A stretch of 64,000 bases of DNA from Methylophilales bacterium HTCC2181. GTDB taxonomy: Bacteria; Pseudomonadota; Gammaproteobacteria; Burkholderiales; Methylophilaceae. The notes below the pieces were generated by a model. That model was not told where the DNA came from and ran no database searches. It worked only from the letters and a program-made list of their open reading frames with translations. The stretch covers positions 868,001-932,000 of the forward strand of contig AAUX01000001.1 of the NCBI GenBank assembly GCA_000168995.1. Reading direction: 5' to 3'. Both the position numbers and the translations under genes were made by a program. Of this stretch, positions 1 to 64,000 are shown piece by piece (position 1 is the first letter of the stretch; every line of letters begins with the position of its first letter).

Positions 1-85
1 GTGATTTATGAATAAATACTAGTTATAAGGTGGTGAGGAAAAGTGCCCTATCCCTTCCAGCCCGTCGGTTTTTGTGGTTCAGGCC

Positions 86-633
86 CTAGCGGTTTTCTTG
101 CTGGAATGTCCCTCCGGTATTTGTAATTAGGTTAATACCCAGATCCTTTTGGATTTCATTCTTTAGCTGAATAATTTCAATTTTCTAGTTCTTTAGCTGA
201 ATAATTTCAATTTTCCGGGGAACTCGGCGGATTATGTTATTTTTCGGGTTACCTGGTTCACCCAGGTCCGGTTGGTTTAGATTTTTTGGTAGTAAAATCT
301 CAATGTTTAACTCCTCTCCTTGAGGATTGTCATTCCGTAGATTGGCAGGTGGTTGGTTTGTTGTAATATGTCCAATCAGTAGATTTTGACTCCCATTTCC
401 TTACAAACACATTGAGGGTGGGTCAGATTCAAGCGTTTCCAAGTTCTCCTGGGCCAGTAGGAATTTACCTATACATACCCGGTTTTCCTTATAGTCCCTT
501 AAGAGTTCCCCTTAGCATTGCAGATTAATCGCTGAAGGCATGACCTATCTTTTTCCCATTCCGCGACAACATTAAATGCAATCAAAAAAAGAAGAAAACC
601 GATCAGGTTCTTACTCAGCATCGTTATCAGCAT
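86..633 (-). pseudogene. Decayed secreted-protein gene with frameshift, stops and a duplication
   Basis: Reading the minus strand from ATG 633 (or 621) gives a signal peptide (MLSKNLIGFLLFLIAF...) and about 20 further residues before TAA at 499-501. Just past that point another frame carries a long protein-like stretch that ends at TAG 86-88. It is broken only by TAA at 401-403 and TAG at 185-187. The TAG arises at the junction of a 30-bp tandem duplication that repeats KIEIIQLKN in frame; removing one copy restores reading. The gene follows the secreted-protein gene at 666-1496 by about 30 bp, so it was probably the third gene of that operon. The family is not recognised. That it is a broken gene is inference from the frame structure. 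Confidence 0.55.
159..216. repeat. 30-bp tandem duplication, two copies
   Basis: Two adjacent near-perfect copies of a 30-bp unit beginning ttctttagctgaataatttc occupy 159-188 and 189-216. The unit is a multiple of three, so it preserves frame in the decayed minus-strand gene but creates an amber codon at the junction. Confidence 0.85.
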
Positions 634-665
634 CTAGGTTTGTGGCTTATTCCAAAAAAAAAGGG

Positions 666-1496
666 CTAAGGCCAGGGATTAATTTCATACGGTTTCACTG
701 GTGATCCGGAATAGCCGTTTAGTAGGGTGAGGTTGTTTTGGTGCGAGAGATTCATATTGTTTGAGACACATATATTTGAGGGATCAATATAGGTTTTATT
801 GCTTATATTAGCTGTAATCGTATTGCTTGTATTAGCTGTAATCGTATTGCTTGTATTAGCTGTAATAGGAGGCTTTATAAAGCCTACGGTGTTATTTGTC
901 ACATTAATTATTTCAGCTAACTGAGTTTTTACGTCAAGGAGCGTGAGCTTAGTAAGGTTATTTCCTTGAGTATTATCATCAATAATTAACCGAAGCTTTT
1001 CGACAATAGCACCTACCATCTTATTCATAAATGTGATTTCGCTATTGGTGAATAGATCAAATATCTCAGAAAAAAATTGGTCTTGCAGCTCGTCACCTAA
1101 AAGAGGTATTAACGGTTCGAAAACGGTTATGTTTGAGAAGTCTTTTTTTAATGAAAATACGATATTCAAGTTTCTGGCTGCAAGGTAGGCGCATGTGTCG
1201 CGTACAGCGAGCAATTTAGATTGCTCTAAAATTACTGGAGTAACCTTTGGATTAGTCGAAGCAGCCTTTCGAAGCATCTTATAGTCTTCAATACTAGAAG
1301 GTTTAAAAGGTTTGATCAAGCCGTCCTTATTAACCTCGAACTCGCCTTGGAAAACCGCCGCGCCATTGAGATTTATACTGTCATACTTCTTAAAGGTGGA
1401 TTCGTCTATAATTGGTCCTTGTATGCTAGTAGCATTGGCAGTATTCAAAAAAAATCCGAAGAGTAGAAGGAAAGCTATCGAAGTGATATTTTTCAT
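666..1496 (-). CDS. Unrecognised secreted protein with an internal NTSNTITA repeat
   Basis: A 276-residue protein with a clear Sec signal peptide (residues 1-22, ending in TANA). No family is recognised. The mature part has only two cysteines, at about residues 101 and 243 in the primary chain, and an Asn/Thr-rich tract near residues 210-235 made of an 8-residue repeat. It starts 16 bp after the stop of the beta-barrel gene at 1513-2475, so the two are probably co-transcribed and act together in the envelope; that is inference. The mature protein has no predicted membrane segment by eye. It could be a periplasmic or surface partner of the barrel. Confidence 0.7.
   Translation of the reverse strand: MKNITSIAFLLLFGFFLNTANATSIQGPIIDESTFKKYDSINLNGAAVFQGEFEVNKDGLIKPFKPSSIEDYKMLRKAASTNPKVTPVILEQSKLLAVRDTCAYLAARNLNIVFSLKKDFSNITVFEPLIPLLGDELQDQFFSEIFDLFTNSEITFMNKMVGAIVEKLRLIIDDNTQGNNLTKLTLLDVKTQLAEIINVTNNTVGFIKPPITANTSNTITANTSNTITANISNKTYIDPSNICVSNNMNLSHQNNLTLLNGYSGSPVKPYEINPWP
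801..867. repeat. 24-bp tandem repeat, about 2.8 copies, inside a coding sequence
   Basis: Units at 801-824, 825-848 and 849-867 differ by only one or two bases (gcttatattagctgtaatcg, then gcttgtattagctgtaatcg). On the minus strand they encode successive NTSNTITA-type octapeptides in the secreted protein at 666-1496. The unit length keeps frame, so copy number can change without destroying the protein. Confidence 0.85.
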
Positions 1497-1512
1497 GTCT
1501 GTTTATTATCCT

Positions 1513-2475
1513 TTAAAAGTTTTTTGCAAGGCCCAGGGTCACGGAATTCATGTCATCGTATACGTCATCACCAAAATTTTTGGCGACGACACCATATAAT
1601 TCAATTCTGTGCTTCGGACTAAGCAGGTAAGAGCCACCAAGGTAGGCAGAGCCTGAAGCTTTCTCCCGTGCAGCATTAGATGAGTTAGTCTCAGTTCCAA
1701 CAATGTGGTGCGTGTAGCCACCAGTGACTCGCGCCCTGTTTTCATCAAAGTAGAAAGAAAGGTTTTGGTCGATGTGCCACATCGTTAACGTGTAACTCGA
1801 TACCAATGCAGCCGCCCCAGGGACGTTGAGGGTGGATTTAGTCTTTGAACGGTTGTGTGTGTATGACGGTGATAATGAGTAAACAAAACTGTCCTTAAAT
1901 ACATGCGTCGCACTTAAGTACACCCCTTTACCCTTACCTGTATTTTTAGACGACGCTGAGTTTAGTTGGGGAGACGTATCTAATGATCTGCCATCACCAT
2001 TTGTCCAGCCGGAGAAAGCACCGGCCGCTAGCCAATTGTTAATTTGGTATCTTAGGCTTACTCCATAACCACGTCCATCAGAGTCAGAGTTTGTGACAGT
2101 GGCCGGATTACCCTGATTAATAGAACTGTCACTGTCAATACCTGACAGTGAAAAGGCACCGGAAAAGTTTTTGGAAAATTGAATATTGGTACTCAATTGA
2201 ATGACCTTGGCATCCGATTCACCATTCGCATAGGGAGCCCCAAAAACAGTAAACCTATTATCACGCAAATAGCCATTAATGTTTGAATAATCTATTGCAA
2301 CCCTTGTGAGCTTGGGAAATTCATCGTCTTTAGGCGTTTTCGCTTTGATCCGATTATTTATTCTCTCTATTGCTTTTTCGATATCTGCTTCAGTTATTAT
2401 TTTCTCTTCCGCATGCGTTCCAAGCGAAACGCCTGCTAAAGCTAAAGCTATGATAATTGGAAGGGTTTTTAACAT
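1513..2475 (-). CDS. Outer-membrane beta-barrel protein
   Basis: A 320-residue protein with a signal peptide cleaved near THA-EE (residue 22), a short charged helical stretch (residues 24-50), then alternating amphipathic strands and a terminal phenylalanine (GLAKNF), the usual C-terminal signal for barrel assembly. The repeated strand pattern and the NW/YGVSLRYQI-type segments resemble autotransporter or opacity-type barrels, but no specific family is claimed. It heads a run of secreted-protein genes (666-1496 and the decayed 86-633). Function unknown; a porin or surface antigen is possible. Confidence 0.75.
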   Translation of the reverse strand: MLKTLPIIIALALAGVSLGTHAEEKIITEADIEKAIERINNRIKAKTPKDDEFPKLTRVAIDYSNINGYLRDNRFTVFGAPYANGESDAKVIQLSTNIQFSKNFSGAFSLSGIDSDSSINQGNPATVTNSDSDGRGYGVSLRYQINNWLAAGAFSGWTNGDGRSLDTSPQLNSASSKNTGKGKGVYLSATHVFKDSFVYSLSPSYTHNRSKTKSTLNVPGAAALVSSYTLTMWHIDQNLSFYFDENRARVTGGYTHHIVGTETNSSNAAREKASGSAYLGGSYLLSPKHRIELYGVVAKNFGDDVYDDMNSVTLGLAKNF

Positions 2476-2580
2476 TTATGAGAACTCTTAAAAAAAAATG
2501 AATCTTAACACGGTTTTTTGTGGTTTATGTTTTTTTCGCTTAATGATGTTGCTATTCCCATAACCTTCATGCAAAATTTT

Positions 2581-3369
2581 CTAGCTCATTAAAAACCTTA
2601 TAAAGATAATGGCTGCCATATGCAGGGGGTACAAGACATAAAATATGTGCTTTATCCTTTGGGTCCTCATATCAGCATGGGGCAACCAAAAAATGATTGG
2701 TAGAACAAGGAATGCGTACCAATTTCCATTGATATCAGCAAGCATGAAAAGTCCCATGATGATTACCAAAAGATTCTTCCAGTTAGGGCTTAATGCAAAG
2801 TAATATGAGGCGATTGTTATCAGTAGTCCGGCCCACAAATACTCGACAAATAATCCTCCAATAAGGAATATTGGGGCAGTAACAAGGGCACTATACTTTA
2901 TTGGCCATGAGTTAATCCAAAGAATAATTGCCACTAACAAGAACATGAGCATGATGTTCTGGCCTGTCAAATGAAAAATAAATCCCTGCGTCGTTAGGTA
3001 GGTGTAAGGAAACCAAGCAATCACCCCAGTAACTAGTAAACGGAGGAGCAATTTGAGGGTGTGTGGACTATCCTGGAAATTAAAGTGTTTTAAGCTGTAA
3101 CCAAAAACAAAAGCAAACAGTGGCACCGCTAAGCGTCCAAGTGGGGAGACATACTGTAATTGTGTAACGGGTAAAAACTTATAAAGGTGATCAATGGCCA
3201 TGCAAATAAAAGCAAACCATTTGAGCGCCTCTAGTGTTCCAGATCCTACATCGAAGTTGGGTGCTACCTTGCTTATTAGCATAGATTTGATACGCAAGAG
3301 CATTATATGGTTGATGACCCTGTAAATAAAAGACAAAGGCTCGTAACGTAAAAGAAGCGTCGTTAACAA
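2581..3369 (-). CDS. TraX-family membrane protein
   Basis: A multi-spanning membrane protein with TraX hallmarks: LKWFAFICMAIDHLYKFLP, then GRLAVPLFAFVFGYSL, and a C-terminal YPLHMAAI. TraX acetylates the F pilin in conjugative plasmids; many chromosomal homologues have no known substrate and are loosely related to membrane acyltransferases. The frame opens at TTG 3369 with an AGGA only 2 nt away; internal ATGs at 3303 and 3282 would shorten it to the usual TraX N-terminus, so the start is uncertain. No conjugation genes are nearby, so an envelope acylation role is inference. Confidence 0.8.
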   Translation of the reverse strand: MLTTLLLRYEPLSFIYRVINHIMLLRIKSMLISKVAPNFDVGSGTLEALKWFAFICMAIDHLYKFLPVTQLQYVSPLGRLAVPLFAFVFGYSLKHFNFQDSPHTLKLLLRLLVTGVIAWFPYTYLTTQGFIFHLTGQNIMLMFLLVAIILWINSWPIKYSALVTAPIFLIGGLFVEYLWAGLLITIASYYFALSPNWKNLLVIIMGLFMLADINGNWYAFLVLPIIFWLPHADMRTQRIKHIFYVLYPLHMAAIIFIRFLMS

Positions 3370-3422
3370 AATCCTACTTTCTCACATTATAAGTTAATTT
3401 TCTATTCAAACGGTGTTTTTAT

Positions 3423-3595
3423 CTGATATGTGAAGAGCCTGTAGGCCGAACAATCAAAGGGTTACTAATGGGTTGATTGGTACAGTGTAATCATCTCAGG
3501 TCATGATGACGGTATGACACTAGTGGGGGTTCGTGTATCTGAATAGATCGTATGACTTTGTAGAAGAAGATGAAGACCTTGATGATCCAGATTAA
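3423..3595 (+). pseudogene. Possible C-terminal remnant of an unidentified gene
   Basis: Plus-strand reading with two frameshifts gives a coherent protein-like string: CEEPVGRTIKGLLMG, then VDWYSVIISGHDDGMTLVG, then RSYDFVEEDEDLDDPD and a stop at 3593-3595. No family is recognised. The acidic tail and lack of low-complexity drift suggest former coding sequence, but the stretch is short and chance cannot be excluded. It lies in the 500-bp gap that also holds a cyclo-ligase remnant. Confidence 0.25.
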
Positions 3596-3700
3596 GGTTC
3601 TATCTTGTGACATATGTTTATAAATACGGTTGGTTAGAACAATGACCCTATGATAGTCAATGAATTTTAGGTGGTAATTTGAATGTCTTACTAGCTCACT

Positions 3701-3770
3701 TTATTGAAAAGAATAGGATTTATTGGGGGGTAACACAATGTGTCAAAGGTAGATCATGCTCAGTTATATT
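3701..3770 (-). pseudogene. 3' tail of a second 5-formyltetrahydrofolate cyclo-ligase gene
   Basis: Minus-strand translation gives NIT followed by EHDLPLTHCVTP and, after a one-base insertion in a C run, NKSYSFQ and stop. The intact cyclo-ligase at 4906-5472 ends HDIPLTHCVTPNRTYVF, so about 15 of 21 residues match. The DNA is clearly diverged, so this is not a fresh duplication. Upstream of 3770 (on the minus strand) similarity is lost to stops. It marks a former gene end about 1.1 kb downstream of the intact copy. Confidence 0.75.
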
Positions 3771-3835
3771 TTAAAGAAGTTTATTGTGTTAGGTATTTAT
3801 TTAGTAAGGATTAGAGCAGGGAAAAACTAAGAATT

Positions 3836-3854
3836 GGTGGAGGTAACCTCCACC
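3836..3854 (-). terminator. Stem-loop terminator after the secreted protein gene
   Basis: Perfect 8-bp stem (GGTGGAGG / CCTCCACC) with a 3-nt loop, 20 bp past the stop codon at 3874. On the minus strand it is followed by an A/T-rich stretch with a short T run, so it probably ends transcription of that gene; the T tract is weak. Confidence 0.55.
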
Positions 3855-3873
3855 GTAACACCTCTTAAGGTAA

Positions 3874-4569
3874 TTAAGCACAAGTTTGACCACCCAACTG
3901 GCGGTCAGCAGGAACGCCTAGACCGAACAGATCAGTAAAGGCAGCAACAGTCATTAACGTTGTTCCAGCGGCACAGCTTAATGTGCCTGCTGATGATCTT
4001 CTTGGCGTGCTTAATGTGTTAACTTCAACACTTCCATCGATAGCCAGGAAATCCCCTTTAGTTGTATAACCAGGCTTAGGATTTTTCCATTCTTCTGGGC
4101 GGTAATCAGGTTCTATGATGACATCTGCTCCTACCCTAATGTGATTACGTTGGAGGTATAGTGGTATCTTAATCGCGTGATGACTCTCAGACCACCCGAG
4201 GCCATACTCAACAATATTTGTCCTAGTGTTTGTAAGGCCCATCATTTTGGCACCTTCAAAAATACCCTCGCCCTTCTTCTTGTTAAGGGTGAACCTTACG
4301 CTACCATCCCATCCTGTCACATCATTATTAGACTTTACATCAACTCTTCTGCAACCTACGGTTAGGTCTGGCAAGTCCTTGAACAAATTTTGGTGAAACA
4401 TGTACTGCAAGCCCACATAGCAGGAGTTACTTGAACTTGAACCACCAACAGTGCCATTAGGAAGTGAACAAGTTGGCGCACTACAATCAGCAACGGCACC
4501 GGCATTTAATGGAAAAAAAATACTAAGCAAAAAGGCTATAGTAATTGTTTTAATAATTTGAAAATTCAT
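3874..4569 (-). CDS. Orphan secreted protein, 231 residues
   Basis: Starts best at ATG 4569, with AAAGGA upstream and an immediate signal peptide (FQIIKTITIAFLLSIFFPLN, cleaved near AGAVA). The open frame continues upstream to ATG 4731, but those 54 residues are the tail of a DUF2490 gene remnant, not part of this protein. The mature protein carries several cysteines (DCSAPTCSLP near the N-terminus, SCYVGLQ, GCRRVD, LSCAAG and a final QTCA) and a Ser-rich patch. No family is recognised; the Cys pattern suggests a disulfide-bonded periplasmic or surface protein. A terminator follows. Confidence 0.65.
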   Translation of the reverse strand: MNFQIIKTITIAFLLSIFFPLNAGAVADCSAPTCSLPNGTVGGSSSSNSCYVGLQYMFHQNLFKDLPDLTVGCRRVDVKSNNDVTGWDGSVRFTLNKKKGEGIFEGAKMMGLTNTRTNIVEYGLGWSESHHAIKIPLYLQRNHIRVGADVIIEPDYRPEEWKNPKPGYTTKGDFLAIDGSVEVNTLSTPRRSSAGTLSCAAGTTLMTVAAFTDLFGLGVPADRQLGGQTCA

Positions 4570-4605
4570 GTTTAGCGTTCCTTTAGTCTTGTATTTCTCT
4601 ACAGT

Positions 4606-4839
4606 ACCACGTACCAATAGATGATGCTTGAAAACAACATGATTCATTTGATCGCTTGATCCATTTGTACCATTGATATACTGATGTAAATAACCTATTT
4701 CGAACCGAGAAGCATCGTTATATTTGATCATGAGGCCAGTAAATAAGAGATTTTGGTTAAATCCATAATCGCCTCCCCATTGCGTATCGTTCCTACTCCA
4801 ACAAACTTCATCCCAAATTAAAGAATATAAATTATATTG
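4606..4839 (-). pseudogene. Truncated DUF2490 outer-membrane protein gene remnant
   Basis: Minus-strand frame reads SLIWDEVCWSRNDTQWGG, then GFNQNLLFTGLMIKYN, then RFEIGYLHQYI and DQMNHVVF. This is the typical C-terminal half of DUF2490 proteins (W-E-x-x-W, GF-x-QN-R-L-F-x-G, E-x-GY-x-N-QY, NH-x-x-x). The frame is closed upstream by TAG 4840-4842 and there is no start or signal peptide, and the terminal strand runs on into KHHLLV. It is therefore a 5'-deleted remnant, in the same frame as the secreted gene downstream. Confidence 0.65.
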
Positions 4840-4905
4840 CTATTGGTCGGCTTTACGCGCTCCACCCCAGCTCATCTAAGTTTTTTATAGGCTAGCTTGT
4901 GACAA

Positions 4906-5472
4906 TTAAAAAACATAGGTTCTATTGGGTGTGACGCAATGGGTCAACGGTATATCGTGGCTTGTTATATCCACTATTTCTGTGCAGGGATCAAACAGAC
5001 TGATTCCGACCCGCCTCACCTCCTTGGGCAAGGAAGCAAAAAAACGATCGTAGAATCCTTTACCATAACCCACACGGTAGCCCTTGCAGTCAAAAGCCAA
5101 CAGCGGAGTAATCACCATATCGATATCATTGCCCTCTTCCCAAACAGGATCAATGGGCTCGGTAATATTGTAATGGGTTTGGCTTATTTTAGTGTGCGGG
5201 CTAAATTGGGCATTTTTCAGTGTCCCGTCGGCAAAGTTACTAACAGGCACCAGAACCTTAATGTTATTTTCCCAGCAGTACTGGATGATGGCTGTCGTAT
5301 TAATTTCACCTCTTGAATGGATGGGAAGAAAACAATGCATGCACTTAGGCTTATAGTGTTCAATAAGCGCAATGCTATTGTGAACAAGTTTGGATGATTC
5401 CTCTTCAAAGGTAGCGGGAACTTGTTCTTGACGTTTTTTTAAATAAGTTTTTCTAGCTATATCTTTTTTCAA
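4906..5472 (-). CDS. ygfA: 5-formyltetrahydrofolate cyclo-ligase
   Basis: Converts 5-formyl-THF to 5,10-methenyl-THF with ATP, salvaging a folate by-product in the cytoplasm. The signature GYGKGFYDRF lies near residues 135-144, followed by the C-terminal PLTHCVTPNRTYV motif. An ATG at 5511 would add 13 residues, but TTG 5472 has AGGAAGGA seven bases upstream and places MKKDIARKTYLKKRQ at the N-terminus, matching the family's usual Lys-rich beginning; I therefore prefer TTG (188 residues). I looked for a 6S RNA upstream, as often found beside this gene, and did not see one. Confidence 0.88.
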   Translation of the reverse strand: MKKDIARKTYLKKRQEQVPATFEEESSKLVHNSIALIEHYKPKCMHCFLPIHSRGEINTTAIIQYCWENNIKVLVPVSNFADGTLKNAQFSPHTKISQTHYNITEPIDPVWEEGNDIDMVITPLLAFDCKGYRVGYGKGFYDRFFASLPKEVRRVGISLFDPCTEIVDITSHDIPLTHCVTPNRTYVF

Positions 5473-5511
5473 AATAATATCCTTCCTATTCAATCTAAAA
5501 ATATCATGCAA

Positions 5512-5823
5512 GAGTGTCGGCTTGGTTGACTATTCTTATGGTACAAACAACAACCTATTGTTGCATCTTCATGAATACGTTATACTTTTTTTTAGATCAT
5601 GCATATAACAGTATCCATTGTTAAGTATGGTCAATGACTAAAAGCAAACCACGACCAAAAGTCTTGCCTTGTTTTATAAGATGATTAATCTTGTTTAATT
5701 AGACGTAGGGTTAAAGCGTGATTTACTTTTATTGCTCACAGGCAAAAGTAATTATCCCCGCATTATGTCTAATTCCTCATCGTTGATCACCACCATAAAA
5801 TTAAATTAATAGAGGAAAAGATC
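5512..5823. other. Intergenic region between divergent ygfA and panB
   Basis: About 310 bp without a convincing gene. It should contain the divergent promoters of the cyclo-ligase gene and panB, but I cannot assign -35/-10 pairs confidently. A short inverted repeat CAACAAcctaTTGTTG lies near 5550-5575. The panB ribosome site (AGAGGAAAAG) is just before ATG 5824. Confidence 0.5.
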
Positions 5824-6642
5824 ATGAGCGTATTAGAAGCTTTCAAAAAATTAAAAGCCGAAGGAAAGAAAATTGTAGTTGTTACCTCGTATGAGTACTG
5901 GAGTGCGAAGATCCTTAACGACACCGACGTCAACGGGATTTTAATTGGTGACGATTCGGCTATGGTTATTCATGGCCATGAAGATACATTGCTTTCTGAC
6001 GTGGAAACCATTGCCATGCACACCAGGGCGGTAAAAAAAGGTGCTAAAGATAAATTCCTTATTGCTGCTATGCCCTTTATGAGTAATAGAAAAAGTTTTG
6101 AGGAGTCAATGGATAACGTTGAAATCTTGATGAAGGCCGGGGCAAATGCACTGAAAATTGAGGGTGTTGATGGGAATGAAGAGCTCTATGCGCATCTTTC
6201 CCAGTCCGGCATTCCAACAATAGGTCATATCGGCCTTACCCCCTCTCACCACAATGCAATCGGTGGATTTAAAGCCCAAGGGAAAACTACAGATAGTGAG
6301 CGTAGCATCATTGAGGAAGCTAAAAAACTTGATAAGCTTGGCTGTATTGCAATCGTTTTAGAAGCCGTTCCACAACACGTAGGCGCTGCAGTAAGGGACG
6401 CGGTATCTATCCCGGTAGTGGGAGTCGGGGCAGGATTGGACGTAGATGGGCAAGCACTCGTTCTTCCTGATATGCTAGGATTTTCTACAGACTTCAAGCC
6501 TAAATTTGTAAGGACCTATATGGATGGAGCTAAACTTATTAGGGATGCCGTCAACCAGTTCGCCGCCGACGTGCATGCAGAAGCGTTCCCATCGGCCCAA
6601 GAAACTTACGCACCAGGTAAAGAACAGCTACCTATGAAATAA
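5824..6642 (+). CDS. panB: Ketopantoate hydroxymethyltransferase (PanB), divergent
   Basis: Family enzyme makes ketopantoate from 2-oxoisovalerate and 5,10-methylene-THF, first step of pantothenate synthesis. The 272-residue length and the motifs IGDDSAM (42-47), KIEG (E113), GHIGLTP (134-140), VLEAVP (E180) and VGVGAG fit PanB. However, the conserved metal-ligand aspartate in the (V/A)D-M/L-PF motif is alanine here (IAAMPFM, A82), and GDS is expanded to GDDS. panC and panD are not adjacent. It may be an active variant or a PanB-fold enzyme with another substrate. Confidence 0.82.
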   Translation: MSVLEAFKKLKAEGKKIVVVTSYEYWSAKILNDTDVNGILIGDDSAMVIHGHEDTLLSDVETIAMHTRAVKKGAKDKFLIAAMPFMSNRKSFEESMDNVEILMKAGANALKIEGVDGNEELYAHLSQSGIPTIGHIGLTPSHHNAIGGFKAQGKTTDSERSIIEEAKKLDKLGCIAIVLEAVPQHVGAAVRDAVSIPVVGVGAGLDVDGQALVLPDMLGFSTDFKPKFVRTYMDGAKLIRDAVNQFAADVHAEAFPSAQETYAPGKEQLPMK

Positions 6643-6694
6643 ATGGCGCGGACAGGTTTGTTCTAAAACCTCGGCATACTGCTATGGTACTTTA

Positions 6695-6718
6695 TGGGGT
6701 ATTTAATTTAATGCCCCA
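6695..6718. other. Stem-loop downstream of panB
   Basis: TGGGGTAT (6695-6702) pairs with ATGCCCCA (6711-6718, one G-U pair) around an 8-nt loop, about 50 bp past the panB stop. There is no T tract on either strand, so it is not a standard intrinsic terminator; it may protect the mRNA 3' end. Confidence 0.35.
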
Positions 6719-6902
6719 CAAAGCATAAGTTTATCAATAGTGACCCTCGGTAGGCATTATCGTTAAGCGGTTTTACAATTCTAAATCCAACTTACCCACT
6801 ACGTATGACTTTATAAGGCTTAAACGACGCGCTATTAATGTTGTGGACGACACGATAATTCTCAGGTAAATTTACATAGGAATTTTTAAAATGGAGAATA
6901 GT

Positions 6903-7046
6903 ATGGCAGCTCACAATCACCATGACTTAATGAACTGGAAAAACGGATTATTAAAAGGTCAGTCTAATAAACCCTCAAACAAAAAAATAGTGGTTGCTAT
7001 TATTATAGGGCTAGTTTTAGTGGGAGCTTATACGCTCTACTCCTAA
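6903..7046 (+). CDS. Small single-pass membrane protein, 47 residues
   Basis: ATG 6903 has GGAG six bases upstream; an in-frame ATG at 6891 lies before that site and is less likely. The product begins MAAHNHHDLMNWKNGLLKG, has a short basic stretch and ends in one transmembrane helix (IVVAIIIGLVLVGAYTLYS). N-in topology is suggested by the Lys residues before the helix. No function is recognised. The clear Shine-Dalgarno site and well-formed helix support a real gene. Confidence 0.6.
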   Translation: MAAHNHHDLMNWKNGLLKGQSNKPSNKKIVVAIIIGLVLVGAYTLYS

Positions 7047-7092
7047 ACGGAAACCACCGTACTTCCTTTCGTTGTATGCCTTGCGCAAGAAG

Positions 7093-7668
7093 CTACTTCT
7101 TGGTGAAATCAAACTTCCTGACAAAGTGGCAGCTATAACCGCCGGGATTTTTTACAAGGTATTTTTGGTGTGCTTCTTCTGCGGGATAAAAAGCAGAAAA
7201 AGGCACAACCTCGGTTTTAACCGAATCGCCCCATACATTGGATCGGTCTACTATACTGATGGTATTAAGTGCTGTGCTTTTTTGCTGCTCGTTAACATAA
7301 AAAATTGCTGACCTGTATTGTGTCCCCCTATCGTTACCTTGTTGGTTAAGGGTGGTTGGGTTATGCATTTTAAAGAAATGAAGCAGTAAATCCTCGTAAC
7401 TGAGCACCTGACTATCAAATTGAATCTCTATACTCTCGGCATGACCGGTATCCCCTCTTCCTACCTCCTTATAGGACACGTTCTTTATGTGGCCTCCAGA
7501 AAAACCTACCTTGGTCTCTATGACGCCAGGGATGTTTCGCATCAGCTCTTCTAGTCCCCAGTAGCAACCCCCGGCTAAATAAGCTAATTGAAAGGTTTGC
7601 TCTTCAGTTTCAGCATGTATTGGATTGTTCATGAATATCAGCACCAAAATAGTTAGTAATTTTTTCAT
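7093..7668 (-). CDS. msrA: Periplasmic peptide methionine-S-sulfoxide reductase MsrA
   Basis: Reduces methionine S-sulfoxide in proteins. Signal peptide at residues 1-19 (HAE cleavage), then AGGCYWGLE with catalytic C35 (the usual Phe of GCFWG is Tyr), GHAESIE, RGTQYRSAIFY and a C-terminal NPGGYSCHFVRKF. At 191 residues it is a complete MsrA. It lies 66 bp downstream of a thioredoxin-MsrB fusion on the same strand; together they supply the activities found fused in Neisseria PilB (thioredoxin-MsrA-MsrB). Periplasmic location is inferred from the signal peptide. Confidence 0.92.
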   Translation of the reverse strand: MKKLLTILVLIFMNNPIHAETEEQTFQLAYLAGGCYWGLEELMRNIPGVIETKVGFSGGHIKNVSYKEVGRGDTGHAESIEIQFDSQVLSYEDLLLHFFKMHNPTTLNQQGNDRGTQYRSAIFYVNEQQKSTALNTISIVDRSNVWGDSVKTEVVPFSAFYPAEEAHQKYLVKNPGGYSCHFVRKFDFTKK

Positions 7669-7734
7669 AGAGCAAGAAACGCCGCATGTATGAATGAAAA
7701 GTTAGTTTGCTCTTCCACATGCAACCCCACACGA

Positions 7735-8460
7735 TTAATCAGCAACAAATTTTAAGACAGCACTATTAATGCAGTAACGCTTACCTGTTGGTGGAGGGCC
7801 ATCATTAAAGACATGACCTAAATGGATGCCAGAGCTAGCACTTAATACCTCTACCCTATGCCCATCGTCTTTATAAACGATAGAACCCGGAACGGGGTTA
7901 AAGAAGCTAGGCCATCCGGTACCGCTATTAAATTTATTGTCGCTTCGGAATAATTGCTCACCTGAAATAGGATCCACGTAAAAGCCTGGGGCATGATTAT
8001 CTAATAATGATCCGGTAAAAGCCCGCTCTGTTCCACTCTCAAAAGCAATTTTCTTTTGTTCGGGGGTTAGGGTCTGCAAGCCAAGCCACTGCCAAAATGC
8101 CTGCTTATTTCCATCGTACCCCGTATACCGTGAAACCTCTTTCCCATCCTCGAAAAACAGTATGGTGGGTGTCGCCCACAGGTCTTCTTTCAACTCCCAT
8201 CCGCTGGGTGCCTGCATGCTATACGTTTTTTTGATATTTAATGCCGATTTCCATCCGGTAAGGATATCTTTATTAAATGCCTTACAGGATCCACAAGTTT
8301 CAGACTCAAAAACCACCAATTGTTGGTTAGCTAGATCTTCACCATTAAGGACATCAGTCAAGTCATTCAATCTCTTATCTCCCGCGATAGTTGTTAGAGA
8401 ACAAATGAATAAAACCAGAAACGCTAAAAAATGTTCAGTCGAAACTAATAGTTTTTTCAT
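7735..8460 (-). CDS. Exported thioredoxin-like / MsrB fusion
   Basis: Residues 1-26 form an export signal. Residues 30-125 are a thioredoxin-like domain with C56-G-S-C59 and a cis-Pro region (ATPTI). Residues 131-241 are an MsrB domain ([41 protein letters not shown]) with catalytic C230. The zinc-binding CxxC pairs are absent ([11 protein letters not shown] in place of the first), as in zinc-free MsrBs. The thioredoxin part could regenerate both this MsrB and the adjacent MsrA in the periplasm, drawing electrons from a DsbD-type protein; that is inference from PilB. Confidence 0.9.
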
Positions 8461-8532
8461 TACCCTCTCAATTAGTGTGTTATAAATTTATTTTTTACCT
8501 TAGTCTGATAACAAAATTACAATAAAGTTCTG

Positions 8533-9285
8533 CTATAAATTTTTCTCGAAAGCTTTGAGCCACATCGAATCAATAGCGCTGAGCTTTGCAGGATCAAACA
8601 TTTCCTCAGATTCCCAGTAGCGGCCTGATTCCTCGATATAACCAAGACTAGCCTCTTCTTGTAACACATTTTTGACCATGCTCATATCGAGAGAAACATT
8701 ATATTCATCCCTAATGGTAGCGGATGCATATTTTGATAGGAAAATTTCTGACGATACACGAGGGAATAAAAGGCGAGATTGCGGTAATTCAGATAGATTG
8801 ACTACCATACAATTATTCATATGTGCCAACGCCATAAGCCTTACCGACTTCGCTTCCAGTGATTGGAGGGTAATGTCTTGACGTAACGGATCAGCCTCTC
8901 CTCTTCCGTAAAAATGACTTTTTATATCCTTGTTTGCAGGATAAATCATGTCGCAACCAACATAGGCGATGACATCAGGTTTTAATGCCCCCAGAGCCCA
9001 ATATCCAGCTGTAAATGCCATAGTCCCCCCCGCATAGACGAATCCACCAAAATGATTTTGCACGGGAACATATTCACGAGAAGTTATTAGCGATTGTGTA
9101 ACTTTCAAGTTATCGGCCAATGGACAATTTTCCTGTGGCATATCATCTGGGTATATTACATAGTCCCAATTATCGGTTAATTGCCATGCATTATTGATCA
9201 CTACGCACTTCGAAAAACTGGATAGATCAAAGGTTGTCACTCTTTGTGCGTCTAAAGCACTCCCCACAATAAGAATGCTTTTCAT
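8533..9285 (-). CDS. Hypothetical Rossmann-like protein, 250 residues
   Basis: Not recognised. It starts with a nucleotide-binding-like strand-loop (ILIVGSALDAQRV), has a WDYVIYPDDMP motif, and a central GGTMAFTAGYWALGAL followed by PDVIAYVGCDMIYP. That layout (GT-x-A..AL..G...I..VGCDM) resembles phage or surface-polysaccharide proteins of the DUF115/sialyltransferase type, but this is weak. No signal peptide or membrane segment. Its start overlaps the stop of the DCC protein gene by 4 bp, so the two are translationally coupled. Confidence 0.65.
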   Translation of the reverse strand: MKSILIVGSALDAQRVTTFDLSSFSKCVVINNAWQLTDNWDYVIYPDDMPQENCPLADNLKVTQSLITSREYVPVQNHFGGFVYAGGTMAFTAGYWALGALKPDVIAYVGCDMIYPANKDIKSHFYGRGEADPLRQDITLQSLEAKSVRLMALAHMNNCMVVNLSELPQSRLLFPRVSSEIFLSKYASATIRDEYNVSLDMSMVKNVLQEEASLGYIEESGRYWESEEMFDPAKLSAIDSMWLKAFEKNL

Positions 9286-9674
9286 TTATTTGGGCCTTCA
9301 TCTTTTTTAGTTTTTTTTAATACTGCTTGACAGTGGGGCAGCCGCGCGAAACGATACTTAGCAAAAAAGGAATAAAGCCAAGAAGCGGAATGGTAAACAA
9401 TGGGTAGCGAAACAAGGATGCTTAGCCACTTAAAGTAAGGCAGGTATCGCCATATCGTGATAAAGGCATCCACACCGTTATAAAGCGAGCCACTGTGATC
9501 TTTAACGTGAAGCGACATGAGGGCATCAATAGGACTGATGTTTAACCTTTGTAGCGTGGATTGATTTTTTGAAATACCTTCCCAGAAAAAAACCCCCTCT
9601 GGACTAATTCTTTGGTAATAGGCTATCTCCTTCGCGCATACGCCACATCTGTCGTCATAGAATACAGTGATCAT
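9282..9674 (-). CDS. DCC-family (DUF393) thiol-disulfide oxidoreductase-like protein
   Basis: The 130-residue protein begins ITVFYDDRCGVCAKEI, the hallmark YD-x-x-C-x-x-C motif (C10, C13) of DUF393, and contains the family's second block (DALMSLHVKDHSG, YNGVDAFITIWRYLP) and a short hydrophobic helix. A redox role is inferred from the CxxC motif; substrates are unknown. It is coupled by a 4-bp overlap to the downstream 250-residue gene. Confidence 0.85.
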   Translation of the reverse strand: MITVFYDDRCGVCAKEIAYYQRISPEGVFFWEGISKNQSTLQRLNISPIDALMSLHVKDHSGSLYNGVDAFITIWRYLPYFKWLSILVSLPIVYHSASWLYSFFAKYRFARLPHCQAVLKKTKKDEGPNK

Positions 9675-9684
9675 AGTTTGAGTA

Positions 9685-10056
9685 TTATGACTTGAATGCT
9701 TCTAAGCGATCCAACTCGCAATTTCCGATAAAGCGGTAAGGGTTCCCCCAGCCACGGACGATCTCGATAGCACCGGTTTTTCTATCAACGTTTAATGAGA
9801 AACCAATACTGCCATCATCATCAAGCTCTTCCATGCTAACTGTGGTCGCATCAATCTCAAGAAAGTGATTACCAAGGGCTTTGTGCACCAGGGTATTTCC
9901 ATCGATTTTAATTTTTTCCATAGCCGGCTCCGTTCCACACGGCGACATATCCTCGCAATAGATTACCGCATCACCCCGGCAAATAAGGTCCACGCTGAGT
10001 AATTCGGCAAAAACGTATGATGGCAATAATAAAATAATCAGTAGGCTTTTTTTCAT
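9685..10056 (-). CDS. Small secreted protein with four cysteines
   Basis: ATG 10056 begins KKSLLIILLLPSYVFA, a signal peptide ending before ELLSVDLICRG. A TTG three codons earlier is too close to the Shine-Dalgarno site. The mature chain has four cysteines (LICRGD, IYCEDMSPCG, NCELD), likely two disulfides. No family recognised. It sits 10 bp upstream of the DCC-protein gene, which could suggest a link to thiol chemistry, but that is only positional. Confidence 0.65.
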   Translation of the reverse strand: MKKSLLIILLLPSYVFAELLSVDLICRGDAVIYCEDMSPCGTEPAMEKIKIDGNTLVHKALGNHFLEIDATTVSMEELDDDGSIGFSLNVDRKTGAIEIVRGWGNPYRFIGNCELDRLEAFKS

Positions 10057-10126
10057 CTTTAGCAACCCTTTATTGTGAGTAAGATAAACTGTAAACAGAT
10101 TATTTTTATGACTAACTCCCCTCTTA

Positions 10127-10690
10127 TTAGTTCAGCCGATGCGACCCGACAAACGGTTTAAATTTTTCCAAATAAAGCCGGTCTTCATCAGTGATAGTTA
10201 TAGGCTCAAAAAATATTGCAAAGATTGACTGGGGTCGATCAAATGTTTGTAACTCGCCATAAGTGATACGGGGTTGCTTTTGGTTATCAATAAACACTTC
10301 TTGGATGATTTCCTCTGCCTTAAAGGGTTGCTGGCGAGTAATCGTGGTGACCAATTCAAGCTGCTGATCTTTTCTCACCATTAAACTGGTTCTGCTGTAA
10401 CTGTTAGCTCCAAATTCTTTCAACAGATAACTGAACAAATCCTTTTCCAGGGAACGCGTGATACCCTGGCCATTATTGAACTTTTGAAACATGCTTAAAT
10501 TCAACAAATAATGATTTCGATCATCACAAAAGGAAAATATCTTGGGAAGGGTGTCGGTCTTTTCTACAATTTTTTTATATATGGTGGGTAGCTCGGATTT
10601 TAGGTAATCAAAATCACACGTTGTTTCTGACCAGGCCAGCAAAGGCGCGAACACCGCAATAATTATTATGTTTGTTATCCTTACCATCAT
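10127..10690 (-). CDS. Hypothetical secreted protein
   Basis: The open frame begins inside the preceding gene, but a good signal peptide (MVRITNIIIIAVFAPLLAWS) starts at ATG 10690 or 10687, 12-15 bp after the yqaA stop, and I use that. The mature protein of about 165 residues has an early cysteine (TTCDFDYL), a second at FSFCDDRNHYLLNLSMF, and a mixed alpha/beta look without repeats. Family not recognised. It follows yqaA in the molybdoenzyme-transporter operon. Confidence 0.6.
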   Translation of the reverse strand: MMVRITNIIIIAVFAPLLAWSETTCDFDYLKSELPTIYKKIVEKTDTLPKIFSFCDDRNHYLLNLSMFQKFNNGQGITRSLEKDLFSYLLKEFGANSYSRTSLMVRKDQQLELVTTITRQQPFKAEEIIQEVFIDNQKQPRITYGELQTFDRPQSIFAIFFEPITITDEDRLYLEKFKPFVGSHRLN

Positions 10691-10701
10691 GATCGTATTG
10701 G

Positions 10702-11283
10702 CTACTTCATGGAGAGAACGATAATGCCAATCAAAATCATGCCGACCATCATCCACCCGATTCGATCCATATGCTTTCTCACTAAGCTATCGGCTGTGTG
10801 GCCAAAAACACGGATTAAGAGAGCGAGAAGATAAAAGCGTGCACCCCGTCCAATAAAAGAGGCTACGACAAAGGGGAATAGCGCCATACCCATCGCCCCT
10901 CCTGCAATGGTAAAAACCTTATAAGGTATAGGAGAAAACCCGGCGACAAAAATAGCCCAAAAACCCCACTCCTCAAACCAACGCACCGCATGCAAATAGC
11001 TGTCCATATACCCACTATCTACTAACACAGACTCAATAAAGCCAAAAGCATAAGCACCAATGGCGTAACCTATGACTCCCCCCAACGCCGAACCTATCGT
11101 GGTAATCCCTGCTAATCGCCAGACTCGATTCGGTTGGGCTAAGCACATCGGTAGTAACATCACATCGGGTGGAATGGGGAAAAAAGACGATTCGGCAACA
11201 CTTAGTAGAAATAAGTAATAGGTTGCTTTTGCGTGCGATGCTAAGCGTAAAATGTAGTCGTAACATGCCAACAATTTATGCAT
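10702..11283 (-). CDS. YqaA/DedA-type membrane protein (VTT domain)
   Basis: A 193-residue membrane protein with the VTT-domain signatures ESSFFPIPPDVMLLPM (re-entrant region), ALGGVIGYAIGAY and VAGFSPIPYKVFTIAGGAMGM, the last typical of the YqaA subgroup. DedA-family proteins flip phospholipids or carrier lipids and support envelope homeostasis; the substrate of YqaA is not established. It lies 8 bp after the MHS transporter gene, in an operon led by the molybdopterin oxidoreductase. Confidence 0.85.
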   Translation of the reverse strand: MHKLLACYDYILRLASHAKATYYLFLLSVAESSFFPIPPDVMLLPMCLAQPNRVWRLAGITTIGSALGGVIGYAIGAYAFGFIESVLVDSGYMDSYLHAVRWFEEWGFWAIFVAGFSPIPYKVFTIAGGAMGMALFPFVVASFIGRGARFYLLALLIRVFGHTADSLVRKHMDRIGWMMVGMILIGIIVLSMK

Positions 11284-11291
11284 ATAAAACC

Positions 11292-12554
11292 TTATCCTGC
11301 CTTAGCTTTTGATGATAGCTTAATGGAGATTAAAGATATCATCGCTGCGAGCGCTAGGTAATATCCAACATAAGCAATACCGTAAGTACTAGATAACCAT
11401 AAAGCAATAAAGGGCGCAAACGATGCACCCACAATACCCGCCAAATTAAACGATAAGGAAGAACCGGTATACCGCACATTAGTTGGATAAAGCTCCGATA
11501 AGATAGTGCCCAAAGGTCCGTAAGTGAAGCCCATTAATGCCATACCGATCGATAAGGTGATGAGTATGTTGATCGAATCCGAAGAGCCTAAAAAGTAACC
11601 TAATAAAATACCGAAGATAATGATAAGTATTGAGGCGGTCATTAGTATCCGCTTGCGACCATAACGGTCCGCCAGCACAGCAGAAATCGGTATCAGTAGC
11701 GCGAAGAAGGCAACGGACAAAATTTGATTTTCCAAAAATAACTCCCGCGTCATGTGTAAGTCAGTAATAGCCCAACTTGCTATAAATACGGTCATCAAGT
11801 AAAAAAGAACAAAGGTCGCAAGGGCAATAAATGTCCCTAAGAAAAGAGGTTTTCCATGCTCTTTAAATACGGTCATAAAGGGAATAGCCAGCGTCTTATT
11901 TTTCTTTTTGTTAGCTTCAAACTCCGGGGTTTCTGAAATACTGAGTCTCACGTAAAGACCGATAATAATTAATACCGAGCTAAGTAAGAAAGGGATTCTC
12001 CAACCGTAATCAAAAAACTGTTGATCAGTCAGCGTGTTAGACAAGTATAAAAATATGCCACCCGAAAGGACTAAGCCTATCGGCGCACCCAGCTGAGGAA
12101 ACATACCGTACCATGCTTTTTTTTCTGGTGGAGCATTCTCCACCGCCAATAAGACCGCCCCACCCCACTCACCACCCAAGCCAAATCCTTGACCAAATCG
12201 GCAGATAATTAAAAGGATGGGGGCGAGTATACCCACCGTGTGGTAGGTCGGTAATAAGCCGATTGCTACAGTAGAAATACCCATAGTTAATAAGGCGGCA
12301 ACCAACGTGGTCTTTCGTCCAATACGGTCACCAAAATGACCAAAGAATGCCGATCCTAGTGGTCGTGCAAAAAAAGCGATTGAGAAGGTAGCTAAGGATT
12401 GAAGCATTTCTGTATTCGGATTAGATGCATGAAAAAATAATGTGGGAAAAACGAGGACCGCCGCATTAGCATAAATATAAAAATCAAAGAATTCTATCGT
12501 GGTTCCGGCCAAACTAGCGAACAACACCTTTGCAGGTGAATTTTTTTTACTCAT
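11292..12554 (-). CDS. MFS transporter, metabolite:H+ symporter (MHS) type
   Basis: A 420-residue, 12-helix major facilitator. The loop motif GHFGDRIGRK between helices 2 and 3, its counterpart ADRYGRKR, and the opening AGTTIEFFDFYIYA are characteristic of the MHS subfamily (ShiA, ProP, KgtP relatives), which import small organic acids, betaines or aromatic compounds with protons. The substrate cannot be read from sequence. Its start overlaps the MEKHLA gene by 4 bp; with the oxidoreductase upstream it may import that enzyme's substrate (inference). Confidence 0.88.
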   Translation of the reverse strand: MSKKNSPAKVLFASLAGTTIEFFDFYIYANAAVLVFPTLFFHASNPNTEMLQSLATFSIAFFARPLGSAFFGHFGDRIGRKTTLVAALLTMGISTVAIGLLPTYHTVGILAPILLIICRFGQGFGLGGEWGGAVLLAVENAPPEKKAWYGMFPQLGAPIGLVLSGGIFLYLSNTLTDQQFFDYGWRIPFLLSSVLIIIGLYVRLSISETPEFEANKKKNKTLAIPFMTVFKEHGKPLFLGTFIALATFVLFYLMTVFIASWAITDLHMTRELFLENQILSVAFFALLIPISAVLADRYGRKRILMTASILIIIFGILLGYFLGSSDSINILITLSIGMALMGFTYGPLGTILSELYPTNVRYTGSSLSFNLAGIVGASFAPFIALWLSSTYGIAYVGYYLALAAMISLISIKLSSKAKAG

Positions 12555-12994
12555 AGGTAAGTATGCTCCAAAATGACCACGGCTTGGCCGTGATAATGAC
12601 CCGATTCATCGATTATATTCCACACCGTGGCATTATGGATTTGAAATAACGTGCCGTCAAATGCCGTTCGAATTCCTTGGTAGTTTTCAGAATAGCCATA
12701 CTGAGTAACCTCAGCCAAAAGTCTTTCACGGTCTTGTTGGGCAAAGTCAGGGGCGGATGCAGAAGAATGCACACCGACCATATCGTCAAGGCGGGTTTTA
12801 AATAAGGATAAGGCTGCAGGATTGGCATAATTAAACAAGGACCTCGCATCGTGGCTGGCGATCGGATAGGCGCACGCATCAAACGCTTCAACAAGGCTTC
12901 CTTCGTCCACTAGCGGTAAGGTTTTTTTTGTCAACGCTTGATAAGAGGCGTTAATAAGTGCTAATTGCCTATTGGTATTCGCCTCTTTATCTAT
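12551..12994 (-). CDS. MEKHLA-domain protein with a probable AUA start
   Basis: PAS-related MEKHLA domain: IASHDARSLFNYANPAAL, LLAEVTQYGYSENYQGIR, TVWNIIDESGHYHGQA. The first standard start is TTG 12934, but homology continues upstream in frame (RQLALINASYQALTKK matches the family's opening LL..SY...T helix). The extension reaches ATA 12992-12994, directly after the oxidoreductase stop, with AAGGA eight bases upstream. AUA as initiator (147 residues), or a G-to-A change or sequencing error in an original ATG, explains this best. It is probably a small cytoplasmic sensor or ligand-binding domain; function unproven. Confidence 0.75.
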   Translation of the reverse strand: MDKEANTNRQLALINASYQALTKKTLPLVDEGSLVEAFDACAYPIASHDARSLFNYANPAALSLFKTRLDDMVGVHSSASAPDFAQQDRERLLAEVTQYGYSENYQGIRTAFDGTLFQIHNATVWNIIDESGHYHGQAVVILEHTYL

Positions 12995-15124
12995 TTATAT
13001 TGTCCTTACTTCGACCAAGCAATCATGCGAGGTTTGTGCATTACCCATGTCTCCAAACGCGCTTGAACTGACAGAATTTACCGTACCATTATTGAGTTGC
13101 CGCCAATAACCTAAAGTGGCAACAACAATCCCTTGACCGACGTCCGGAGTGATTTTAGCGACTGCGTCAAAACCGCCTCGGTCATTAAATACCCTGACTA
13201 TCTCTCCTTCATGGATCCCGCGGTCCAGGGCATCTACTTGGCTGATGAGCACAGATTGCTCGCCTTGCCCCTTCAGCTTATTGTCTATATTGGCATAACA
13301 TGAATTAATAAAACCGTGACTTTTGGGTGCAAGGATATTTAATGGATACTTTTTAAACAATGCGGGGTTGGCCGATGCCGTTTCTTTGGAGGCAACATAA
13401 TCGGGCAATTCAGGGATATCCTGACCCGGCTGAAACCCCTCATACATCTGCCTGAACGGTCCTGCAACAAAGTTTTTTGCCCCGACTATCCTAAATTCAC
13501 ATTTTCCGGATGGGGTAGGAAAATTCCCTTCCTTATGCGGTGCACGGTTATCTTTGGTACCCACTGTCAAACGTGCATAGCCGTGTTTTTTCATATAAGC
13601 GAGATCAATACCCTCACAAGCTGGCGAATCCCAATCTACATAATTTTGCAAGCATTCTTCATCGCTCCATTGAAAGTTATCTTCTTTAAATCCCAAACGC
13701 TTTGCTAGCCTTCTAAATATTTCGTTATTAGGGATAGCCTCACCTGGGGACTCAACACACTTGCTGTTATAAGTCAGGTACAAGTGACCCCAAGATAAAA
13801 TCATATCTTCCATCTCTGCACCCATAGATGCAGGAAGCAAGATATCGGCATACGCAGCGGTATCAGAGATAAAATGATCGGCTGACACTAAAAATAAATC
13901 TTCACGACTTAATCCTTGGATGATCTTGTCCGTTTCCGTGGACTGAGTGACCGGGTTGGTATTCCAACACATCATCGATTTAATTGGTACTTTCAGTTCT
14001 TGCTCACCCGTCAACACCCGGCCTAACTGCAGATTATTGACCACCTGTGTTCCTTCTGGAATAAGGTCAGGTCGACAAATAACATCGAATTTATAAGGAT
14101 GTTCCCAAACAGGGAATTGCAAGATACCTCCGCCTACATGACGCCATGCCCCAGTTAACGCAGGGAGCGAGGCCACTGCTCTGATAGCTTGACTACCCCC
14201 CCAGCTTTTCTCTAAAGCGACACCGATTCTAATAGCAGAGGGCTGAGACTGGGCGTACTCTCGAGCAAAGGTACGAATATCTTCCGCAGACAATCCAGTG
14301 ATCTCTGCTGCCCACTCCGGCGTTCTTTCTTTTGCTTTGTCCGCTAATTCAGGAAAACCTACCGTGTAATTATCGACATAGTCTTGATCAACGAGACCTT
14401 CCTCGATAATGACATGCATCATCGCCATAGCGAGTGCACCGTCGGTTCCTGGTTTAGGAGCTATATGCCAATCCGCTTCTTTCGCTGTCTTAGAAGCATA
14501 AGGATCAATCACTACTACCTTTGCGCCCTTCTTTTGCGCTTCTTTAATAATATGCCAATGATGTAAATTCGTACTCACCGAATTACATGCCCATACAATA
14601 ATGTATTTAGCATGGATAAAGCTTTCTGGATCAACTCCGGCAGTAGGACCGAGAGTCAGTAACCAGGCCGTCGCAGAGCCTTCACCACAAAAAGTTCGTT
14701 CCGTCACTGTCGCACCTAAACGTGCAAAAAAGGCATCGCCACCATTTAGCCCATGAACCAACCCTTGGTTACCAAGGTAGCTATTCGGCATAATGGCTTG
14801 CGGACCATCCTCTTTTATAATCTGTTGCCATTTTTCGACTATGGTATCTAAGGCCTCATCCCACGTAATTCTTTCAAATTGCTTCTCGCCTTTAGGCCCT
14901 ACTCTTTTCATTGGATAGAGTAATCGGTCAGGATGATAATGCCTTTTTTCGTAATCTTTTAATTTAACGCACAAGCCACCTCGAGTCATTGGATGGTCGG
15001 CGTTGCCTTTCACCCCCTTCAATTTACCATCGGCTACTTCATAGACCATCGAGCACGTATCAGGGCAATCATGCGGGCATCCTCCATGAAAAAATTGGCT
15101 TTCTCCGTTCTTTATATCATCCAT
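12995..15124 (-). CDS. Molybdopterin oxidoreductase (DMSO reductase family), [4Fe-4S]
   Basis: A 709-residue Mo/W-bis-MGD enzyme. The N-terminal cluster motif C16-C20-C24-C52 (GGCPHDCPDTCS, GGLCVK) is followed by the catalytic domains (ERITWDEALDTI, TERTFCGEGSA, VIDPYASKTAKEAD) and the C-terminal MGD-binding domain (PLNILAPKSHGFINS). It has no twin-arginine signal, so it should act in the cytoplasm. No electron-transfer subunit is adjacent. AGGAGG-like site (CGGAGGAATTTG) precedes the ATG. It heads an operon with a MEKHLA protein, an MHS transporter and YqaA. Substrate unknown. Confidence 0.88.
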   Translation of the reverse strand: MDDIKNGESQFFHGGCPHDCPDTCSMVYEVADGKLKGVKGNADHPMTRGGLCVKLKDYEKRHYHPDRLLYPMKRVGPKGEKQFERITWDEALDTIVEKWQQIIKEDGPQAIMPNSYLGNQGLVHGLNGGDAFFARLGATVTERTFCGEGSATAWLLTLGPTAGVDPESFIHAKYIIVWACNSVSTNLHHWHIIKEAQKKGAKVVVIDPYASKTAKEADWHIAPKPGTDGALAMAMMHVIIEEGLVDQDYVDNYTVGFPELADKAKERTPEWAAEITGLSAEDIRTFAREYAQSQPSAIRIGVALEKSWGGSQAIRAVASLPALTGAWRHVGGGILQFPVWEHPYKFDVICRPDLIPEGTQVVNNLQLGRVLTGEQELKVPIKSMMCWNTNPVTQSTETDKIIQGLSREDLFLVSADHFISDTAAYADILLPASMGAEMEDMILSWGHLYLTYNSKCVESPGEAIPNNEIFRRLAKRLGFKEDNFQWSDEECLQNYVDWDSPACEGIDLAYMKKHGYARLTVGTKDNRAPHKEGNFPTPSGKCEFRIVGAKNFVAGPFRQMYEGFQPGQDIPELPDYVASKETASANPALFKKYPLNILAPKSHGFINSCYANIDNKLKGQGEQSVLISQVDALDRGIHEGEIVRVFNDRGGFDAVAKITPDVGQGIVVATLGYWRQLNNGTVNSVSSSAFGDMGNAQTSHDCLVEVRTI

Positions 15125-15425
15125 ATCAAATTCCTCCGGTTTAACTCACTTGCTTAATTTTTTAGTTCTATCCAATCTTTATTTTTTTATCATATAGACA
15201 GGTCTGCACATAACTTAGTATCTAACATAATGTTTAACAATACCAAAATAGATTAACTTTTTTCTCATTAAGAAAATAGGAATCACTATAATGCACACAT
15301 ACACTCTTAGTTAAATTTGACATAAATAACAAGATGTGTCAATTTGGTGCAATTGCTCTAGAAATTTGCAATTAAACAGCAATACTTTTAAACGTTTTAC
15401 TTGTAAATCAACAGGAGGAAATACA
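15125..15425. promoter_or_regulatory. Divergent intergenic region with an inverted repeat
   Basis: About 300 bp separate the molybdoenzyme operon from the divergent DUF1097 gene. A TATAAT hexamer is at 15287-15292, and an inverted repeat TTGACA (15317-15322) ... TGTCAA (15337-15342) lies between it and the DUF1097 ribosome site AGGAGG (15413-15418). The repeat could be an operator controlling one or both units. No gene is seen here; the open frame reaching upstream to 15336 lacks a ribosome site. Confidence 0.35.
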
Positions 15426-15926
15426 ATGAAAAATGCTTTAGGTGTAAGTTTAGGAATTACTGCATTGGTCTGGACGTACCTAGCTCTTAATGTTATTCCA
15501 GGAGTTTTAGTATGGGCAGGTTTTATTGCCTGGGGTGCCTACTTTACCGTAGGAAAAGATGCGTTAACGAAAACCATATCCGCTACCATTTTTGGTGCAG
15601 TTATGGCAGCAATTGCGGTAGGTATCGTTGCCTTACTCGATGACTACCTTGCAGTAGGTATTGCCGCTCCGATAGCGGTTGGCTTAACCGTTTACGGTCT
15701 GACTGCTTTTGATAAATTAAACAATGTACCTGCAAACGTATTTGGTTACGCGGCTACCTTTGGTTTTTTATTAATGGGCACAGGCTTTTATGATGCGCTC
15801 GGTATGGAAGGTGCAAACCTTATTGCACTAGACCTAGCTAACCCGATTATTGTGACGTCACTGTCATTTGTATTGGGATCCGTGTTTGGTCTTATTTCAG
15901 AAAAAGTGGCCGGTATGTTGAAGTAG
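15426..15926 (+). CDS. DUF1097 family membrane protein
   Basis: ATG 15426 has a perfect AGGAGG 8 bases upstream, giving 166 residues with five or six hydrophobic helices (ITALVWTYLALNVIPGVLVW, FGAVMAAIAVGIVALL, LAVGIAAPIAVGLTVYGL, FGYAATFGFLLMGTG, SFVLGSVFGLIS). The Gly/Ala-rich pattern matches DUF1097 (E. coli YcdZ-type). No function is established. It is a single-gene unit closed by a strong terminator and divergent from the molybdoenzyme operon. Confidence 0.8.
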   Translation: MKNALGVSLGITALVWTYLALNVIPGVLVWAGFIAWGAYFTVGKDALTKTISATIFGAVMAAIAVGIVALLDDYLAVGIAAPIAVGLTVYGLTAFDKLNNVPANVFGYAATFGFLLMGTGFYDALGMEGANLIALDLANPIIVTSLSFVLGSVFGLISEKVAGMLK

Positions 15927-15946
15927 CATCTCGGTATTCTGAACAT

Positions 15947-15974
15947 AAAAAAACCACCTACGGGTGGTTTTTTT
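15947..15974. terminator. Bidirectional intrinsic terminator
   Basis: A-tract, stem CCACC/GGTGG with TACG loop (extended by A-T pairs), then a run of seven T. It lies between the converging DUF1097 gene and the small secreted protein gene at 15988 and can serve both strands. Confidence 0.9.
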
Positions 15975-15987
15975 ATTGCGTTTAAGC

Positions 15988-16353
15988 TTATTGGTTAAAA
16001 AAACCAATGTTGACAATACGATCATTCATCATCGTCAACTCCACAAATTTATAAGTTTTTTTCGGGGCATATTCGACGATGTTGTTGTAGTACCACATCT
16101 CCACTTTAGCCTTATCTTTTTTATCCTGTTCTATTCGCATTTTCGCACCGACCACCGAATTAGCTCCCTTCGGTTTGATAGAAATATTTTTGTTGTCAGG
16201 CTCACCAAGATACTTCACTACTCGGGATTTTGGCTTTCCACTAAATACATTAATAAACTCATCTTCGGTAAAAACCCTTTTTGGTTCGGCAAAGGCCTGG
16301 TTAAATAGCAAAGCCGATAACAACAGTGCTGCAAAAAATTTATAGTTCTTCAT
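15988..16353 (-). CDS. Small secreted protein, 121 residues
   Basis: Signal peptide (KNYKFFAALLLSALLFNQAFA) followed by about 99 residues. The segment FINVFSGKPKSRVVKYLGEPD resembles the start of SmpA/BamE-like folds (helix, then V-x-x-x-LGxP), but the match is short and there is no lipobox. Probably periplasmic. It is 20 bp downstream of the metallo-hydrolase gene at 16374-17144. Confidence 0.65.
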   Translation of the reverse strand: MKNYKFFAALLLSALLFNQAFAEPKRVFTEDEFINVFSGKPKSRVVKYLGEPDNKNISIKPKGANSVVGAKMRIEQDKKDKAKVEMWYYNNIVEYAPKKTYKFVELTMMNDRIVNIGFFNQ

Positions 16354-16373
16354 TATTTTTTCCCATCATCAAA

Positions 16374-17144
16374 TTAGTTAATAGACAATTTTAAACCATC
16401 GTAGCCTGCATAGATACCCTCGGGCAGTTTCTTTTGCAGTTCCTCATACTCCATTTCATGAGTCATATGAATTAAGTAGGTGCTAGCGGCATTAATTTTG
16501 GCAGCAGCAGCGATACTTTCATCATAACTAAAATGGGTATGGTGTGGTCTAAACCGTAAGCAATCAAGTAATAGAACCTCTAACCCATCAAGAAGTTGCA
16601 TCGAATTGTCAGGTATTGAAGAAACATCGGTCAGGTAAGCCATATTTCCAATCCGGTAGCCGTTTATTAGTGACTTTCCATGATACAGAGGGATAGGAGT
16701 AATGGTTTGCCCAAATAGCTCAAAAGGCCTATCGACGCTGTGGGGCTTTAATACAGGAATTTCCCAGAAACCTTTAGGATCGACCATGGCGTAACCAAAT
16801 TTTTGCGACAATTGACCCATCACATACTCACTACCGTAAAGGGGTATTTGAATTTTATTGATTTGGCAAAAGGCCCTCAAGTCATCAATGCCATGACAAT
16901 GATCAGCATGATGATGCGTAAACAACACTGCATCAACACGGGTCAGCGATTCCCTGAGTGATTGCATACGAAGATCAGGACCAGTATCAATTAAAATATT
17001 TCTTCCATCATTTAAATGAATGATACTTGAGCAGCGTGTGCGGTTATTCTTAGGATTTGTGGATAGGCATGTGGAGCAATCACAGCCCACGACGGGAGTA
17101 CCGGCGCTTGACCCAGAGCCTAAGATAGTTAACTTAAATGGCAT
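16374..17144 (-). CDS. MBL-fold metallo-hydrolase, PhnP-like
   Basis: A 256-residue metallo-beta-lactamase-fold hydrolase. Metal ligands are in HHHADH (77-82), plus DTGPD, LIHMTHEMEY and a late His; an N-terminal VVGCDCSTC provides the extra Cys site seen in PhnP phosphodiesterases. The family cleaves cyclic phosphodiesters (PhnP: 5-phosphoribosyl 1,2-cyclic phosphate), but no phn genes are nearby, so the substrate is open. It overlaps tatD by 16 bp at the end of the fab-holB operon. Confidence 0.87.
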   Translation of the reverse strand: MPFKLTILGSGSSAGTPVVGCDCSTCLSTNPKNNRTRCSSIIHLNDGRNILIDTGPDLRMQSLRESLTRVDAVLFTHHHADHCHGIDDLRAFCQINKIQIPLYGSEYVMGQLSQKFGYAMVDPKGFWEIPVLKPHSVDRPFELFGQTITPIPLYHGKSLINGYRIGNMAYLTDVSSIPDNSMQLLDGLEVLLLDCLRFRPHHTHFSYDESIAAAAKINAASTYLIHMTHEMEYEELQKKLPEGIYAGYDGLKLSIN

Positions 17145-17902
17145 TTGGGAAATAATTGGGAAAAGTTATGGGTGGTGGCTTCTGCTACCTCTTCTACTGA
17201 AATATTTTTTATCTCCGCAATTTTTTCTGCCACATACACCACATTGGATGGCTCATTCGTTTTCCCCCGATTGGGCACCGGCGCAAGGTACGGGGAATCG
17301 GTTTCGATCAAGATATGTTCTAAGGGAATTTTTTTTACAGTATCCCTTAGGTCTTCGGCATTTTTAAAAGTGATGATACCCGAGAAAGAAATAAAAAAAC
17401 CTAAGTCTATGGCTTGTTTTGCCATCGCGTAGGACTCGGTAAAACAATGCATAACACCGGTCGCCTTGTCAGCCTTTTCCTCGATCATGATCCGGATAGT
17501 ATCCTCGGGCGCTTGTCGTGTATGAATAATAAGCGGCAGTTTGGCGACAACAGCTGCCTGAATATGGGTTCTAAATCGCTCTCTTTGCCACGTAAGATCT
17601 CCTTTGAGCCTAAAATAATCCAATCCAGTTTCTCCTATAGCGACAACCTTTTCGTGCCGAGAGAGTTCCACTAATTGTTCCACGGTGGGCTCCGTAATGT
17701 TCTCATAGTCCGGATGCACGCCCACGGAAGCAAAAATATGTTTTTTTTGATTAGCTAAGGCAAGAATGTCGGGGAATTTGTCTAACGTAACACTTACACA
17801 AAGTGCGTGGGAAACCTTATGATCTTGCATGGAGGACAGCACTGCATCCATACGCTCATGAAGCTCAGGAAAATTAATGTGGCAATGAGAATCGATATAC
17901 AT
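17129..17902 (-). CDS. TatD-family metal-dependent DNase
   Basis: A 257-residue amidohydrolase-fold protein starting MYIDSHCHINFPEL (H6, H8 ligands), with GETGLDYF, LIIHTRQA, HCFTES and a C-terminal LIETDSPYLAP, all standard for the TatD/YcfH group. These are Mg-dependent 3'-5' nucleases. As in many proteobacteria it follows holB (3 bp apart), consistent with YcfH rather than with the tat operon. Confidence 0.9.
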   Translation of the reverse strand: MYIDSHCHINFPELHERMDAVLSSMQDHKVSHALCVSVTLDKFPDILALANQKKHIFASVGVHPDYENITEPTVEQLVELSRHEKVVAIGETGLDYFRLKGDLTWQRERFRTHIQAAVVAKLPLIIHTRQAPEDTIRIMIEEKADKATGVMHCFTESYAMAKQAIDLGFFISFSGIITFKNAEDLRDTVKKIPLEHILIETDSPYLAPVPNRGKTNEPSNVVYVAEKIAEIKNISVEEVAEATTHNFSQLFPKCHLS

Positions 17903-17905
17903 ACG

Positions 17906-18862
17906 TTAACGAAACATTTTCCTATACTCCATCATCATGACTTCCATATTAATTTCTTTGTTCACCGGTTTTGATGCATAAGCTTTAATCTCGTTCAATT
18001 TTTTTTGGAAAACCAGCATGTTAGGCAAGCTCGATTGACCTGCTAGTTTTTTCAATGCCGATTTTTCCCCAGGAAAATAGCTAATTTCTTGGGTGAGTTT
18101 AAATAATAATAAATCATAGATCCATTTTTGCATAACTGTCACCAACCATGCTAATCCATAGTCTAGCCAATCATTTTTAATGGCATCAGGATTAAGCGCT
18201 TCACCCTCACTAAGGGCTCGGACTATGCTTTTAGCATGAGCGAACGTATCGCGTTCATTGATAGCAGCAACCGGTGAATTACCAAAAAAAGCCAAGGTAC
18301 TGGCATCCATGTCCAGATTCAAGGTGTGCAAGTAAGCAAGCCCATCTTCTTGCACAGGTTGATGAAGATGTACCAATCGAGATCGACTTTTAACAGTAGG
18401 TATTATCGCATCAAGCTGACTCGTACTTAAAATAATAAGGCAATCATTGGGTGGTTCCTCCACAATTTTTAATAGGGCATTTGAGGACTCTTTATTCATT
18501 CGATGCGCACGGGCAATATAAGCTATTTTTTTTCCATGCGACTGATGCGACGTTAATTCGAAAAAATTTTTTAAGGAACGAATGACTTTGACCGGGATTA
18601 ATTTGTCGGTCGTTTCATTACCTTCCTCATCCACCGAAAAAAAATCAGGGTGGGAGTGGTTATTTACCCATAAACAATTATCGCAAGCCCCACAGGCATC
18701 ATCTGCCAGTCGATTTTGACATAAAAGAGCATGGCATAAATTTTGAGCAAAATCATCACATACCGCATTATCCTGAGCGTGGATGATTAAGGCATGAGGA
18801 AAGCGTTCGAGGTCATGAAAAAGGGTTTCCCATTGCTCTTGATACCAGGGATATTGCCTCAC
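17906..18862 (-). CDS. holB: DNA polymerase III delta' subunit
   Basis: Clamp-loader subunit of the replicative polymerase. Zinc-module cysteines C48, C57, C60, C63 (CGACDNC) and the SRC-type region are visible (here IPTVKSRSRLVHL with Ser in place of Cys). As usual for delta', the Walker A motif is not functional. Length (318) matches the family. The start overlaps tmk by 4 bp, the common tmk-holB coupling. Confidence 0.92.
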   Translation of the reverse strand: MRQYPWYQEQWETLFHDLERFPHALIIHAQDNAVCDDFAQNLCHALLCQNRLADDACGACDNCLWVNNHSHPDFFSVDEEGNETTDKLIPVKVIRSLKNFFELTSHQSHGKKIAYIARAHRMNKESSNALLKIVEEPPNDCLIILSTSQLDAIIPTVKSRSRLVHLHQPVQEDGLAYLHTLNLDMDASTLAFFGNSPVAAINERDTFAHAKSIVRALSEGEALNPDAIKNDWLDYGLAWLVTVMQKWIYDLLLFKLTQEISYFPGEKSALKKLAGQSSLPNMLVFQKKLNEIKAYASKPVNKEINMEVMMMEYRKMFR

Positions 18863-19473
18863 CCTAAGCGCCTATCTAATATAAGTTTAATCTCATCTTG
18901 GATAGCCTCTATAGCATGGGTACCATTCAAAACATGAAATCGTTGAGGAAAAGATTGGGCCAAATCAAGATAGGCGTTACGAATACTTTGATGAAAAATC
19001 GGCTCTTCTCGTTCAAACTTATCCATAGTGCGAGTGTCTTTTAATCTTTCGATGCTAATCTCCACTGGCACATCAAAGAGAAATGTCAGATCGGGATCAA
19101 GATCTTTTTGGACTAGACTTTTCAATACATCAATGGAGCGTGCATCCACTCCTTTACCGCCGGCTTGATAAGCATAAGTAGCATCGGTGAAACGATCGCT
19201 GACTACGGTAATACCTTGATCTAGCTTAGGTTTTATAATGGTTTGAATATGTTCGCAGCGTGCTGCGAACATGAGCATCGTCTCAGTCAATGCATCCATT
19301 TCTTCATGCAATAGCAATAGCCGCAACTTCTCACCAAGGTCAGTTCCGCCTGGCTCGCGTGTCATATAAAAAGGTAGCCCTTTAGTGCGGAAATAGTCTT
19401 CAATAAAATGAATGTGTGTCGTTTTTCCGGCACCATCCACCCCTTCTAAAGAAATAAATAATGGCTTATTCAT
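18859..19473 (-). CDS. tmk: Thymidylate kinase
   Basis: Phosphorylates dTMP to dTDP. P-loop GVDGAGKTT (11-19), the DR-x-x-x-x-x-x-AYQ motif (SDRFTDATYAYQ) and the REPGGT motif are intact; 204 residues, normal. Overlaps mltG and holB by 4 bp each, so translation is coupled along the operon. Confidence 0.96.
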   Translation of the reverse strand: MNKPLFISLEGVDGAGKTTHIHFIEDYFRTKGLPFYMTREPGGTDLGEKLRLLLLHEEMDALTETMLMFAARCEHIQTIIKPKLDQGITVVSDRFTDATYAYQAGGKGVDARSIDVLKSLVQKDLDPDLTFLFDVPVEISIERLKDTRTMDKFEREEPIFHQSIRNAYLDLAQSFPQRFHVLNGTHAIEAIQDEIKLILDRRLG

Positions 19474-20492
19474 TTGCTTCTTTGGTATTGGTTCACAGCC
19501 CTATTGTGTTCCTTCAGGGTTTTGGAAAATTCATGCATACGATTACCTTTGGCTACGAAATAATAATAACCGGTAGTGGCTGGATTTAAGGCGGCTTCCA
19601 AAGCAACTAGACTTGGTAACGCTATCGGTGAGGGGGGAATACCTTTTCTGGTGTAGGTGTTGTGTGAAGTGTCGGCTCGCAGATCTTTTTTGCGTATATT
19701 CCCTTTAAAGCTATCTTGCATGCCATAAATTACGGTAGGGTCACTTTGAAGGCGCATATTCGCCTTGAGGCGATTAACAAATACTCCGGCAATTTCAGGT
19801 GCTTCGTATTTCACTCCCATTTCCTTTTCAATGATGGATGCCACTATCAAGGCTTCATAAGGTGATTCGTAAGGCAAGTCTTCCGTTCTATTTTCCCATA
19901 AAAATGCCATTTTGGATGTCATCACATTGTAAGCATTGGTCATAATTTCTATGTCTGTCGTATTTTTATAAAAATAATACGTGTCGGGGTAGAAAAGTCC
20001 TTCCACATACGGCTCAGTTGCCCCAATGGACTGAAGTATGGTTTTTTCATCTCCGTCAGTAATCGTTTTTTTAATATTAGCATTGTTTTTTATGAGCTCC
20101 CTAACCTCTTTAAATGTTGATCCTTCGACTAAGGTGATGGGGAATAGCATCTCCTTTCCATCCACTAAAATCCCGAGAAGTCCTAGCGGAGTAATATTAT
20201 CTGGAATTTTATAATACCCCTTCTTGAGCTTGGTTTGATTTCCAGTAAAAAAGGCCAATGCTTTAAATCGAAAGGAGTCATTGAGTATCTTCATCTCAAC
20301 CAATTGACTGGTAATTTGATTTAAACTACTACCTGAATTAATCTCGAGCGTGGCATTTTTTTCCGAAACATGCATAGGAACCAAAGGGTAAGCGAGGGCC
20401 CAAATAATGACCAATACCCACAGTATAAAAAACTTTCTTTTAACAATGAGCGGGTGATTACTTAAGGTTTTTAAATAGGGTATTAATTGCAT
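19470..20492 (-). CDS. mltG: Endolytic peptidoglycan transglycosylase MltG
   Basis: Inner-membrane enzyme that cleaves nascent glycan strands. One N-terminal transmembrane helix (residues 21-40), a LysM-like region (ITSQLVEMKILND), then the YceG catalytic domain with E222 in ASIIEKEMG and the LQSDPTVIYG and PPSPIALPS motifs. 340 residues. The start ATG lies 35 bp inside pabC, an unusually long but plausible overlap; the pabC-mltG-tmk-holB order is conserved. Confidence 0.94.
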   Translation of the reverse strand: MQLIPYLKTLSNHPLIVKRKFFILWVLVIIWALAYPLVPMHVSEKNATLEINSGSSLNQITSQLVEMKILNDSFRFKALAFFTGNQTKLKKGYYKIPDNITPLGLLGILVDGKEMLFPITLVEGSTFKEVRELIKNNANIKKTITDGDEKTILQSIGATEPYVEGLFYPDTYYFYKNTTDIEIMTNAYNVMTSKMAFLWENRTEDLPYESPYEALIVASIIEKEMGVKYEAPEIAGVFVNRLKANMRLQSDPTVIYGMQDSFKGNIRKKDLRADTSHNTYTRKGIPPSPIALPSLVALEAALNPATTGYYYFVAKGNRMHEFSKTLKEHNRAVNQYQRSK

Positions 20493-21273
20493 AGGCTAGC
20501 TTGGTCGAATTCCATTCCTTTTTTTGTATTTGTCTAACAGGGACGGCGCCATTAATTGCGTTGGTAATGACAATCTCATCAGCCTCAAACAATGTGGATG
20601 GGGACATGGTTATTTGAGTGCAGGTAAAGCCCATGTCTTTCGCATGCATAAGTAAGATATGTTGTGATACCCCAGAAACTCCCCCGTATTTTTGTTGCGG
20701 AAAATGCAAGGTCTTACCGTATCGGGCGACTACAGTATGACTAGTGCACTCATTCACATCTCCTGCATTATCCAACATGATAGCATCAAACGATGTCGAA
20801 CTTATGGCTTCCCGGGCAAGGACATTCTCTAAACGGCTCAAATGTTTAATGGGGCCTAACGGCAAATGAGAGGCCACAGTAATAGGGCTGATCTCTAGGC
20901 ACACTCCGTCTGTATAAATGGATGCCTCTAAGGGTTGGTAGGTGCTTTTTAGCAAAATTCGATTAGGCGAGAGATTCTTGGGTATACGGTAACCTCTCTC
21001 AGAGGATCCGCGGGTTATGATCCATTTACCCACACTATTTTCATTGTTATGAAAAAGTTGTTGGATATCGCTGAGTAATATTTCTTGCGTGGGAAGGGTT
21101 ATGTTGAGTGCGGCAGCATCGCTGCAAAGTTTGTCGAAATGATAGACCCAATGCTGTGGTGTGCCATGCAAGACCTTAAAGGTCCTAAAAACCCCATCAC
21201 CATAGGCTAGACCCCGATCAAAAGGATTTAAACTGCTGGATGACTCACCATTAATTAGATAATTATCATTCAA
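20458..21273 (-). CDS. pabC: Aminodeoxychorismate lyase
   Basis: PLP enzyme that releases p-aminobenzoate and pyruvate from aminodeoxychorismate (folate pathway). K143 in IKHLSRLENVL is the PLP lysine; DRGLAYGDGVFRT and the late ITNAINGAVPVRQI are typical of fold-type IV PabC. The frame starts with TTG 21273 and no clear ribosome site, so the exact start is uncertain, but little upstream space exists before the fabF stop (15 bp). 271 residues. Confidence 0.93.
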   Translation of the reverse strand: MNDNYLINGESSSSLNPFDRGLAYGDGVFRTFKVLHGTPQHWVYHFDKLCSDAAALNITLPTQEILLSDIQQLFHNNENSVGKWIITRGSSERGYRIPKNLSPNRILLKSTYQPLEASIYTDGVCLEISPITVASHLPLGPIKHLSRLENVLAREAISSTSFDAIMLDNAGDVNECTSHTVVARYGKTLHFPQQKYGGVSGVSQHILLMHAKDMGFTCTQITMSPSTLFEADEIVITNAINGAVPVRQIQKKEWNSTKLAYAINTLFKNLK

Positions 21274-21288
21274 AACAATGACAAGAAC

Positions 21289-22521
21289 TTAAACTTTAGT
21301 GAACACCAAACTACCATTCGTTCCCCCGAAGCCGAAGTTATTCTTGAGCGCGGCTTCGATGTTCATTTCTCTGGCGGTATTAGCGACGTAATCAAGATCA
21401 CAGGCAGGGTCTTGGTTAAAAATATTGATCGTCGGAGGTGAGATTTGATGATGGATAGCTAATGCCGTAAACACCGACTCTATACCCCCTGCTCCACCGA
21501 GCAAGTGACCCGTCATTGATTTAGTTGAATTGACGGCAATATTGTATGCGCTACTGCCAAAGGTTTCCTTGATGGCGTTAGTTTCATTTAAGTCACCGAG
21601 CGGAGTCGAAGTACCGTGAGCATTAACGTAATGAATTTGGTCGGGATTTAAGGCTGCATTCTTCAAGGCATTCATCATGGAACGCTTAGGTCCGTCAATA
21701 CTGGGTGCAGTAATATGGTAGGCATCCGCACTCATCCCATAACCGGATAATTCACAATAGATTTTAGCTCCTCTTTGCTTCGCTTGTTCGTATTCTTCAA
21801 GGACCATAACCCCAGCTCCCTCACCTATCACAAAACCTTCACGATCCATATCCCATGGTCTAGATGCTGTAGCTGGATCATCGTTTCTTGACGATAAGGC
21901 TTTCGCAGAGGCAAAACCGGCTACCGCAAGCTCCGTTATCGCCGCCTCAGAACCTCCGGCGACCATGATGTCAGCATCGCCATATTCAATCATTCTGGCA
22001 GCGTCTCCAATAGAATGGGTTCCGGTTGTGCACGCAGTTACTATGGCGACATTCGGGCCTTTCAGGCCATGCATAATGGAAAGATTACCGGAAATCATAT
22101 TAATGATGGTGCCTGGAATAAAGAATGGTGATACTTTGCGTTGTCCACCGTCATCAAATACATCGCTAGTGGATTCGATTAAGCCTATCCCACCTATCCC
22201 TGAACCAATAGACACGCCAATACGCTCTGCGGTTTCGTCATTCACAATAAAACCGGAATCCTTGATAGCTTCATCACCAGCCGCTAAACCGTACTGAATA
22301 AACGTATCCATACGGCGTGCTTCTTTGGCATTGAGAAAATGGAGGGGGTCGAAGTTTTTTACTTCACCTGCTATTTTAGATGAGAAATTCGTAGTGTCAA
22401 ATTTGGTAATGGCAGTAATGCCGGAGACCCCTGCAACGATATTTTTCCAGGTTTCTTCCACTCCTATTCCGACAGGGGTAACAAGGCCTAGGCCTGTTAC
22501 AACAACTCTTCTTTTGTTCAT
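21289..22521 (-). CDS. fabF: 3-oxoacyl-ACP synthase II
   Basis: Elongating condensing enzyme of type II fatty acid synthesis. Cys-His-His triad at C164 (VTACTTGTHS), H302 (NAHGTSTPLGD) and H339 (KSMTGHLLGGAGG). TACTTG replaces the more common TACATG. 410 residues, normal. Placed after acpP in the fab cluster, it is important for temperature control of unsaturated fatty acid content in related bacteria. Confidence 0.96.
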   Translation of the reverse strand: MNKRRVVVTGLGLVTPVGIGVEETWKNIVAGVSGITAITKFDTTNFSSKIAGEVKNFDPLHFLNAKEARRMDTFIQYGLAAGDEAIKDSGFIVNDETAERIGVSIGSGIGGIGLIESTSDVFDDGGQRKVSPFFIPGTIINMISGNLSIMHGLKGPNVAIVTACTTGTHSIGDAARMIEYGDADIMVAGGSEAAITELAVAGFASAKALSSRNDDPATASRPWDMDREGFVIGEGAGVMVLEEYEQAKQRGAKIYCELSGYGMSADAYHITAPSIDGPKRSMMNALKNAALNPDQIHYVNAHGTSTPLGDLNETNAIKETFGSSAYNIAVNSTKSMTGHLLGGAGGIESVFTALAIHHQISPPTINIFNQDPACDLDYVANTAREMNIEAALKNNFGFGGTNGSLVFTKV

Positions 22522-22561
22522 ATTAAAACCTGGCTAAAATGATTCAACCAGGCCATATAAA

Positions 22562-22798
22562 TTAAGGAAGGTTTTTATTGATGTAGTCTATCGCTTGCTG
22601 AACGGTAGTAATTTTTTCAGCATCTTCATCAGGAATTTCAGTGTCAAACTCTTCTTCTAAAGCCATGACTAACTCGACGGTATCAAGTGAATCGGCTCCT
22701 AAATCGTCAATGAATGACGACTCATTTTTCACTGCAGCAGCATCAGCGCCTAGTTGCTCTGAGACGATTTTTTTTACTCTTTGTTCGATGTCTGACAT
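22562..22798 (-). CDS. acpP: Acyl carrier protein
   Basis: A 78-residue acidic four-helix protein; S37 in [10 protein letters not shown] is the phosphopantetheine site. An AAAGGGG ribosome site precedes ATG. The 126-bp AT-rich gap before it probably carries its own promoter, as ACP is needed in large amounts. Confidence 0.98.
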
Positions 22799-22924
22799 CT
22801 GTGTACCCCTTTATTAAAAAACTTAAAAATTAGGAAGGTGGTATTTTATCAAATGAACATGCAATTTAGCTAATTATTTTTACAAAAAAATTACTTATTT
22901 TTGCGATTCATCTTAAAAAAACCA

Positions 22925-23674
22925 TCAAACCATCAACATACCCCCGTTCACATGCATAGTTTCTCCCGTAATATAGGAGGCATGATCCGAGGCTAAAAAA
23001 GTCACCGCATGCGCAATGTCTGACGCTTGTCCCAGTCTAGACAGGGGAATGTGGGTCAATAAGGCTGACCGTTGTTCCTCACTTAAGGCTTTGGTCATGT
23101 CCGTATCAATAAATCCCGGAGCTACACTATTCACCGTAATGCCGCGACTACCAATTTCTTGGGCTAACGACTTGGTAAATCCATCAATCCCTGCTTTGGT
23201 TGCCGCATAATTAGTTTGTCCCGCATTGCCCATATGGCCAACTACGGAGGTAATATTAATAATCCTTCCATACCTTTCCTTCATCATCGACTTAATGACG
23301 TGCTGACTGAGCTTGTAAACGGAAGTTAGGTTGGTACTAATCACTGTGTCCCAATCTTCATCCTTCATGCGCATCAGTAAGGTATCTTTGGTGATGCCGG
23401 CATTATTAATCAAGATATTAATCGCACCTGAGTCTTGATTTATTTTAGCTATTGTCGCTTGGATGGATGCATTATCATTGACATTGAGCACTAAGCCTTG
23501 GCCATCAATCTTATGTTCTTCAAACATTTTTGTTATGCTTAACGCTCCCTGCTCTGAAGTCGCTGTGCCATATATCCGAGCCCCCTGATTACCCAGCTCT
23601 TCTGCAATTGCTGCGCCTATGCCTCTACTTGCACCGGTTACCAGAGCAATTTTGTTTGTTAACAGTTGTGTCAT
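22925..23674 (-). CDS. fabG: 3-oxoacyl-ACP reductase
   Basis: NADPH-dependent SDR of fatty acid synthesis. TGASRGIG cofactor loop (13-20), NNAG (90-93), catalytic S143, Y156, K160, and the C-terminal YITGETMHVNGGM. 249 residues. Six bp after fabD. Confidence 0.97.
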   Translation of the reverse strand: MTQLLTNKIALVTGASRGIGAAIAEELGNQGARIYGTATSEQGALSITKMFEEHKIDGQGLVLNVNDNASIQATIAKINQDSGAINILINNAGITKDTLLMRMKDEDWDTVISTNLTSVYKLSQHVIKSMMKERYGRIINITSVVGHMGNAGQTNYAATKAGIDGFTKSLAQEIGSRGITVNSVAPGFIDTDMTKALSEEQRSALLTHIPLSRLGQASDIAHAVTFLASDHASYITGETMHVNGGMLMV

Positions 23675-23680
23675 AATTTT

Positions 23681-24613
23681 TTATCCATTTAATGATTCAA
23701 TTGTTGCATTGAGGGTATCGAGATTATCAGTTGCCAAATTCAACCCTTCCTTGTTCATGCGTTTGTTTAGCCCTGTTAACACTTTCCCAGGACCACATTC
23801 AATGAGTGTAGTTGTTCCTTGTTCGAGGATCGAAGCAATGCTTTGCGTCCATTGGACAGGGTTACAAAGCTGCTTCACCAATGCTTTCTTAATAGCATCT
23901 TCCTGCCGATAGCTCTTTCCGTCTACGTTATGAATAATAGAGATTTGGGGTTCATTAAACGCAATGGGGGCAAGGAAATCAGCAAAGAGTTTAGATGCTG
24001 GAATCATTAAGCTGCAGTGAGAAGGAACGCTGACGGGAAGCAACAACGCTCTTTTAGCACCTGCTTCCTTAAATCTTACTAGCGACTGCTCAATAAGGCG
24101 TTTATGTCCTGCTATCACTACCTGTCCTGGTGAGTTGAAATTGACTGGTTCCATTACTTCATCCGACTGGACGGATTGACATACACGGACAACCACCTCG
24201 TCTTCAAGTCCTAATATCGCTGCCATAGCACCCACCTGATCCGGAACGGCACTTTGCATTAGCTTCGCTCTTTGTGTGACGATGGCTAGTCCCTCTTCAA
24301 AGCTAATGACGCCTGCAGCGACTAACGCCGTAAATTCTCCAAGGCTATGACCAGCCACGGCTATCGGTTGATCGATTCCAGAAGCTGCCAATACGCGCCA
24401 AAGCGCTATGCCGCTGACTAGCATGATGGGCTGGGTATTTTCTGTCTGATTGATGTCGCTATTATCTTCAGTTACCATGCGCCAAAAATCTTTACTTAGG
24501 AAGCTCGAGGCCTCGTCGAACGTAGTTTTAACGATAGGATGATCTGAGAATGTATCCATCATTCCAACTGATTGCGAGCCTTGTCCTGGAAATAAAATTG
24601 TATATTGAGTCAT
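23681..24613 (-). CDS. fabD: Malonyl-CoA:ACP transacylase
   Basis: Loads malonate on ACP. FPGQGSQ near the N-terminus, nucleophile S90 in GHSLGE, catalytic H199 in VPSHCSLM, and R115 in VTQRAKLMQ. 310 residues, normal. Four bp after fabH. Confidence 0.96.
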   Translation of the reverse strand: MTQYTILFPGQGSQSVGMMDTFSDHPIVKTTFDEASSFLSKDFWRMVTEDNSDINQTENTQPIMLVSGIALWRVLAASGIDQPIAVAGHSLGEFTALVAAGVISFEEGLAIVTQRAKLMQSAVPDQVGAMAAILGLEDEVVVRVCQSVQSDEVMEPVNFNSPGQVVIAGHKRLIEQSLVRFKEAGAKRALLLPVSVPSHCSLMIPASKLFADFLAPIAFNEPQISIIHNVDGKSYRQEDAIKKALVKQLCNPVQWTQSIASILEQGTTTLIECGPGKVLTGLNKRMNKEGLNLATDNLDTLNATIESLNG

Positions 24614-24617
24614 GAGT

Positions 24618-25571
24618 TTAATATTTTACTAAGGCGGAACCCCAAGTAAAGCCTCCACCAAACGCTTCCATTAAAATAATTTGATTTTTGATGATCTTTC
24701 CTGACCTCACTCCCTCATCAAGGGCTAACGGTATGGAGGCGGCGGAAGTATTACCATGACGATCAATGGTGACTATGACTTTATCCATGCTCATATCTAA
24801 TTTTTTTGCCGTCGCTTCAAGAATGCGAATATTCGCTTGATGCGGGACCAACCAATCAATTTCCGATTTGGTTATCCCACTATTTTCCAGTGTTTCATCG
24901 ACAATCCTATCCAGTGTGTTGACCGCAATCTTAAAGACCTGGTTACCTTTCATCTCGATGGTATCTGCAATATGGGATGCCTTGTCATGGCGGGGGACAT
25001 GCAGGAGTTCTTCGTAATTTCCGGATGCATGGATATGAGTGGATATGATACCTACTTCATTGGAGGCACTTAATATGACTGCCCCTGCTCCGTCTCCCCA
25101 TAAAATGGCATTACTTCTATCGTCATAATCGGTGATGGAAGACATGCGGTCCGCCCCAATAACCAAAACATTTTTTGCGCTATTAGTTTTGATAAATTTT
25201 TCGGCTATGGTTAAGGCATACACAAACCCAGTACATACCGCCTGCACATCAAATGCTGGGCATTCCTTGATACCTAAACGTGCTTGAACCGTACACGCGG
25301 TACTTGGAAAAATTTTATCGGGTGTCGTGGTGGCAAGAATAATCAGGTCGATATCGCTAGGACTGATGTTGGCGGAAGCAATAGCTCCTAACGCCGCCTC
25401 ATATGATAGGTCGCTAGTTTTTTCATCTGGGCCCGCGATATGCCTTTCTTTAATTCCCGTTCTAGAAACAATCCATTCATCCGTGGTGTCCAGACGGCTT
25501 TCTAAGTCTTTATTGGTTAATATGGTTTTTGGTAAATAACTGCCCGTACCAATGATTTTCGCATGATTCAT
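24618..25571 (-). CDS. fabH: 3-oxoacyl-ACP synthase III
   Basis: Starts fatty acid synthesis from acyl-CoA and malonyl-ACP. Triad C113 (AVCTGF), H244 (LVPHQANIRI), N274 (RHGNTSAAS). 317 residues. Directly abuts the plsX stop with no gap. Confidence 0.97.
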   Translation of the reverse strand: MNHAKIIGTGSYLPKTILTNKDLESRLDTTDEWIVSRTGIKERHIAGPDEKTSDLSYEAALGAIASANISPSDIDLIILATTTPDKIFPSTACTVQARLGIKECPAFDVQAVCTGFVYALTIAEKFIKTNSAKNVLVIGADRMSSITDYDDRSNAILWGDGAGAVILSASNEVGIISTHIHASGNYEELLHVPRHDKASHIADTIEMKGNQVFKIAVNTLDRIVDETLENSGITKSEIDWLVPHQANIRILEATAKKLDMSMDKVIVTIDRHGNTSAASIPLALDEGVRSGKIIKNQIILMEAFGGGFTWGSALVKY

Positions 25572-26588
25572 TTATTTAACCGAAAACTCGACCTCGAGTT
25601 GTTTTTTGATATTCTCGATAATTTTACTGTCTATCTCTTCCACAGCGGTGGCAATAGCATACCGAAATCCATAAGCATCGGTTCCACCATGACTCTTAAT
25701 GACGATACCGTTGAGGCCAAGAAAGGATGCGCCATTATATCTTCGTGGGTCAAGGCGCCGTTTGAATGCTTTGAGGACAGGAATAGCTATTATTCCCATC
25801 AACTTGGTTAGCCAGTTACGCTTAAACTCTTCGGATAAAAATCGACCCATCATCTGCGCTAAACCTTCCGTGGTTTTCAATGCAATATTACCAACAAATC
25901 CATCGCATACCACCACATCCGTAGTACCTTTGAATATATCATTACCTTCAACATTACCATAAAAATTTAAATGGCTGTTCTTGATGAGATGGGCTGCCTG
26001 CTTCACCACTTCATTGCCTTTGATTTCTTCGCTACCAATATTTAATAAGCCAATCGTCGGTTTTTTCTTTTTTGTGTGCGCCTTAGTTAACATAGAGCCC
26101 ATGATGGCGAATTGGAGGAGTTGTTCTGGCGTGCAGTCTGCATTGGCTCCTAGATCAAGCATACAAGTGGTTCCTTTTTGGTTCGGAAGGTTGGATGCAA
26201 TAGCCGGCCTATCAATGCCCTTCAAGGTTTTAAGCACAAATCGGGCTGTTGCCATCAATGCACCGGTGTTGCCTGCGCTTACACAAGCATGAGCCTCACC
26301 ATCCTTCACCAAGTTAATAGCAATGCGCATCGAGGAGTCTTTTTTATTTTTTAAAGCACTTTGGGGGGACTCATCCATCAACACAACCTGAGTGGTAGAT
26401 TTGATCGCAATGCGTGGGTGATTTTCTGCGTTGTGCGATTTTAGCAGGGCTTCTATGATAACTTGATTGCCCACTAAAATAATATGAAGCTTAGGGTACC
26501 GTTTTAATGCATCTAGCGAGGCGGGAATAGTGACATTGGGTCCAACATCACCACCCATTGCATCAATCGCTATTGATTGTGAAGTCAT
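25572..26588 (-). CDS. plsX: Phosphate acyltransferase PlsX
   Basis: Makes acyl-phosphate from acyl-ACP for phospholipid synthesis by PlsY. Opens [18 protein letters not shown], with [14 protein letters not shown] and [11 protein letters not shown], all PlsX signatures. 338 residues, complete. 17 bp downstream of rpmF; the rpmF-plsX-fabH order is conserved. Confidence 0.96.
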
Positions 26589-26605
26589 ATAGCTTGATTA
26601 ATCAA

Positions 26606-26785
26606 TTAATCCGTCTTAACTTCAATAACCTTTTTACCACGATAAAAACCAGACGGGCTCACATGGTGTCTTAAATGAACTTCACCGGTAGTCGGTTCTA
26701 CAGCCAAAGGTTGACCAGATAAATTATCATGCGATCGACGCATATTTCTTCTTGATGCGGACTTCTTACTTTTTTGAACAGCCAT
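26606..26785 (-). CDS. rpmF: 50S ribosomal protein L32
   Basis: A 59-residue basic protein: [20 protein letters not shown], ending [15 protein letters not shown]. This is the zinc-less (Cys-free) L32 form. Ribosome site AAGGAG is upstream of ATG 26785. Usually a DUF177 (yceD) gene precedes rpmF; here the divergent pyruvate carboxylase gene does, and yceD is not in the window. Confidence 0.95.
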
Positions 26786-26840
26786 GCTTACTCCTTAAGC
26801 CTATATATTTATTAGGATACTACGTTGAAAAATTAATGCC

Positions 26841-26868
26841 GGATTTTATCACAAAATCCCTTTTTTTT
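26841..26868 (+). terminator. Plus-strand intrinsic terminator in a divergent promoter region
   Basis: GGATTTT (26841-26847) pairs with AAAATCC (26853-26859) and is followed by eight T (26861-26868). It points along the plus strand, although no plus-strand gene lies upstream: rpmF runs the other way. It may stop antisense transcription from entering the pyruvate carboxylase promoter. Confidence 0.65.
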
Positions 26869-26903
26869 GCTAATAAAGATTAATAACCTTTTGCGCTATA
26901 GTA

Positions 26904-26931
26904 TTTGCTAAATTTAGCATCATGGTATAAT
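26904..26931 (+). promoter_or_regulatory. Putative pyruvate carboxylase promoter with GCTAA palindrome
   Basis: TATAAT at 26926-26931 with a weak -35 (TTTGCT, 26904-26909) 16 bp upstream. The spacer contains the perfect palindrome GCTAAATTTAGC (26908-26919). A second inverted repeat, GCTAAT (26948-26953) / ATTAGC (26966-26971), lies downstream of the predicted transcription start. Paired GCTAA sites around a promoter suggest a repressor operator (inference). Confidence 0.4.
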
Positions 26932-27004
26932 TGAAAGTTGACTTATTGCTAATACTGCACTGACAATTAGCACTTATCATACAACAAACGAAGGAAACCT
27001 GTTT

Positions 27005-28423
27005 TTGATCCAAAAAATATTAATAGCAAATCGAGGGGAAATTGCGGTCCGAATAATTAGGGCATGCAAGGAAATGGGTATCACGAGTGTTGCTATTTTC
27101 TCGGAAGCCGATCGTCATGCATTGCATGTGAAAAAAGCTGATGAGTCCTATCGCATCGGTAGTGATCCTTTATCAGGCTATTTAAATGCGCACCGCATTG
27201 TCAATACTGCAGTCACCGCACGATGCGATGCAATCCACCCCGGCTATGGTTTTCTTTCTGAAAATCCCGAGTTGGCTGCGATTTGTAAACGAAGAGGCAT
27301 CAAATTTATTGGTCCTGACGATAGCGTAATCTCTCGTATGGGAGATAAAGTCGAGGCAAGAAAAGCTATGATTGAGGCGGGAGTCCCGGTTATTCCTGGC
27401 AGTGAAGGTAACATAAAAGATCTTGATGAGGCGGTGGTGATTGCCAAATCCATTGGTTACCCGGTAATGCTCAAAGCCACTAATGGTGGGGGTGGTCGTG
27501 GTATCAGGCGTTGCGATAATGAAAAAGAATTATTGTCAAATTATGATCGAGTGATCTCTGAGGCTACCAAAGCATTTGGAAGCCCTGAGCTTTTTATTGA
27601 GAAATGCGTTGTAACACCGAAGCATATTGAGGTGCAAATTTTAGCCGATCAAAAAGGTCATGCCATTCATTTGTATGAGCGAGACTGCTCTATTCAAAGA
27701 AGAAATCAAAAATTGATTGAAATAGCCCCCTCTCCCCAGTTGTCTGAAGATCAAAGAAACTATATTGGTGATTTGGCAGTCAAGGCGGCGAAAGCGGTCA
27801 ATTATGAAAATGCCGGTACGGTGGAGTTTTTATTAGATAGTGAAGATAAATTTTATTTCATGGAAATGAATACTAGACTGCAAGTAGAACATACCATTAC
27901 TGAAACTATTACTGGAATAGATATCGTTCAGGAGCAGATACGCATTGCCAGTGGGATGGAGTTAAGGTATTCGCAAGACGAAGTCAGCTACCGTGGTTTT
28001 GCTATCGAATTTCGGATTAATGCTGAGGACCCTAAACAAGACTTTCTTCCGTCATTTGGGAAAATTACCCGATATTTTGCTGCCGGTGGTCCTGGGGTAA
28101 GAACAGATGCATCCATTTATACTGGGTATATTATTCCGCCCTACTATGACTCTATGTGTGCAAAATTGACGGTATGGGCTCTTAACTGGGACGATGCCAT
28201 AAAAAGAGGAAGTCGTGCATTAGGAGATATCGGGGTATTTGGGGTCAAAACCACCATTCCGTACTATAAAGAAATCTTAAAAAATGAACTGTTTATAAAT
28301 GCTAATTTCAATACGAGCTTTGTTGAAAGCCATCCAGAGCTGATTGATTACGAAGATGAAATGTCGCCTGATATTATTGCAGCTGCTATTGCTGCGGCAA
28401 TTGCGGCACACGAAGGGATATAA
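27005..28423 (+). CDS. pycA: Pyruvate carboxylase subunit A (biotin carboxylase)
   Basis: ATP-grasp biotin carboxylase of 472 residues: KILIANRGEIAVRIIRA, IHPGYGFLSENPELA, MLKATNGGGGRGI, LYERDCSIQRRNQKLIE, FMEMNTRLQVEHTITE. Its pairing with a separate carboxyltransferase-biotinyl subunit at 28430 shows it serves a two-subunit pyruvate carboxylase (or a close relative such as 2-oxoglutarate carboxylase), not acetyl-CoA carboxylase. Start is TTG 27005 with AAGGAAA upstream. The C-terminus ends in an Ala-rich stretch (IIAAAIAAAIAAHEG). Confidence 0.9.
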   Translation: MIQKILIANRGEIAVRIIRACKEMGITSVAIFSEADRHALHVKKADESYRIGSDPLSGYLNAHRIVNTAVTARCDAIHPGYGFLSENPELAAICKRRGIKFIGPDDSVISRMGDKVEARKAMIEAGVPVIPGSEGNIKDLDEAVVIAKSIGYPVMLKATNGGGGRGIRRCDNEKELLSNYDRVISEATKAFGSPELFIEKCVVTPKHIEVQILADQKGHAIHLYERDCSIQRRNQKLIEIAPSPQLSEDQRNYIGDLAVKAAKAVNYENAGTVEFLLDSEDKFYFMEMNTRLQVEHTITETITGIDIVQEQIRIASGMELRYSQDEVSYRGFAIEFRINAEDPKQDFLPSFGKITRYFAAGGPGVRTDASIYTGYIIPPYYDSMCAKLTVWALNWDDAIKRGSRALGDIGVFGVKTTIPYYKEILKNELFINANFNTSFVESHPELIDYEDEMSPDIIAAAIAAAIAAHEGI

Positions 28424-28429
28424 AAAACT

Positions 28430-30277
28430 ATGAAAAAAATAAATATTACTGAATTAGTTCTAAGAGACGGTCATCAATGCCATATAGCAACCCGCTTGCG
28501 TACTGAAGACATGCTCCCTATTTGCCCCCAGCTAGATAATCAAAATTTTTGGTCAATCGAAGCATGGGGCGGGGCAACTTTTGACGCCTGTGTTCGATAC
28601 CTCAAGGAAGATCCTTGGGAACGGTTAATTAAGCTACGTAAAGCCTTACCAAATAGCCAAATTCAAATGCTACTTCGCGGTCAAAATTTATTAGGTTATA
28701 GGCATTATTCGGATGATGTTGTAGATTTGTTTGTAAAAAAAGCAGCGGATAACGGGGTTGATATATTTAGGGTTTTTGATGCCATGAACGATATTCGAAA
28801 TATTGAATTATCAATCAAGTCGGTTAAAAAATATAAAAAACATGCACAAGGTACGATTAGTTATACCACCTCGCCCGTTCATAATATTGAGTATTTTGTG
28901 AAGCTAGCTAAACAAATAGAGGAATTAGGTAGTGATACCTTGGCGATTAAGGATATGGCCGGACTGTTAACTCCTAAGGTCACCAAAGACTTAGTTGAAG
29001 CTTTAGTGAAGAATGTTGCCATACCTATTCACATTCATAGTCACGCAACGTCAGGGCTCGGCTCATTAAACCTTATGGCTGCTGTAGAGGCTGGAGCCAC
29101 CATGATTGATACCTGTAATTCAAGCTTTTCTGAAGGGGCAAGCCACCCGACAACCGAATCTATTGTTGCTGCCCTGGAGGGCTGGGGCTACAAAACTGAT
29201 ATAGATCTTGCTGGTTTAGAGGAAATTAGTGAGTACCTAAAAGATGTACGAAAAAAATACTGGCAATTTGAATCAGAATTTACTGGCTTAGATCCTCGGG
29301 TATTGGTCAATCAAGTACCGGGAGGAATGATTTCCAATCTTTCTAGTCAATTAAAAGATCAGAGCGCCCTTCATCGAATGGATGAAGTGTTAAAAGAAAT
29401 ACCGAATGTTCGTAAGGATTTAGGTTACCCTCCTTTAGTCACGCCCACATCACAAATTGTTGGGACGCAAGCGGCATTAAACGTTATTACCGGCGAAAGA
29501 TATAAATCAATTACCTCGGAAGTGAAAAATTACTTTCTTGGTCAATACGGCAAGGCACCAGGTGAGACGAACAAAGAGATTAAAACCAAAGCCATTGGTG
29601 ACCAACAACCGATTACGTGCAGACCTGCCGATAAACTAAAACCGGAGGTTGCTAACTTACGCGTCAAAGCGGAATCGTTTGCCAAGACCGATGAGGACAT
29701 CCTAACGTATGCGATGTTTCCTGACATTGGTACTATCTTTCTTCAGGAAAGAAACGCAGGGACCCTTCAACCCGAAGAGTTGCTGGACAAAGCAAATATG
29801 CTAAAACAAGGTGACCATTACGCTCCATCCGAATTTAATATTACTCTTCACGGCGAAACTTATCATATTAAATTAACCGGGTCAGGGCATGCTGGTGAAG
29901 CTGAGAGGCCTTTCTATGTATCGGTTGATGGCATATCTGAGGAAGTCTTAGTTGAAACTTTAGATGAAGTGCTAATCAATCCCAATAACCAATCATCAAA
30001 TGGCGAAAAAGCTAAAGGATCAGAAAAGACGACCTCTGCTAGGCCAAAACCTAACCACGAAGGCTGTGTAACTACGGCTATGCCGGGAACTATTGTAGAT
30101 ATCAAAGTCAATATTGGTGACAAAGTATCGGCTGGAGATGGCTTAGTCGTTATTGAAGCGATGAAGATGGAAAACGAAATACAAGCCCCTAAAAATGGAA
30201 CGATTATGGCCATTCATATCGCTAAGGGCGATAGCGTTTCTCCTAATGAGACGCTCCTAGAAATACAGCAATCCTAA
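28430..30277 (+). CDS. pycB: Pyruvate carboxylase subunit B (carboxyltransferase-biotinyl)
   Basis: A 615-residue protein. Residues 1-460 form the carboxyltransferase barrel (LVLRDGHQCH, IFRVFDAMND, IKDMAGLLTP with the carbamylated-Lys region, HIHSHATSG). A linker rich in Ser/Lys precedes a biotinyl domain with VIEAMKMEN, biotinylated K579. It resembles the alpha subunit of oxaloacetate decarboxylase, but no OadB/OadG sodium-pump genes are near and the biotin carboxylase is adjacent, which indicates anaplerotic carboxylation of pyruvate to oxaloacetate. Confidence 0.9.
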   Translation: MKKINITELVLRDGHQCHIATRLRTEDMLPICPQLDNQNFWSIEAWGGATFDACVRYLKEDPWERLIKLRKALPNSQIQMLLRGQNLLGYRHYSDDVVDLFVKKAADNGVDIFRVFDAMNDIRNIELSIKSVKKYKKHAQGTISYTTSPVHNIEYFVKLAKQIEELGSDTLAIKDMAGLLTPKVTKDLVEALVKNVAIPIHIHSHATSGLGSLNLMAAVEAGATMIDTCNSSFSEGASHPTTESIVAALEGWGYKTDIDLAGLEEISEYLKDVRKKYWQFESEFTGLDPRVLVNQVPGGMISNLSSQLKDQSALHRMDEVLKEIPNVRKDLGYPPLVTPTSQIVGTQAALNVITGERYKSITSEVKNYFLGQYGKAPGETNKEIKTKAIGDQQPITCRPADKLKPEVANLRVKAESFAKTDEDILTYAMFPDIGTIFLQERNAGTLQPEELLDKANMLKQGDHYAPSEFNITLHGETYHIKLTGSGHAGEAERPFYVSVDGISEEVLVETLDEVLINPNNQSSNGEKAKGSEKTTSARPKPNHEGCVTTAMPGTIVDIKVNIGDKVSAGDGLVVIEAMKMENEIQAPKNGTIMAIHIAKGDSVSPNETLLEIQQS

Positions 30278-30280
30278 AAG

Positions 30281-30865
30281 ATGAAAAATATAATCCTTGC
30301 GTCTTCCTCCGTTTATCGCAAGGAGCTGCTTGAGCGGCTGATCCTGTCTTTTACTATTGTATCGCCCTCAGTAGATGAATCGACAACCAAAGGGGAAAGC
30401 GCGAAAGATAGCGCCCAAAGAATAGCGGGGCTAAAAGCACGAAAAGTCTCCAAGGATCACAAAGAAAGCTATGTCATCGGATCAGATCAGACTGCAGAAT
30501 TTAAAGGGCAACAAATTAGAAAGCCGACTAACTATGAAGAAGCATACAGTCAGCTCATCAAACTTAGCGGACAGACGGTGTTATTTCATAGTGCAGTATG
30601 CGTTATAAATGAAGCAAATCATCATCAGCTACAAGCTATTGAGACAATAGAGGTAAAGTACAGAAAGTTTGAAGCGTCTGAGGCAGAAACCTACTTAAGG
30701 CATGAAGAGGTGATCGGGTGCTTGGGGTGCATCAAGTCGGAAGGTCTCGGTATCAGCATGCTGGAGTATGTCAAAAGTTCAGATCCCACTGCTATCATTG
30801 GTATGCCTCTTATTGGGCTATCCAACATTCTTAAAAAATTAGACATTGATTTTCATGGTCACTGA
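30281..30865 (+). CDS. Maf/YceF-type nucleotide pyrophosphatase
   Basis: House-cleaning enzyme of the Maf fold: ILASSSVYRKELLERL at the start, VDES (catalytic acid region) and IGSDQTAEFKGQ. The SDQ-T form (rather than ADTVV) points to the YceF subgroup, which hydrolyses 7-methyl-GTP. 194 residues. E. coli yceF lies near rpmF; here it is on the other side of the divergent region. Overlaps the next gene by about 20 bp. Confidence 0.88.
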   Translation: MKNIILASSSVYRKELLERLILSFTIVSPSVDESTTKGESAKDSAQRIAGLKARKVSKDHKESYVIGSDQTAEFKGQQIRKPTNYEEAYSQLIKLSGQTVLFHSAVCVINEANHHQLQAIETIEVKYRKFEASEAETYLRHEEVIGCLGCIKSEGLGISMLEYVKSSDPTAIIGMPLIGLSNILKKLDIDFHGH

Positions 30866-31577
30866 TAACAAGGCTTTGGGGACGCTTTATTTGATTCCCT
30901 CTTCACTTGATCAGGACGCGAACGATCAGTTTTTAATTGAACATCAAAAAAAACAATTGTCGACATTATCGTATTTTATCGTAGAAAATGAAAAGCCTGC
31001 ACGTAGGATGTTGAAAAAACTCGGGTTAGAAAAAAGCCTACAGGAGCTTACACTTGTCACCAATACCCAAAAGACGGATGAGCTTGCAATCAAAAAAATG
31101 TTTGAGCCTCTCTTTAATGGAGAAAGTGTAGGTCTTTTATCTGACTCAGGAACCCCATGTATTGCTGACCCAGGAAATAAGATAGTGGCTTATGCGCACC
31201 AACAGCATATTCATGTCAAACCTTTGGTTGGTCCGTCATCAATTATTTTGTCTTTGATGAGCTCCGGTTTTAATGGTCAAAGTTTTAGATTTAGGGGTTA
31301 TTTACCCAAAGATAAGACAGAGCGGAATGAGTGTTTTGTCAGCATGCAAAAGATAATAAAGAGTACCAGAGAAACTCAAATATTCATTGAAACGCCCTAC
31401 CGAAACAACGATCTTTTAACCCATCTCGTCCAGGCACTTGATACGGACATTATGCTTAACCTTTCTATCGATTTAACTACAACATCCGAGCAAATTATTT
31501 CTCAATCCATAGGTGATTGGAGAAAAAAGGGGCTACCAGATATCAATAAAAAACTTTGCATATTTTTATTAAATTAA
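30846..31577 (+). CDS. SAM-dependent methyltransferase, tetrapyrrole methylase fold (short RsmI relative)
   Basis: About 240 residues: TLYLIPSSL, LLSDSGTPCIADPG (the conserved D-x-G-x-P loop) and LVGPSSIILSLMSSGF. It lacks the longer C-terminal part of 16S rRNA methyltransferase RsmI and has a divergent N-terminus, so it is the short paralogue often found beside maf; the substrate is unknown. ATG 30846 or 30855 could start it, both inside the maf-like gene. Its 3' end overlaps convergent rnhB by 9 bp. Confidence 0.82.
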   Translation: MIFMVTDNKALGTLYLIPSSLDQDANDQFLIEHQKKQLSTLSYFIVENEKPARRMLKKLGLEKSLQELTLVTNTQKTDELAIKKMFEPLFNGESVGLLSDSGTPCIADPGNKIVAYAHQQHIHVKPLVGPSSIILSLMSSGFNGQSFRFRGYLPKDKTERNECFVSMQKIIKSTRETQIFIETPYRNNDLLTHLVQALDTDIMLNLSIDLTTTSEQIISQSIGDWRKKGLPDINKKLCIFLLN

Positions 31578-32135
31578 CAGTTCGCTCACCGGCCTAAATG
31601 TCTTTCTGTGAACGGGTGATACCCCAAACTCACGAATTAAACGAATATGCTCTTTGGTTGGGTAGCCTTTATGTTGTTTAAAGTTGTATTCGGGAAATTG
31701 ATGATCTAGCTCCAACATATACTTGTCTCTTTCAACCTTAGCAATTATGGAAGCTGCGGATATCTCTTGATGCTTAGCGTCACCCTTAACAACTGCTTTC
31801 ATTTCCATAGACTGTATATCTGGGCAGTGCTGCCCATCAATTAGTATACGGTCTGGTATGTTAGATAATTGATAAATCGCCCGCTTCATTGCCAATAGAC
31901 TTGCCTGAAGAATATTGATCTGATCGATCTCCTGAGGAGTGGCTGTGGCGGATGAAACCTCCCAAGCACACTTCATAATATCTAAATAAACGGATAAAAG
32001 CTGTTTGGGTGATAGCTTTTTGGAATCTTTTAGTCCAGGGATGGGTCGACTGGGGTCAAGAATGACTGCTGCGGCAAATACGGGGCCAGCTAGAGGGCCT
32101 CTCCCTGCTTCATCAACGCCACATATCATAATCAT
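31569..32135 (-). CDS. rnhB: Ribonuclease HII
   Basis: Removes ribonucleotides from DNA. Opens ICGVDEAGRGPLAGPV with the D-E catalytic pair (residues 8-9), KDSKKLSP, and AASIIAKVERD. 188 residues. Overlaps lpxB by 4 bp, completing the lpx operon. Confidence 0.96.
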   Translation of the reverse strand: MIMICGVDEAGRGPLAGPVFAAAVILDPSRPIPGLKDSKKLSPKQLLSVYLDIMKCAWEVSSATATPQEIDQINILQASLLAMKRAIYQLSNIPDRILIDGQHCPDIQSMEMKAVVKGDAKHQEISAASIIAKVERDKYMLELDHQFPEYNFKQHKGYPTKEHIRLIREFGVSPVHRKTFRPVSELLI

Positions 32136-33262
32136 TTTAGGTACTTACTTAATTGCTCAATAATTAATTGTGATGTATTTTTTTTAAGCGATAGGTGTAG
32201 CTTTCGATACTCTGATCTTAGGCTATTTAAATATTTTTTATTATTCAGCATTCCCAAAACATTTTCGGCAATATTTTTCGGAGAAGCGTCGTCTTGAAGA
32301 AGTTCAGGCGCCAATAATTTTCCCAACAGTATGTTGGGTAAGCCCACGTAGGGTATCAAATGCATACGCTTTAAAATCATCCATGAGAGCCAAGAGGTTT
32401 TGTATACAATGACCATTGGTTTCTTAAACAAAGCGGCCTCTAACGAGGCAGTTCCGGACGCTAGAATGCATAGGTCAGCAGCATTAATAACTTCATGGGA
32501 ATGACCAATTATTAGCCTCGCGTTAAGCCCTTGATATGCAGTTAACTGATGACGTGCATATATGTAATTAGTCTGATTATTAATGGGTAAAATGAACTGG
32601 CAGCCCGGTAATTTTTTTTGAATTATGAGAGCTGTTTCCAACATTAAATTTAAGTGCCATTTTACCTCCCCCATACGGCTTCCTGGGAGTAAAGCAATAA
32701 TTTTTGACGACATATCAAGATTAAGTAACTTTTTTGATAGCTTAGGATCAAGTTTTAGGGGTATTTTTGAGGCTAATGGGTGGCCCACGTAGGTTATAGG
32801 TAGTCTAATTTTTTTAAATAGGGGAAGCTCGTGTGGGAAGATAGAAAAAAGATGATGCATGTCTTTTTTCATTTGATAGATTCTATTTTTCCGCCAAGCC
32901 CAAACGGAAGGTGCTATGTAATGAAAAACCCTTACCTTGCTTGCTTTTAGTGCCCGCTCTATTGCAAAATTAAAATCGGGTGCATCAATGCCAATATAAA
33001 TATCCGGCTTCTCTTTTAACAAGTGAGTGATAAGATTTTTTTGTAGACTACGGAGTTTAATAAAATTACGTAAGACCTCAAAATAACCCCGAACACTTAA
33101 ATGGGCATAGTCAAAAAAACTATTGAGTCCGACTTTGCTCATCAGGGGTCCGCCAACCCCTACGTACTGAATATTTTTATACCGCTTGTTAAGATCCACC
33201 ATTAAGTGGCTTGCTATTAGGTCTCCTGATGGCTCTCCTGCAAGAATTGCAACTTTAGGCAC
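32132..33262 (-). CDS. lpxB: Lipid-A-disaccharide synthase
   Basis: GT19 enzyme joining UDP-diacylglucosamine and lipid X on the cytoplasmic face. ILAGEPSGDLIAS at the N-terminus, IGIDAPDFNF, VWAWRKNRI, LLPGSRMGEVKWH and ASGTASLEAALF are intact. 376 residues. Two bp after lpxA. Confidence 0.96.
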   Translation of the reverse strand: MPKVAILAGEPSGDLIASHLMVDLNKRYKNIQYVGVGGPLMSKVGLNSFFDYAHLSVRGYFEVLRNFIKLRSLQKNLITHLLKEKPDIYIGIDAPDFNFAIERALKASKVRVFHYIAPSVWAWRKNRIYQMKKDMHHLFSIFPHELPLFKKIRLPITYVGHPLASKIPLKLDPKLSKKLLNLDMSSKIIALLPGSRMGEVKWHLNLMLETALIIQKKLPGCQFILPINNQTNYIYARHQLTAYQGLNARLIIGHSHEVINAADLCILASGTASLEAALFKKPMVIVYKTSWLSWMILKRMHLIPYVGLPNILLGKLLAPELLQDDASPKNIAENVLGMLNNKKYLNSLRSEYRKLHLSLKKNTSQLIIEQLSKYLK

Positions 33263-33264
33263 AG

Positions 33265-34056
33265 CTACCTTACTAAGCCTCTCTGTGATTTACTAATAAA
33301 GTCTATGTAAAGATGTGTCTCAGTTACATCTTCCGCTAAGACTTGCAGCTGATTAACCGCTTCATCGATAGAATTTCCTTCTCTATAGATGATTTTATAC
33401 CCTTTTTTTATGCCATTGATAGCCTCCATACTAAATCCTCTTCGTCTTAATCCTTCGATATTTATCCCGTTAGGCCTGGTATGAGAATCAGCACTAGCGG
33501 CAATAATATAAGGGGGGATATCTTTATACACTACGGTTCCAACGGCAGTAATTACATGGGCCCCAATTTTGCAAAATTGATGAACCCCAGTAAATCCTCC
33601 AAGGATAGCAAAATCATCAATCTCGACATGCCCCGCGATATTTGATGCATTAGCAAGTATACAATCATTCTTGATAATACAATCGTGGGCAATATGGACA
33701 TAAGCCATAATCCAATTATTATGGCCAATAAAAGTTTCACCCTTGTCCTGTATTGTCCCTCTATTAATAGTACAGAACTCACGAATCGTATTGTTATTTC
33801 CGATGATAAGCTTCGTATCCTCATCATTATATTTCTTGTCCTGAGGCGCCTCTCCAATGGAAGAGCTATGAAAAATTTTATTGTTTGATCCAATAGAGGT
33901 ATTACCAGTAATGGTGACATTATTACCGATCACCGTATCTTGGCCTATTGAAACATTACTACCAATAACGGAATAAGGACCAATACTGACATTGCTAGCA
34001 ATATTGGCTTTTTCATGAATAATAGCAGTTGGATGGATATTTTTTTGTAGGCTCAT
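33265..34056 (-). CDS. lpxA: UDP-N-acetylglucosamine acyltransferase
   Basis: First enzyme of lipid A synthesis. Left-handed beta-helix hexapeptide repeats over residues 8-190, catalytic His in AYVHIAHDC (H124), and the C-terminal helical domain (GLRRRGFSMEAINGIKKGY). 263 residues. Eight bp after fabZ. Confidence 0.97.
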   Translation of the reverse strand: MSLQKNIHPTAIIHEKANIASNVSIGPYSVIGSNVSIGQDTVIGNNVTITGNTSIGSNNKIFHSSSIGEAPQDKKYNDEDTKLIIGNNNTIREFCTINRGTIQDKGETFIGHNNWIMAYVHIAHDCIIKNDCILANASNIAGHVEIDDFAILGGFTGVHQFCKIGAHVITAVGTVVYKDIPPYIIAASADSHTRPNGINIEGLRRRGFSMEAINGIKKGYKIIYREGNSIDEAVNQLQVLAEDVTETHLYIDFISKSQRGLVR

Positions 34057-34063
34057 TAAAAAA

Positions 34064-34519
34064 CTACTTTTTTATTTCCTTGAGAATACACATCATATTG
34101 GCTTCCGCAACGATGTCACCCTCAACCGTTGCCACACCTTTGTATTTCCATATCCCTTTTAAAATTCGTTCGATTATCACATGCAAAACAATCTGATCCC
34201 CAGGACCGACAGGTTTTTTAAATCTAGCACTATCAATACCAGCAAAGTAATAAACGGATTCCTCATTAGGCTTGGTATTCATGGTTTTAAATGAGAGCAA
34301 AGCGGCTGCTTGAGCCATCGCTTCAACTATTAATACTCCTGGCATAACTGGATGGTAGGGAAAGTGTCCCGGAAAAAAAGGCTCATTTATTGTCACATTT
34401 TTAATTGCCGTGATCTCTTTTCCCAGCTCAAGATGAGTTACTTTGTCTACCAATATAAATGGGTAACGATGAGGTAAATGATCAAGTATTTCATGGATGT
34501 TCATGGTGATTTCAGTCAT
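34064..34519 (-). CDS. fabZ: 3-hydroxyacyl-ACP dehydratase
   Basis: Hot-dog dehydratase: [37 protein letters not shown] with catalytic His and Glu. I choose ATG 34519 (GGGAAAAAGC upstream; its ATGACTGA overlaps the lpxD stop) over the TTG at 34531. About 151 residues. Confidence 0.95.
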
Positions 34520-35507
34520 GCTTTTTCCCAAATTGTTTTAGTTTTGATGCAAATCGCAACCAGTCACTATGCTCTAAAAAAGGAATAATCGATGTAAATT
34601 TTTCACCCGATTTTTTAATTGATTTAGTGATCATTGTACCTGGTGAAACAGTAGTTTTATCGGCAATGTGCAGGTGGCCTAGAATCATTGCTGCCCCACC
34701 AACCTTGCATCCACTGCCAAGAACCGCGCTGCCTGCAATGCCAACACAACCAGCAATAACAGTATTCTCACCAATATGACAGTTGTGCCCTATCTGTACT
34801 TGATTATCAATTTTTGTACCAGATTCGATAATCGTATTATTAATTGCTCCTCTGTCAATGACGGTATTGGAGCCTATGTCTACATTATCGCCAATTACAA
34901 CCCCCCCCATTTGAATTATTTTTATCCATTCACCTTCTTTGCTTTCGGCGTAACCAAATCCGTCAGTTCCAATAGATGCTGAAGAGAATATCTCACAATT
35001 TCCTCCTATCACTACATCATTACCAATAGTAACATTAGGATGCACACGAGTGTTTTCGCCTATGCGAACATTCGATCCAATACTGACATGGCTCATGACA
35101 ATAGCACCCTCTCCAATAACAGACATTTTACCAATACAATTAAATGGTCCTATAAATGCCGTTTCTCCAATCATCACGTCTTGCTCAATAATGGCAGTAG
35201 GGTCAATAGATGGCTTAAGTGGTGTGCGTGGATTAAACAATTGCGTCAATTTTGCGTAAGCAAGATAAGGGTTTGCATGAATGATACCTCTCCCATCGCA
35301 TAGGTGTGAATCTTCTTTGCGTACTATCAAAAATCTGGCTTTAGATGCCTTAAGATCATCTTTGAAAGAGGATTTTGTAAGAAAGGAAATAGATTCACTA
35401 TCCGCATTTTTCAGTGATGCAATCTTTTTAATTATTACATTTTTTTCTGATGGAAATTCAGAACCAATGTGGCTACATATCTCCTCAATTGAATGTGAGC
35501 TCATCAC
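34512..35507 (-). CDS. lpxD: UDP-3-O-acylglucosamine N-acyltransferase
   Basis: Adds the second acyl chain in lipid A synthesis. N-terminal uridine-binding domain (about 1-100), then hexapeptide beta-helix repeats and the catalytic His region in [19 protein letters not shown]. 331 residues. Lies 14 bp downstream of skp. Confidence 0.96.
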
Positions 35508-35521
35508 CTTTTAACTTAAAA

Positions 35522-36016
35522 TTATTTACCCAACGATTTGATAACCATATCTGTAATGTCTATAGCTGGGCTCGCATAAGCAACGCCTTGATAAACAATC
35601 AGGTCATATTTTTTTTCCTTAGCTAACTTTTCAATAGTTTGATTTACTTGACTTTGAAGGCTATTGATTTCTTCACGTCGTCTAAGGTCAATATCCTCCC
35701 TTAACTCTCTCTCAGTTCGCTGGGCATCTATTTTATCTTGCTGTAACTTACGTGTAATTTTTTCTTTATCGGTATCAGAAAGGGTTAGGCTATTCTTAGA
35801 AAAGTCTTTCTCTTCTTTTTGTATACCCTGGATAATTTTTTTTAAACTTTCCGTTCTAGCCTTAAACTCTTTTTCTAATTTTTTATTACTAGTCTGGGTT
35901 TGTGGGGCTTCCTTCAGGATTTTATCGACCTGAACAAACCCAATTTTAACTTCTGAGAATGCAGGATTAATAAATCCACTGATAACTGCGGCGAGAATTA
36001 ATAATAGATTTTTCAT
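35522..36016 (-). CDS. skp: Periplasmic chaperone Skp/OmpH
   Basis: Signal peptide (KNLLLILAAVISGFINPAFS), then KIGFVQVDKILKEAP and long charged coiled-coil helices forming the jellyfish tentacles, ending in KYDLIVYQGVAYA. Holds unfolded outer-membrane proteins for BamA, encoded just upstream. 164 residues. Confidence 0.93.
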   Translation of the reverse strand: MKNLLLILAAVISGFINPAFSEVKIGFVQVDKILKEAPQTQTSNKKLEKEFKARTESLKKIIQGIQKEEKDFSKNSLTLSDTDKEKITRKLQQDKIDAQRTERELREDIDLRRREEINSLQSQVNQTIEKLAKEKKYDLIVYQGVAYASPAIDITDMVIKSLGK

Positions 36017-36031
36017 AAATAGCTCCTTTAA

Positions 36032-38338
36032 TTAAAAGTTTGTGCCCATTCCAAATTGGAAGGTCTCAGTGTCATCTAAATTGTCATCATTCAACGGCAT
36101 TGCTAGTGAAACATTTAATGGTCCGAAGGGAGAAAGCCATGTTGCTCCTATGCCAGCTGAATACCTCATTTCCGAGGCGGTTAGTGAGTCTTCAAAAACT
36201 CCACCACCATCAACAAAAGCGCTCATCCGGAAACTTTCCATTTTTTTCATAAAGGGTACAGGGAAATAAGTTTCCGCGCTAATCGCCACCATTTTTTGAC
36301 CACCATAAGTAATATATTGCCCGTTGGTATCTAATACCTTTTCACCAACCGATGACTGCCTGTAGCCTCGAAGCGTTGATTGACCCCCCACAGTAAAATT
36401 TTTAAAGAAAGGGTAGATTTCGTCTCCATAGCTCTCTGCATAACCAATGGTGCCCTTAATGCGACTAGTAATATTTTCAGATACAGGGAAAAACTGCTCC
36501 CCTGTTGCTGTTATTTTGTAGTACTGCATGTCAAATACTGGAAGAGTCACGTCACCGTTAAGACTGACCCTATAACCTTTAGTTGGAAAAATCATATTAT
36601 CCCTAGAGTCTGTCTGCCAACCCGTCCAAAGGGATAGTGAGTCCGTATCACAATTTAAACTTCCCGCTGAAGCTACGCTTGCACAATAGTTTTTATAACC
36701 TATCGGAGCATCTGAACCTAACTCCAACTCAGTTAAATCGATCGTAACACCGAAGGTTAACGTATCATATTCGGACAAAGGGATACCAAAATTCATACCA
36801 AAACCCATTGATGAGGTGTTATAAGTTCCTGTTCCAAGGTCCTTGGTATTAACGTCCCTTCGGTAGATACTGAAACCGCGTGAGACTCCATCTTCTGTCC
36901 AATAGGGATCAGTGAAGCTTAGGCTATAGGTTTTATTGATATCACCAGTGCTGATTGCAGTTGCAATTCGATTTCCTGTACCAAGAAAGTTATCTTGCGC
37001 TACGCTTAATGTACCGACCACCCCCTCACTGGAGCTCAGTCCAGCTCCTATCTGGATTCTACCGGTATTTCTCTCCGCTACCTTGATATTTAAATCTACC
37101 TGGTCGGATACTCCTGGAACCGTAGGAGTTTCTATATCGATAGTATCAAAAAACTGTGTTCTAGTGAGTCGGGTCTTTGATCGATCTACTTTGTCCTGTG
37201 CAAACCAAGACGACTCGAGTTGCCTTAACTCCCTCCGAATAACCTCATCTTTAGTCTTTTCATTTCCAAGGACATTTATACGCCTTACGTAGATTTTTTT
37301 TCCTTTATCTATATAAAAGGTAAAGTTAACCGTTTTTTTATCCTCATCAATTGTTGGAACAGAACTCACATTGGCAAATGCGAAGCCAAAATTACCCAGA
37401 CTACTTGCAACGTTTGAGGTGCTCTCGTTGACCTTGCTTCTGTTAAACACGTCACCTTCAGTGATAGCGAGTTCTTTTTCTAGCTCAGCAAAGGATATAT
37501 TTTCCGGTATATCGCCTTTCAACTTTAATTTACCCACGCTAAATTTATCACCCTCTTCAATAGTTAGAGCTATATAAATCTTCTTTTTATCTTTTGAAAT
37601 ACTAACTACAGATGAGTTAATTTTAAAGTTCATAAATCCACGATCCATGTAAAAAGAACGTAATTTCTCAAGGTCACCCATTAGTGTTTGCTTCGAATAT
37701 CTATCGTCTTTTTCCCACCATGACATAACATTAGTGGTTTTCAGGGAAAATTCATCTAATAGCTCATTCTGGGTAAACGACCTGTTACCAACGATAGCTA
37801 TACCTTTAATCCTAGAAAGCCTGCCTTCTTCTACATAAAAGTTGATGTCCACCCTATTCCTCTCCAAGGGAACCACTTCTGCCCTAACGTTTGCCGTGTA
37901 TTTACCCTGAGAAAGGTAATTGTTGGTAATTTCCCTTTCAGCTCGGGCAATGTCACCATTATTAAATATTAGGCCACTGGCTATATTCATAAGGGAAAGT
38001 CCCTCTTTTAGGGCTTCAGGTTGAAAACTTTCAGTACCATGAAAAATGACGTCATTGATAACCGGTCTTTCCCTAACAGAAATAATAATCACCTGACCTT
38101 CTCTCTCAATAGCAACATCCTTAAATTGACCGGTTTTATATATCAAGCTTATAGACTTAGAGAAGTCGATATCATCGATACGATCATCTATTTCAAAGGG
38201 AATATTGTTAAAGATAAGTCCGGGATCGATTCTCTGAAGACCTTCGACCCTAATATCTGAAATCCGCAAATCTTCTTCTGCCATCACCGCAAAACTGAGT
38301 ACAACAAAAATTAAACTGAGTATTTTTTTCATGCGCAA
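36032..38338 (-). CDS. bamA: Outer-membrane assembly factor BamA
   Basis: 768 residues: signal peptide, five POTRA domains (about 22-425; e.g. IRVEGLQRI, IKGIAIVGNRSF, VRRINVLGNEKT), then the 16-strand Omp85 barrel with the conserved VRGY-like FTVGGQSTLRGYRQSS (loop 6 RGY) and terminal FQFGMGTNF. Central enzyme of the BAM complex. Expected neighbours skp and lpxD follow; rseP, usually just upstream, is absent. Confidence 0.97.
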   Translation of the reverse strand: MRMKKILSLIFVVLSFAVMAEEDLRISDIRVEGLQRIDPGLIFNNIPFEIDDRIDDIDFSKSISLIYKTGQFKDVAIEREGQVIIISVRERPVINDVIFHGTESFQPEALKEGLSLMNIASGLIFNNGDIARAEREITNNYLSQGKYTANVRAEVVPLERNRVDINFYVEEGRLSRIKGIAIVGNRSFTQNELLDEFSLKTTNVMSWWEKDDRYSKQTLMGDLEKLRSFYMDRGFMNFKINSSVVSISKDKKKIYIALTIEEGDKFSVGKLKLKGDIPENISFAELEKELAITEGDVFNRSKVNESTSNVASSLGNFGFAFANVSSVPTIDEDKKTVNFTFYIDKGKKIYVRRINVLGNEKTKDEVIRRELRQLESSWFAQDKVDRSKTRLTRTQFFDTIDIETPTVPGVSDQVDLNIKVAERNTGRIQIGAGLSSSEGVVGTLSVAQDNFLGTGNRIATAISTGDINKTYSLSFTDPYWTEDGVSRGFSIYRRDVNTKDLGTGTYNTSSMGFGMNFGIPLSEYDTLTFGVTIDLTELELGSDAPIGYKNYCASVASAGSLNCDTDSLSLWTGWQTDSRDNMIFPTKGYRVSLNGDVTLPVFDMQYYKITATGEQFFPVSENITSRIKGTIGYAESYGDEIYPFFKNFTVGGQSTLRGYRQSSVGEKVLDTNGQYITYGGQKMVAISAETYFPVPFMKKMESFRMSAFVDGGGVFEDSLTASEMRYSAGIGATWLSPFGPLNVSLAMPLNDDNLDDTETFQFGMGTNF

Positions 38339-38354
38339 TTATGAAGATTATAAA

Positions 38355-38405
38355 ACAGTATTATATACTGTAAATTGCATTATAAGAAAGTAATTTACCA
38401 TCCAA
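38355..38405 (-). promoter_or_regulatory. Putative bamA promoter and palindrome
   Basis: On the minus strand TTGGAT (38405-38400) and TATAAT (38384-38379) are spaced 15 bp. Closer to bamA is a perfect palindrome with 7-bp arms, ACAGTAT-TAT-ATACTGT (38355-38371), which also contains a TATAAT. The rest of the 223-bp gap up to dxr (38339-38561) is very AT-rich and I see no gene or rseP remnant in it. Confidence 0.4.
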
Positions 38406-38561
38406 GTTATTGGTAAATAAGCAAATTTTTATGTATTTTTTGTTTTATTAAAAGCAAAAAGCTATAAAACTTTTAACAGCAATTTAAATCTTTTCTTTTT
38501 AAAAAAAATTTGCTCTTTTTGATACCTGAACCCTATTTTTCTGTAACTTTATTCTACAGCT

Positions 38562-39731
38562 TCAACTTTTTACTCGTTTTGCAATGATCTCATGGCTTCG
38601 TATGCGAATATTTTTATCAAGATCAATAATCGCATCTAACTCATCGTTCGTTTGCGGGATAACGCCCTCCATAACTTCGGCAATTACCTCATGAATTTGC
38701 ATAAAACCAATGGCACATTCAAGAAAGGCTTCAACCGCTATCTCATTGGCAGCATTCAAAGCGACACACCTAGCCTGACCTGCCTCTAAGGCTTGATAGG
38801 CTAAATTAAGGCAAGGAAATAAAGCATGGTTTGGATTTGAAAAAGACAGTGATTCATGTTCAGTTAAATTAATGCCTTGAACACCCGAAGGTATTCTCTC
38901 AGGATAGCCTAAAGCAAATGATATTGGCACTCGCATATCGGGGCAACCTAACTGAGTTAATAAGCTTCCATCAACAAACTCTACAAAAGAATGAACAATG
39001 CTTTGTGGATGAATAACCACCTCTATCTTTTCGGCTGGCAGTTGAAATAAGAAAGATGCCTCTATAACCTCCAAACCTTTATTCATCATTGTCGCTGAAT
39101 CGATTGAAATTTTTCTGCCCATACTCCATTTTGGATGTTTAAGGGCCTGCTCAACAGTAACCGCTTTAATCATTTCAGCACTAAAGTTTCTAAAGGGTCC
39201 GCCAGAAGCAGTTAAAATAATTTTTTGAATGGCTTTATTATCTCGAGCACCGTTCAGCACCTGAAAAATGGCATTATGTTCGCTGTCAATAGGAATGATA
39301 AGTCCATGACTCAATTCGGCCTGTCTCATGATGAGAGAACCAGCCATAACCATTGACTCTTTATTAGCTAATAATATTCGCTTCCCCTTTAACGCTGCAT
39401 GATAAGTCGAGGTTAGCCCTGCTGCACCACTAATTGCAGCAACTACGTCGGTTACTTCATCAGCCTCAACAATCATCTTATGTCCATTCGGACCGAATAA
39501 TATGTCAGGATTTGCTTTGCCTTCAAGGTAAGTCAGGATAACTTCACGATCATTAGCGGAATTAACTACTATAATATCGGGTTGAAATTCAATGGTTTGC
39601 TGAGCCAATAACTTTATGTTTGAATGACAGGATAAGGCAAATACCTTAAAATTTATCCGATCCAACCTAAGCACATCAAGGGTACTTTGCCCTATACTTC
39701 CTGTCGAACCAAGAATAGAAACAACCTTCAT
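38562..39731 (-). CDS. dxr: 1-deoxy-D-xylulose 5-phosphate reductoisomerase
   Basis: Second step of the MEP isoprenoid pathway. NADPH loop ILGSTGSIGQST, LANKESMV, metal/substrate motif PIDSEHNAIFQ, and SIDSATMMNKGLEVIEA. 389 residues. Directly abuts cdsA. The next gene of the usual order, rseP, is missing. Confidence 0.97.
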   Translation of the reverse strand: MKVVSILGSTGSIGQSTLDVLRLDRINFKVFALSCHSNIKLLAQQTIEFQPDIIVVNSANDREVILTYLEGKANPDILFGPNGHKMIVEADEVTDVVAAISGAAGLTSTYHAALKGKRILLANKESMVMAGSLIMRQAELSHGLIIPIDSEHNAIFQVLNGARDNKAIQKIILTASGGPFRNFSAEMIKAVTVEQALKHPKWSMGRKISIDSATMMNKGLEVIEASFLFQLPAEKIEVVIHPQSIVHSFVEFVDGSLLTQLGCPDMRVPISFALGYPERIPSGVQGINLTEHESLSFSNPNHALFPCLNLAYQALEAGQARCVALNAANEIAVEAFLECAIGFMQIHEVIAEVMEGVIPQTNDELDAIIDLDKNIRIRSHEIIAKRVKS

Positions 39732-40538
39732 CTAAACAGTAAGGCTTACATATTGGACATAAATAAAAGCAAAAGGGAGCGATGGCAGGAATCCATCTAC
39801 GCGATCGAGAAAGCCTCCATGCCCAGGGATAATATTATTACTATCTTTGACTCCCGCCAGTCGCTTCAGTAATGATTCAAATAAGTCCCCATAAACACTC
39901 AGCACCGATATAAAGATGCAAAAAATTAAACCACTTACCAGGTCAAATTGATCAAAATTAAGCTTAATAAGAATAGCGAAAATAATATTAAATACAATTC
40001 CACCAAGAACTCCCTCCAATGTTTTTCCAGGACTTATATGGGAGGCAATTTGAATAGACCCAAATCTTTTACCGGTAAAATAAGCAGCAATATCTGCAAT
40101 CCAGATAACAATAAAGACAAACAACAAAAAGGATTTATTTTCATTAAAAAGTATCAAAACAGAATAAAGCATAGGCGTAATAAGAATAAACCCGTATAGG
40201 AAGTATGAATGTTTAAGAAAGGATGGTTGACGAAGACCCATTTGCATTTTAAATGGCACTAATACCAACCAAAATAGACATGCTATCAAAGCAAAAAAAA
40301 CTCCAAATGCTTTGAGGTCATCATTGTAAGCAAAGACAGGCACTAGGCTAGCTAGAGAGAAAAGCCAATAAAATAAACTTTGCCTTCCAGAGATATTTAA
40401 TAGCGTGCGAAGCTCATAAAACAGAGTGGCTGAAATTAGCATTACCAACATTTCAAAAAAGATATTAGGGAGCAGGAAAAAACATCCTATAAAAATCAAT
40501 AGCATCAATGCAGCTGAAATTAAACGTTGCTTAAGCAT
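39732..40538 (-). CDS. cdsA: Phosphatidate cytidylyltransferase
   Basis: Integral membrane enzyme forming CDP-diacylglycerol. Multiple helices and the CDS signature at the C-terminus: ESLLKRLAGVKDSNNIIPGHGG then LDRVDG. 268 residues. Overlaps uppS by 8 bp. Confidence 0.96.
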   Translation of the reverse strand: MLKQRLISAALMLLIFIGCFFLLPNIFFEMLVMLISATLFYELRTLLNISGRQSLFYWLFSLASLVPVFAYNDDLKAFGVFFALIACLFWLVLVPFKMQMGLRQPSFLKHSYFLYGFILITPMLYSVLILFNENKSFLLFVFIVIWIADIAAYFTGKRFGSIQIASHISPGKTLEGVLGGIVFNIIFAILIKLNFDQFDLVSGLIFCIFISVLSVYGDLFESLLKRLAGVKDSNNIIPGHGGFLDRVDGFLPSLPFAFIYVQYVSLTV

Positions 40539-41265
40539 TTAAATCATCCATCAGCTTTCCAAACTTTCGATTCGTCTTTTGAAACCATTGTAAAGCTTCA
40601 ACAAAATGTTCTTCAGAAAAATCTGGCCATAAGACGTTAGTGAAGAAAAGTTCTGCGTAGGCAATCTGCCATAATAAAAAGTTACTTACTCTTTTTTCCC
40701 CGCCCGTTCTAATTAATAAATCCACCTCAGGCATTCCTGCTGTATCCAAATGATTCGTCAATTCTGACTCCGTAATCAATTTTCCTACTTTTTGATAGAA
40801 CGTGTTGGCAGCTCTAACAATTTCCGAGCGCCCTCCATAGTTAAGGGCAATATTTAAATCCAACCCATTATTCTTTGAACAGGTTTTTTCTAATTCTTGC
40901 AATTTGCGTTGCAACTCTTCAGAGAACAATTTCTTATCACCAATAAAACGGATAGCAATATTATTCTTAATAAGGCTCGCTCTTGACTTGACTATAGACT
41001 CTTCAAAAAGATTTAAAAGCCCATCAACTTCTTCGTCGGGTCTTTGCCAATTTTCCGTACTAAATGTAAAAAGTGTAAGGGTTTTGATATGATACTTAAA
41101 ACAATACTTAACAATTTTCTCAGCAGCCTCAGTACCCTTTGAGTGTCCAGCAATTCGAGGAAGGAAACGTTTTTTAGCCCAACGACCATTACCGTCCATA
41201 ATAACGGCAATATGGTCAGGTAACTTAGTCGGTTTAAAGAATATTTTTTTAAGGCGTGAAAACAA
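40531..41265 (-). CDS. uppS: Undecaprenyl diphosphate synthase
   Basis: Cis-prenyltransferase making the C55 carrier lipid precursor. HIAVIMDGNGRWAKKR holds the catalytic Asp; STENWQRP and the late LLIRTGGEKRVSNFLLWQIAYAE are diagnostic. An ATG at 41319 would overlap frr by 47 bp and add an odd basic leader; TTG 41265, six bases after TAGG and just past the frr stop, gives a normal 244-residue protein, so I choose it. Confidence 0.93.
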   Translation of the reverse strand: MFSRLKKIFFKPTKLPDHIAVIMDGNGRWAKKRFLPRIAGHSKGTEAAEKIVKYCFKYHIKTLTLFTFSTENWQRPDEEVDGLLNLFEESIVKSRASLIKNNIAIRFIGDKKLFSEELQRKLQELEKTCSKNNGLDLNIALNYGGRSEIVRAANTFYQKVGKLITESELTNHLDTAGMPEVDLLIRTGGEKRVSNFLLWQIAYAELFFTNVLWPDFSEEHFVEALQWFQKTNRKFGKLMDDLNA

Positions 41266-41272
41266 AAAATAC

Positions 41273-41827
41273 CTATATAACCAAAAGATCTTTTTCTTTG
41301 GTCTCGATAGTCTGATCAACGCTGACGATAAATTGATCGGTCATTTTTTGCACTTCTTCCTGAGCCCTTCTCTCATCATCCTCACTAATCTCCTTTTCTT
41401 TAGTAAGCTTTTTTAAAGCTTCGTTAGCATCCCTTCTAACATTTCTGATGGCAATTTTCGTATTTTCACCTTCGGATTTTACTACCTTAATCAAATCCTT
41501 TCTTCTTTCTTCCGTAAGGGGTGGCATCGGAACTCTAATCAAGTCTCCCGAAGTTGCAGGATTTAATCCTAGGTCACTTTCTCGAATAGCTTTCTCTATA
41601 ACAGCAATCATGGTTTTTTCGTAAGGCTGAATATTAATTGTTGTTGCGTCTCCTAAGGTAACGCCAGCAACTTGATTTAAAGCAGTTTGAGAGCCGTAGT
41701 AATCTACGTTTATGTGGTCCAATACCCCTGTATGAGCCCGTCCAGTCCTGATCTTAGACAGGTTGCCTTTAAGAGCATCAATACTGTTTTGCATTTTGTT
41801 TCTAGTGTTTTTTTTAAGTTCTTCCAT
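41273..41827 (-). CDS. frr: Ribosome recycling factor
   Basis: 184 residues, three-helix bundle plus beta domain: [47 protein letters not shown]. Releases post-termination ribosomes with EF-G. Fifteen bp after pyrH. Confidence 0.97.
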
Positions 41828-41842
41828 CAGCTGTTTCCTTTA

Positions 41843-42559
41843 TCAAATATTAACTAACGTTCCCTCTTTTATTCCCAATAAAACATTTTTTAAGGCATTT
41901 TCTTTAAAAATATCGATCACACTTATTGGTAACTTTTGATCTCTACAAAGAGTAAAGGCGGTAGCATCCATTACCTTAAGATTTTTTTGAATTACCTCAT
42001 CAAAGCTGACATTAGTATATTTTGTAGCACTAGGGTTTTTGACCGGATCATCTGAGTAGATACCATCCACCTTTGTTGCCTTAATCATAATTTGCGCATT
42101 AATTTCCATGGCTCTCAATGCTGCAGCCGTGTCAGTAGTAAAAAAAGGATTACCGGTGCCGGCAGCAAAGATGACAATTCGCTTCTCCTCTAAATACTTA
42201 ATGGCTTTCCCGCGAATGTATGGCTCCACTATTTGATCAATATTTATTGCGGACTGTACTCTACTAACAATGCCCTCATGCTTCATGGCATCTTGAAGTG
42301 CTAGAGCATTCATTACTGTTGCGAGCATACCCATATAATCTGCAGTTGCTCTGTCCATACCAGCAGCACCCAATGCAACGCCTCTAAAAATATTGCCTCC
42401 TCCAACCACGATAGCTATTTCGGCTCCCATATCTTTCGCAACCTTTACCTCTCTCACTATTCTGGTAACAGTTTCAGGGTTAACACCAAAAGCATCCTTA
42501 CCCATCAAAGCTTCCCCGGAGAGTTTGAGTAGAATTCGGTCGTATTTAGATTTATGCAT
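41843..42559 (-). CDS. pyrH: UMP kinase
   Basis: Amino-acid-kinase-fold enzyme: [55 protein letters not shown]. 238 residues, hexameric in relatives. Separated from tsf by an intrinsic terminator, so it likely has its own promoter near 42560-42600 or depends on readthrough. Confidence 0.97.
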
Positions 42560-42604
42560 GTTGTTTTAAATTAAATGGTTTTAGTTATTTTATATGGTTT
42601 TGCA

Positions 42605-42640
42605 TAAAAAAAAAGGATTGTTAAAAACAATCCTTTTTTT
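42605..42640. terminator. Strong intrinsic terminator between tsf and pyrH
   Basis: Ten A, then a perfect 10-bp stem AAGGATTGTT/AACAATCCTT with a 3-nt loop, then a run of T. Symmetric A and T tracts allow activity on both strands; on the minus strand it ends the rpsB-tsf transcript. Confidence 0.92.
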
Positions 42641-42653
42641 ACAAACTTATAAG

Positions 42654-43529
42654 CTAAACTTTGGAGGCCGCAGCAACTTCTGCAGCAAAATCCTCTTGTT
42701 TCTTCTCTATTCCTTCACCTACGGAGTACATCGTAAATGCATGAACAGTTGCATCACTCTTTTTCAAAAGATCCTGAATTGACACCTTGTCGTCCTTAAC
42801 AAAAGCTTGGTTGAGAAGAGTCACTTCTCTAAGAAATTTGTTAACTGTTCCTGTAGCAATTTTTTCAAGCATATCCTCAGGCTTGCCTGCTTCTTTTGCC
42901 TTTTCTATAGCAACACGCCTTTCGGTTTCAATTAACTCGGAGTCAACACCGCTTTCATCGATAGCTTTTGGCTTTGCTGCTGCGATATGCATAGCTATAT
43001 CTTTTCCTAGCTCCTCATTTCCACCTTCTAGATCAAGAATCACTCCAATTTTGGCTCCATGCAAATAAGCATACAAAGACCCTTTAGCTTGAAGTAATTG
43101 AAATCTTCTTGGAGTTATATTTTCACCAATTTTTCCGATTAAACCGGTGCGCTTTTCTTCAATCGTCTTCCCATCTACTGTCACCAAAGCTAACTCTTCA
43201 ACAGAAGAAGGGTTGCTATCGACCACAGCCTTCGCTAATACGCTACCAAATTGTTGAAACTCTTCATTTTTGGCACAAAAATCTGTTTCTGAGTTAATCT
43301 CAATCAAACATCCTTGCTTGCCATCATTTGAAATAAAAGCAGAGACCGCTCCCTCCGCTGCAATTCTTGAGGATGCTTTTGATGCCTTATTCCCAAATCG
43401 GACACGCAAAATCTCTTCAGCTCTTTGTGAATCACCATCAGCCTCTGTTAGTGCTTTCTTGCAGTCCATCATTGGCGCGTCAGTTTTTGCTCTAAGCGCC
43501 ATGACCATACTTGCTGTAATTTCAGCCAT
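42654..43529 (-). CDS. tsf: Elongation factor Ts
   Basis: 291 residues: UBA-like N-domain (MVMALRAKTDAPMMDCKKAL), TDFCAKNEEFQ, and the core repeats (HIAAAKPKAI, PEDMLEKIATG). Nucleotide exchange factor for EF-Tu, co-transcribed with rpsB. Confidence 0.97.
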   Translation of the reverse strand: MAEITASMVMALRAKTDAPMMDCKKALTEADGDSQRAEEILRVRFGNKASKASSRIAAEGAVSAFISNDGKQGCLIEINSETDFCAKNEEFQQFGSVLAKAVVDSNPSSVEELALVTVDGKTIEEKRTGLIGKIGENITPRRFQLLQAKGSLYAYLHGAKIGVILDLEGGNEELGKDIAMHIAAAKPKAIDESGVDSELIETERRVAIEKAKEAGKPEDMLEKIATGTVNKFLREVTLLNQAFVKDDKVSIQDLLKKSDATVHAFTMYSVGEGIEKKQEDFAAEVAAASKV

Positions 43530-43557
43530 TATCTATAAACTCCTAAATATAATAATT

Positions 43558-44322
43558 TTATGATTCTTCTGTTTCTGTTGTGGTTTCAATTGCCTCGGCT
43601 GCTTTCTCTTCTTCCGCAACCATTTTTGCCACTTCATTAAGAGCACTATTTTTTCCTTCTAATATAGTATCAGCCATACCTCTTGCATAAAGCCTAATAG
43701 CTCTACTTGAGTCATCATTTCCAGGTATAACATAAGCAATGTTGTCAGTTGAGTTGTTTGTATCCACCACGCCAATAATTGGAATACCAAGCTTAGTAGC
43801 CTCAACAACTGCTCCACTTTCAAAACCTACGTCCACAACAAAAATAGCATCAGGAAGTGCTGTCATATTTTTAATGCCACCGATAGATCGTTCTAGCTTG
43901 TCATAATCTCTTTTGAGGTTAAGGGCTTCTTTTTTGGTAATTTTTTCTAGACTTCCATCCTCAAACATTGTTTCAAGCTCCACTAAGCGCTTAATGGATT
44001 GTTTCACTGTTTTAAAATTTGTAAGCATGCCACCTAACCAGCGATGGTTGACGTAAGCACAGCCTGCTCGCAAAGCCTCTTCTTTCAGAATATCTCTAGC
44101 TTGTCTTTTAGTTCCAACAAAAAGAATGCGTCCTTTGTTGGCCGCAAGAGTTTTTGAATATTTAAGTGCTTCCTCAAACATAGGGAGCGTCTTCTCAAGA
44201 TTTACAATATGAATTTTGTTTCTATCACCAAAAATGTAAGGTGCCATTTTTGGATTCCAATAACGGGTCTGGTGTCCGAAGTGAACGCCCGCTTCCAACA
44301 TTTGTCTCATGGTTATAGCCAT
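43558..44322 (-). CDS. rpsB: 30S ribosomal protein S2
   Basis: 254 residues: [59 protein letters not shown]. Ends in a Glu/Thr-rich tail. Preceded by a structured leader. Confidence 0.98.
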
Positions 44323-44335
44323 GCTTTTCTCCTAT

Positions 44336-44392
44336 AAGGGTTAATAACTGCATTGTGCATAATAATGACAACCTTTAGGAGGTCGCACCCTT
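44336..44392 (-). promoter_or_regulatory. Structured rpsB leader
   Basis: On the minus strand, AAGGGT (44392 region) can pair with ACCCTT (44341-44336), and inside it GCGACCT pairs with AGGTTGT (with G-U pairs) around a short loop. Such leaders mediate S2 autoregulation of rpsB-tsf in E. coli; a similar role here is inference. The divergent map promoter shares the 44323-44490 gap. Confidence 0.4.
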
Positions 44393-44490
44393 AATAATGC
44401 CCAATGGAAATTTTTCGTAACTTTGAAAAGCCGCTATGATAACATAATAAATTATTCTAATGTCCAGAAATCATCTGAAAATACACTGCC

Positions 44491-45285
44491 ATGACCATAA
44501 CCATTAAAACTGAAACCGATATACAAAAAATGCGAATAGCAGGGAAGTTAGCATCTGAAGTTTTGGATTATATTACGGATTATATTAAACCGAATATTAC
44601 AACGGATGAAATTGATACAATCTGTCATAACTTTATGGTGGATATTCAACATACTATTCCCGCTCCACTTAATTACACTCCTCCGGGCCATACACCTTAT
44701 CCAAAATCCGTATGTACGTCGGTAAACAATCAAATATGTCATGGGATACCTGGTCCTAAAATTCTAAAAAAGGGAGATGTTGTTAACGTCGATGTTACTG
44801 TTATCAAAGATGGGTACCACGGTGATACGAGTCGTATGTTTTATATTGGGGAGCCCTCTATTCAGGCCAAAAGATTATGTGAGATAACCTATCAATCAAT
44901 GTGGCTAGGCATTAACGAAGTAAAACCAGGAAACTCCTTAGGAGATATTGGTTTTGCCATACAAAGTTATGTTGAAGGCAATGGGTTTAGTGTAGTTCGA
45001 GAGTTTTGTGGTCATGGCATCGGTAAAGTTTTTCACGAAGATCCGCAAATACTCCATTACGGTAATCGCGGAGAAGGTATGAAACTTCAAGAAGGTATGA
45101 TTTTCACTATTGAGCCTATGGTTAATGCTGGAAAACGCGACATTAAAATGCTATCCGACGGGTGGACAGTCGTTACCAAGGACCGAAGCCTATCAGCGCA
45201 ATGGGAACATACTATACTGGTCACCAACAATGGTTTTGAGGTTTTGACAGTATCAGATGGTACACCACAGCCCTGGAATCCTTAG
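44491..45285 (+). CDS. map: Methionine aminopeptidase, type I
   Basis: 264 residues, pita-bread fold. Metal ligands in VNVDVTVIKDGYHGDTSRMF (two Asp), HGIGKVFHEDPQ (His), FTIEPM (Glu) and the late WEHTILV (Glu). Removes initiator Met. Divergent from rpsB, an arrangement conserved in proteobacteria. Confidence 0.97.
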   Translation: MTITIKTETDIQKMRIAGKLASEVLDYITDYIKPNITTDEIDTICHNFMVDIQHTIPAPLNYTPPGHTPYPKSVCTSVNNQICHGIPGPKILKKGDVVNVDVTVIKDGYHGDTSRMFYIGEPSIQAKRLCEITYQSMWLGINEVKPGNSLGDIGFAIQSYVEGNGFSVVREFCGHGIGKVFHEDPQILHYGNRGEGMKLQEGMIFTIEPMVNAGKRDIKMLSDGWTVVTKDRSLSAQWEHTILVTNNGFEVLTVSDGTPQPWNP

Positions 45286-45292
45286 TGCAGTT

Positions 45293-47827
45293 ATGATTCA
45301 AGAGTTAAAAAAAAATTATCAAGTTAAGTTTAAACAGTTATGCAAAGATTTTCTTTCTGTGCATAAAGGCCAAACTTTTTTAAAAAAACATACCCGCCTA
45401 GTTGATGGTTTATTGCTTAATTTATTAAAAAGCCTATCCATAGAAAGCCATATATCGTTGGTAGCGGTTGGTGGGTATGGGAGAGAGGAGCTGTATCCCT
45501 ACTCCGACATCGACATACTCATACTAATACCCGAAAATCTTAGCCAAATAGATCAAGAAAAAGTCACCGCATTTGTCACAGCTTGCTGGGATCTGGGATT
45601 AAAAATTGGGCATAGTGTTCGGACGATAAAAGAAAACCGTATGGAGATGCATAAGGACATTAAAACTACTACCAATCTTCTGGAGTCTAGATTATTGGTT
45701 GGCTCAAAAAAAGAATTTTTAGCGCTCAAAGCCAGTATTTCTAGTGAAATTAATCAAAGACAATTTTATATTCAGAAACTCCAAGAGCAAAATGCTAGGC
45801 ATAAAAAATTTAGGGATTCTGCCTACCAGCTAGAGCCAAATATTAAAGAAAGTCCTGGGGGGCTGAGAGATCTTCATATGGTTTTGTGGGTAGCCTCTAG
45901 CCAAAACAAAGGTAATACATTTAAGCAGCTTTTGGCTAATAACGTGATCGATCGAGAAGAATTTAATAAGGTGCGATTTCATTTAAACCAGATCAGCAAG
46001 AGAAGAATGTTACTTCACCTGCTTGCTGGCAGAGCAGAAGATAGATTGGTCTTTGATTTACAAAACCAATTAGCTGAACATCTGGGTTACCAAAGTTCAG
46101 GGTATAAAAAAGCAAGTGAATTGGTGATGAAAAGTTATTATAAATCAGTTAATTACATAATTTTATTCAATGAAATTATGTTAAAAAAACTAGACCCCTT
46201 ACAGCACAAAAATACGGCAATAACACATACCCTTCCTCTTTACGAATATGATAACTTGTTAGAAATAGATCAATCATACCAGGGCAACTTTCTTAAACAC
46301 TTGTTTGACCCCTTTATAGTCTTTCAAAATAATAAGCATCTCATAGGCTTTGGTCCGAACCTGCTAGGTTTGTTGGACACCAATTCGAAGCGCATAAATA
46401 GATCTATAAGAGAGGATAAATCGACACGGGATAATTTTTTTACGGTATTAAATGGCAATAATAAGGTCAACCGCTCTTTGCGACTCCTCAATAAATGCAA
46501 CATACTCGGGAAGTATATTCCGTCTTTTGGAAGGGTTGTGGCACAAATGCAGCATGATCTCTTCCATATTTATACGGTTGATGAACACACACTAAATGTA
46601 GTTGAAAATATTCGAAGGTTTAGTAAAGCAAAACTTAAGCATGAATTCCCTGAATGCCATAGAATTTTTACAAGCTTTGACAAGCCCTACCTGTTGTATC
46701 TTGCTGCAATTTTTCATGATATTGCTAAAGGCCGTGGAGGAGATCATTCGGAGAAAGGAGAAAAGGTTGCTAAACGTTTTGCAAGATCATTTGGCTTGTC
46801 TGGGGAGGATTCCAATCTTATCGCCTGGCTGGTAAAGTCTCACCTAAAGTTATCCCAGGTTGCACAAAAAGAAGATCTTTCCGATCCCTCGGTCATTCAA
46901 CGGTTTACTGCATTTATCACAACCCAATATAGACTTGACGCATTGTACCTATTGACCGTTGCTGACATAAGGGCTACAAGTCCACATGTATGGAACCAAT
47001 GGAAAGCCACCTTGCTAAAAGACCTGTATAACGCTACCTCCAGCTACCTATCCAATCAATCTATGTCCGCTGAGGAGTTAATTGTCAATAGGAAGAATGC
47101 TGCGCAACTCATACTAGACGGATATAGCATTTCAAAAACAACAATTAGGGCAACTTGGCAAGCTTTAGGTAATGATTATTTTTACAAGTTTGATGAACAT
47201 GATATCGCATGGCATTCGCGTGTTTTGGTCAATTATCAGACAAATTTTGGAACATTAATTAAGGTGCACCATTGCCGTAATGGTAACGGTCTGGAAGTCT
47301 TGGTATACACAAAAAATATCTCAAATGCTTTTATCAAAATTACTAATTTCTTTTATGTTAATCAGTTAGATGTTGCTCAAGCCAGAATCCACACAACTGA
47401 AAACGGGTATGCGCTGGATATTTTTAATGTATTGATAGAAGAAAATGCTAGCACTAGCTACCAAAACCTCTTCATCCATATTGAATCAGAGTTAGGAAAA
47501 ATAATCGACGACCAAACTGTTTTACCAAAAACTATGAGTCTCAAAAAGACCAGGCAAGCTTCGCACCATCGGATTAATACTCAAATTAGTTATAATAATC
47601 TAGCAAATGGACTAATTGAGTTTCATGTTATTACAGATGAGCAAAAAGGTTTGCTTAGCCTCATAGCTGCTGAAATAAACCGGTATGGATTTTCTATCAG
47701 TAATGCAAAAATCAATACCTTGGGCGGGAGAGCTGAGGATTTCTTTTTACTGTCTTCTAAGGAAGAATTGGAACCCGCTAAACTTAAAAAGTTAGAAAGT
47801 AGCATTAAAAATCAGCTGCTAAATTAA
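45293..47827 (+). CDS. glnD: [Protein-PII] uridylyltransferase/uridylyl-removing enzyme
   Basis: Nitrogen-status sensor that modifies PII. Nucleotidyltransferase domain (GGYGREELYPYSDIDILIL), HD hydrolase domain (AAIFHDIAKGRGGDHSEKG) and two C-terminal ACT domains (ELLVYTKN..., FHVITDEQKGLLSLIAAEINRYG). An in-frame ATG at 45257 lies inside map; ATG 45293, 7 bp after the map stop, is preferred (844 residues). Confidence 0.94.
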   Translation: MIQELKKNYQVKFKQLCKDFLSVHKGQTFLKKHTRLVDGLLLNLLKSLSIESHISLVAVGGYGREELYPYSDIDILILIPENLSQIDQEKVTAFVTACWDLGLKIGHSVRTIKENRMEMHKDIKTTTNLLESRLLVGSKKEFLALKASISSEINQRQFYIQKLQEQNARHKKFRDSAYQLEPNIKESPGGLRDLHMVLWVASSQNKGNTFKQLLANNVIDREEFNKVRFHLNQISKRRMLLHLLAGRAEDRLVFDLQNQLAEHLGYQSSGYKKASELVMKSYYKSVNYIILFNEIMLKKLDPLQHKNTAITHTLPLYEYDNLLEIDQSYQGNFLKHLFDPFIVFQNNKHLIGFGPNLLGLLDTNSKRINRSIREDKSTRDNFFTVLNGNNKVNRSLRLLNKCNILGKYIPSFGRVVAQMQHDLFHIYTVDEHTLNVVENIRRFSKAKLKHEFPECHRIFTSFDKPYLLYLAAIFHDIAKGRGGDHSEKGEKVAKRFARSFGLSGEDSNLIAWLVKSHLKLSQVAQKEDLSDPSVIQRFTAFITTQYRLDALYLLTVADIRATSPHVWNQWKATLLKDLYNATSSYLSNQSMSAEELIVNRKNAAQLILDGYSISKTTIRATWQALGNDYFYKFDEHDIAWHSRVLVNYQTNFGTLIKVHHCRNGNGLEVLVYTKNISNAFIKITNFFYVNQLDVAQARIHTTENGYALDIFNVLIEENASTSYQNLFIHIESELGKIIDDQTVLPKTMSLKKTRQASHHRINTQISYNNLANGLIEFHVITDEQKGLLSLIAAEINRYGFSISNAKINTLGGRAEDFFLLSSKEELEPAKLKKLESSIKNQLLN

Positions 47828-49239
47828 TGGAAAACAATAATACTCTAAGCCAACCAAAAAGTTTACGCATACTTTTTCTAACTGAAATGTGGGAGCGGTT
47901 TAGTTATTATGGAATGAGAGCATTGCTCGTTTTGTATTTAGTGCAGTCCCAGGGATATAGCGCATTTGATGCTATGCATATATATGCTATTTATACTGGG
48001 TTGGTCTACTTAACCCCGGTAATAGGTGGCTACCTTGCCGACCATTATTTAGGTCAACAAAAATCTATTTTAATCGGTGGCATAACGATGATGTTTGGTC
48101 ATCTTTTTATGGCCAATCCATCCACGCTCAATCTAGCATTAGGGTTACTTATTATTGGAAACGGTTTTTTTAAACCCAATATTAGCAGTCTTCTTGGTGG
48201 CTTTTATCTAACCAACGATGCTCGTAGAGACGGTGGTTATAGTTTTTTTTATGTAGGTATAAATATGGGGGCTTTTATAGCTCCCTTGTTAATTGGTTAC
48301 GTCGGTGAAGTGATTGATTGGCATTACGGCTTTGTTTTGGCTGCAGTTGGTATGTTTATGGGTTTACTGCACTTTTCACTCAATCAAAAGCAAATTGCAA
48401 GCGACGACTTAACTCAAAGATCCAGAGTACTTAGTTACAAAGAATGGTGGCAAGTAATGGCTCTCGCTTTATTGAATATACCCATAGTCTTATTAGTGTT
48501 AACCCTTCATCCTTTACTCACAATCTATCAAAACTTGATATGGTTAAGTATTTTTCTCATAGTGACTTATGTGGTGTTAAAAAAAAGGAGCCTCTTTCAA
48601 GCCGTTCCCTCCCATGATCTCAAAAGAATTATATATATAGCCATCTTATCGTTATTTGTTATTTTTTTCTGGGTAGGGTTTGAGCAAGCCGGTGGATCAT
48701 TAACCCTTTTTGCTCACGAAAAGATTGATAGGCAGATTATGAGTTTTATTATCCCGGCATCTTTTTTTCAATCAGTTAATCCCTTAATAATTATCTTTTT
48801 GGGGCCGCTCATGGCCAACATATGGTTAAGGATTGATAGAGGCAAGCTGCGTATGAGCACCCCGCAAAAAATGGGATCTGGAATTATGCTTCTAGGGCTG
48901 GGCTTCCTTCTGTTATCCGTAGTTAGTCAAAATCAGGACAGCAAAATTAGCTTGTGGTGGCTGGTGATGGTCTATTTTTGTCATACATTAGGAGAGCTTT
49001 GCCTCTCTCCCATAGGATTGTCTATGGTATCAAAAGTATCGCCAAAGAAACTGGTTTCCATAATGATGGGGTTTTGGTTTCTATCCTCAGCAATTGCTAA
49101 TTATATGGCTGGAAGGCTTCCTGAGCTGCTAGTCTATTTTAATATTAATTTGTTTAGCTTTCTTACTGCAACTTCTCTATTAGCAGGATTATTATTATAT
49201 TTTATGGCACCTTTTTTAGAAAATTTAATCAGAAAATAA
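47827..49239 (+). CDS. POT/PTR-family peptide:H+ symporter
   Basis: 470 residues, 12-14 helices. MWERFSYYGMRALLVLYLV matches the ExxERFxYYG signature, and GGYLADHYLGQQKSILIGG and FKPNISSLLGG follow. Imports di- and tripeptides with protons. ATG overlaps the glnD stop (TAATG). Family clear; exact specificity open. Confidence 0.9.
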   Translation: MENNNTLSQPKSLRILFLTEMWERFSYYGMRALLVLYLVQSQGYSAFDAMHIYAIYTGLVYLTPVIGGYLADHYLGQQKSILIGGITMMFGHLFMANPSTLNLALGLLIIGNGFFKPNISSLLGGFYLTNDARRDGGYSFFYVGINMGAFIAPLLIGYVGEVIDWHYGFVLAAVGMFMGLLHFSLNQKQIASDDLTQRSRVLSYKEWWQVMALALLNIPIVLLVLTLHPLLTIYQNLIWLSIFLIVTYVVLKKRSLFQAVPSHDLKRIIYIAILSLFVIFFWVGFEQAGGSLTLFAHEKIDRQIMSFIIPASFFQSVNPLIIIFLGPLMANIWLRIDRGKLRMSTPQKMGSGIMLLGLGFLLLSVVSQNQDSKISLWWLVMVYFCHTLGELCLSPIGLSMVSKVSPKKLVSIMMGFWFLSSAIANYMAGRLPELLVYFNINLFSFLTATSLLAGLLLYFMAPFLENLIRK

Positions 49240-49499
49240 TGACTAAAAAATTTACTCAAGAAGAAGTTTCGCGAATCATTGAAATGGCATGGGAAGACAG
49301 AACGTCTCTTGATGCTATTTTTAGAAATTTTGGTCTTAAGGAAGACCAGTTAAAGCTTCTTATGAAGAAAGAATTGAAGCGAGGAAGTTATACATTATGG
49401 CGAAAAAGAATGAAAGTAAGTCACTTGAGACATGAAGCATTAAGGCCTGCCGGAATAACTAGAGCTTACTGCTCCCAACAATATAAATTTAAAAAATAA
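49239..49499 (+). CDS. TIGR03643/DUF2805 family protein
   Basis: 86-residue basic protein: QEEVSRIIEMAWEDRTSLDA, then IFRNFGLKEDQLKLLMKKEL and LWRKRM. Helix-turn-helix-like sequence, typical of this small family whose function is unknown. ATG overlaps the transporter stop. Confidence 0.85.
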   Translation: MTKKFTQEEVSRIIEMAWEDRTSLDAIFRNFGLKEDQLKLLMKKELKRGSYTLWRKRMKVSHLRHEALRPAGITRAYCSQQYKFKK

Positions 49500-49501
49500 T
49501 A

Positions 49502-50545
49502 TTGATGATAATTTACCGCCTTTTAAGCATCCTACTTTTTATTTTTATGGCTCTTAGTCCATTATCGGCGGTTGCTGTAGAAAAAAAAATAGCCGTGCTT
49601 TATGATAAAAGAATGCTTGCTCACGACACCGGCATTGGCCATCCAGAAACGCCTCGTCGAATAGAGTCGGCATACACAGCCATAAAAAATGATAAATTAT
49701 TAACGAAGCATCTTATTTGGCCGTCTATAAAAGAAGTAAGTGACACGACACTTCAACTAGTTCATACAAAAAAATATATCGACCAAATTGCCAAGGAAAT
49801 AAGCACGCTTAAAGCAACTGAGACAGCCTATCTTTCCACTGGGGATGTTGTGATATCAAGAAATTCAGATATGGCTGCAAGAGTAGCGGTAGGATCTGTT
49901 ATTGAGGGCGTAAACCAAATTATGACCAATGTTGCCTCTTCTGCATTTGCGCTTGTAAGGCCGCCAGGACATCACGCCTCATCCGATAAAGGGATGGGCT
50001 TCTGTATTTATAATAATATTGCAATAGCTGCAAGGTATCTTCAACAACAGTTTGGCTTAGAGCGTATCTTAATAGTCGATTTTGATGTTCATCACGGCAA
50101 TGGTACGCAAGATATTTTTTATGAAGATCCTTCGGTATTTTATTTTAGTGTTCATCAGCACCCGTTATACCCTGGTACAGGGAGCCCACAAGAAATTGGC
50201 TCAGGTAAAGGTGAAGGCTACACGCTTAATGTTGAGCTGCCTCGAGGGTCGAATGATCGTGACTTGGTTAATGCCTTCAATGATAGGCTTGTTTCAGCGA
50301 TGAAAAAGTATAAGCCTGAATTTATTTTAGTGTCTGCTGGGTTTGATGGTCACCATAATGATCCCCTTGGAGAGCTAAGCTATAGCCCTAGAGGTTACCA
50401 AGGGGTAGCTAAAGTACTGAGCAACTTATCACGTGAACACGCCAAAGAAAAAATAATGTATGTAGTCGAGGGTGGTTACTCGTACGACAATATGAGTCAG
50501 TCTATTCTTGCTATTTTGCACGTGCTGGAAAAAGATAGATTTTAA
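49502..50545 (+). CDS. Exported histone-deacetylase-fold amidohydrolase
   Basis: Zn-dependent deacetylase fold: HPETPRRIESAY, RPPGHHASSDKGMGFC (catalytic His pair), DFDVHHGNGTQDIFY (Asp-His Zn ligands), SAGFDGHHNDPL (Asp ligand) and EGGYS. Bacterial members hydrolyse acetylpolyamines or other acyl amides. Unusually, residues 1-25 form a clear signal peptide (LLSILLFIFMALSPLSAVA), suggesting a periplasmic enzyme. Start may be TTG 49502 or ATG 49505. Confidence 0.88.
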   Translation: MMIIYRLLSILLFIFMALSPLSAVAVEKKIAVLYDKRMLAHDTGIGHPETPRRIESAYTAIKNDKLLTKHLIWPSIKEVSDTTLQLVHTKKYIDQIAKEISTLKATETAYLSTGDVVISRNSDMAARVAVGSVIEGVNQIMTNVASSAFALVRPPGHHASSDKGMGFCIYNNIAIAARYLQQQFGLERILIVDFDVHHGNGTQDIFYEDPSVFYFSVHQHPLYPGTGSPQEIGSGKGEGYTLNVELPRGSNDRDLVNAFNDRLVSAMKKYKPEFILVSAGFDGHHNDPLGELSYSPRGYQGVAKVLSNLSREHAKEKIMYVVEGGYSYDNMSQSILAILHVLEKDRF

Positions 50546-50565
50546 TTTACAAGGAGTCGGAAGCT

Positions 50566-50751
50566 ATGTTTAAAAAACATTTGGATGTATCGAGAAAAAC
50601 TTATAGAGAGCACTTTAGCTTCGCTTTTATTGCGGGTTGGCTCCTGATATACGCTGGTATCACGTCGATTATTCACGCCTTCATTCCGTCTTTATTTCCA
50701 TTTACCAGCCTAAAGATAGTAAAAAAACTGGTTGAAAAGTCTGCTAATTAG
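50566..50751 (+). CDS. DUF6356-type small membrane protein
   Basis: 61 residues: FKKHLDVSRKTYREHFSFAF, one or two hydrophobic segments (IAGWLLIYAGITSIIHAFIP) and FPFTSLKIVKKLVE. The HL-x-x-x-x-x-SY-x-EH and HA-x-x-P-x-LFPFT pattern fits this family. AAGGAG lies 11 bases upstream of ATG. Function unknown. Confidence 0.8.
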   Translation: MFKKHLDVSRKTYREHFSFAFIAGWLLIYAGITSIIHAFIPSLFPFTSLKIVKKLVEKSAN

Positions 50752-50816
50752 GCGACGGGTGCTTTTTCTTTCTTAGGCTTACCTTTGGTTTCTTTTCTTT
50801 TGTCGCGATTTCCCAT
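50748..50816 (-). CDS. Possible 22-residue basic protein
   Basis: ATG 50816 opens MGNRDKRKETKGKPKKEKAP, ending VA and a stop that overlaps the converging DUF6356 stop. Very Lys-rich, with AAGGG upstream. Short basic proteins starting with a NRDK-like motif are seen elsewhere in proteobacteria, but evidence here is only the start, ribosome site and composition. Confidence 0.4.
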   Translation of the reverse strand: MGNRDKRKETKGKPKKEKAPVA

Positions 50817-50863
50817 AACTTTTGACCCTTATTATTTTTCTATTAACATAATACACAAAAGGG

Positions 50864-51115
50864 CTACATAAAGTCTCTATGTTCGTCGAGAAACTTATTG
50901 ACATCCATTTCAAGCCATATAGCAATAGCACACATCCTTACGAAATTAGGGGTATTAATTCCCCTTAACCACTTTCGAACTGTCTCATAAGATACGAGAT
51001 CATTTGATGAAGTTGTATATTTGGCAATAAAGTTTTCAGGGGTGGGTTCAAGACTATATTTCTTCTTAAAAGCCTGGGCCAAGAGTACCGCGTAATCTTG
51101 TCTGATAGACAGCAT
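50864..51115 (-). CDS. Small helix-turn-helix DNA-binding protein
   Basis: ATG 51115, with AAGGA five bases upstream, gives 83 residues: MLSIRQDYAVLLAQAFKKKY and then SYETVRKWLRGINTPNFVRM, a recognition-helix pattern of the Cro/CI or YdaS type, followed by VNKFLDEH. Probably a transcription regulator; target unknown. It lies upstream of, and divergent from, tRNA-Glu. Confidence 0.65.
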   Translation of the reverse strand: MLSIRQDYAVLLAQAFKKKYSLEPTPENFIAKYTTSSNDLVSYETVRKWLRGINTPNFVRMCAIAIWLEMDVNKFLDEHRDFM

Positions 51116-51300
51116 AATTTCCTTTAAAAAAAACTTAGTGCACAAATTAATTATCTTTCCATTTTAAAACAAAAAAGACAAGTCTGTACACAATACGAGC
51201 GTGTATGAAGAGAAAAATTTTGTCTTATTAAAATAGAGGAAAAACTGAATTTTTTTATATACAAATGAAAATTTATAGTAGAATATCGACCTTCTAGCAC

Positions 51301-51376
51301 GTCCCCATCGTCTAGAGGCCTAGGACACTGCCCTTTCACGGCGGCGACAGGGGTTCGAATCCCCTTGGGGACGCCA
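51301..51376 (+). tRNA. tRNA-Glu (TTC anticodon)
   Basis: 76 nt: acceptor GTCCCCA pairs with TGGGGAC, anticodon loop CTTTCAC with TTC, T loop GGTTCGAATCC, and encoded CCA at 51374-51376. GTCCCCATCGTCTAGAGGCC is the standard tRNA-Glu beginning. Confidence 0.97.
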
Positions 51377-51602
51377 ATTATTAGTGCGTCATTATTAAGT
51401 GATAGTGACGAATCAAAATACGCAATACCTCATTTACAGGTTTTTAGTTAAACGTCTTGAAATTGTAGGTTTATCCACATACCATTGGCGTTGTAATCAA
51501 GAAATTATTGGCAACCCTCTCAAACGTTACGAATTGATGTTTTATTGAAACTTACAGGCGATCGAGTTGCCTACATACATTAAATAATTAAAGACCAATT
51601 GC
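51377..51602. promoter_or_regulatory. Intergenic region before the lipid-modification operon
   Basis: 226 bp without a gene. It must hold the promoter of the long plus-strand operon at 51603-60359. A TGAAACTT element at 51546-51553 resembles an ECF/RpoE -35 site, with TGCCTAC about 16 bp on, but the match is weak. No sigma factor or anti-sigma gene is in the window. Confidence 0.3.
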
Positions 51603-52634
51603 ATGATCACAAGACTGATAAATTTAGCAGAAAAAGGCTTGATGCCAGATTTTATAGTGCGTTATGGTATTAGAACCTTACTGAAGCGACGGTTGACAGC
51701 GCTCGTTCACGCAGACCCAGCTATAAATAAAAAGAATAAAGATATATTTATCCAGGCAATGGATGAGGGTCCCATTGCCCTAGTTCCTGAGCTAGCAAAC
51801 AAGCAGCACTATGAAATTCCATCAACCTTCTACGACCTATGCCTAGGTAAAAATAAAAAATACAGCTCGTGTTTTTGGAATAAAACTGCAGGGAATCTTG
51901 ATTCAGCTGAGGACTTAGCACTCAAGTTAACCTGCGAACATGCTGATCTGAAAGATGGAATGAATATATTGGAGCTGGGATGTGGCTGGGGTTCATTATC
52001 TTTATGGATGGCTGAAAAATTCCCTAACGCCTCAATCACATCAGTATCTAACTCATCCTCACAAAAAGATTATATTATGCATGAGGCAAATAGTAGAAAT
52101 ATCAAGAATTTGCAGGTCATCACTTGTGATATGAATGATTTTCAGACGCACGAAATCTTTGATAGAGTCGTTTCGGTAGAAATGATAGAGCACATGAGAA
52201 ATCATAGGAAGTTATTTAACCGTATAGCTAGTTGGCTCAAACCAGATGGGCTGTTCTTTATGCATATTTTTGTTCATAAGTCACAGCCATATTTTTTTGA
52301 AGTCCAAGATGATGATGATTGGATGAGTCAATACTTTTTCTCAGGCGGAATGATGCCAAGCGAAGACCTACCACTAATAGTCCAAGACAGGATGATGATA
52401 AAAGATCAATGGCAATGGTCGGGCCAGAATTATGAAAAAACAGCCAATGCATGGCTGGAGAATATCGATCGAAACTATGATCAAGCTATTAAAGTGCTTG
52501 AAGGAATCTATGGAAAAGATAGTGCGGTAAAATGGATGAATAGATGGAGAATATTTTTTATGGCATGTGCTGAGCTATGGGGATACAAAAATGGGAAGGA
52601 ATGGTTGGTATCCCATTACTTATTTAAAAAATGA
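51603..52634 (+). CDS. Cyclopropane-synthase-like / CoNMT-type SAM methyltransferase
   Basis: 343 residues. SAM site ILELGCGWGSLSLWMAEKFP, then VSVEMIEHMRNH and the C-terminal WRIFFMACAELWGY typical of the coclaurine-N-methyltransferase-like branch of cyclopropane fatty acid synthases. Probably methylates a lipid or an unsaturated acyl chain. First gene of the lipid operon; overlaps the next gene by 4 bp. Confidence 0.85.
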   Translation: MITRLINLAEKGLMPDFIVRYGIRTLLKRRLTALVHADPAINKKNKDIFIQAMDEGPIALVPELANKQHYEIPSTFYDLCLGKNKKYSSCFWNKTAGNLDSAEDLALKLTCEHADLKDGMNILELGCGWGSLSLWMAEKFPNASITSVSNSSSQKDYIMHEANSRNIKNLQVITCDMNDFQTHEIFDRVVSVEMIEHMRNHRKLFNRIASWLKPDGLFFMHIFVHKSQPYFFEVQDDDDWMSQYFFSGGMMPSEDLPLIVQDRMMIKDQWQWSGQNYEKTANAWLENIDRNYDQAIKVLEGIYGKDSAVKWMNRWRIFFMACAELWGYKNGKEWLVSHYLFKK

Positions 52635-53131
52635 TCAAAAAATTAGTTAACTTTTCCTTGTTTCAGCTGGGCTGGTTTGTTTGCATACTTGGTGCCTCAT
52701 GGAATCAGCCATATGTAGCTTTAGGTTTAAGCTCGCTTATTTTGTTAGTACACCTTCATATAACAAATTACAAAAATAACGATCTTAAATTATTAGTATT
52801 TTCTGGTTTCATAGGCTTTCTGTTTGATGGCGCTCTTCAGTATACCGGAATGATTTTATATAATAATCCTGGCTGGAATTTTCCCCTGACACCATTATGG
52901 ATAGTCATGCTTTGGTTGCTTTTTTCCGTCACCTTAAACCACAGCCTAGCTTGGCTAAAAAACCGTACAATTCTATCGCTTCTTTTTGGTTCAATTGGAG
53001 GGCCATTAGCATATGTGGCTGGAGATAAGTTAGGGGCTATTACCATCTCAACACCTGAAACCATCATAGCACTAGCAGTGGGATGGGCAATCATAACTCC
53101 CTTGTTAATAAAGCAGAGTGAAAAGGTATGA
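52631..53131 (+). CDS. DUF2878 membrane protein
   Basis: 166 residues, five hydrophobic helices, with FDGALQYTGMILYNNPGWNF, PLTPLWIVMLWLLFSVTLNH and GGPLAYVAGDKLGA, the pattern of DUF2878. Function unknown; recurrently found with CFA-type methyltransferases and DUF1295. Overlaps both neighbours by 4 bp. Confidence 0.8.
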   Translation: MIKKLVNFSLFQLGWFVCILGASWNQPYVALGLSSLILLVHLHITNYKNNDLKLLVFSGFIGFLFDGALQYTGMILYNNPGWNFPLTPLWIVMLWLLFSVTLNHSLAWLKNRTILSLLFGSIGGPLAYVAGDKLGAITISTPETIIALAVGWAIITPLLIKQSEKV

Positions 53132-53892
53132 TAAGTATCTATCTTCCCATACTCACGAATTTAATAATATTCGCCTTAGCAGGATGGGTTGTAAGCTTAG
53201 CAACCAAAAATGTCACTCACGTGGATAGCATGTGGAGCATTTTCTTTGTACTAGCGATGGCAACAGGTATGTTTCAGCTATCAACTATCACAGATAAGCA
53301 TGCAGCAATAATGATAGTTTTACTTATTTGGGCTTCAAGATTAAGCATTTATCTGACCTTAAGAAACTGGGGGCAACCAGAGGATATTCGCTACCAACAT
53401 ATTAGGGAAAATAATTCACCAGGCTTTCACATTAAAAGTCTATATATCATCTTTCTATTACAGGCCCTTCTAGCAGCTATCATTGTGCTCCCGTTGATAA
53501 GTTCTTTATTAAACACTCAGCCATATAACTCAATCGATATAATCGGCTTAGGCATTGTGCTATTTGGTATTCTATTCCAAACTATTGCGGATATTCAGTT
53601 AAAGCACTTCCTTAGTAAGGATAAAGATAAAGGTATTCTTGATAAAGGCCTATGGAAGTACTCAAGGCACCCCAATTACTTTGGTGAATGTCTTATCTGG
53701 TGGGGTTTTTACATTGCTTCCCAGGGAAGTGGGCCATGGTTTACTATTCTGTCCCCTGTTCTCATGACGGTATTACTCTTAAAGGTTTCAGGAGTTGGGC
53801 TGATGGAACAAACCATCACTAGTCGAAGGCCAGGCTATACCGAATACATAAAAAAGACCTCGAGTTTTATTCCATGGCCCCCAAAAAACTAA
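53128..53892 (+). CDS. DUF1295 protein (steroid 5-alpha-reductase-like fold)
   Basis: 254 residues, about seven helices. C-terminal GLWKYSRHPNYFGECLIWWG is the signature shared by isoprenylcysteine methyltransferases and 5-alpha-reductases. Opens with VSLATKNVTHVDSMW. A membrane reductase acting on a lipid double bond is plausible but unproven. Overlaps the next gene by 19 bp. Confidence 0.87.
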   Translation: MISIYLPILTNLIIFALAGWVVSLATKNVTHVDSMWSIFFVLAMATGMFQLSTITDKHAAIMIVLLIWASRLSIYLTLRNWGQPEDIRYQHIRENNSPGFHIKSLYIIFLLQALLAAIIVLPLISSLLNTQPYNSIDIIGLGIVLFGILFQTIADIQLKHFLSKDKDKGILDKGLWKYSRHPNYFGECLIWWGFYIASQGSGPWFTILSPVLMTVLLLKVSGVGLMEQTITSRRPGYTEYIKKTSSFIPWPPKN

Positions 53893-54497
53893 TTATTATT
53901 ATTGCCCTTGTACTAATACCTTTTCTTGCTTATTCGGAAGAATGGGCCTTTGATGCCATACTGAATGATAAAGTTATAGGGCAACATAAATTCCAAGTTG
54001 GGAGCACGAAAACGTTAAGTAAAGCAAATTTTCATATTGAATTTTTGTTTATGGACATTTACTACCAACATCGGTCTGAAGAAGCATGGAGTAAAGGCTG
54101 CCTTCAGTCGATCAAAAGCTCCACAAATGATGATGGGGAGCGCTCTGAGGTAGAGGGAAAAATTGAAGGTGACCACCTGTCCCTTGTGAGCAATAGTATT
54201 CCAAATAAGCTAACTGGATGTGTAATGACATTTGCCTACTGGAACAAAAATATACTAAAACAAAAACACTTGTTAAACTCACAAAATGGTGAGTATCTTG
54301 ATATCGATATAAAGCCTCTAGCAAAGGAAACAATAGAGGTGCGTGGGGAAAGCACGCCAACCCAACGCTATGAGCTAAAAGCAACTAAAGATGGTATAGA
54401 AAGGTTAACTATTCAGTTGTGGTATGACAAAAATCTTAACTGGGTTGCACTTCAGTCACCAACACCAATTGGTGATATTTTTTATAAATTACTTTAG
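53874..54497 (+). CDS. DUF6134-like periplasmic protein
   Basis: 207 residues. Signal peptide (KKLIIIIALVLIPFLAYS) followed by WAFDAILNDKVIGQHKFQV, and a C-terminal RYELKATKDGIERLTIQLWYD with W-V-A-L-Q-S-P-T, the DUF6134 pattern. Perhaps binds a hydrophobic ligand. Lies between DUF1295 and lipocalin genes. Confidence 0.75.
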   Translation: MAPKKLIIIIALVLIPFLAYSEEWAFDAILNDKVIGQHKFQVGSTKTLSKANFHIEFLFMDIYYQHRSEEAWSKGCLQSIKSSTNDDGERSEVEGKIEGDHLSLVSNSIPNKLTGCVMTFAYWNKNILKQKHLLNSQNGEYLDIDIKPLAKETIEVRGESTPTQRYELKATKDGIERLTIQLWYDKNLNWVALQSPTPIGDIFYKLL

Positions 54498-54512
54498 GTA
54501 TTGTCATTATAT

Positions 54513-55031
54513 ATGGTTAATTTTAAGTTAGTTTTTTTATTAATTTTTATGGTAACCGGATGCTCTATGCCAACAAAACCTCTCAAAACAGTTCCCAGTG
54601 TGAATATAAAAAGTTTCATGGGGGACTGGTATGTTATAGCGCATATACCGGCATTTATTGAAAAGAATGCTTACAATGCAATTGAGTCATATAAGCTCAA
54701 TGAGGACGGAACTATTCAGACGACTTTTACCTTTAATGAAGGTGCTTTTGATGGAGAGAGAAAAAAATATAACCCCAAAGGATTTGTTATTGAAGGAACC
54801 AATAATGCAGAATGGGGCATGCAATTTATTTGGCCTATTAAGGCACAGTACAAAATTGTCTATGTGGATGAGAGTTATACCAATACTATCGTCGCAAGAG
54901 ATGCCTTAGATTACGTCTGGCTGATGTCAAGAAATAAGACACTACCTAACGACGAAGTCGTTAAATTTACAAGATTAATTGATGGTATGGGTTACAACAT
55001 TGAAAACCTAAGAATGGTGCCGCAGCAATGA
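54513..55031 (+). CDS. Outer-membrane lipocalin (Blc-like)
   Basis: Lipoprotein signal with lipobox VTGC (ATG 54513; TTG 54501 is also in frame but too close to its ribosome site). The lipocalin motif FMGDWYVIAHIP is followed by the Blc pattern (NAIESYKLNEDGTIQTTFTF, DYVWLMSRNKTLP). Blc-type lipocalins bind lysophospholipids and fatty acids. 172 residues. Overlaps the desaturase gene by 4 bp. Confidence 0.88.
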   Translation: MVNFKLVFLLIFMVTGCSMPTKPLKTVPSVNIKSFMGDWYVIAHIPAFIEKNAYNAIESYKLNEDGTIQTTFTFNEGAFDGERKKYNPKGFVIEGTNNAEWGMQFIWPIKAQYKIVYVDESYTNTIVARDALDYVWLMSRNKTLPNDEVVKFTRLIDGMGYNIENLRMVPQQ

Positions 55032-55987
55032 AAAAAATTTCCATAACAATATTCTCCTTTATCCTCGGCTGGCTTGACAATAGGACTGTGGAAAATAAAT
55101 ACATGGATTCACAACTAAATGGCAAGGAAATTGATTGGGCTAGGGTATTTCCCTACATCATCATTCACCTGGCAGTGATTGGTGTATTTTTTGTAGGTTT
55201 TAGTCTAGTAGCGTTTATGGTATTCCTTTTTATGTATGCTCTCAGAATGTTTGCTATTACCGGTTTTTACCACCGCTATTTTTCGCATAAAACCTTTAAA
55301 ACAAGCAGGGTTATGCAATTTATCTTTGCAATTATAGGTGCCTCGGCGGTTCAACGTGGCCCGATATGGTGGGCAGCTCACCACAGGGACCACCATATGC
55401 ACTCTGATACTGTCCATGACAAACATTCACCAAAAGCCCATAGCTTTTTATGGAGTCATACAGGATGGTTCCTCACCAAAGCCAACTTCTTAACGCATAC
55501 AAAACTAGTTAAAGAGCTCTCTCGCTTTCCTGAGCTCCGCTTAATTGATAGGTTTGATGTAGCTATCCCCATATTGACATGCATCGGACTGTATACATTA
55601 GGTGAAAGCCTAAATAATCATTACCCCGCTCTAGAGGCTACGGGAACACAGTTCGTGGTGTGGGGATTCATTTTATCTACAGTGGTCCTTTATCATTCGA
55701 CCTTCCTCGTTAACTCTGTCGCTCATGTATGGGGGAAAAAACGTTACGCAACTGATGACTCAAGCCGTAATAATTTTTTAATTGCTTTGCTGACATTTGG
55801 TGAAGGATGGCATAACAACCATCATCACTATCCGGGATCTGCCAGGCAAGGTTTTTATTGGTGGGAAGTTGATCTCACTTACTATGTGCTCAGGATAATG
55901 TCTATGCTGGGTTTGATTTGGGATATTAGAGTTGTTTCAGCTAACATACGTGAATCAAATCACATCACTCAAAAACCTAAAAAATAG
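55028..55987 (+). CDS. Fatty acid (acyl-CoA-type delta-9) desaturase
   Basis: 319 residues, di-iron membrane desaturase. Three His boxes: HRYFSHK, HRDHHMHSD and HNNHHHYPGS, with four hydrophobic helices. It would supply unsaturated acyl chains for the two CFA-type methyltransferases of the same operon. Oxygen-dependent. Confidence 0.93.
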   Translation: MKKISITIFSFILGWLDNRTVENKYMDSQLNGKEIDWARVFPYIIIHLAVIGVFFVGFSLVAFMVFLFMYALRMFAITGFYHRYFSHKTFKTSRVMQFIFAIIGASAVQRGPIWWAAHHRDHHMHSDTVHDKHSPKAHSFLWSHTGWFLTKANFLTHTKLVKELSRFPELRLIDRFDVAIPILTCIGLYTLGESLNNHYPALEATGTQFVVWGFILSTVVLYHSTFLVNSVAHVWGKKRYATDDSSRNNFLIALLTFGEGWHNNHHHYPGSARQGFYWWEVDLTYYVLRIMSMLGLIWDIRVVSANIRESNHITQKPKK

Positions 55988-55992
55988 TCACC

Positions 55993-57237
55993 ATGAAAAT
56001 AGCTATTATTGGATCGGGAATTTCGGGAAATACTATCGCCCACCTACTTCATAATGAGCATGATATTAAAGTATTTGAAAGTAACAGCAGGATTGGTGGT
56101 CACTCCCATACACATAATATCAAGATGGAGAAAAAAGAAATCTCGGTTGATACTGGTTTTATAGTATTTAATAAAAAAACATACCCACTTTTCACAGAGT
56201 TACTTAATACCCTAGGAGTAAAATACGAAAACAGCTCAATGAGCTTTAGTGTGTTCTCAGATATATCCGGCCTTGAATACAATGGTACAAATGTAAATAC
56301 ACTGTTTGCACAGAGAAAAAATATATTTAACCTAAAGTTCATAAAAATGATCTGGGAGATCATTCGATTTAATAAAAAATCTATAAAATTACTAAGCACC
56401 GAAAGTAATATAACCCTAGGTGACTATCTTAAGAAAGAAAAATATTCCACATACTTCACCAATAATTATATTTTGCCTATGGGGTCAGCTATATGGTCAT
56501 CAGATATAAAGACTATGGAGAGTTTTCCTGCTAAATTTTTTATTTCTTTTTTTTACAATCACGGTATGCTTTCGATCAATGAAAGACCTCAGTGGCTTAC
56601 AATTACAGGTGGCTCTCAGCATTATGTGAAAAAACTCTGCGCTTCCTTTGAAGATAAAATTGAGACTAGTTCGGAAATACAGTGTGTAGAGAGGTGTGAA
56701 AAAGACATTAAAATTACACTGTCAGGGAAGGTAGAGCGTTTTGATTACGTTTTTTTTGCGTGCCATAGTGACGAAGCCTTAATGCTGTTGAAAGACCCTT
56801 CGGATGAAGAAAAAAAAATACTATCCTCAATTCCATACACAAAAAACGAGGTTTTTTTACATACAGACATATCCATGATGCCTAAAAATAAATTGGCATG
56901 GGCGGCATGGAATTACAGCATTGATAATCAGACCAGCGACCCTGTTACCCTAACCTACAACATGAATATCTTGCAAAATATAGACACCCGGGATCCTTTG
57001 CTTGTAACATTAAATCCTAACAAAACTATAGATAAAAATAAAATCATAAAGAAACTTACATATACTCACCCTAAATTTAGTTTAAACAGCATTCTGGCTC
57101 AAAAAAAACATAGCAGTATTTGTGGTCAAAATAGAACGGGTTATGCTGGAGCCTATTGGGGTAATGGTTTCCATGAAGATGGAGTTAAAAGTGCCTATAA
57201 AGCTGTTAAGCATTTTGAGGACTGGCAGGGGAAATGA
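55993..57237 (+). CDS. Flavin amine-oxidase-like NAD/FAD-binding protein
   Basis: 414 residues. IAIIGSGISGNTIAHLL dinucleotide fold, VFESNSRIGGHSHT, VDTGFIVFN, and GAYWGNGFHEDG near the C-terminus, as in the FAD-dependent oxidoreductases that pair with DUF1365 and CFA synthase. Relatives in Rhodobacter act in furan fatty acid formation; assignment here is inference. Confidence 0.85.
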   Translation: MKIAIIGSGISGNTIAHLLHNEHDIKVFESNSRIGGHSHTHNIKMEKKEISVDTGFIVFNKKTYPLFTELLNTLGVKYENSSMSFSVFSDISGLEYNGTNVNTLFAQRKNIFNLKFIKMIWEIIRFNKKSIKLLSTESNITLGDYLKKEKYSTYFTNNYILPMGSAIWSSDIKTMESFPAKFFISFFYNHGMLSINERPQWLTITGGSQHYVKKLCASFEDKIETSSEIQCVERCEKDIKITLSGKVERFDYVFFACHSDEALMLLKDPSDEEKKILSSIPYTKNEVFLHTDISMMPKNKLAWAAWNYSIDNQTSDPVTLTYNMNILQNIDTRDPLLVTLNPNKTIDKNKIIKKLTYTHPKFSLNSILAQKKHSSICGQNRTGYAGAYWGNGFHEDGVKSAYKAVKHFEDWQGK

Positions 57238-57965
57238 ACGCAATCTATAAGGGAACTATTACCCACCACAGACATCATCCTCGTAAGCACCAGTTTTCTT
57301 ATAGAATAAATTTTCTCTATATAGACCTAGATGACATTAAAGCAGCTTTTGCTAAAAATTTTTTTTGGAGCTTCAATCGTCCAAATTTGGCATCTCTAAT
57401 GAGAACAGATTTTTTTGGCCCAAAAAATCAGTCAATAAAAAAAGCTATACAGCAGCTATTGACTGAAAAGTTAAAATTTAAACATAAGGGAAAAGTCTAC
57501 CTGCTCACAAGTATTCGATACTTTGGATACTGCTTTAACCCCGTTAGTTTTTATTATTGTATGGATAATAATGGTAAGTTGGTTGCTATTGTTTCTCATA
57601 TTACCAATACGCCTTGGAATGAAAAGTTTGCCTATGTTCATGACTGCAGAGATATCCCATCAGCATCTAAATGCTTTGAGTTTGATAAAGCATTTCATGT
57701 CTCCCCCTTCATGCCTATGGACATGAAGTACAAGTGGACTTTTACTCCTCCAAGAGACTTTCTTTATATATCTATGGACAATATAAGGCATGAAAAAATA
57801 CAATTTAATGCAGAATTAAGGCTCACAAAATTAGCATGGACACCCTCCTCGCTCAACAAGATACTTTTTTTAAATCTTCCCATGTCGGTTAAGTCTATTA
57901 TATTAATTTACTGGAATGCCGCTATTTTAGCCATAAAAAGGATTAAGTATTACCCACACCCCTAA
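57234..57965 (+). CDS. DUF1365 protein
   Basis: 243 residues: YKGTITHHRHHPRKHQFSYR, then YLLTSIRYFGYCFNPVSFYY, MPMDMKYKWTF. All hallmark blocks of DUF1365. Function unknown, always with a flavin oxidase and CFA synthase as here; overlaps the flavoprotein gene by 4 bp. Confidence 0.92.
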   Translation: MNAIYKGTITHHRHHPRKHQFSYRINFLYIDLDDIKAAFAKNFFWSFNRPNLASLMRTDFFGPKNQSIKKAIQQLLTEKLKFKHKGKVYLLTSIRYFGYCFNPVSFYYCMDNNGKLVAIVSHITNTPWNEKFAYVHDCRDIPSASKCFEFDKAFHVSPFMPMDMKYKWTFTPPRDFLYISMDNIRHEKIQFNAELRLTKLAWTPSSLNKILFLNLPMSVKSIILIYWNAAILAIKRIKYYPHP

Positions 57966-57966
57966 T

Positions 57967-59172
57967 ATGAAAAATTTAATTAATGCACTTGCAAAAAAAA
58001 CATTGTTTTCTCAGTTAGCTAGGTTGACCTATGGCCAACTTCAAATTGAGGAGGATGGTAGACATTATAAGTTTGGGTTAGGATCCCAGATTAAGGCAAT
58101 GATAACCGTCCATCACCCGTCATTTTATAGCGATATATTATTTGGTGGCTCAATAGGATCAAGCGAATCCTTTATTCGAGGTGCATGGGATACTAAAGAT
58201 TTAACTAAAGTTATACAGTTAATGGCTGTTAATAATCAAATAATGGATCAAGTCGAAGGGCCCTTTAAAAAAATTCTGAGCCCTTTCCTTAGGTTTGCAC
58301 ATTTTCTTAATAGAAACACACAAGAAGGAAGCAAAAAAAACATCTCAAGACACTACGATCTGAGTAACAAGTTTTTTTCCTTGTTTCTTGATCCAACCAT
58401 GATGTACTCATCGGCAATTTATAGGAACGATTCAATGAGCCTTGAGGATGCTTCAAAAAATAAATTAGATATCATATGCAACAAATTAAAACTTAAAAAA
58501 ACCGACAGAGTGGTTGAGATTGGTAGTGGCTGGGGAGGATTTTCAATTTATGCCGCAAAAAAATATGGCTGTCATGTTACTACAACGACTATATCTAAAG
58601 AACAATACAGGTATGTAAAAGAACAGATAAAGCTACTTGGAATGCAAAAAAATATTACGGTATTACTTAAAGACTACCGTGATCTGAAGGGACAATTTGA
58701 TAAGTTAGTATCAATAGAAATGATAGAGGCTGTAGGGCACCAATTCTACAACCAATACTTCAGCGTAATTTCTAAGCTATTAAAAAATGATGGTGAGGCA
58801 CTTATTCAAGCCATAACAATCAAAGATCAAAGATATGATGAGGCAATCCAGTCCGTAGATTTTATACAAAAATATATTTTTCCTGGTAGTTGTATTCCAT
58901 CGCTTACAGCAATACAAAAAAGTCTAACTGGTGCTACAGATTTAGTAATTAATAACGTTGAGGATATAGGGATCCATTACGCAAAAACTCTCAAAGACTG
59001 GAGAGAAAAATTTATTAAAAATGAAGATCAAATTATGGCGCTTGGCTTTGACAATCGATTTATGAGGATGTGGTTATTTTATCTTTGTTACTGTGAAGGA
59101 GGTTTCATAGAAAGATCGATTAGCGATCTTCATATTCATATATCCAAACCCCTTTACCGTGACTCTATTTGA
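57967..59172 (+). CDS. Cyclopropane-fatty-acyl-phospholipid synthase family
   Basis: 401 residues. N-terminal lipid-binding part (LRYGQLQIEEDG-type start, GGSIGSSESFIRGAWDT), then SAM domain VVEIGSGWGGFSIYAAKKYG and SIEMIEAVGH, and FIQKYIFPGSCIPSL. Acts on unsaturated acyl chains of phospholipids. Second CFA-type enzyme of the operon, with different N-terminal architecture from the first. Overlaps the next gene by 4 bp. Confidence 0.92.
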   Translation: MKNLINALAKKTLFSQLARLTYGQLQIEEDGRHYKFGLGSQIKAMITVHHPSFYSDILFGGSIGSSESFIRGAWDTKDLTKVIQLMAVNNQIMDQVEGPFKKILSPFLRFAHFLNRNTQEGSKKNISRHYDLSNKFFSLFLDPTMMYSSAIYRNDSMSLEDASKNKLDIICNKLKLKKTDRVVEIGSGWGGFSIYAAKKYGCHVTTTTISKEQYRYVKEQIKLLGMQKNITVLLKDYRDLKGQFDKLVSIEMIEAVGHQFYNQYFSVISKLLKNDGEALIQAITIKDQRYDEAIQSVDFIQKYIFPGSCIPSLTAIQKSLTGATDLVINNVEDIGIHYAKTLKDWREKFIKNEDQIMALGFDNRFMRMWLFYLCYCEGGFIERSISDLHIHISKPLYRDSI

Positions 59173-60359
59173 TGGTTACTGAAAATTCTGTACTTGTTAT
59201 TGGGGCGGGAATTTCAGGATCCAGTACTGCTTACCACTTAAATAAACAAGGATGGGATGTGACGGTGGTTGATCAAGAAAAAGAGAATTCCTTACCAATA
59301 TATAATAATCCTGCAGTTTGTATTAACCCCAATATTATGATCAATGATAAAAGATTTAACAGGTTGATGTTTTCTTCAATATCATATGTTTGGCAGCTCA
59401 TTGAGGAAATAAAACTGGGAGAATCAAGCGCCCAACAAGTTGGATCAATTTATATTTTGGAAAAAAATGAGGGTATGGATAGGTTCAATAGATTAATAAA
59501 AAATAACCCTGATCTTAAAAACTATATCTCCGTAATAAGTCCAAAAAAAATATGGGGCCGCTATAAAATAGAAGGAAGTGTAGGTCTTTATTTTAGTAGT
59601 GGAGGTTGGATCAACCCTAAGGATTTATGCAAGAGATTACTAATTAACAAAAATATTCATAAGGAATTTAATACGAAAGTTACCGCAGTGGAATATATGG
59701 AGAACATGTGGTCAGTAAGCACTTCAAATAACAATAAATTTAAGGCAAAGAACATTGTTTTCTGTTCTGCCGCTGATATAAAAAATTACCACTATTTCTC
59801 TCATCTTGATTTTGATCAATATCGAGGCCAAATAAATTGGGTAGACTCAGAACAAATACAATTTGCAGAAATTTTATCAAATGATGGCTATGTAATTCCG
59901 GTATTCAAAAATATGTCTATAGTGGGCTCATCTTACGATAAGAATAATTCTTGTAATGCTGATTCAGAAGTAGACACAAAAAATAATCTAAAAAAACTTG
60001 CCGCTCTTCTTCCAACGCTTAATTATAATTCTCTAGGAGTGCATAGCGGATCATGGGTGGGTCAACGAGCTGCTAGTTTTGACAGGAGACCCTTCGTTGG
60101 ACGTATTCTAGATCATGAGCATAATAAATATTTAAATAAAAAAAATTCTGTAGCGAGTTTGAAGTGGCAAAAAAGTTTATATATTAATGCTTGCTATGGA
60201 TCCCGTGGATTTAGTTTTGCCCCCCTAGCCTCACTAAGTCTAGCCAACATGATGTGTCGTAGTCTTGGAAATATGGATAATTTTATATTAGATTATTTAA
60301 ACCCGGAGAGGCGTTATTTTAGGAGTAAAGGTTTAAAAAAACATGGTATTAAATTCTAG
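59169..60359 (+). CDS. Stand-alone MnmC C-terminal-type FAD oxidase
   Basis: 396 residues. VLVIGAGISGSSTAYHL FAD site, then NNPAVCINPNIMINDKRFNR (matches the NRQGALYP region), QYRGQINWV, GSWVGQRAASFDRRPFVG and NACYGSRGFSFAPLASL. This is the MnmC oxidase domain, which removes a carboxymethyl group from cmnm5U34 of tRNA, without the methyltransferase half. Its place at the end of a lipid operon (4-bp overlap) is odd; another substrate is possible. Confidence 0.8.
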   Translation: MMVTENSVLVIGAGISGSSTAYHLNKQGWDVTVVDQEKENSLPIYNNPAVCINPNIMINDKRFNRLMFSSISYVWQLIEEIKLGESSAQQVGSIYILEKNEGMDRFNRLIKNNPDLKNYISVISPKKIWGRYKIEGSVGLYFSSGGWINPKDLCKRLLINKNIHKEFNTKVTAVEYMENMWSVSTSNNNKFKAKNIVFCSAADIKNYHYFSHLDFDQYRGQINWVDSEQIQFAEILSNDGYVIPVFKNMSIVGSSYDKNNSCNADSEVDTKNNLKKLAALLPTLNYNSLGVHSGSWVGQRAASFDRRPFVGRILDHEHNKYLNKKNSVASLKWQKSLYINACYGSRGFSFAPLASLSLANMMCRSLGNMDNFILDYLNPERRYFRSKGLKKHGIKF

Positions 60360-60361
60360 AT

Positions 60362-62227
60362 ATGACTAGCCAAGACTTAATACTGAAAGCTAAAAATAAG
60401 GAAAATGAAGGCGATCTTGTTAGTGCCATTGAATTTTATAAGCAAGCACTTGAAAAAGAACCAAAAAACTATTTTTTACAAATAGAGCTTGGTAATCTTT
60501 TTGCTATGATAAATAAATTTGATATAGCAGCAGGATATTTTAGAAGAGCAATCTATCAATTTCCTGACAACGACCAAATTAGGTATGGCTTGGGATTTTG
60601 TCTTCAAAGGATTGGTAATGAATATCACAAGAACCGAAATTATCTAATGGCTCAAGCCGCATTTGAAGAAGCAATAGAGATTTGTCCAGATAATGCAGAG
60701 CATCTTTTTAATCTAGGAAATGCATTCTATGCACAAGGACTTTTTAAAAAAGCGCTAAACTCTTTCGAGGAGTCATTACAAATATTGCCTGATAACGAGG
60801 CTCATCATAATATTGCTAATAGTTATAAAAAGTTAAACGATTATGTAAAGGCAAAAAAGCATTATGAAAAAGCATTGGAGGGAACAGACCTTCAAATACA
60901 TACTGTCGTCGAACTGATTCAACTTAAACAACTTACCTGTGATTGGATTGGTCTAAATAAAATCATAACAGTCTTGAAGAATCATATCAAAGAAGGAAAA
61001 ACTGGAAGAATATCGCCGTTTACTGTCTTATCAATGCCTGGTTTATCTACGAATGAACATACCAAGGTTGCATCATCATGGATTGAATCTTCGCACATTA
61101 ATCCTGAGAAGTTTAAAAGACTATTAAAAAAAAATCCTAAGATTGTTATTGGCTATATATCTTCAGACTTTAGACTTCACCCACTTTACTTCCTTATAAG
61201 AGACGTGCTAAAGAAACATGATAAAGATAGGTTCACCGTCAAGTTATTCTACTCAGGAGTTGATGATGGATCAAATGAGCATCAAGAGTTTAAAAATATC
61301 GGGGTGAATTTTTTTAACATTAGTAACCAATCAGACGAGGAACTAAAAGAAACCTTGATTGCAGAAAATATAGACATTCTAGTGGATTTGTCTGGATTTA
61401 CTATGCAAAGTCGATCTTTAATTGCGGCATACAAACCATCAAAGATAAGTATTAACTGGTTGGGGTTTCCAGGTTCTATGGGATTTTATAGGGATAAACC
61501 ATTAATGGATTACATACTTGCAGATAGCTTTATTATTCCTAAGTCAATGGAGTCAGATTACGCAGAAAAAATTATTCGGCTACCTGGCTGCTATCAACCA
61601 AACATCGATGATCGACCTAAGACTCAAGCCATTAAAAAGTCAGTTTATGGCATTGATGATGATGCATTTGTTTTTGCCTCATTTGGGCAATCGATAAAAA
61701 TAACAGAGTCCATGTTTAGGTTATGGATAAAACTACTTAAACAAAAGGACGGCTCTATTCTTTGGTTGCTCGAATCTAATGCTCAAGCAGAAAATAATAT
61801 CCATAAATATGCAAAAAAAGAGGGGGTGGATTCAGTGAGAATTAAATTTGCTCCTAAGGTAAACTTCAATGACCACATCAACCGTCACTCCATAATTGAC
61901 TTATTTCTTGATACTTATCCTTACAATGCTCATACATCTTCTAGTGATGCAATATGGGCTGGATGCCCGGTTTTAACATTGTCAGGTAAAACCTTTGCTA
62001 GTCGTGTTGCAGGAAGCATCCTAAAAGAAATCAGCTGTGAAATGCTAATAACCAAAACAGAAGAGGAATATTTTAAAGTGGCATCAGTATTATCAAATAA
62101 TGATATTAAGTTGAAGAGTATTAAGGAAAAAGTACTTAAGGGTAAAAATTCTTCCTCCCTATTTAAATCTACACATTTTGTGAAGAAGCTTGAACAAGTT
62201 TATTCAGAATTGCTGGAAAAAAAATAA
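60362..62227 (+). CDS. TPR protein with O-GlcNAc-transferase/SPINDLY-like domain
   Basis: 621 residues. TPR repeats over about 1-190 (e.g. LGNAFYAQGLFKKALNSFEE), then a GT41-like catalytic region: GYISSDFRLHPLYFLIRDV, DLSGFTMQSRSLIAAYKP, INWLGFPGSMG, FGQSIKITESMF and LFLDTYPYNAHTSSSDAIW. Key residues of human OGT (His in SSDF..HP, Lys in ..K.., Asp-Thr in LDT) have counterparts. Likely glycosylates proteins or adhesins; the target is unknown. Confidence 0.88.
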   Translation: MTSQDLILKAKNKENEGDLVSAIEFYKQALEKEPKNYFLQIELGNLFAMINKFDIAAGYFRRAIYQFPDNDQIRYGLGFCLQRIGNEYHKNRNYLMAQAAFEEAIEICPDNAEHLFNLGNAFYAQGLFKKALNSFEESLQILPDNEAHHNIANSYKKLNDYVKAKKHYEKALEGTDLQIHTVVELIQLKQLTCDWIGLNKIITVLKNHIKEGKTGRISPFTVLSMPGLSTNEHTKVASSWIESSHINPEKFKRLLKKNPKIVIGYISSDFRLHPLYFLIRDVLKKHDKDRFTVKLFYSGVDDGSNEHQEFKNIGVNFFNISNQSDEELKETLIAENIDILVDLSGFTMQSRSLIAAYKPSKISINWLGFPGSMGFYRDKPLMDYILADSFIIPKSMESDYAEKIIRLPGCYQPNIDDRPKTQAIKKSVYGIDDDAFVFASFGQSIKITESMFRLWIKLLKQKDGSILWLLESNAQAENNIHKYAKKEGVDSVRIKFAPKVNFNDHINRHSIIDLFLDTYPYNAHTSSSDAIWAGCPVLTLSGKTFASRVAGSILKEISCEMLITKTEEEYFKVASVLSNNDIKLKSIKEKVLKGKNSSSLFKSTHFVKKLEQVYSELLEKK

Positions 62228-62239
62228 GGTTTTATCAGG

Positions 62240-63181
62240 CTAATGCTTATCTAGAAAAGTATTAATGCTCTCCTTAACCTGTGTTTGCAAATTTTCTTGG
62301 AAAGGGTCAAACAATCTTAAATTCTGCATCTTCCGCATCCAGGTTATCTGCCTTTTTGCTAATTGCCTAGTTGCGAATACAATTTTATCTCTAAGATCTT
62401 CTTTAGGAAGCTTACCCTTAAGATAGTAATAAGTTTGTTTGTACCCCACGGCTCTTAATGAGGAATAACTCTGATCAAGACTTGGATGTGAATTTAATAT
62501 GCCTTCCACCTCTTCAACTAGTCCATTACTCAACATTTTATCTACTCGCAACTCTATTAGGCTATGGAGCTTTTCTCTGTCATGAGGAAAGAGGGCAATT
62601 TTTAAAAGGGGGGGTGGCTTAATTATATTTTTTTTCGTCTTATAAAAAGAAGATAGGGGTTTTCCTGACACATAAAACACCTCTAACGCTCTCAATATTC
62701 TTTGCGTATCTGAGGGTAAAATTCTTCTGGCTGAATCAGAATCAAACTCATTAAGCTTTTGATATAAATAGTCAAGTCCATACTTTTCAAGATCTGCTGC
62801 AACCCTGGTTCTAATCTCCAAATTAGTAGCTGGAATATCATCTAAAGGAAATTCTAGGCTATTAAAGTACATCATCGTACCTCCGCTCAAAAAGGGTATC
62901 CTCCCTATTTTCTTGGACTCATCACATAGTCGCTCTACATCATTATTGAAATCATAGGCTGAATAAGCTAGATATGGATCAATTATATTAACGAGCTGAT
63001 GCGGATATTTTCTTAGTTCGTCTTGGCTGGGTTTGGCGGAACCAATATCAAAACCTTTATAGACCTGGGCAGAGTCCACACTGATAATATCAATTGGAAA
63101 GTTGTCGTAACAAAATTTAGTGAGCTCAGTCTTACCCGAAGCCGTTGGTCCCAGTAAAAAAATTCTTGACTGATTACTCAT
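62240..63181 (-). CDS. miaA: tRNA dimethylallyltransferase
   Basis: Makes i6A37 in tRNA. P-loop LLGPTASGKTEL, DSAQVYKGFDIGSAKP, SGGTMMYF, RLAKRQITWMRK. ATG 63181 sits in the amidase stop region (GATGAGTAA) and gives 313 residues; ATG 63208 would add nine residues inside the amidase gene and is less likely. Confidence 0.94.
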   Translation of the reverse strand: MSNQSRIFLLGPTASGKTELTKFCYDNFPIDIISVDSAQVYKGFDIGSAKPSQDELRKYPHQLVNIIDPYLAYSAYDFNNDVERLCDESKKIGRIPFLSGGTMMYFNSLEFPLDDIPATNLEIRTRVAADLEKYGLDYLYQKLNEFDSDSARRILPSDTQRILRALEVFYVSGKPLSSFYKTKKNIIKPPPLLKIALFPHDREKLHSLIELRVDKMLSNGLVEEVEGILNSHPSLDQSYSSLRAVGYKQTYYYLKGKLPKEDLRDKIVFATRQLAKRQITWMRKMQNLRLFDPFQENLQTQVKESINTFLDKH

Positions 63182-64000
63182 CAAAGCTTTTTTTTGTATA
63201 AAACGCAATTGAAGGCTGCGTTTTTAGATAGCTTTTGATTCCAAAATATATGCTGTTAGCGAGCTTGTTTTGATAGGCGACTGAGCGAAGATTCTTTTCT
63301 TCTCCCGGATTGCTAATGAATGCCGTTTCAACCAAAATTGACGGCGTGTCAGGTGCCTTTAGAACGGCAAATCCTGCCTGCTCAACATACTTCTTGTGTA
63401 AATTATTAACTTTTTTAATTTCTCTCAACACATGATTTCCTAACTTTAAACTATCGTTAATAGTTGCTGATTGAGATAAGTCTAACAATGTTCTAGCAAG
63501 TGCAGGCTCCTTGTCATCAATACTAACACCTCCAATCAAATCTGCTGCATTCTCCTTGTTGGCTAAATATTTAGCAAAAGCACTTGACGCACCTCTTTCG
63601 GATAATGCGAATACCGATGATCCGCTGACACTTTTTTTTCTAAATGCATCTGCATGTATTGAGATGAAAAGATCTGCTTTTGCTGCCCTAGCTTTTTTTA
63701 CTCTCGTTCCCAATGGCACAAAATAATCGCCGCTTCGAATTAGAACAGCTTTCATATCCGGATCCTGATCCAAAAGTTTTTTTAATCTTTTTGCAACCTG
63801 TAAAACAACAATCTTCTCTTTCGTACCCTTGGCCCCTATCGCACCCGGGTCTTCACCCCCGTGCCCGGGATCTAAGGCTATTATAATCGGCTCTTTTTTG
63901 GGTGGTCCCTTTTTTTGTGGCAAGGAGTTAGCTGTTAACTCGCGGTTTTTTTCTGGAAGAATATTTTTTTCGTTAAGCTGTTCCAATAAGTTGGCTAGAG
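63174..64000 (-). CDS. N-acetylmuramoyl-L-alanine amidase (partial, runs off window)
   Basis: Amidase_3 catalytic domain: IALDPGHGGEDPGAIG (Zn His and Glu region), RSGDYFVPLGTRVKKA, DLFISIHADAF, and ILVETAFISNPGEE with catalytic Glu. Cleaves the stem peptide from MurNAc, as AmiA/B/C. The frame remains open upstream of the TTG at 63986 to the window edge, so an N-terminal signal and AMIN domain probably lie beyond. Adjacent miaA is common. Confidence 0.9.
   Translation of the reverse strand, partial: LANLLEQLNEKNILPEKNRELTANSLPQKKGPPKKEPIIIALDPGHGGEDPGAIGAKGTKEKIVVLQVAKRLKKLLDQDPDMKAVLIRSGDYFVPLGTRVKKARAAKADLFISIHADAFRKKSVSGSSVFALSERGASSAFAKYLANKENAADLIGGVSIDDKEPALARTLLDLSQSATINDSLKLGNHVLREIKKVNNLHKKYVEQAGFAVLKAPDTPSILVETAFISNPGEEKNLRSVAYQNKLANSIYFGIKSYLKTQPSIAFYTKKSFDE

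Follow-up and report, generated by a model that had tools for sequence, protein, structure and literature searches.

A dead 3' remnant of a 5-formyltetrahydrofolate cyclo-ligase gene beside a solo tRNA-Ala(GGC) end in Methylophilales bacterium HTCC2181

The window analysed here is a stretch of 64,000 nucleotides corresponding to C3:868001-932000 of the 1,304,428-base genome of Methylophilales bacterium HTCC2181, a member of the OM43 clade, which is assembled in 3 contigs. It harbours an intact gene (fau) for 5-formyltetrahydrofolate cyclo-ligase and, to the left of this gene, a short remnant of a second one, together with the following features (window positions).

1 to 77, plus strand: copy, at 80%, of the downstream flank of the genome's own tRNA-Ala(GGC) gene, 249 bp from the second solo end of that tRNA gene
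2581 to 3369, minus strand: gene for a TraX-like membrane protein (PF05857, E 4.5e-31; PHROG 'transfer protein', E 7e-27), adjoining a dispersed repeat
3343 to 3617, plus strand: dispersed repeat with six further copies in the same genome
3704 to 3772, minus strand: non-functional 3' tail of fau, about 22 codons, assigned by its DNA likeness to fau and carrying a frameshift in a C6 run
3773 to 3834, minus strand: flank of the solo tRNA-Ala end, similar to the flank of the own tRNA gene in the flank comparison and abutting the fau tail
3835 to 3848, minus strand: solo 3' end of a tRNA-Ala(GGC) gene, GGTTACCTCCACCA, found by a pattern search with a reversed-pattern control
3874 to 4569, minus strand: orphan open reading frame of 231 aa between intact fau and tail, with a signal-peptide-like start by eye (open reading frame list, family searches)
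4657 to 4839, minus strand: C-terminal remnant of a DUF2490 gene (PF10677 positions 125-183 of 186, E 7.7e-10)
4906 to 5472, minus strand: intact fau, 188 aa, apparently native (PF01812, E 7.9e-30; sole full-length match in its own genome)
5824 to 6642, plus strand: gene resembling that for ketopantoate hydroxymethyltransferase (panB-type; PF02548), the neighbour of fau in the genus

The orphan gene for a putative secreted protein and the DUF2490 remnant, which an earlier sequence-only reading had placed between the two cyclo-ligase sequences, are indeed present there. The former occurs in 1 of 31 genomes, namely that of HTCC2181 itself (the set including 19 of the 25 genus genomes), and gave no Pfam or PHROG family, and the latter is the sole PF10677 match of its own genome. 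The TraX-like protein has relatives at 27-28% in Xanthomonas and Stenotrophomonas phages, which we take to be filamentous. The further copies of the dispersed repeat are located at C3:867409-867581, 790872-791024, 656697-656937, 655660-655757, 653084-653249 and 658350-658516; a query of 3400-3660 found no match in 40 other genomes, and a longer one matched 49 nt in G018. Copies near the tmRNA (L148) directly precede genes whose starts resemble signal peptides, which gives the impression that a common 5' region was used repeatedly, and L148 6332-13539 is a gene array directly after the tmRNA with several outer-membrane Pfam matches and with intergenic repeats that are 73-92% identical. L148 8217-9299 and window 1513-2475 are paralogs (39% over 304 aa), and L148 10086-10523 matches window 499-633 (52% over 31 aa). 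Approximately 8.8 kb to the left of fau are occupied by genes of unknown family, a gene with the mentioned paralog near the tmRNA, the TraX-like gene, two gene tails and dispersed repeats, and this stretch ends at a flavin monooxygenase/metY-type gene pair (C3:861440-864065). Three of 18 relatives (G013, G008 and G011) have that pair immediately within their fau/panB cluster; in G002 a metY-type gene is found 4.2 kb from fau.

The scar of a second cyclo-ligase gene that had been read from the minus strand, with a one-base shift in a run of C, was confirmed at 3704-3772, where the reverse complement reads ITEHDLPLTHCVTP followed by NKSYSFQ in the next frame, the frame break being the C6 run at 3725-3730. 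Fifteen of 20 residues are identical to the C-terminus of intact fau, close to the 15 of 21 or so that had been claimed. When the tail was aligned with the intact gene, as the sequence-only reading had proposed, it obtained a local score of 48 as compared to a shuffle maximum of 34 (1,000 first-order shuffles, 0 of 1000 reaching 48), and it represents the window's best match to intact fau, being the top score among 12,648 strand-wise segments (70-nt segments in 10-nt steps, both strands scored separately, starts 4801-5500, i.e. the intact gene, excluded). This likeness ends at both edges of the tail, as 925 of 1000 shuffles were as good for the downstream flanks and 61 of 1000 for the upstream flanks. 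While the intact gene is a clear member of the PF01812 family, the tail (21-25 residues) aligns with the last 22 or so codons of the family and has no Pfam match on its own; a fau-tail model, R1, picks it up at E 1.1e-15 (the tail itself being part of the model), and tblastn of the tail gave 20-residue matches to relatives. In a search of 41 genomes with the fau-tail model, for which one comparison genome per species was used, strict filters were applied and at most 124 candidates were scored per genome, an extra fau tail was detected in one genome, that of HTCC2181. A phage-borne fau was rejected, as no relative was present in viral contigs and no phage DNA matched 3500-5500; 14 phage records carry distant cyclo-ligases, each below 60% identity.

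Streamlined marine bacteria keep few pseudogenes, and a foreign-looking gene end is informative for that reason. Two results go beyond the earlier reading, the first being an identity of 60/65 between the tail and the fau of another species, and the second an adjoining tRNA-Ala(GGC) 3' end. With gaps left out, the DNA of the tail is identical to the corresponding fau sequence of G002 at 60, of G004 at 59, of G016 at 54 and of G017 at 53 of 65 bases, as compared to 47 of 65 for its own intact gene, so that the 'strongly diverged' DNA of the sequence-only reading holds for the comparison of the two tails within this genome; the own intact fau tail in turn agrees with that of G002 at 50 of 66 bases. 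FastTree placed the tail with G002 and G004 in one group (support 0.892), and the G+C content of the tail is 33.3%, as compared to 42.4% for the own intact fau tail and 28.8% for that of G002. With G002 as outgroup, a relative-rate test counted 2 changes in the tail alone and 13 in the own gene alone (p 0.0045); the counts with G004 were 3 and 12 (p 0.02), and those with G017, 5 and 10, did not differ significantly (p 0.20). Since a dead copy that arose within the lineage would be expected to evolve no more slowly than its functional counterpart, these findings favour import of the tail, albeit short of proof.

The AU test (66 sites) did not reject the tail and the own intact gene as sisters (p 0.32), and would accommodate a different origin, in which fau was duplicated within its own lineage, one copy decayed and the working copy then changed fast. 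The position of the tail on the same strand as intact fau and just 1.1 kb away is in agreement with such a duplication, as is the own-type tRNA scrap by the tail; however, the dead copy must then have changed far less than the working one, as the test with G002 indicates, the tail is AT-rich, and the flanks outside the tail are not shared, for which reasons we regard this origin as unlikely. When window 1-4905 was compared with G002 and G004 DNA, no match besides the tail was obtained (9 of 23 and 9 of 25 first-pass candidates scored; genomes 60% and 77% complete).

The intact gene was assessed against nine core genes in six comparisons, and each time 4 or 5 of the nine showed a higher similarity than fau. 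Fau identity and nine-gene median, respectively, were 70.2 and 71.2 for G004, 72.3 and 72.3 for G017, 66.0 and 66.2 for G016, 65.4 and 65.8 for G018, 64.2 and 64.4 for G008, and 64.4 and 74.5 for G019. Six of fifteen listed core genes are absent from the nine-gene set, namely rnhB and lpxB, which had no match in the available stretches, and lpxA, lpxD and dtpT, which are missing in some, as well as cdsA, which has matches in all eight and was added in a separate comparison. Inclusion of cdsA drops the core medians by 4 to 9 points, to 65.3 (G004), 64.5 (G017), 62.5 (G016), 60.8 (G018), 57.4 (G008) and 65.9 (G019), and places fau 3.5 to 8 points over five medians and 1.5 under the sixth. Because cdsA shifts the medians, the agreement of fau with the nine-gene median is not robust, while its mid-range rank is. 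Intact fau therefore looks native, an ordinary gene within the core range and no outlier, and its transfer, which had been suspected from its closeness to relatives, was rejected on the core-gene comparison. The divergence among the compared core genes also agrees with PMC10872708, in which HTCC2181 is its own genus-level lineage with an AAI below 60% to all other strains.

These data bear on a reading in which the tail is the old resident fau and the present intact copy is the incoming gene that displaced it. Two fau alleles at one locus, the adjoining DUF2490 tail, which shows that gene ends get left behind here, and the fact that intact fau exceeds the core median in five of the six comparisons once cdsA is included would be in keeping with a displacement. 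Against it, intact fau is mid-range among core genes and its G+C content (41.8%) is near that of the window (39.4%), and the tail has 92% identity to G002 where resident core genes have a median DNA identity of 66-67% to G004 and G017 of the same clade; with so much higher an identity, it is the tail that represents the odd one, and displacement is improbable. Owing to the mid-range divergence of intact fau, the tail looks imported from a sister lineage and the intact gene native, although the tree test leaves this unsettled. Of the suggestion that a foreign or ancient homologue had been displaced, 'foreign' is thereby borne out by the G002/G004 identity, the relative rates and the G+C content, with the AU result permitting sisterhood with the own gene, whereas 'ancient' and 'displaced' find no support, given the rank of intact fau.

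Across the genus fau is present in 18 of 24 relatives and the named relatives of the window's fau are Methylophilaceae. Fau and the panB-type gene are adjacent across the genus in varying orientations, and the six genus genomes without fau (assemblies 66-91% complete) have no full panB-type copy, G023 carrying a 52-residue piece. In 20 of the 21 pairs that seven genomes allow, the panB-type neighbour exceeded every one of the nine core genes in similarity, and its identity for this reason says little on transfer. Among the 80 of 580 fau matches listed, relatives outside OM43-kind records are labelled Bacteroidota (34-48%), one 64% relative labelled Flavobacteriales may be misbinned, and matches in other members of the order are at 23-39% and over parts. 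An old transfer of fau into OM43 is possible.

The tail is separated by 62 bp from the solo tRNA-Ala(GGC) end. The own tRNA-Ala(GGC) gene is located 78 kb off at C3:793445-793520, and a second own solo end at C3:867738-867751, immediately left of the window; the two solo ends are inverted relative to each other and lie 74-78 kb from the tRNA gene. In a comparison of 22 flanks of 60 nt each with 1000 shuffles, the flank at 3773-3834 resembled that of the own tRNA-Ala gene (0/1000 shuffles as good), of the G022 tRNA (5/1000) and of the G017 solo end (9/1000), and was unlike the flanks of the G002 tRNA (847/1000), the G004 solo end (923/1000) and the G017 tRNA (652/1000). The second own solo end has a flank similar to those of the G016 tRNA-Ala gene (0/1000) and the G017 solo end (3/1000). 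As such matches cross species, tRNA-Ala flanks are common to several of them, the scrap in the window being of the own type, and joint import of tail and tRNA scrap is unproven because the flank of the scrap is own-like and not G002/G004-like. No tRNA-Ala end was found at the stop of the tail or of own intact fau (7/14 bases each). The sequence following the tail shares 13 nt with a G004 contig end, a match that was dropped since 331 of 2000 shuffles were as good, and a 13-nt direct repeat (3600-3612 and 4892-4904) was judged by estimate to be due to chance.

The 14-mer lies within an inverted repeat, GGTGGAGGTTACCTCCACC, that is followed by a T-rich run, and it could accordingly be a mere terminator hairpin of the open reading frame at 3874-4569. 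The reversed-pattern control, which gave 0 matches in the 25 genus genomes and 1, in G033, among 16 others, argues against this, as does the match of the 14-mer's flank to the own tRNA-Ala flank, and we therefore hold a terminator alone to be very doubtful; the 14-mer may be both a terminator and a tRNA-Ala end.

Clear solo tRNA-Ala(GGC) ends were present in 6 of the 25 genus genomes (own, G004, G012, G016, G017 and G021), with contig-edge copies in G007 and G021 left unclassed. In five of the 18 relatives, G021 (exact), G016, G014, G024 and G018, the stop of fau is followed after 2-5 nt by a copy of the tRNA-Ala end that matches at 11-14 of 14 bases and was equalled in no more than 3 of 2000 shuffles; these relatives represent five of the six members of one group in the fau tree (support 94/91). 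Eight of the 18 relatives have a tRNA-Ala(GGC) gene or solo end no further than 3.3 kb downstream of fau, in each case pointing at fau; among the ten relatives without such a tRNA-Ala, G004, G013 and G011 have less than 3.3 kb of downstream sequence. In G002 no tRNA-Ala end was found within 9.4 kb downstream of fau, and in G004 the 150 bp covered downstream contained none. The cargo between tRNA-Ala and fau differs between G017, G022, G008 and the G014/G018/G024 group, and in G017 the tRNA-Ala repeats are in direct orientation (both plus), 1.3 kb apart. At G021:C121, G021:C157, G012:C4 and G007:C38 the contig edge lies within 1 nt of the tRNA-Ala(GGC) 3' end or is that end itself, such breaks being as expected for a repeated or variable junction. 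Since tRNA-Ala ends recur beside fau while the intervening genes vary, the fau 3' flank of these relatives is, by its gene context, the border of a tRNA-Ala(GGC) insertion slot. No integrase was found among the scanned open reading frames of the island and a sample of those of the slot.

The recurring item in the genus is the tRNA end and not the fau tail. Fau itself as attachment site was rejected on the 41-genome search, in which the extra tail was confined to HTCC2181, and this qualifies the earlier suggestion of an element entering at the 3' end of fau: the fau 3' flank does border a slot in relatives, but it is the tRNA end that recurs. An integrative element with the fau 3' end as its attachment site, the tail and the intact gene representing its ends and the 1.1 kb between them its residue, would be in accordance with a homology that is limited to the last 22 or so codons up to about the stop, a pattern that may fit a crossover near the stop. 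Given that single genome, the genus-wide recurrence of the tRNA-Ala end and the lack of an integrase in the scanned open reading frames, we consider such an element highly improbable.

At a little under an even chance, our leading explanation is that the scrap is a dead relic of a G002/G004-type OM43 fau 3' end that remained after DNA had been exchanged at the slot between tRNA-Ala(GGC) and fau. The slot would end at the fau 3' flank, as it appears to do in several relatives, and therefore DNA entering or leaving could carry the fau end along; an exchange may have left a G002/G004-like fau end beside the resident gene, where it would have been joined to an own-type tRNA-Ala(GGC) end and then decayed, with resident fau staying whole. 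Excising elements can capture host flank imprecisely, and such capture would explain why the end of a foreign gene lies next to a piece of an attachment site, although no element gene was identified here. We infer the donor, the recombination step and a single event for tail and tRNA scrap. The scrap's flank, unlike the G002/G004 flanks, speaks against one donor for both, and because that flank is own-type and the orientation opposite to that in relatives (the window's solo end is on the minus strand, the tRNA-Ala ends downstream of fau in relatives on the plus), an inversion or a second event would be needed. The AU result, the rate test with G017, the lack of a tRNA-Ala end downstream of fau in G002, the lack of further G002 or G004 matches in window 1-4905 and the lack of an integrase among the scanned open reading frames likewise count against the leading explanation.

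The slot is akin to the additive flexible genomic island fGI-2 of 'Ca. Methylopumilus', a member of the same family, in which recurring tRNA gene 3' ends mark variable cargo; PMC10872708 reports such additive islands from freshwater relatives, with tRNA-Lys ends that recur. According to that paper, the fGI-2 tRNA is Lys(ctt) and the island is reported from two freshwater species only, whereas the present slot belongs to marine OM43, involves tRNA-Ala(GGC) and is bordered by the fau 3' flank; OM43-a (HTCC2181) is absent from its fGI-2 island figure, and 'tRNA-Ala', 'panB' and 'cyclo-ligase' do not occur in its text. Tycheposons and fGI-3 likewise represent cargo DNA beside a tRNA in streamlined genomes; according to PMC10872708, however, they start at tRNA-Met and carry xerD, while no recombinase was found here. 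The literature searched yielded no account of a tRNA-Ala-linked island in OM43, a paper on Dehalococcoides coming up instead, nor of a cyclo-ligase with an integrated island, and the tRNA-Ala(GGC)/fau exchange slot is thus unreported in that literature and a further case of a known kind.

The dead fau scrap of approximately 70 bases is a minor trace of gene exchange and no new system. It is conceivable, though unlikely, that the OM43 tRNA-Ala(GGC)-fau interval is a widely used exchange slot with a recombinase still unseen, and that fau and tRNA ends travel with cargo between lineages as tags of donor and route. The host is a marine methanol-eating bacterium whose relatives repeatedly gain DNA at such spots, and the tail and the tRNA-Ala(GGC) ends mark an OM43 exchange slot and offer a sequence with which the elements exploiting it can be sought.
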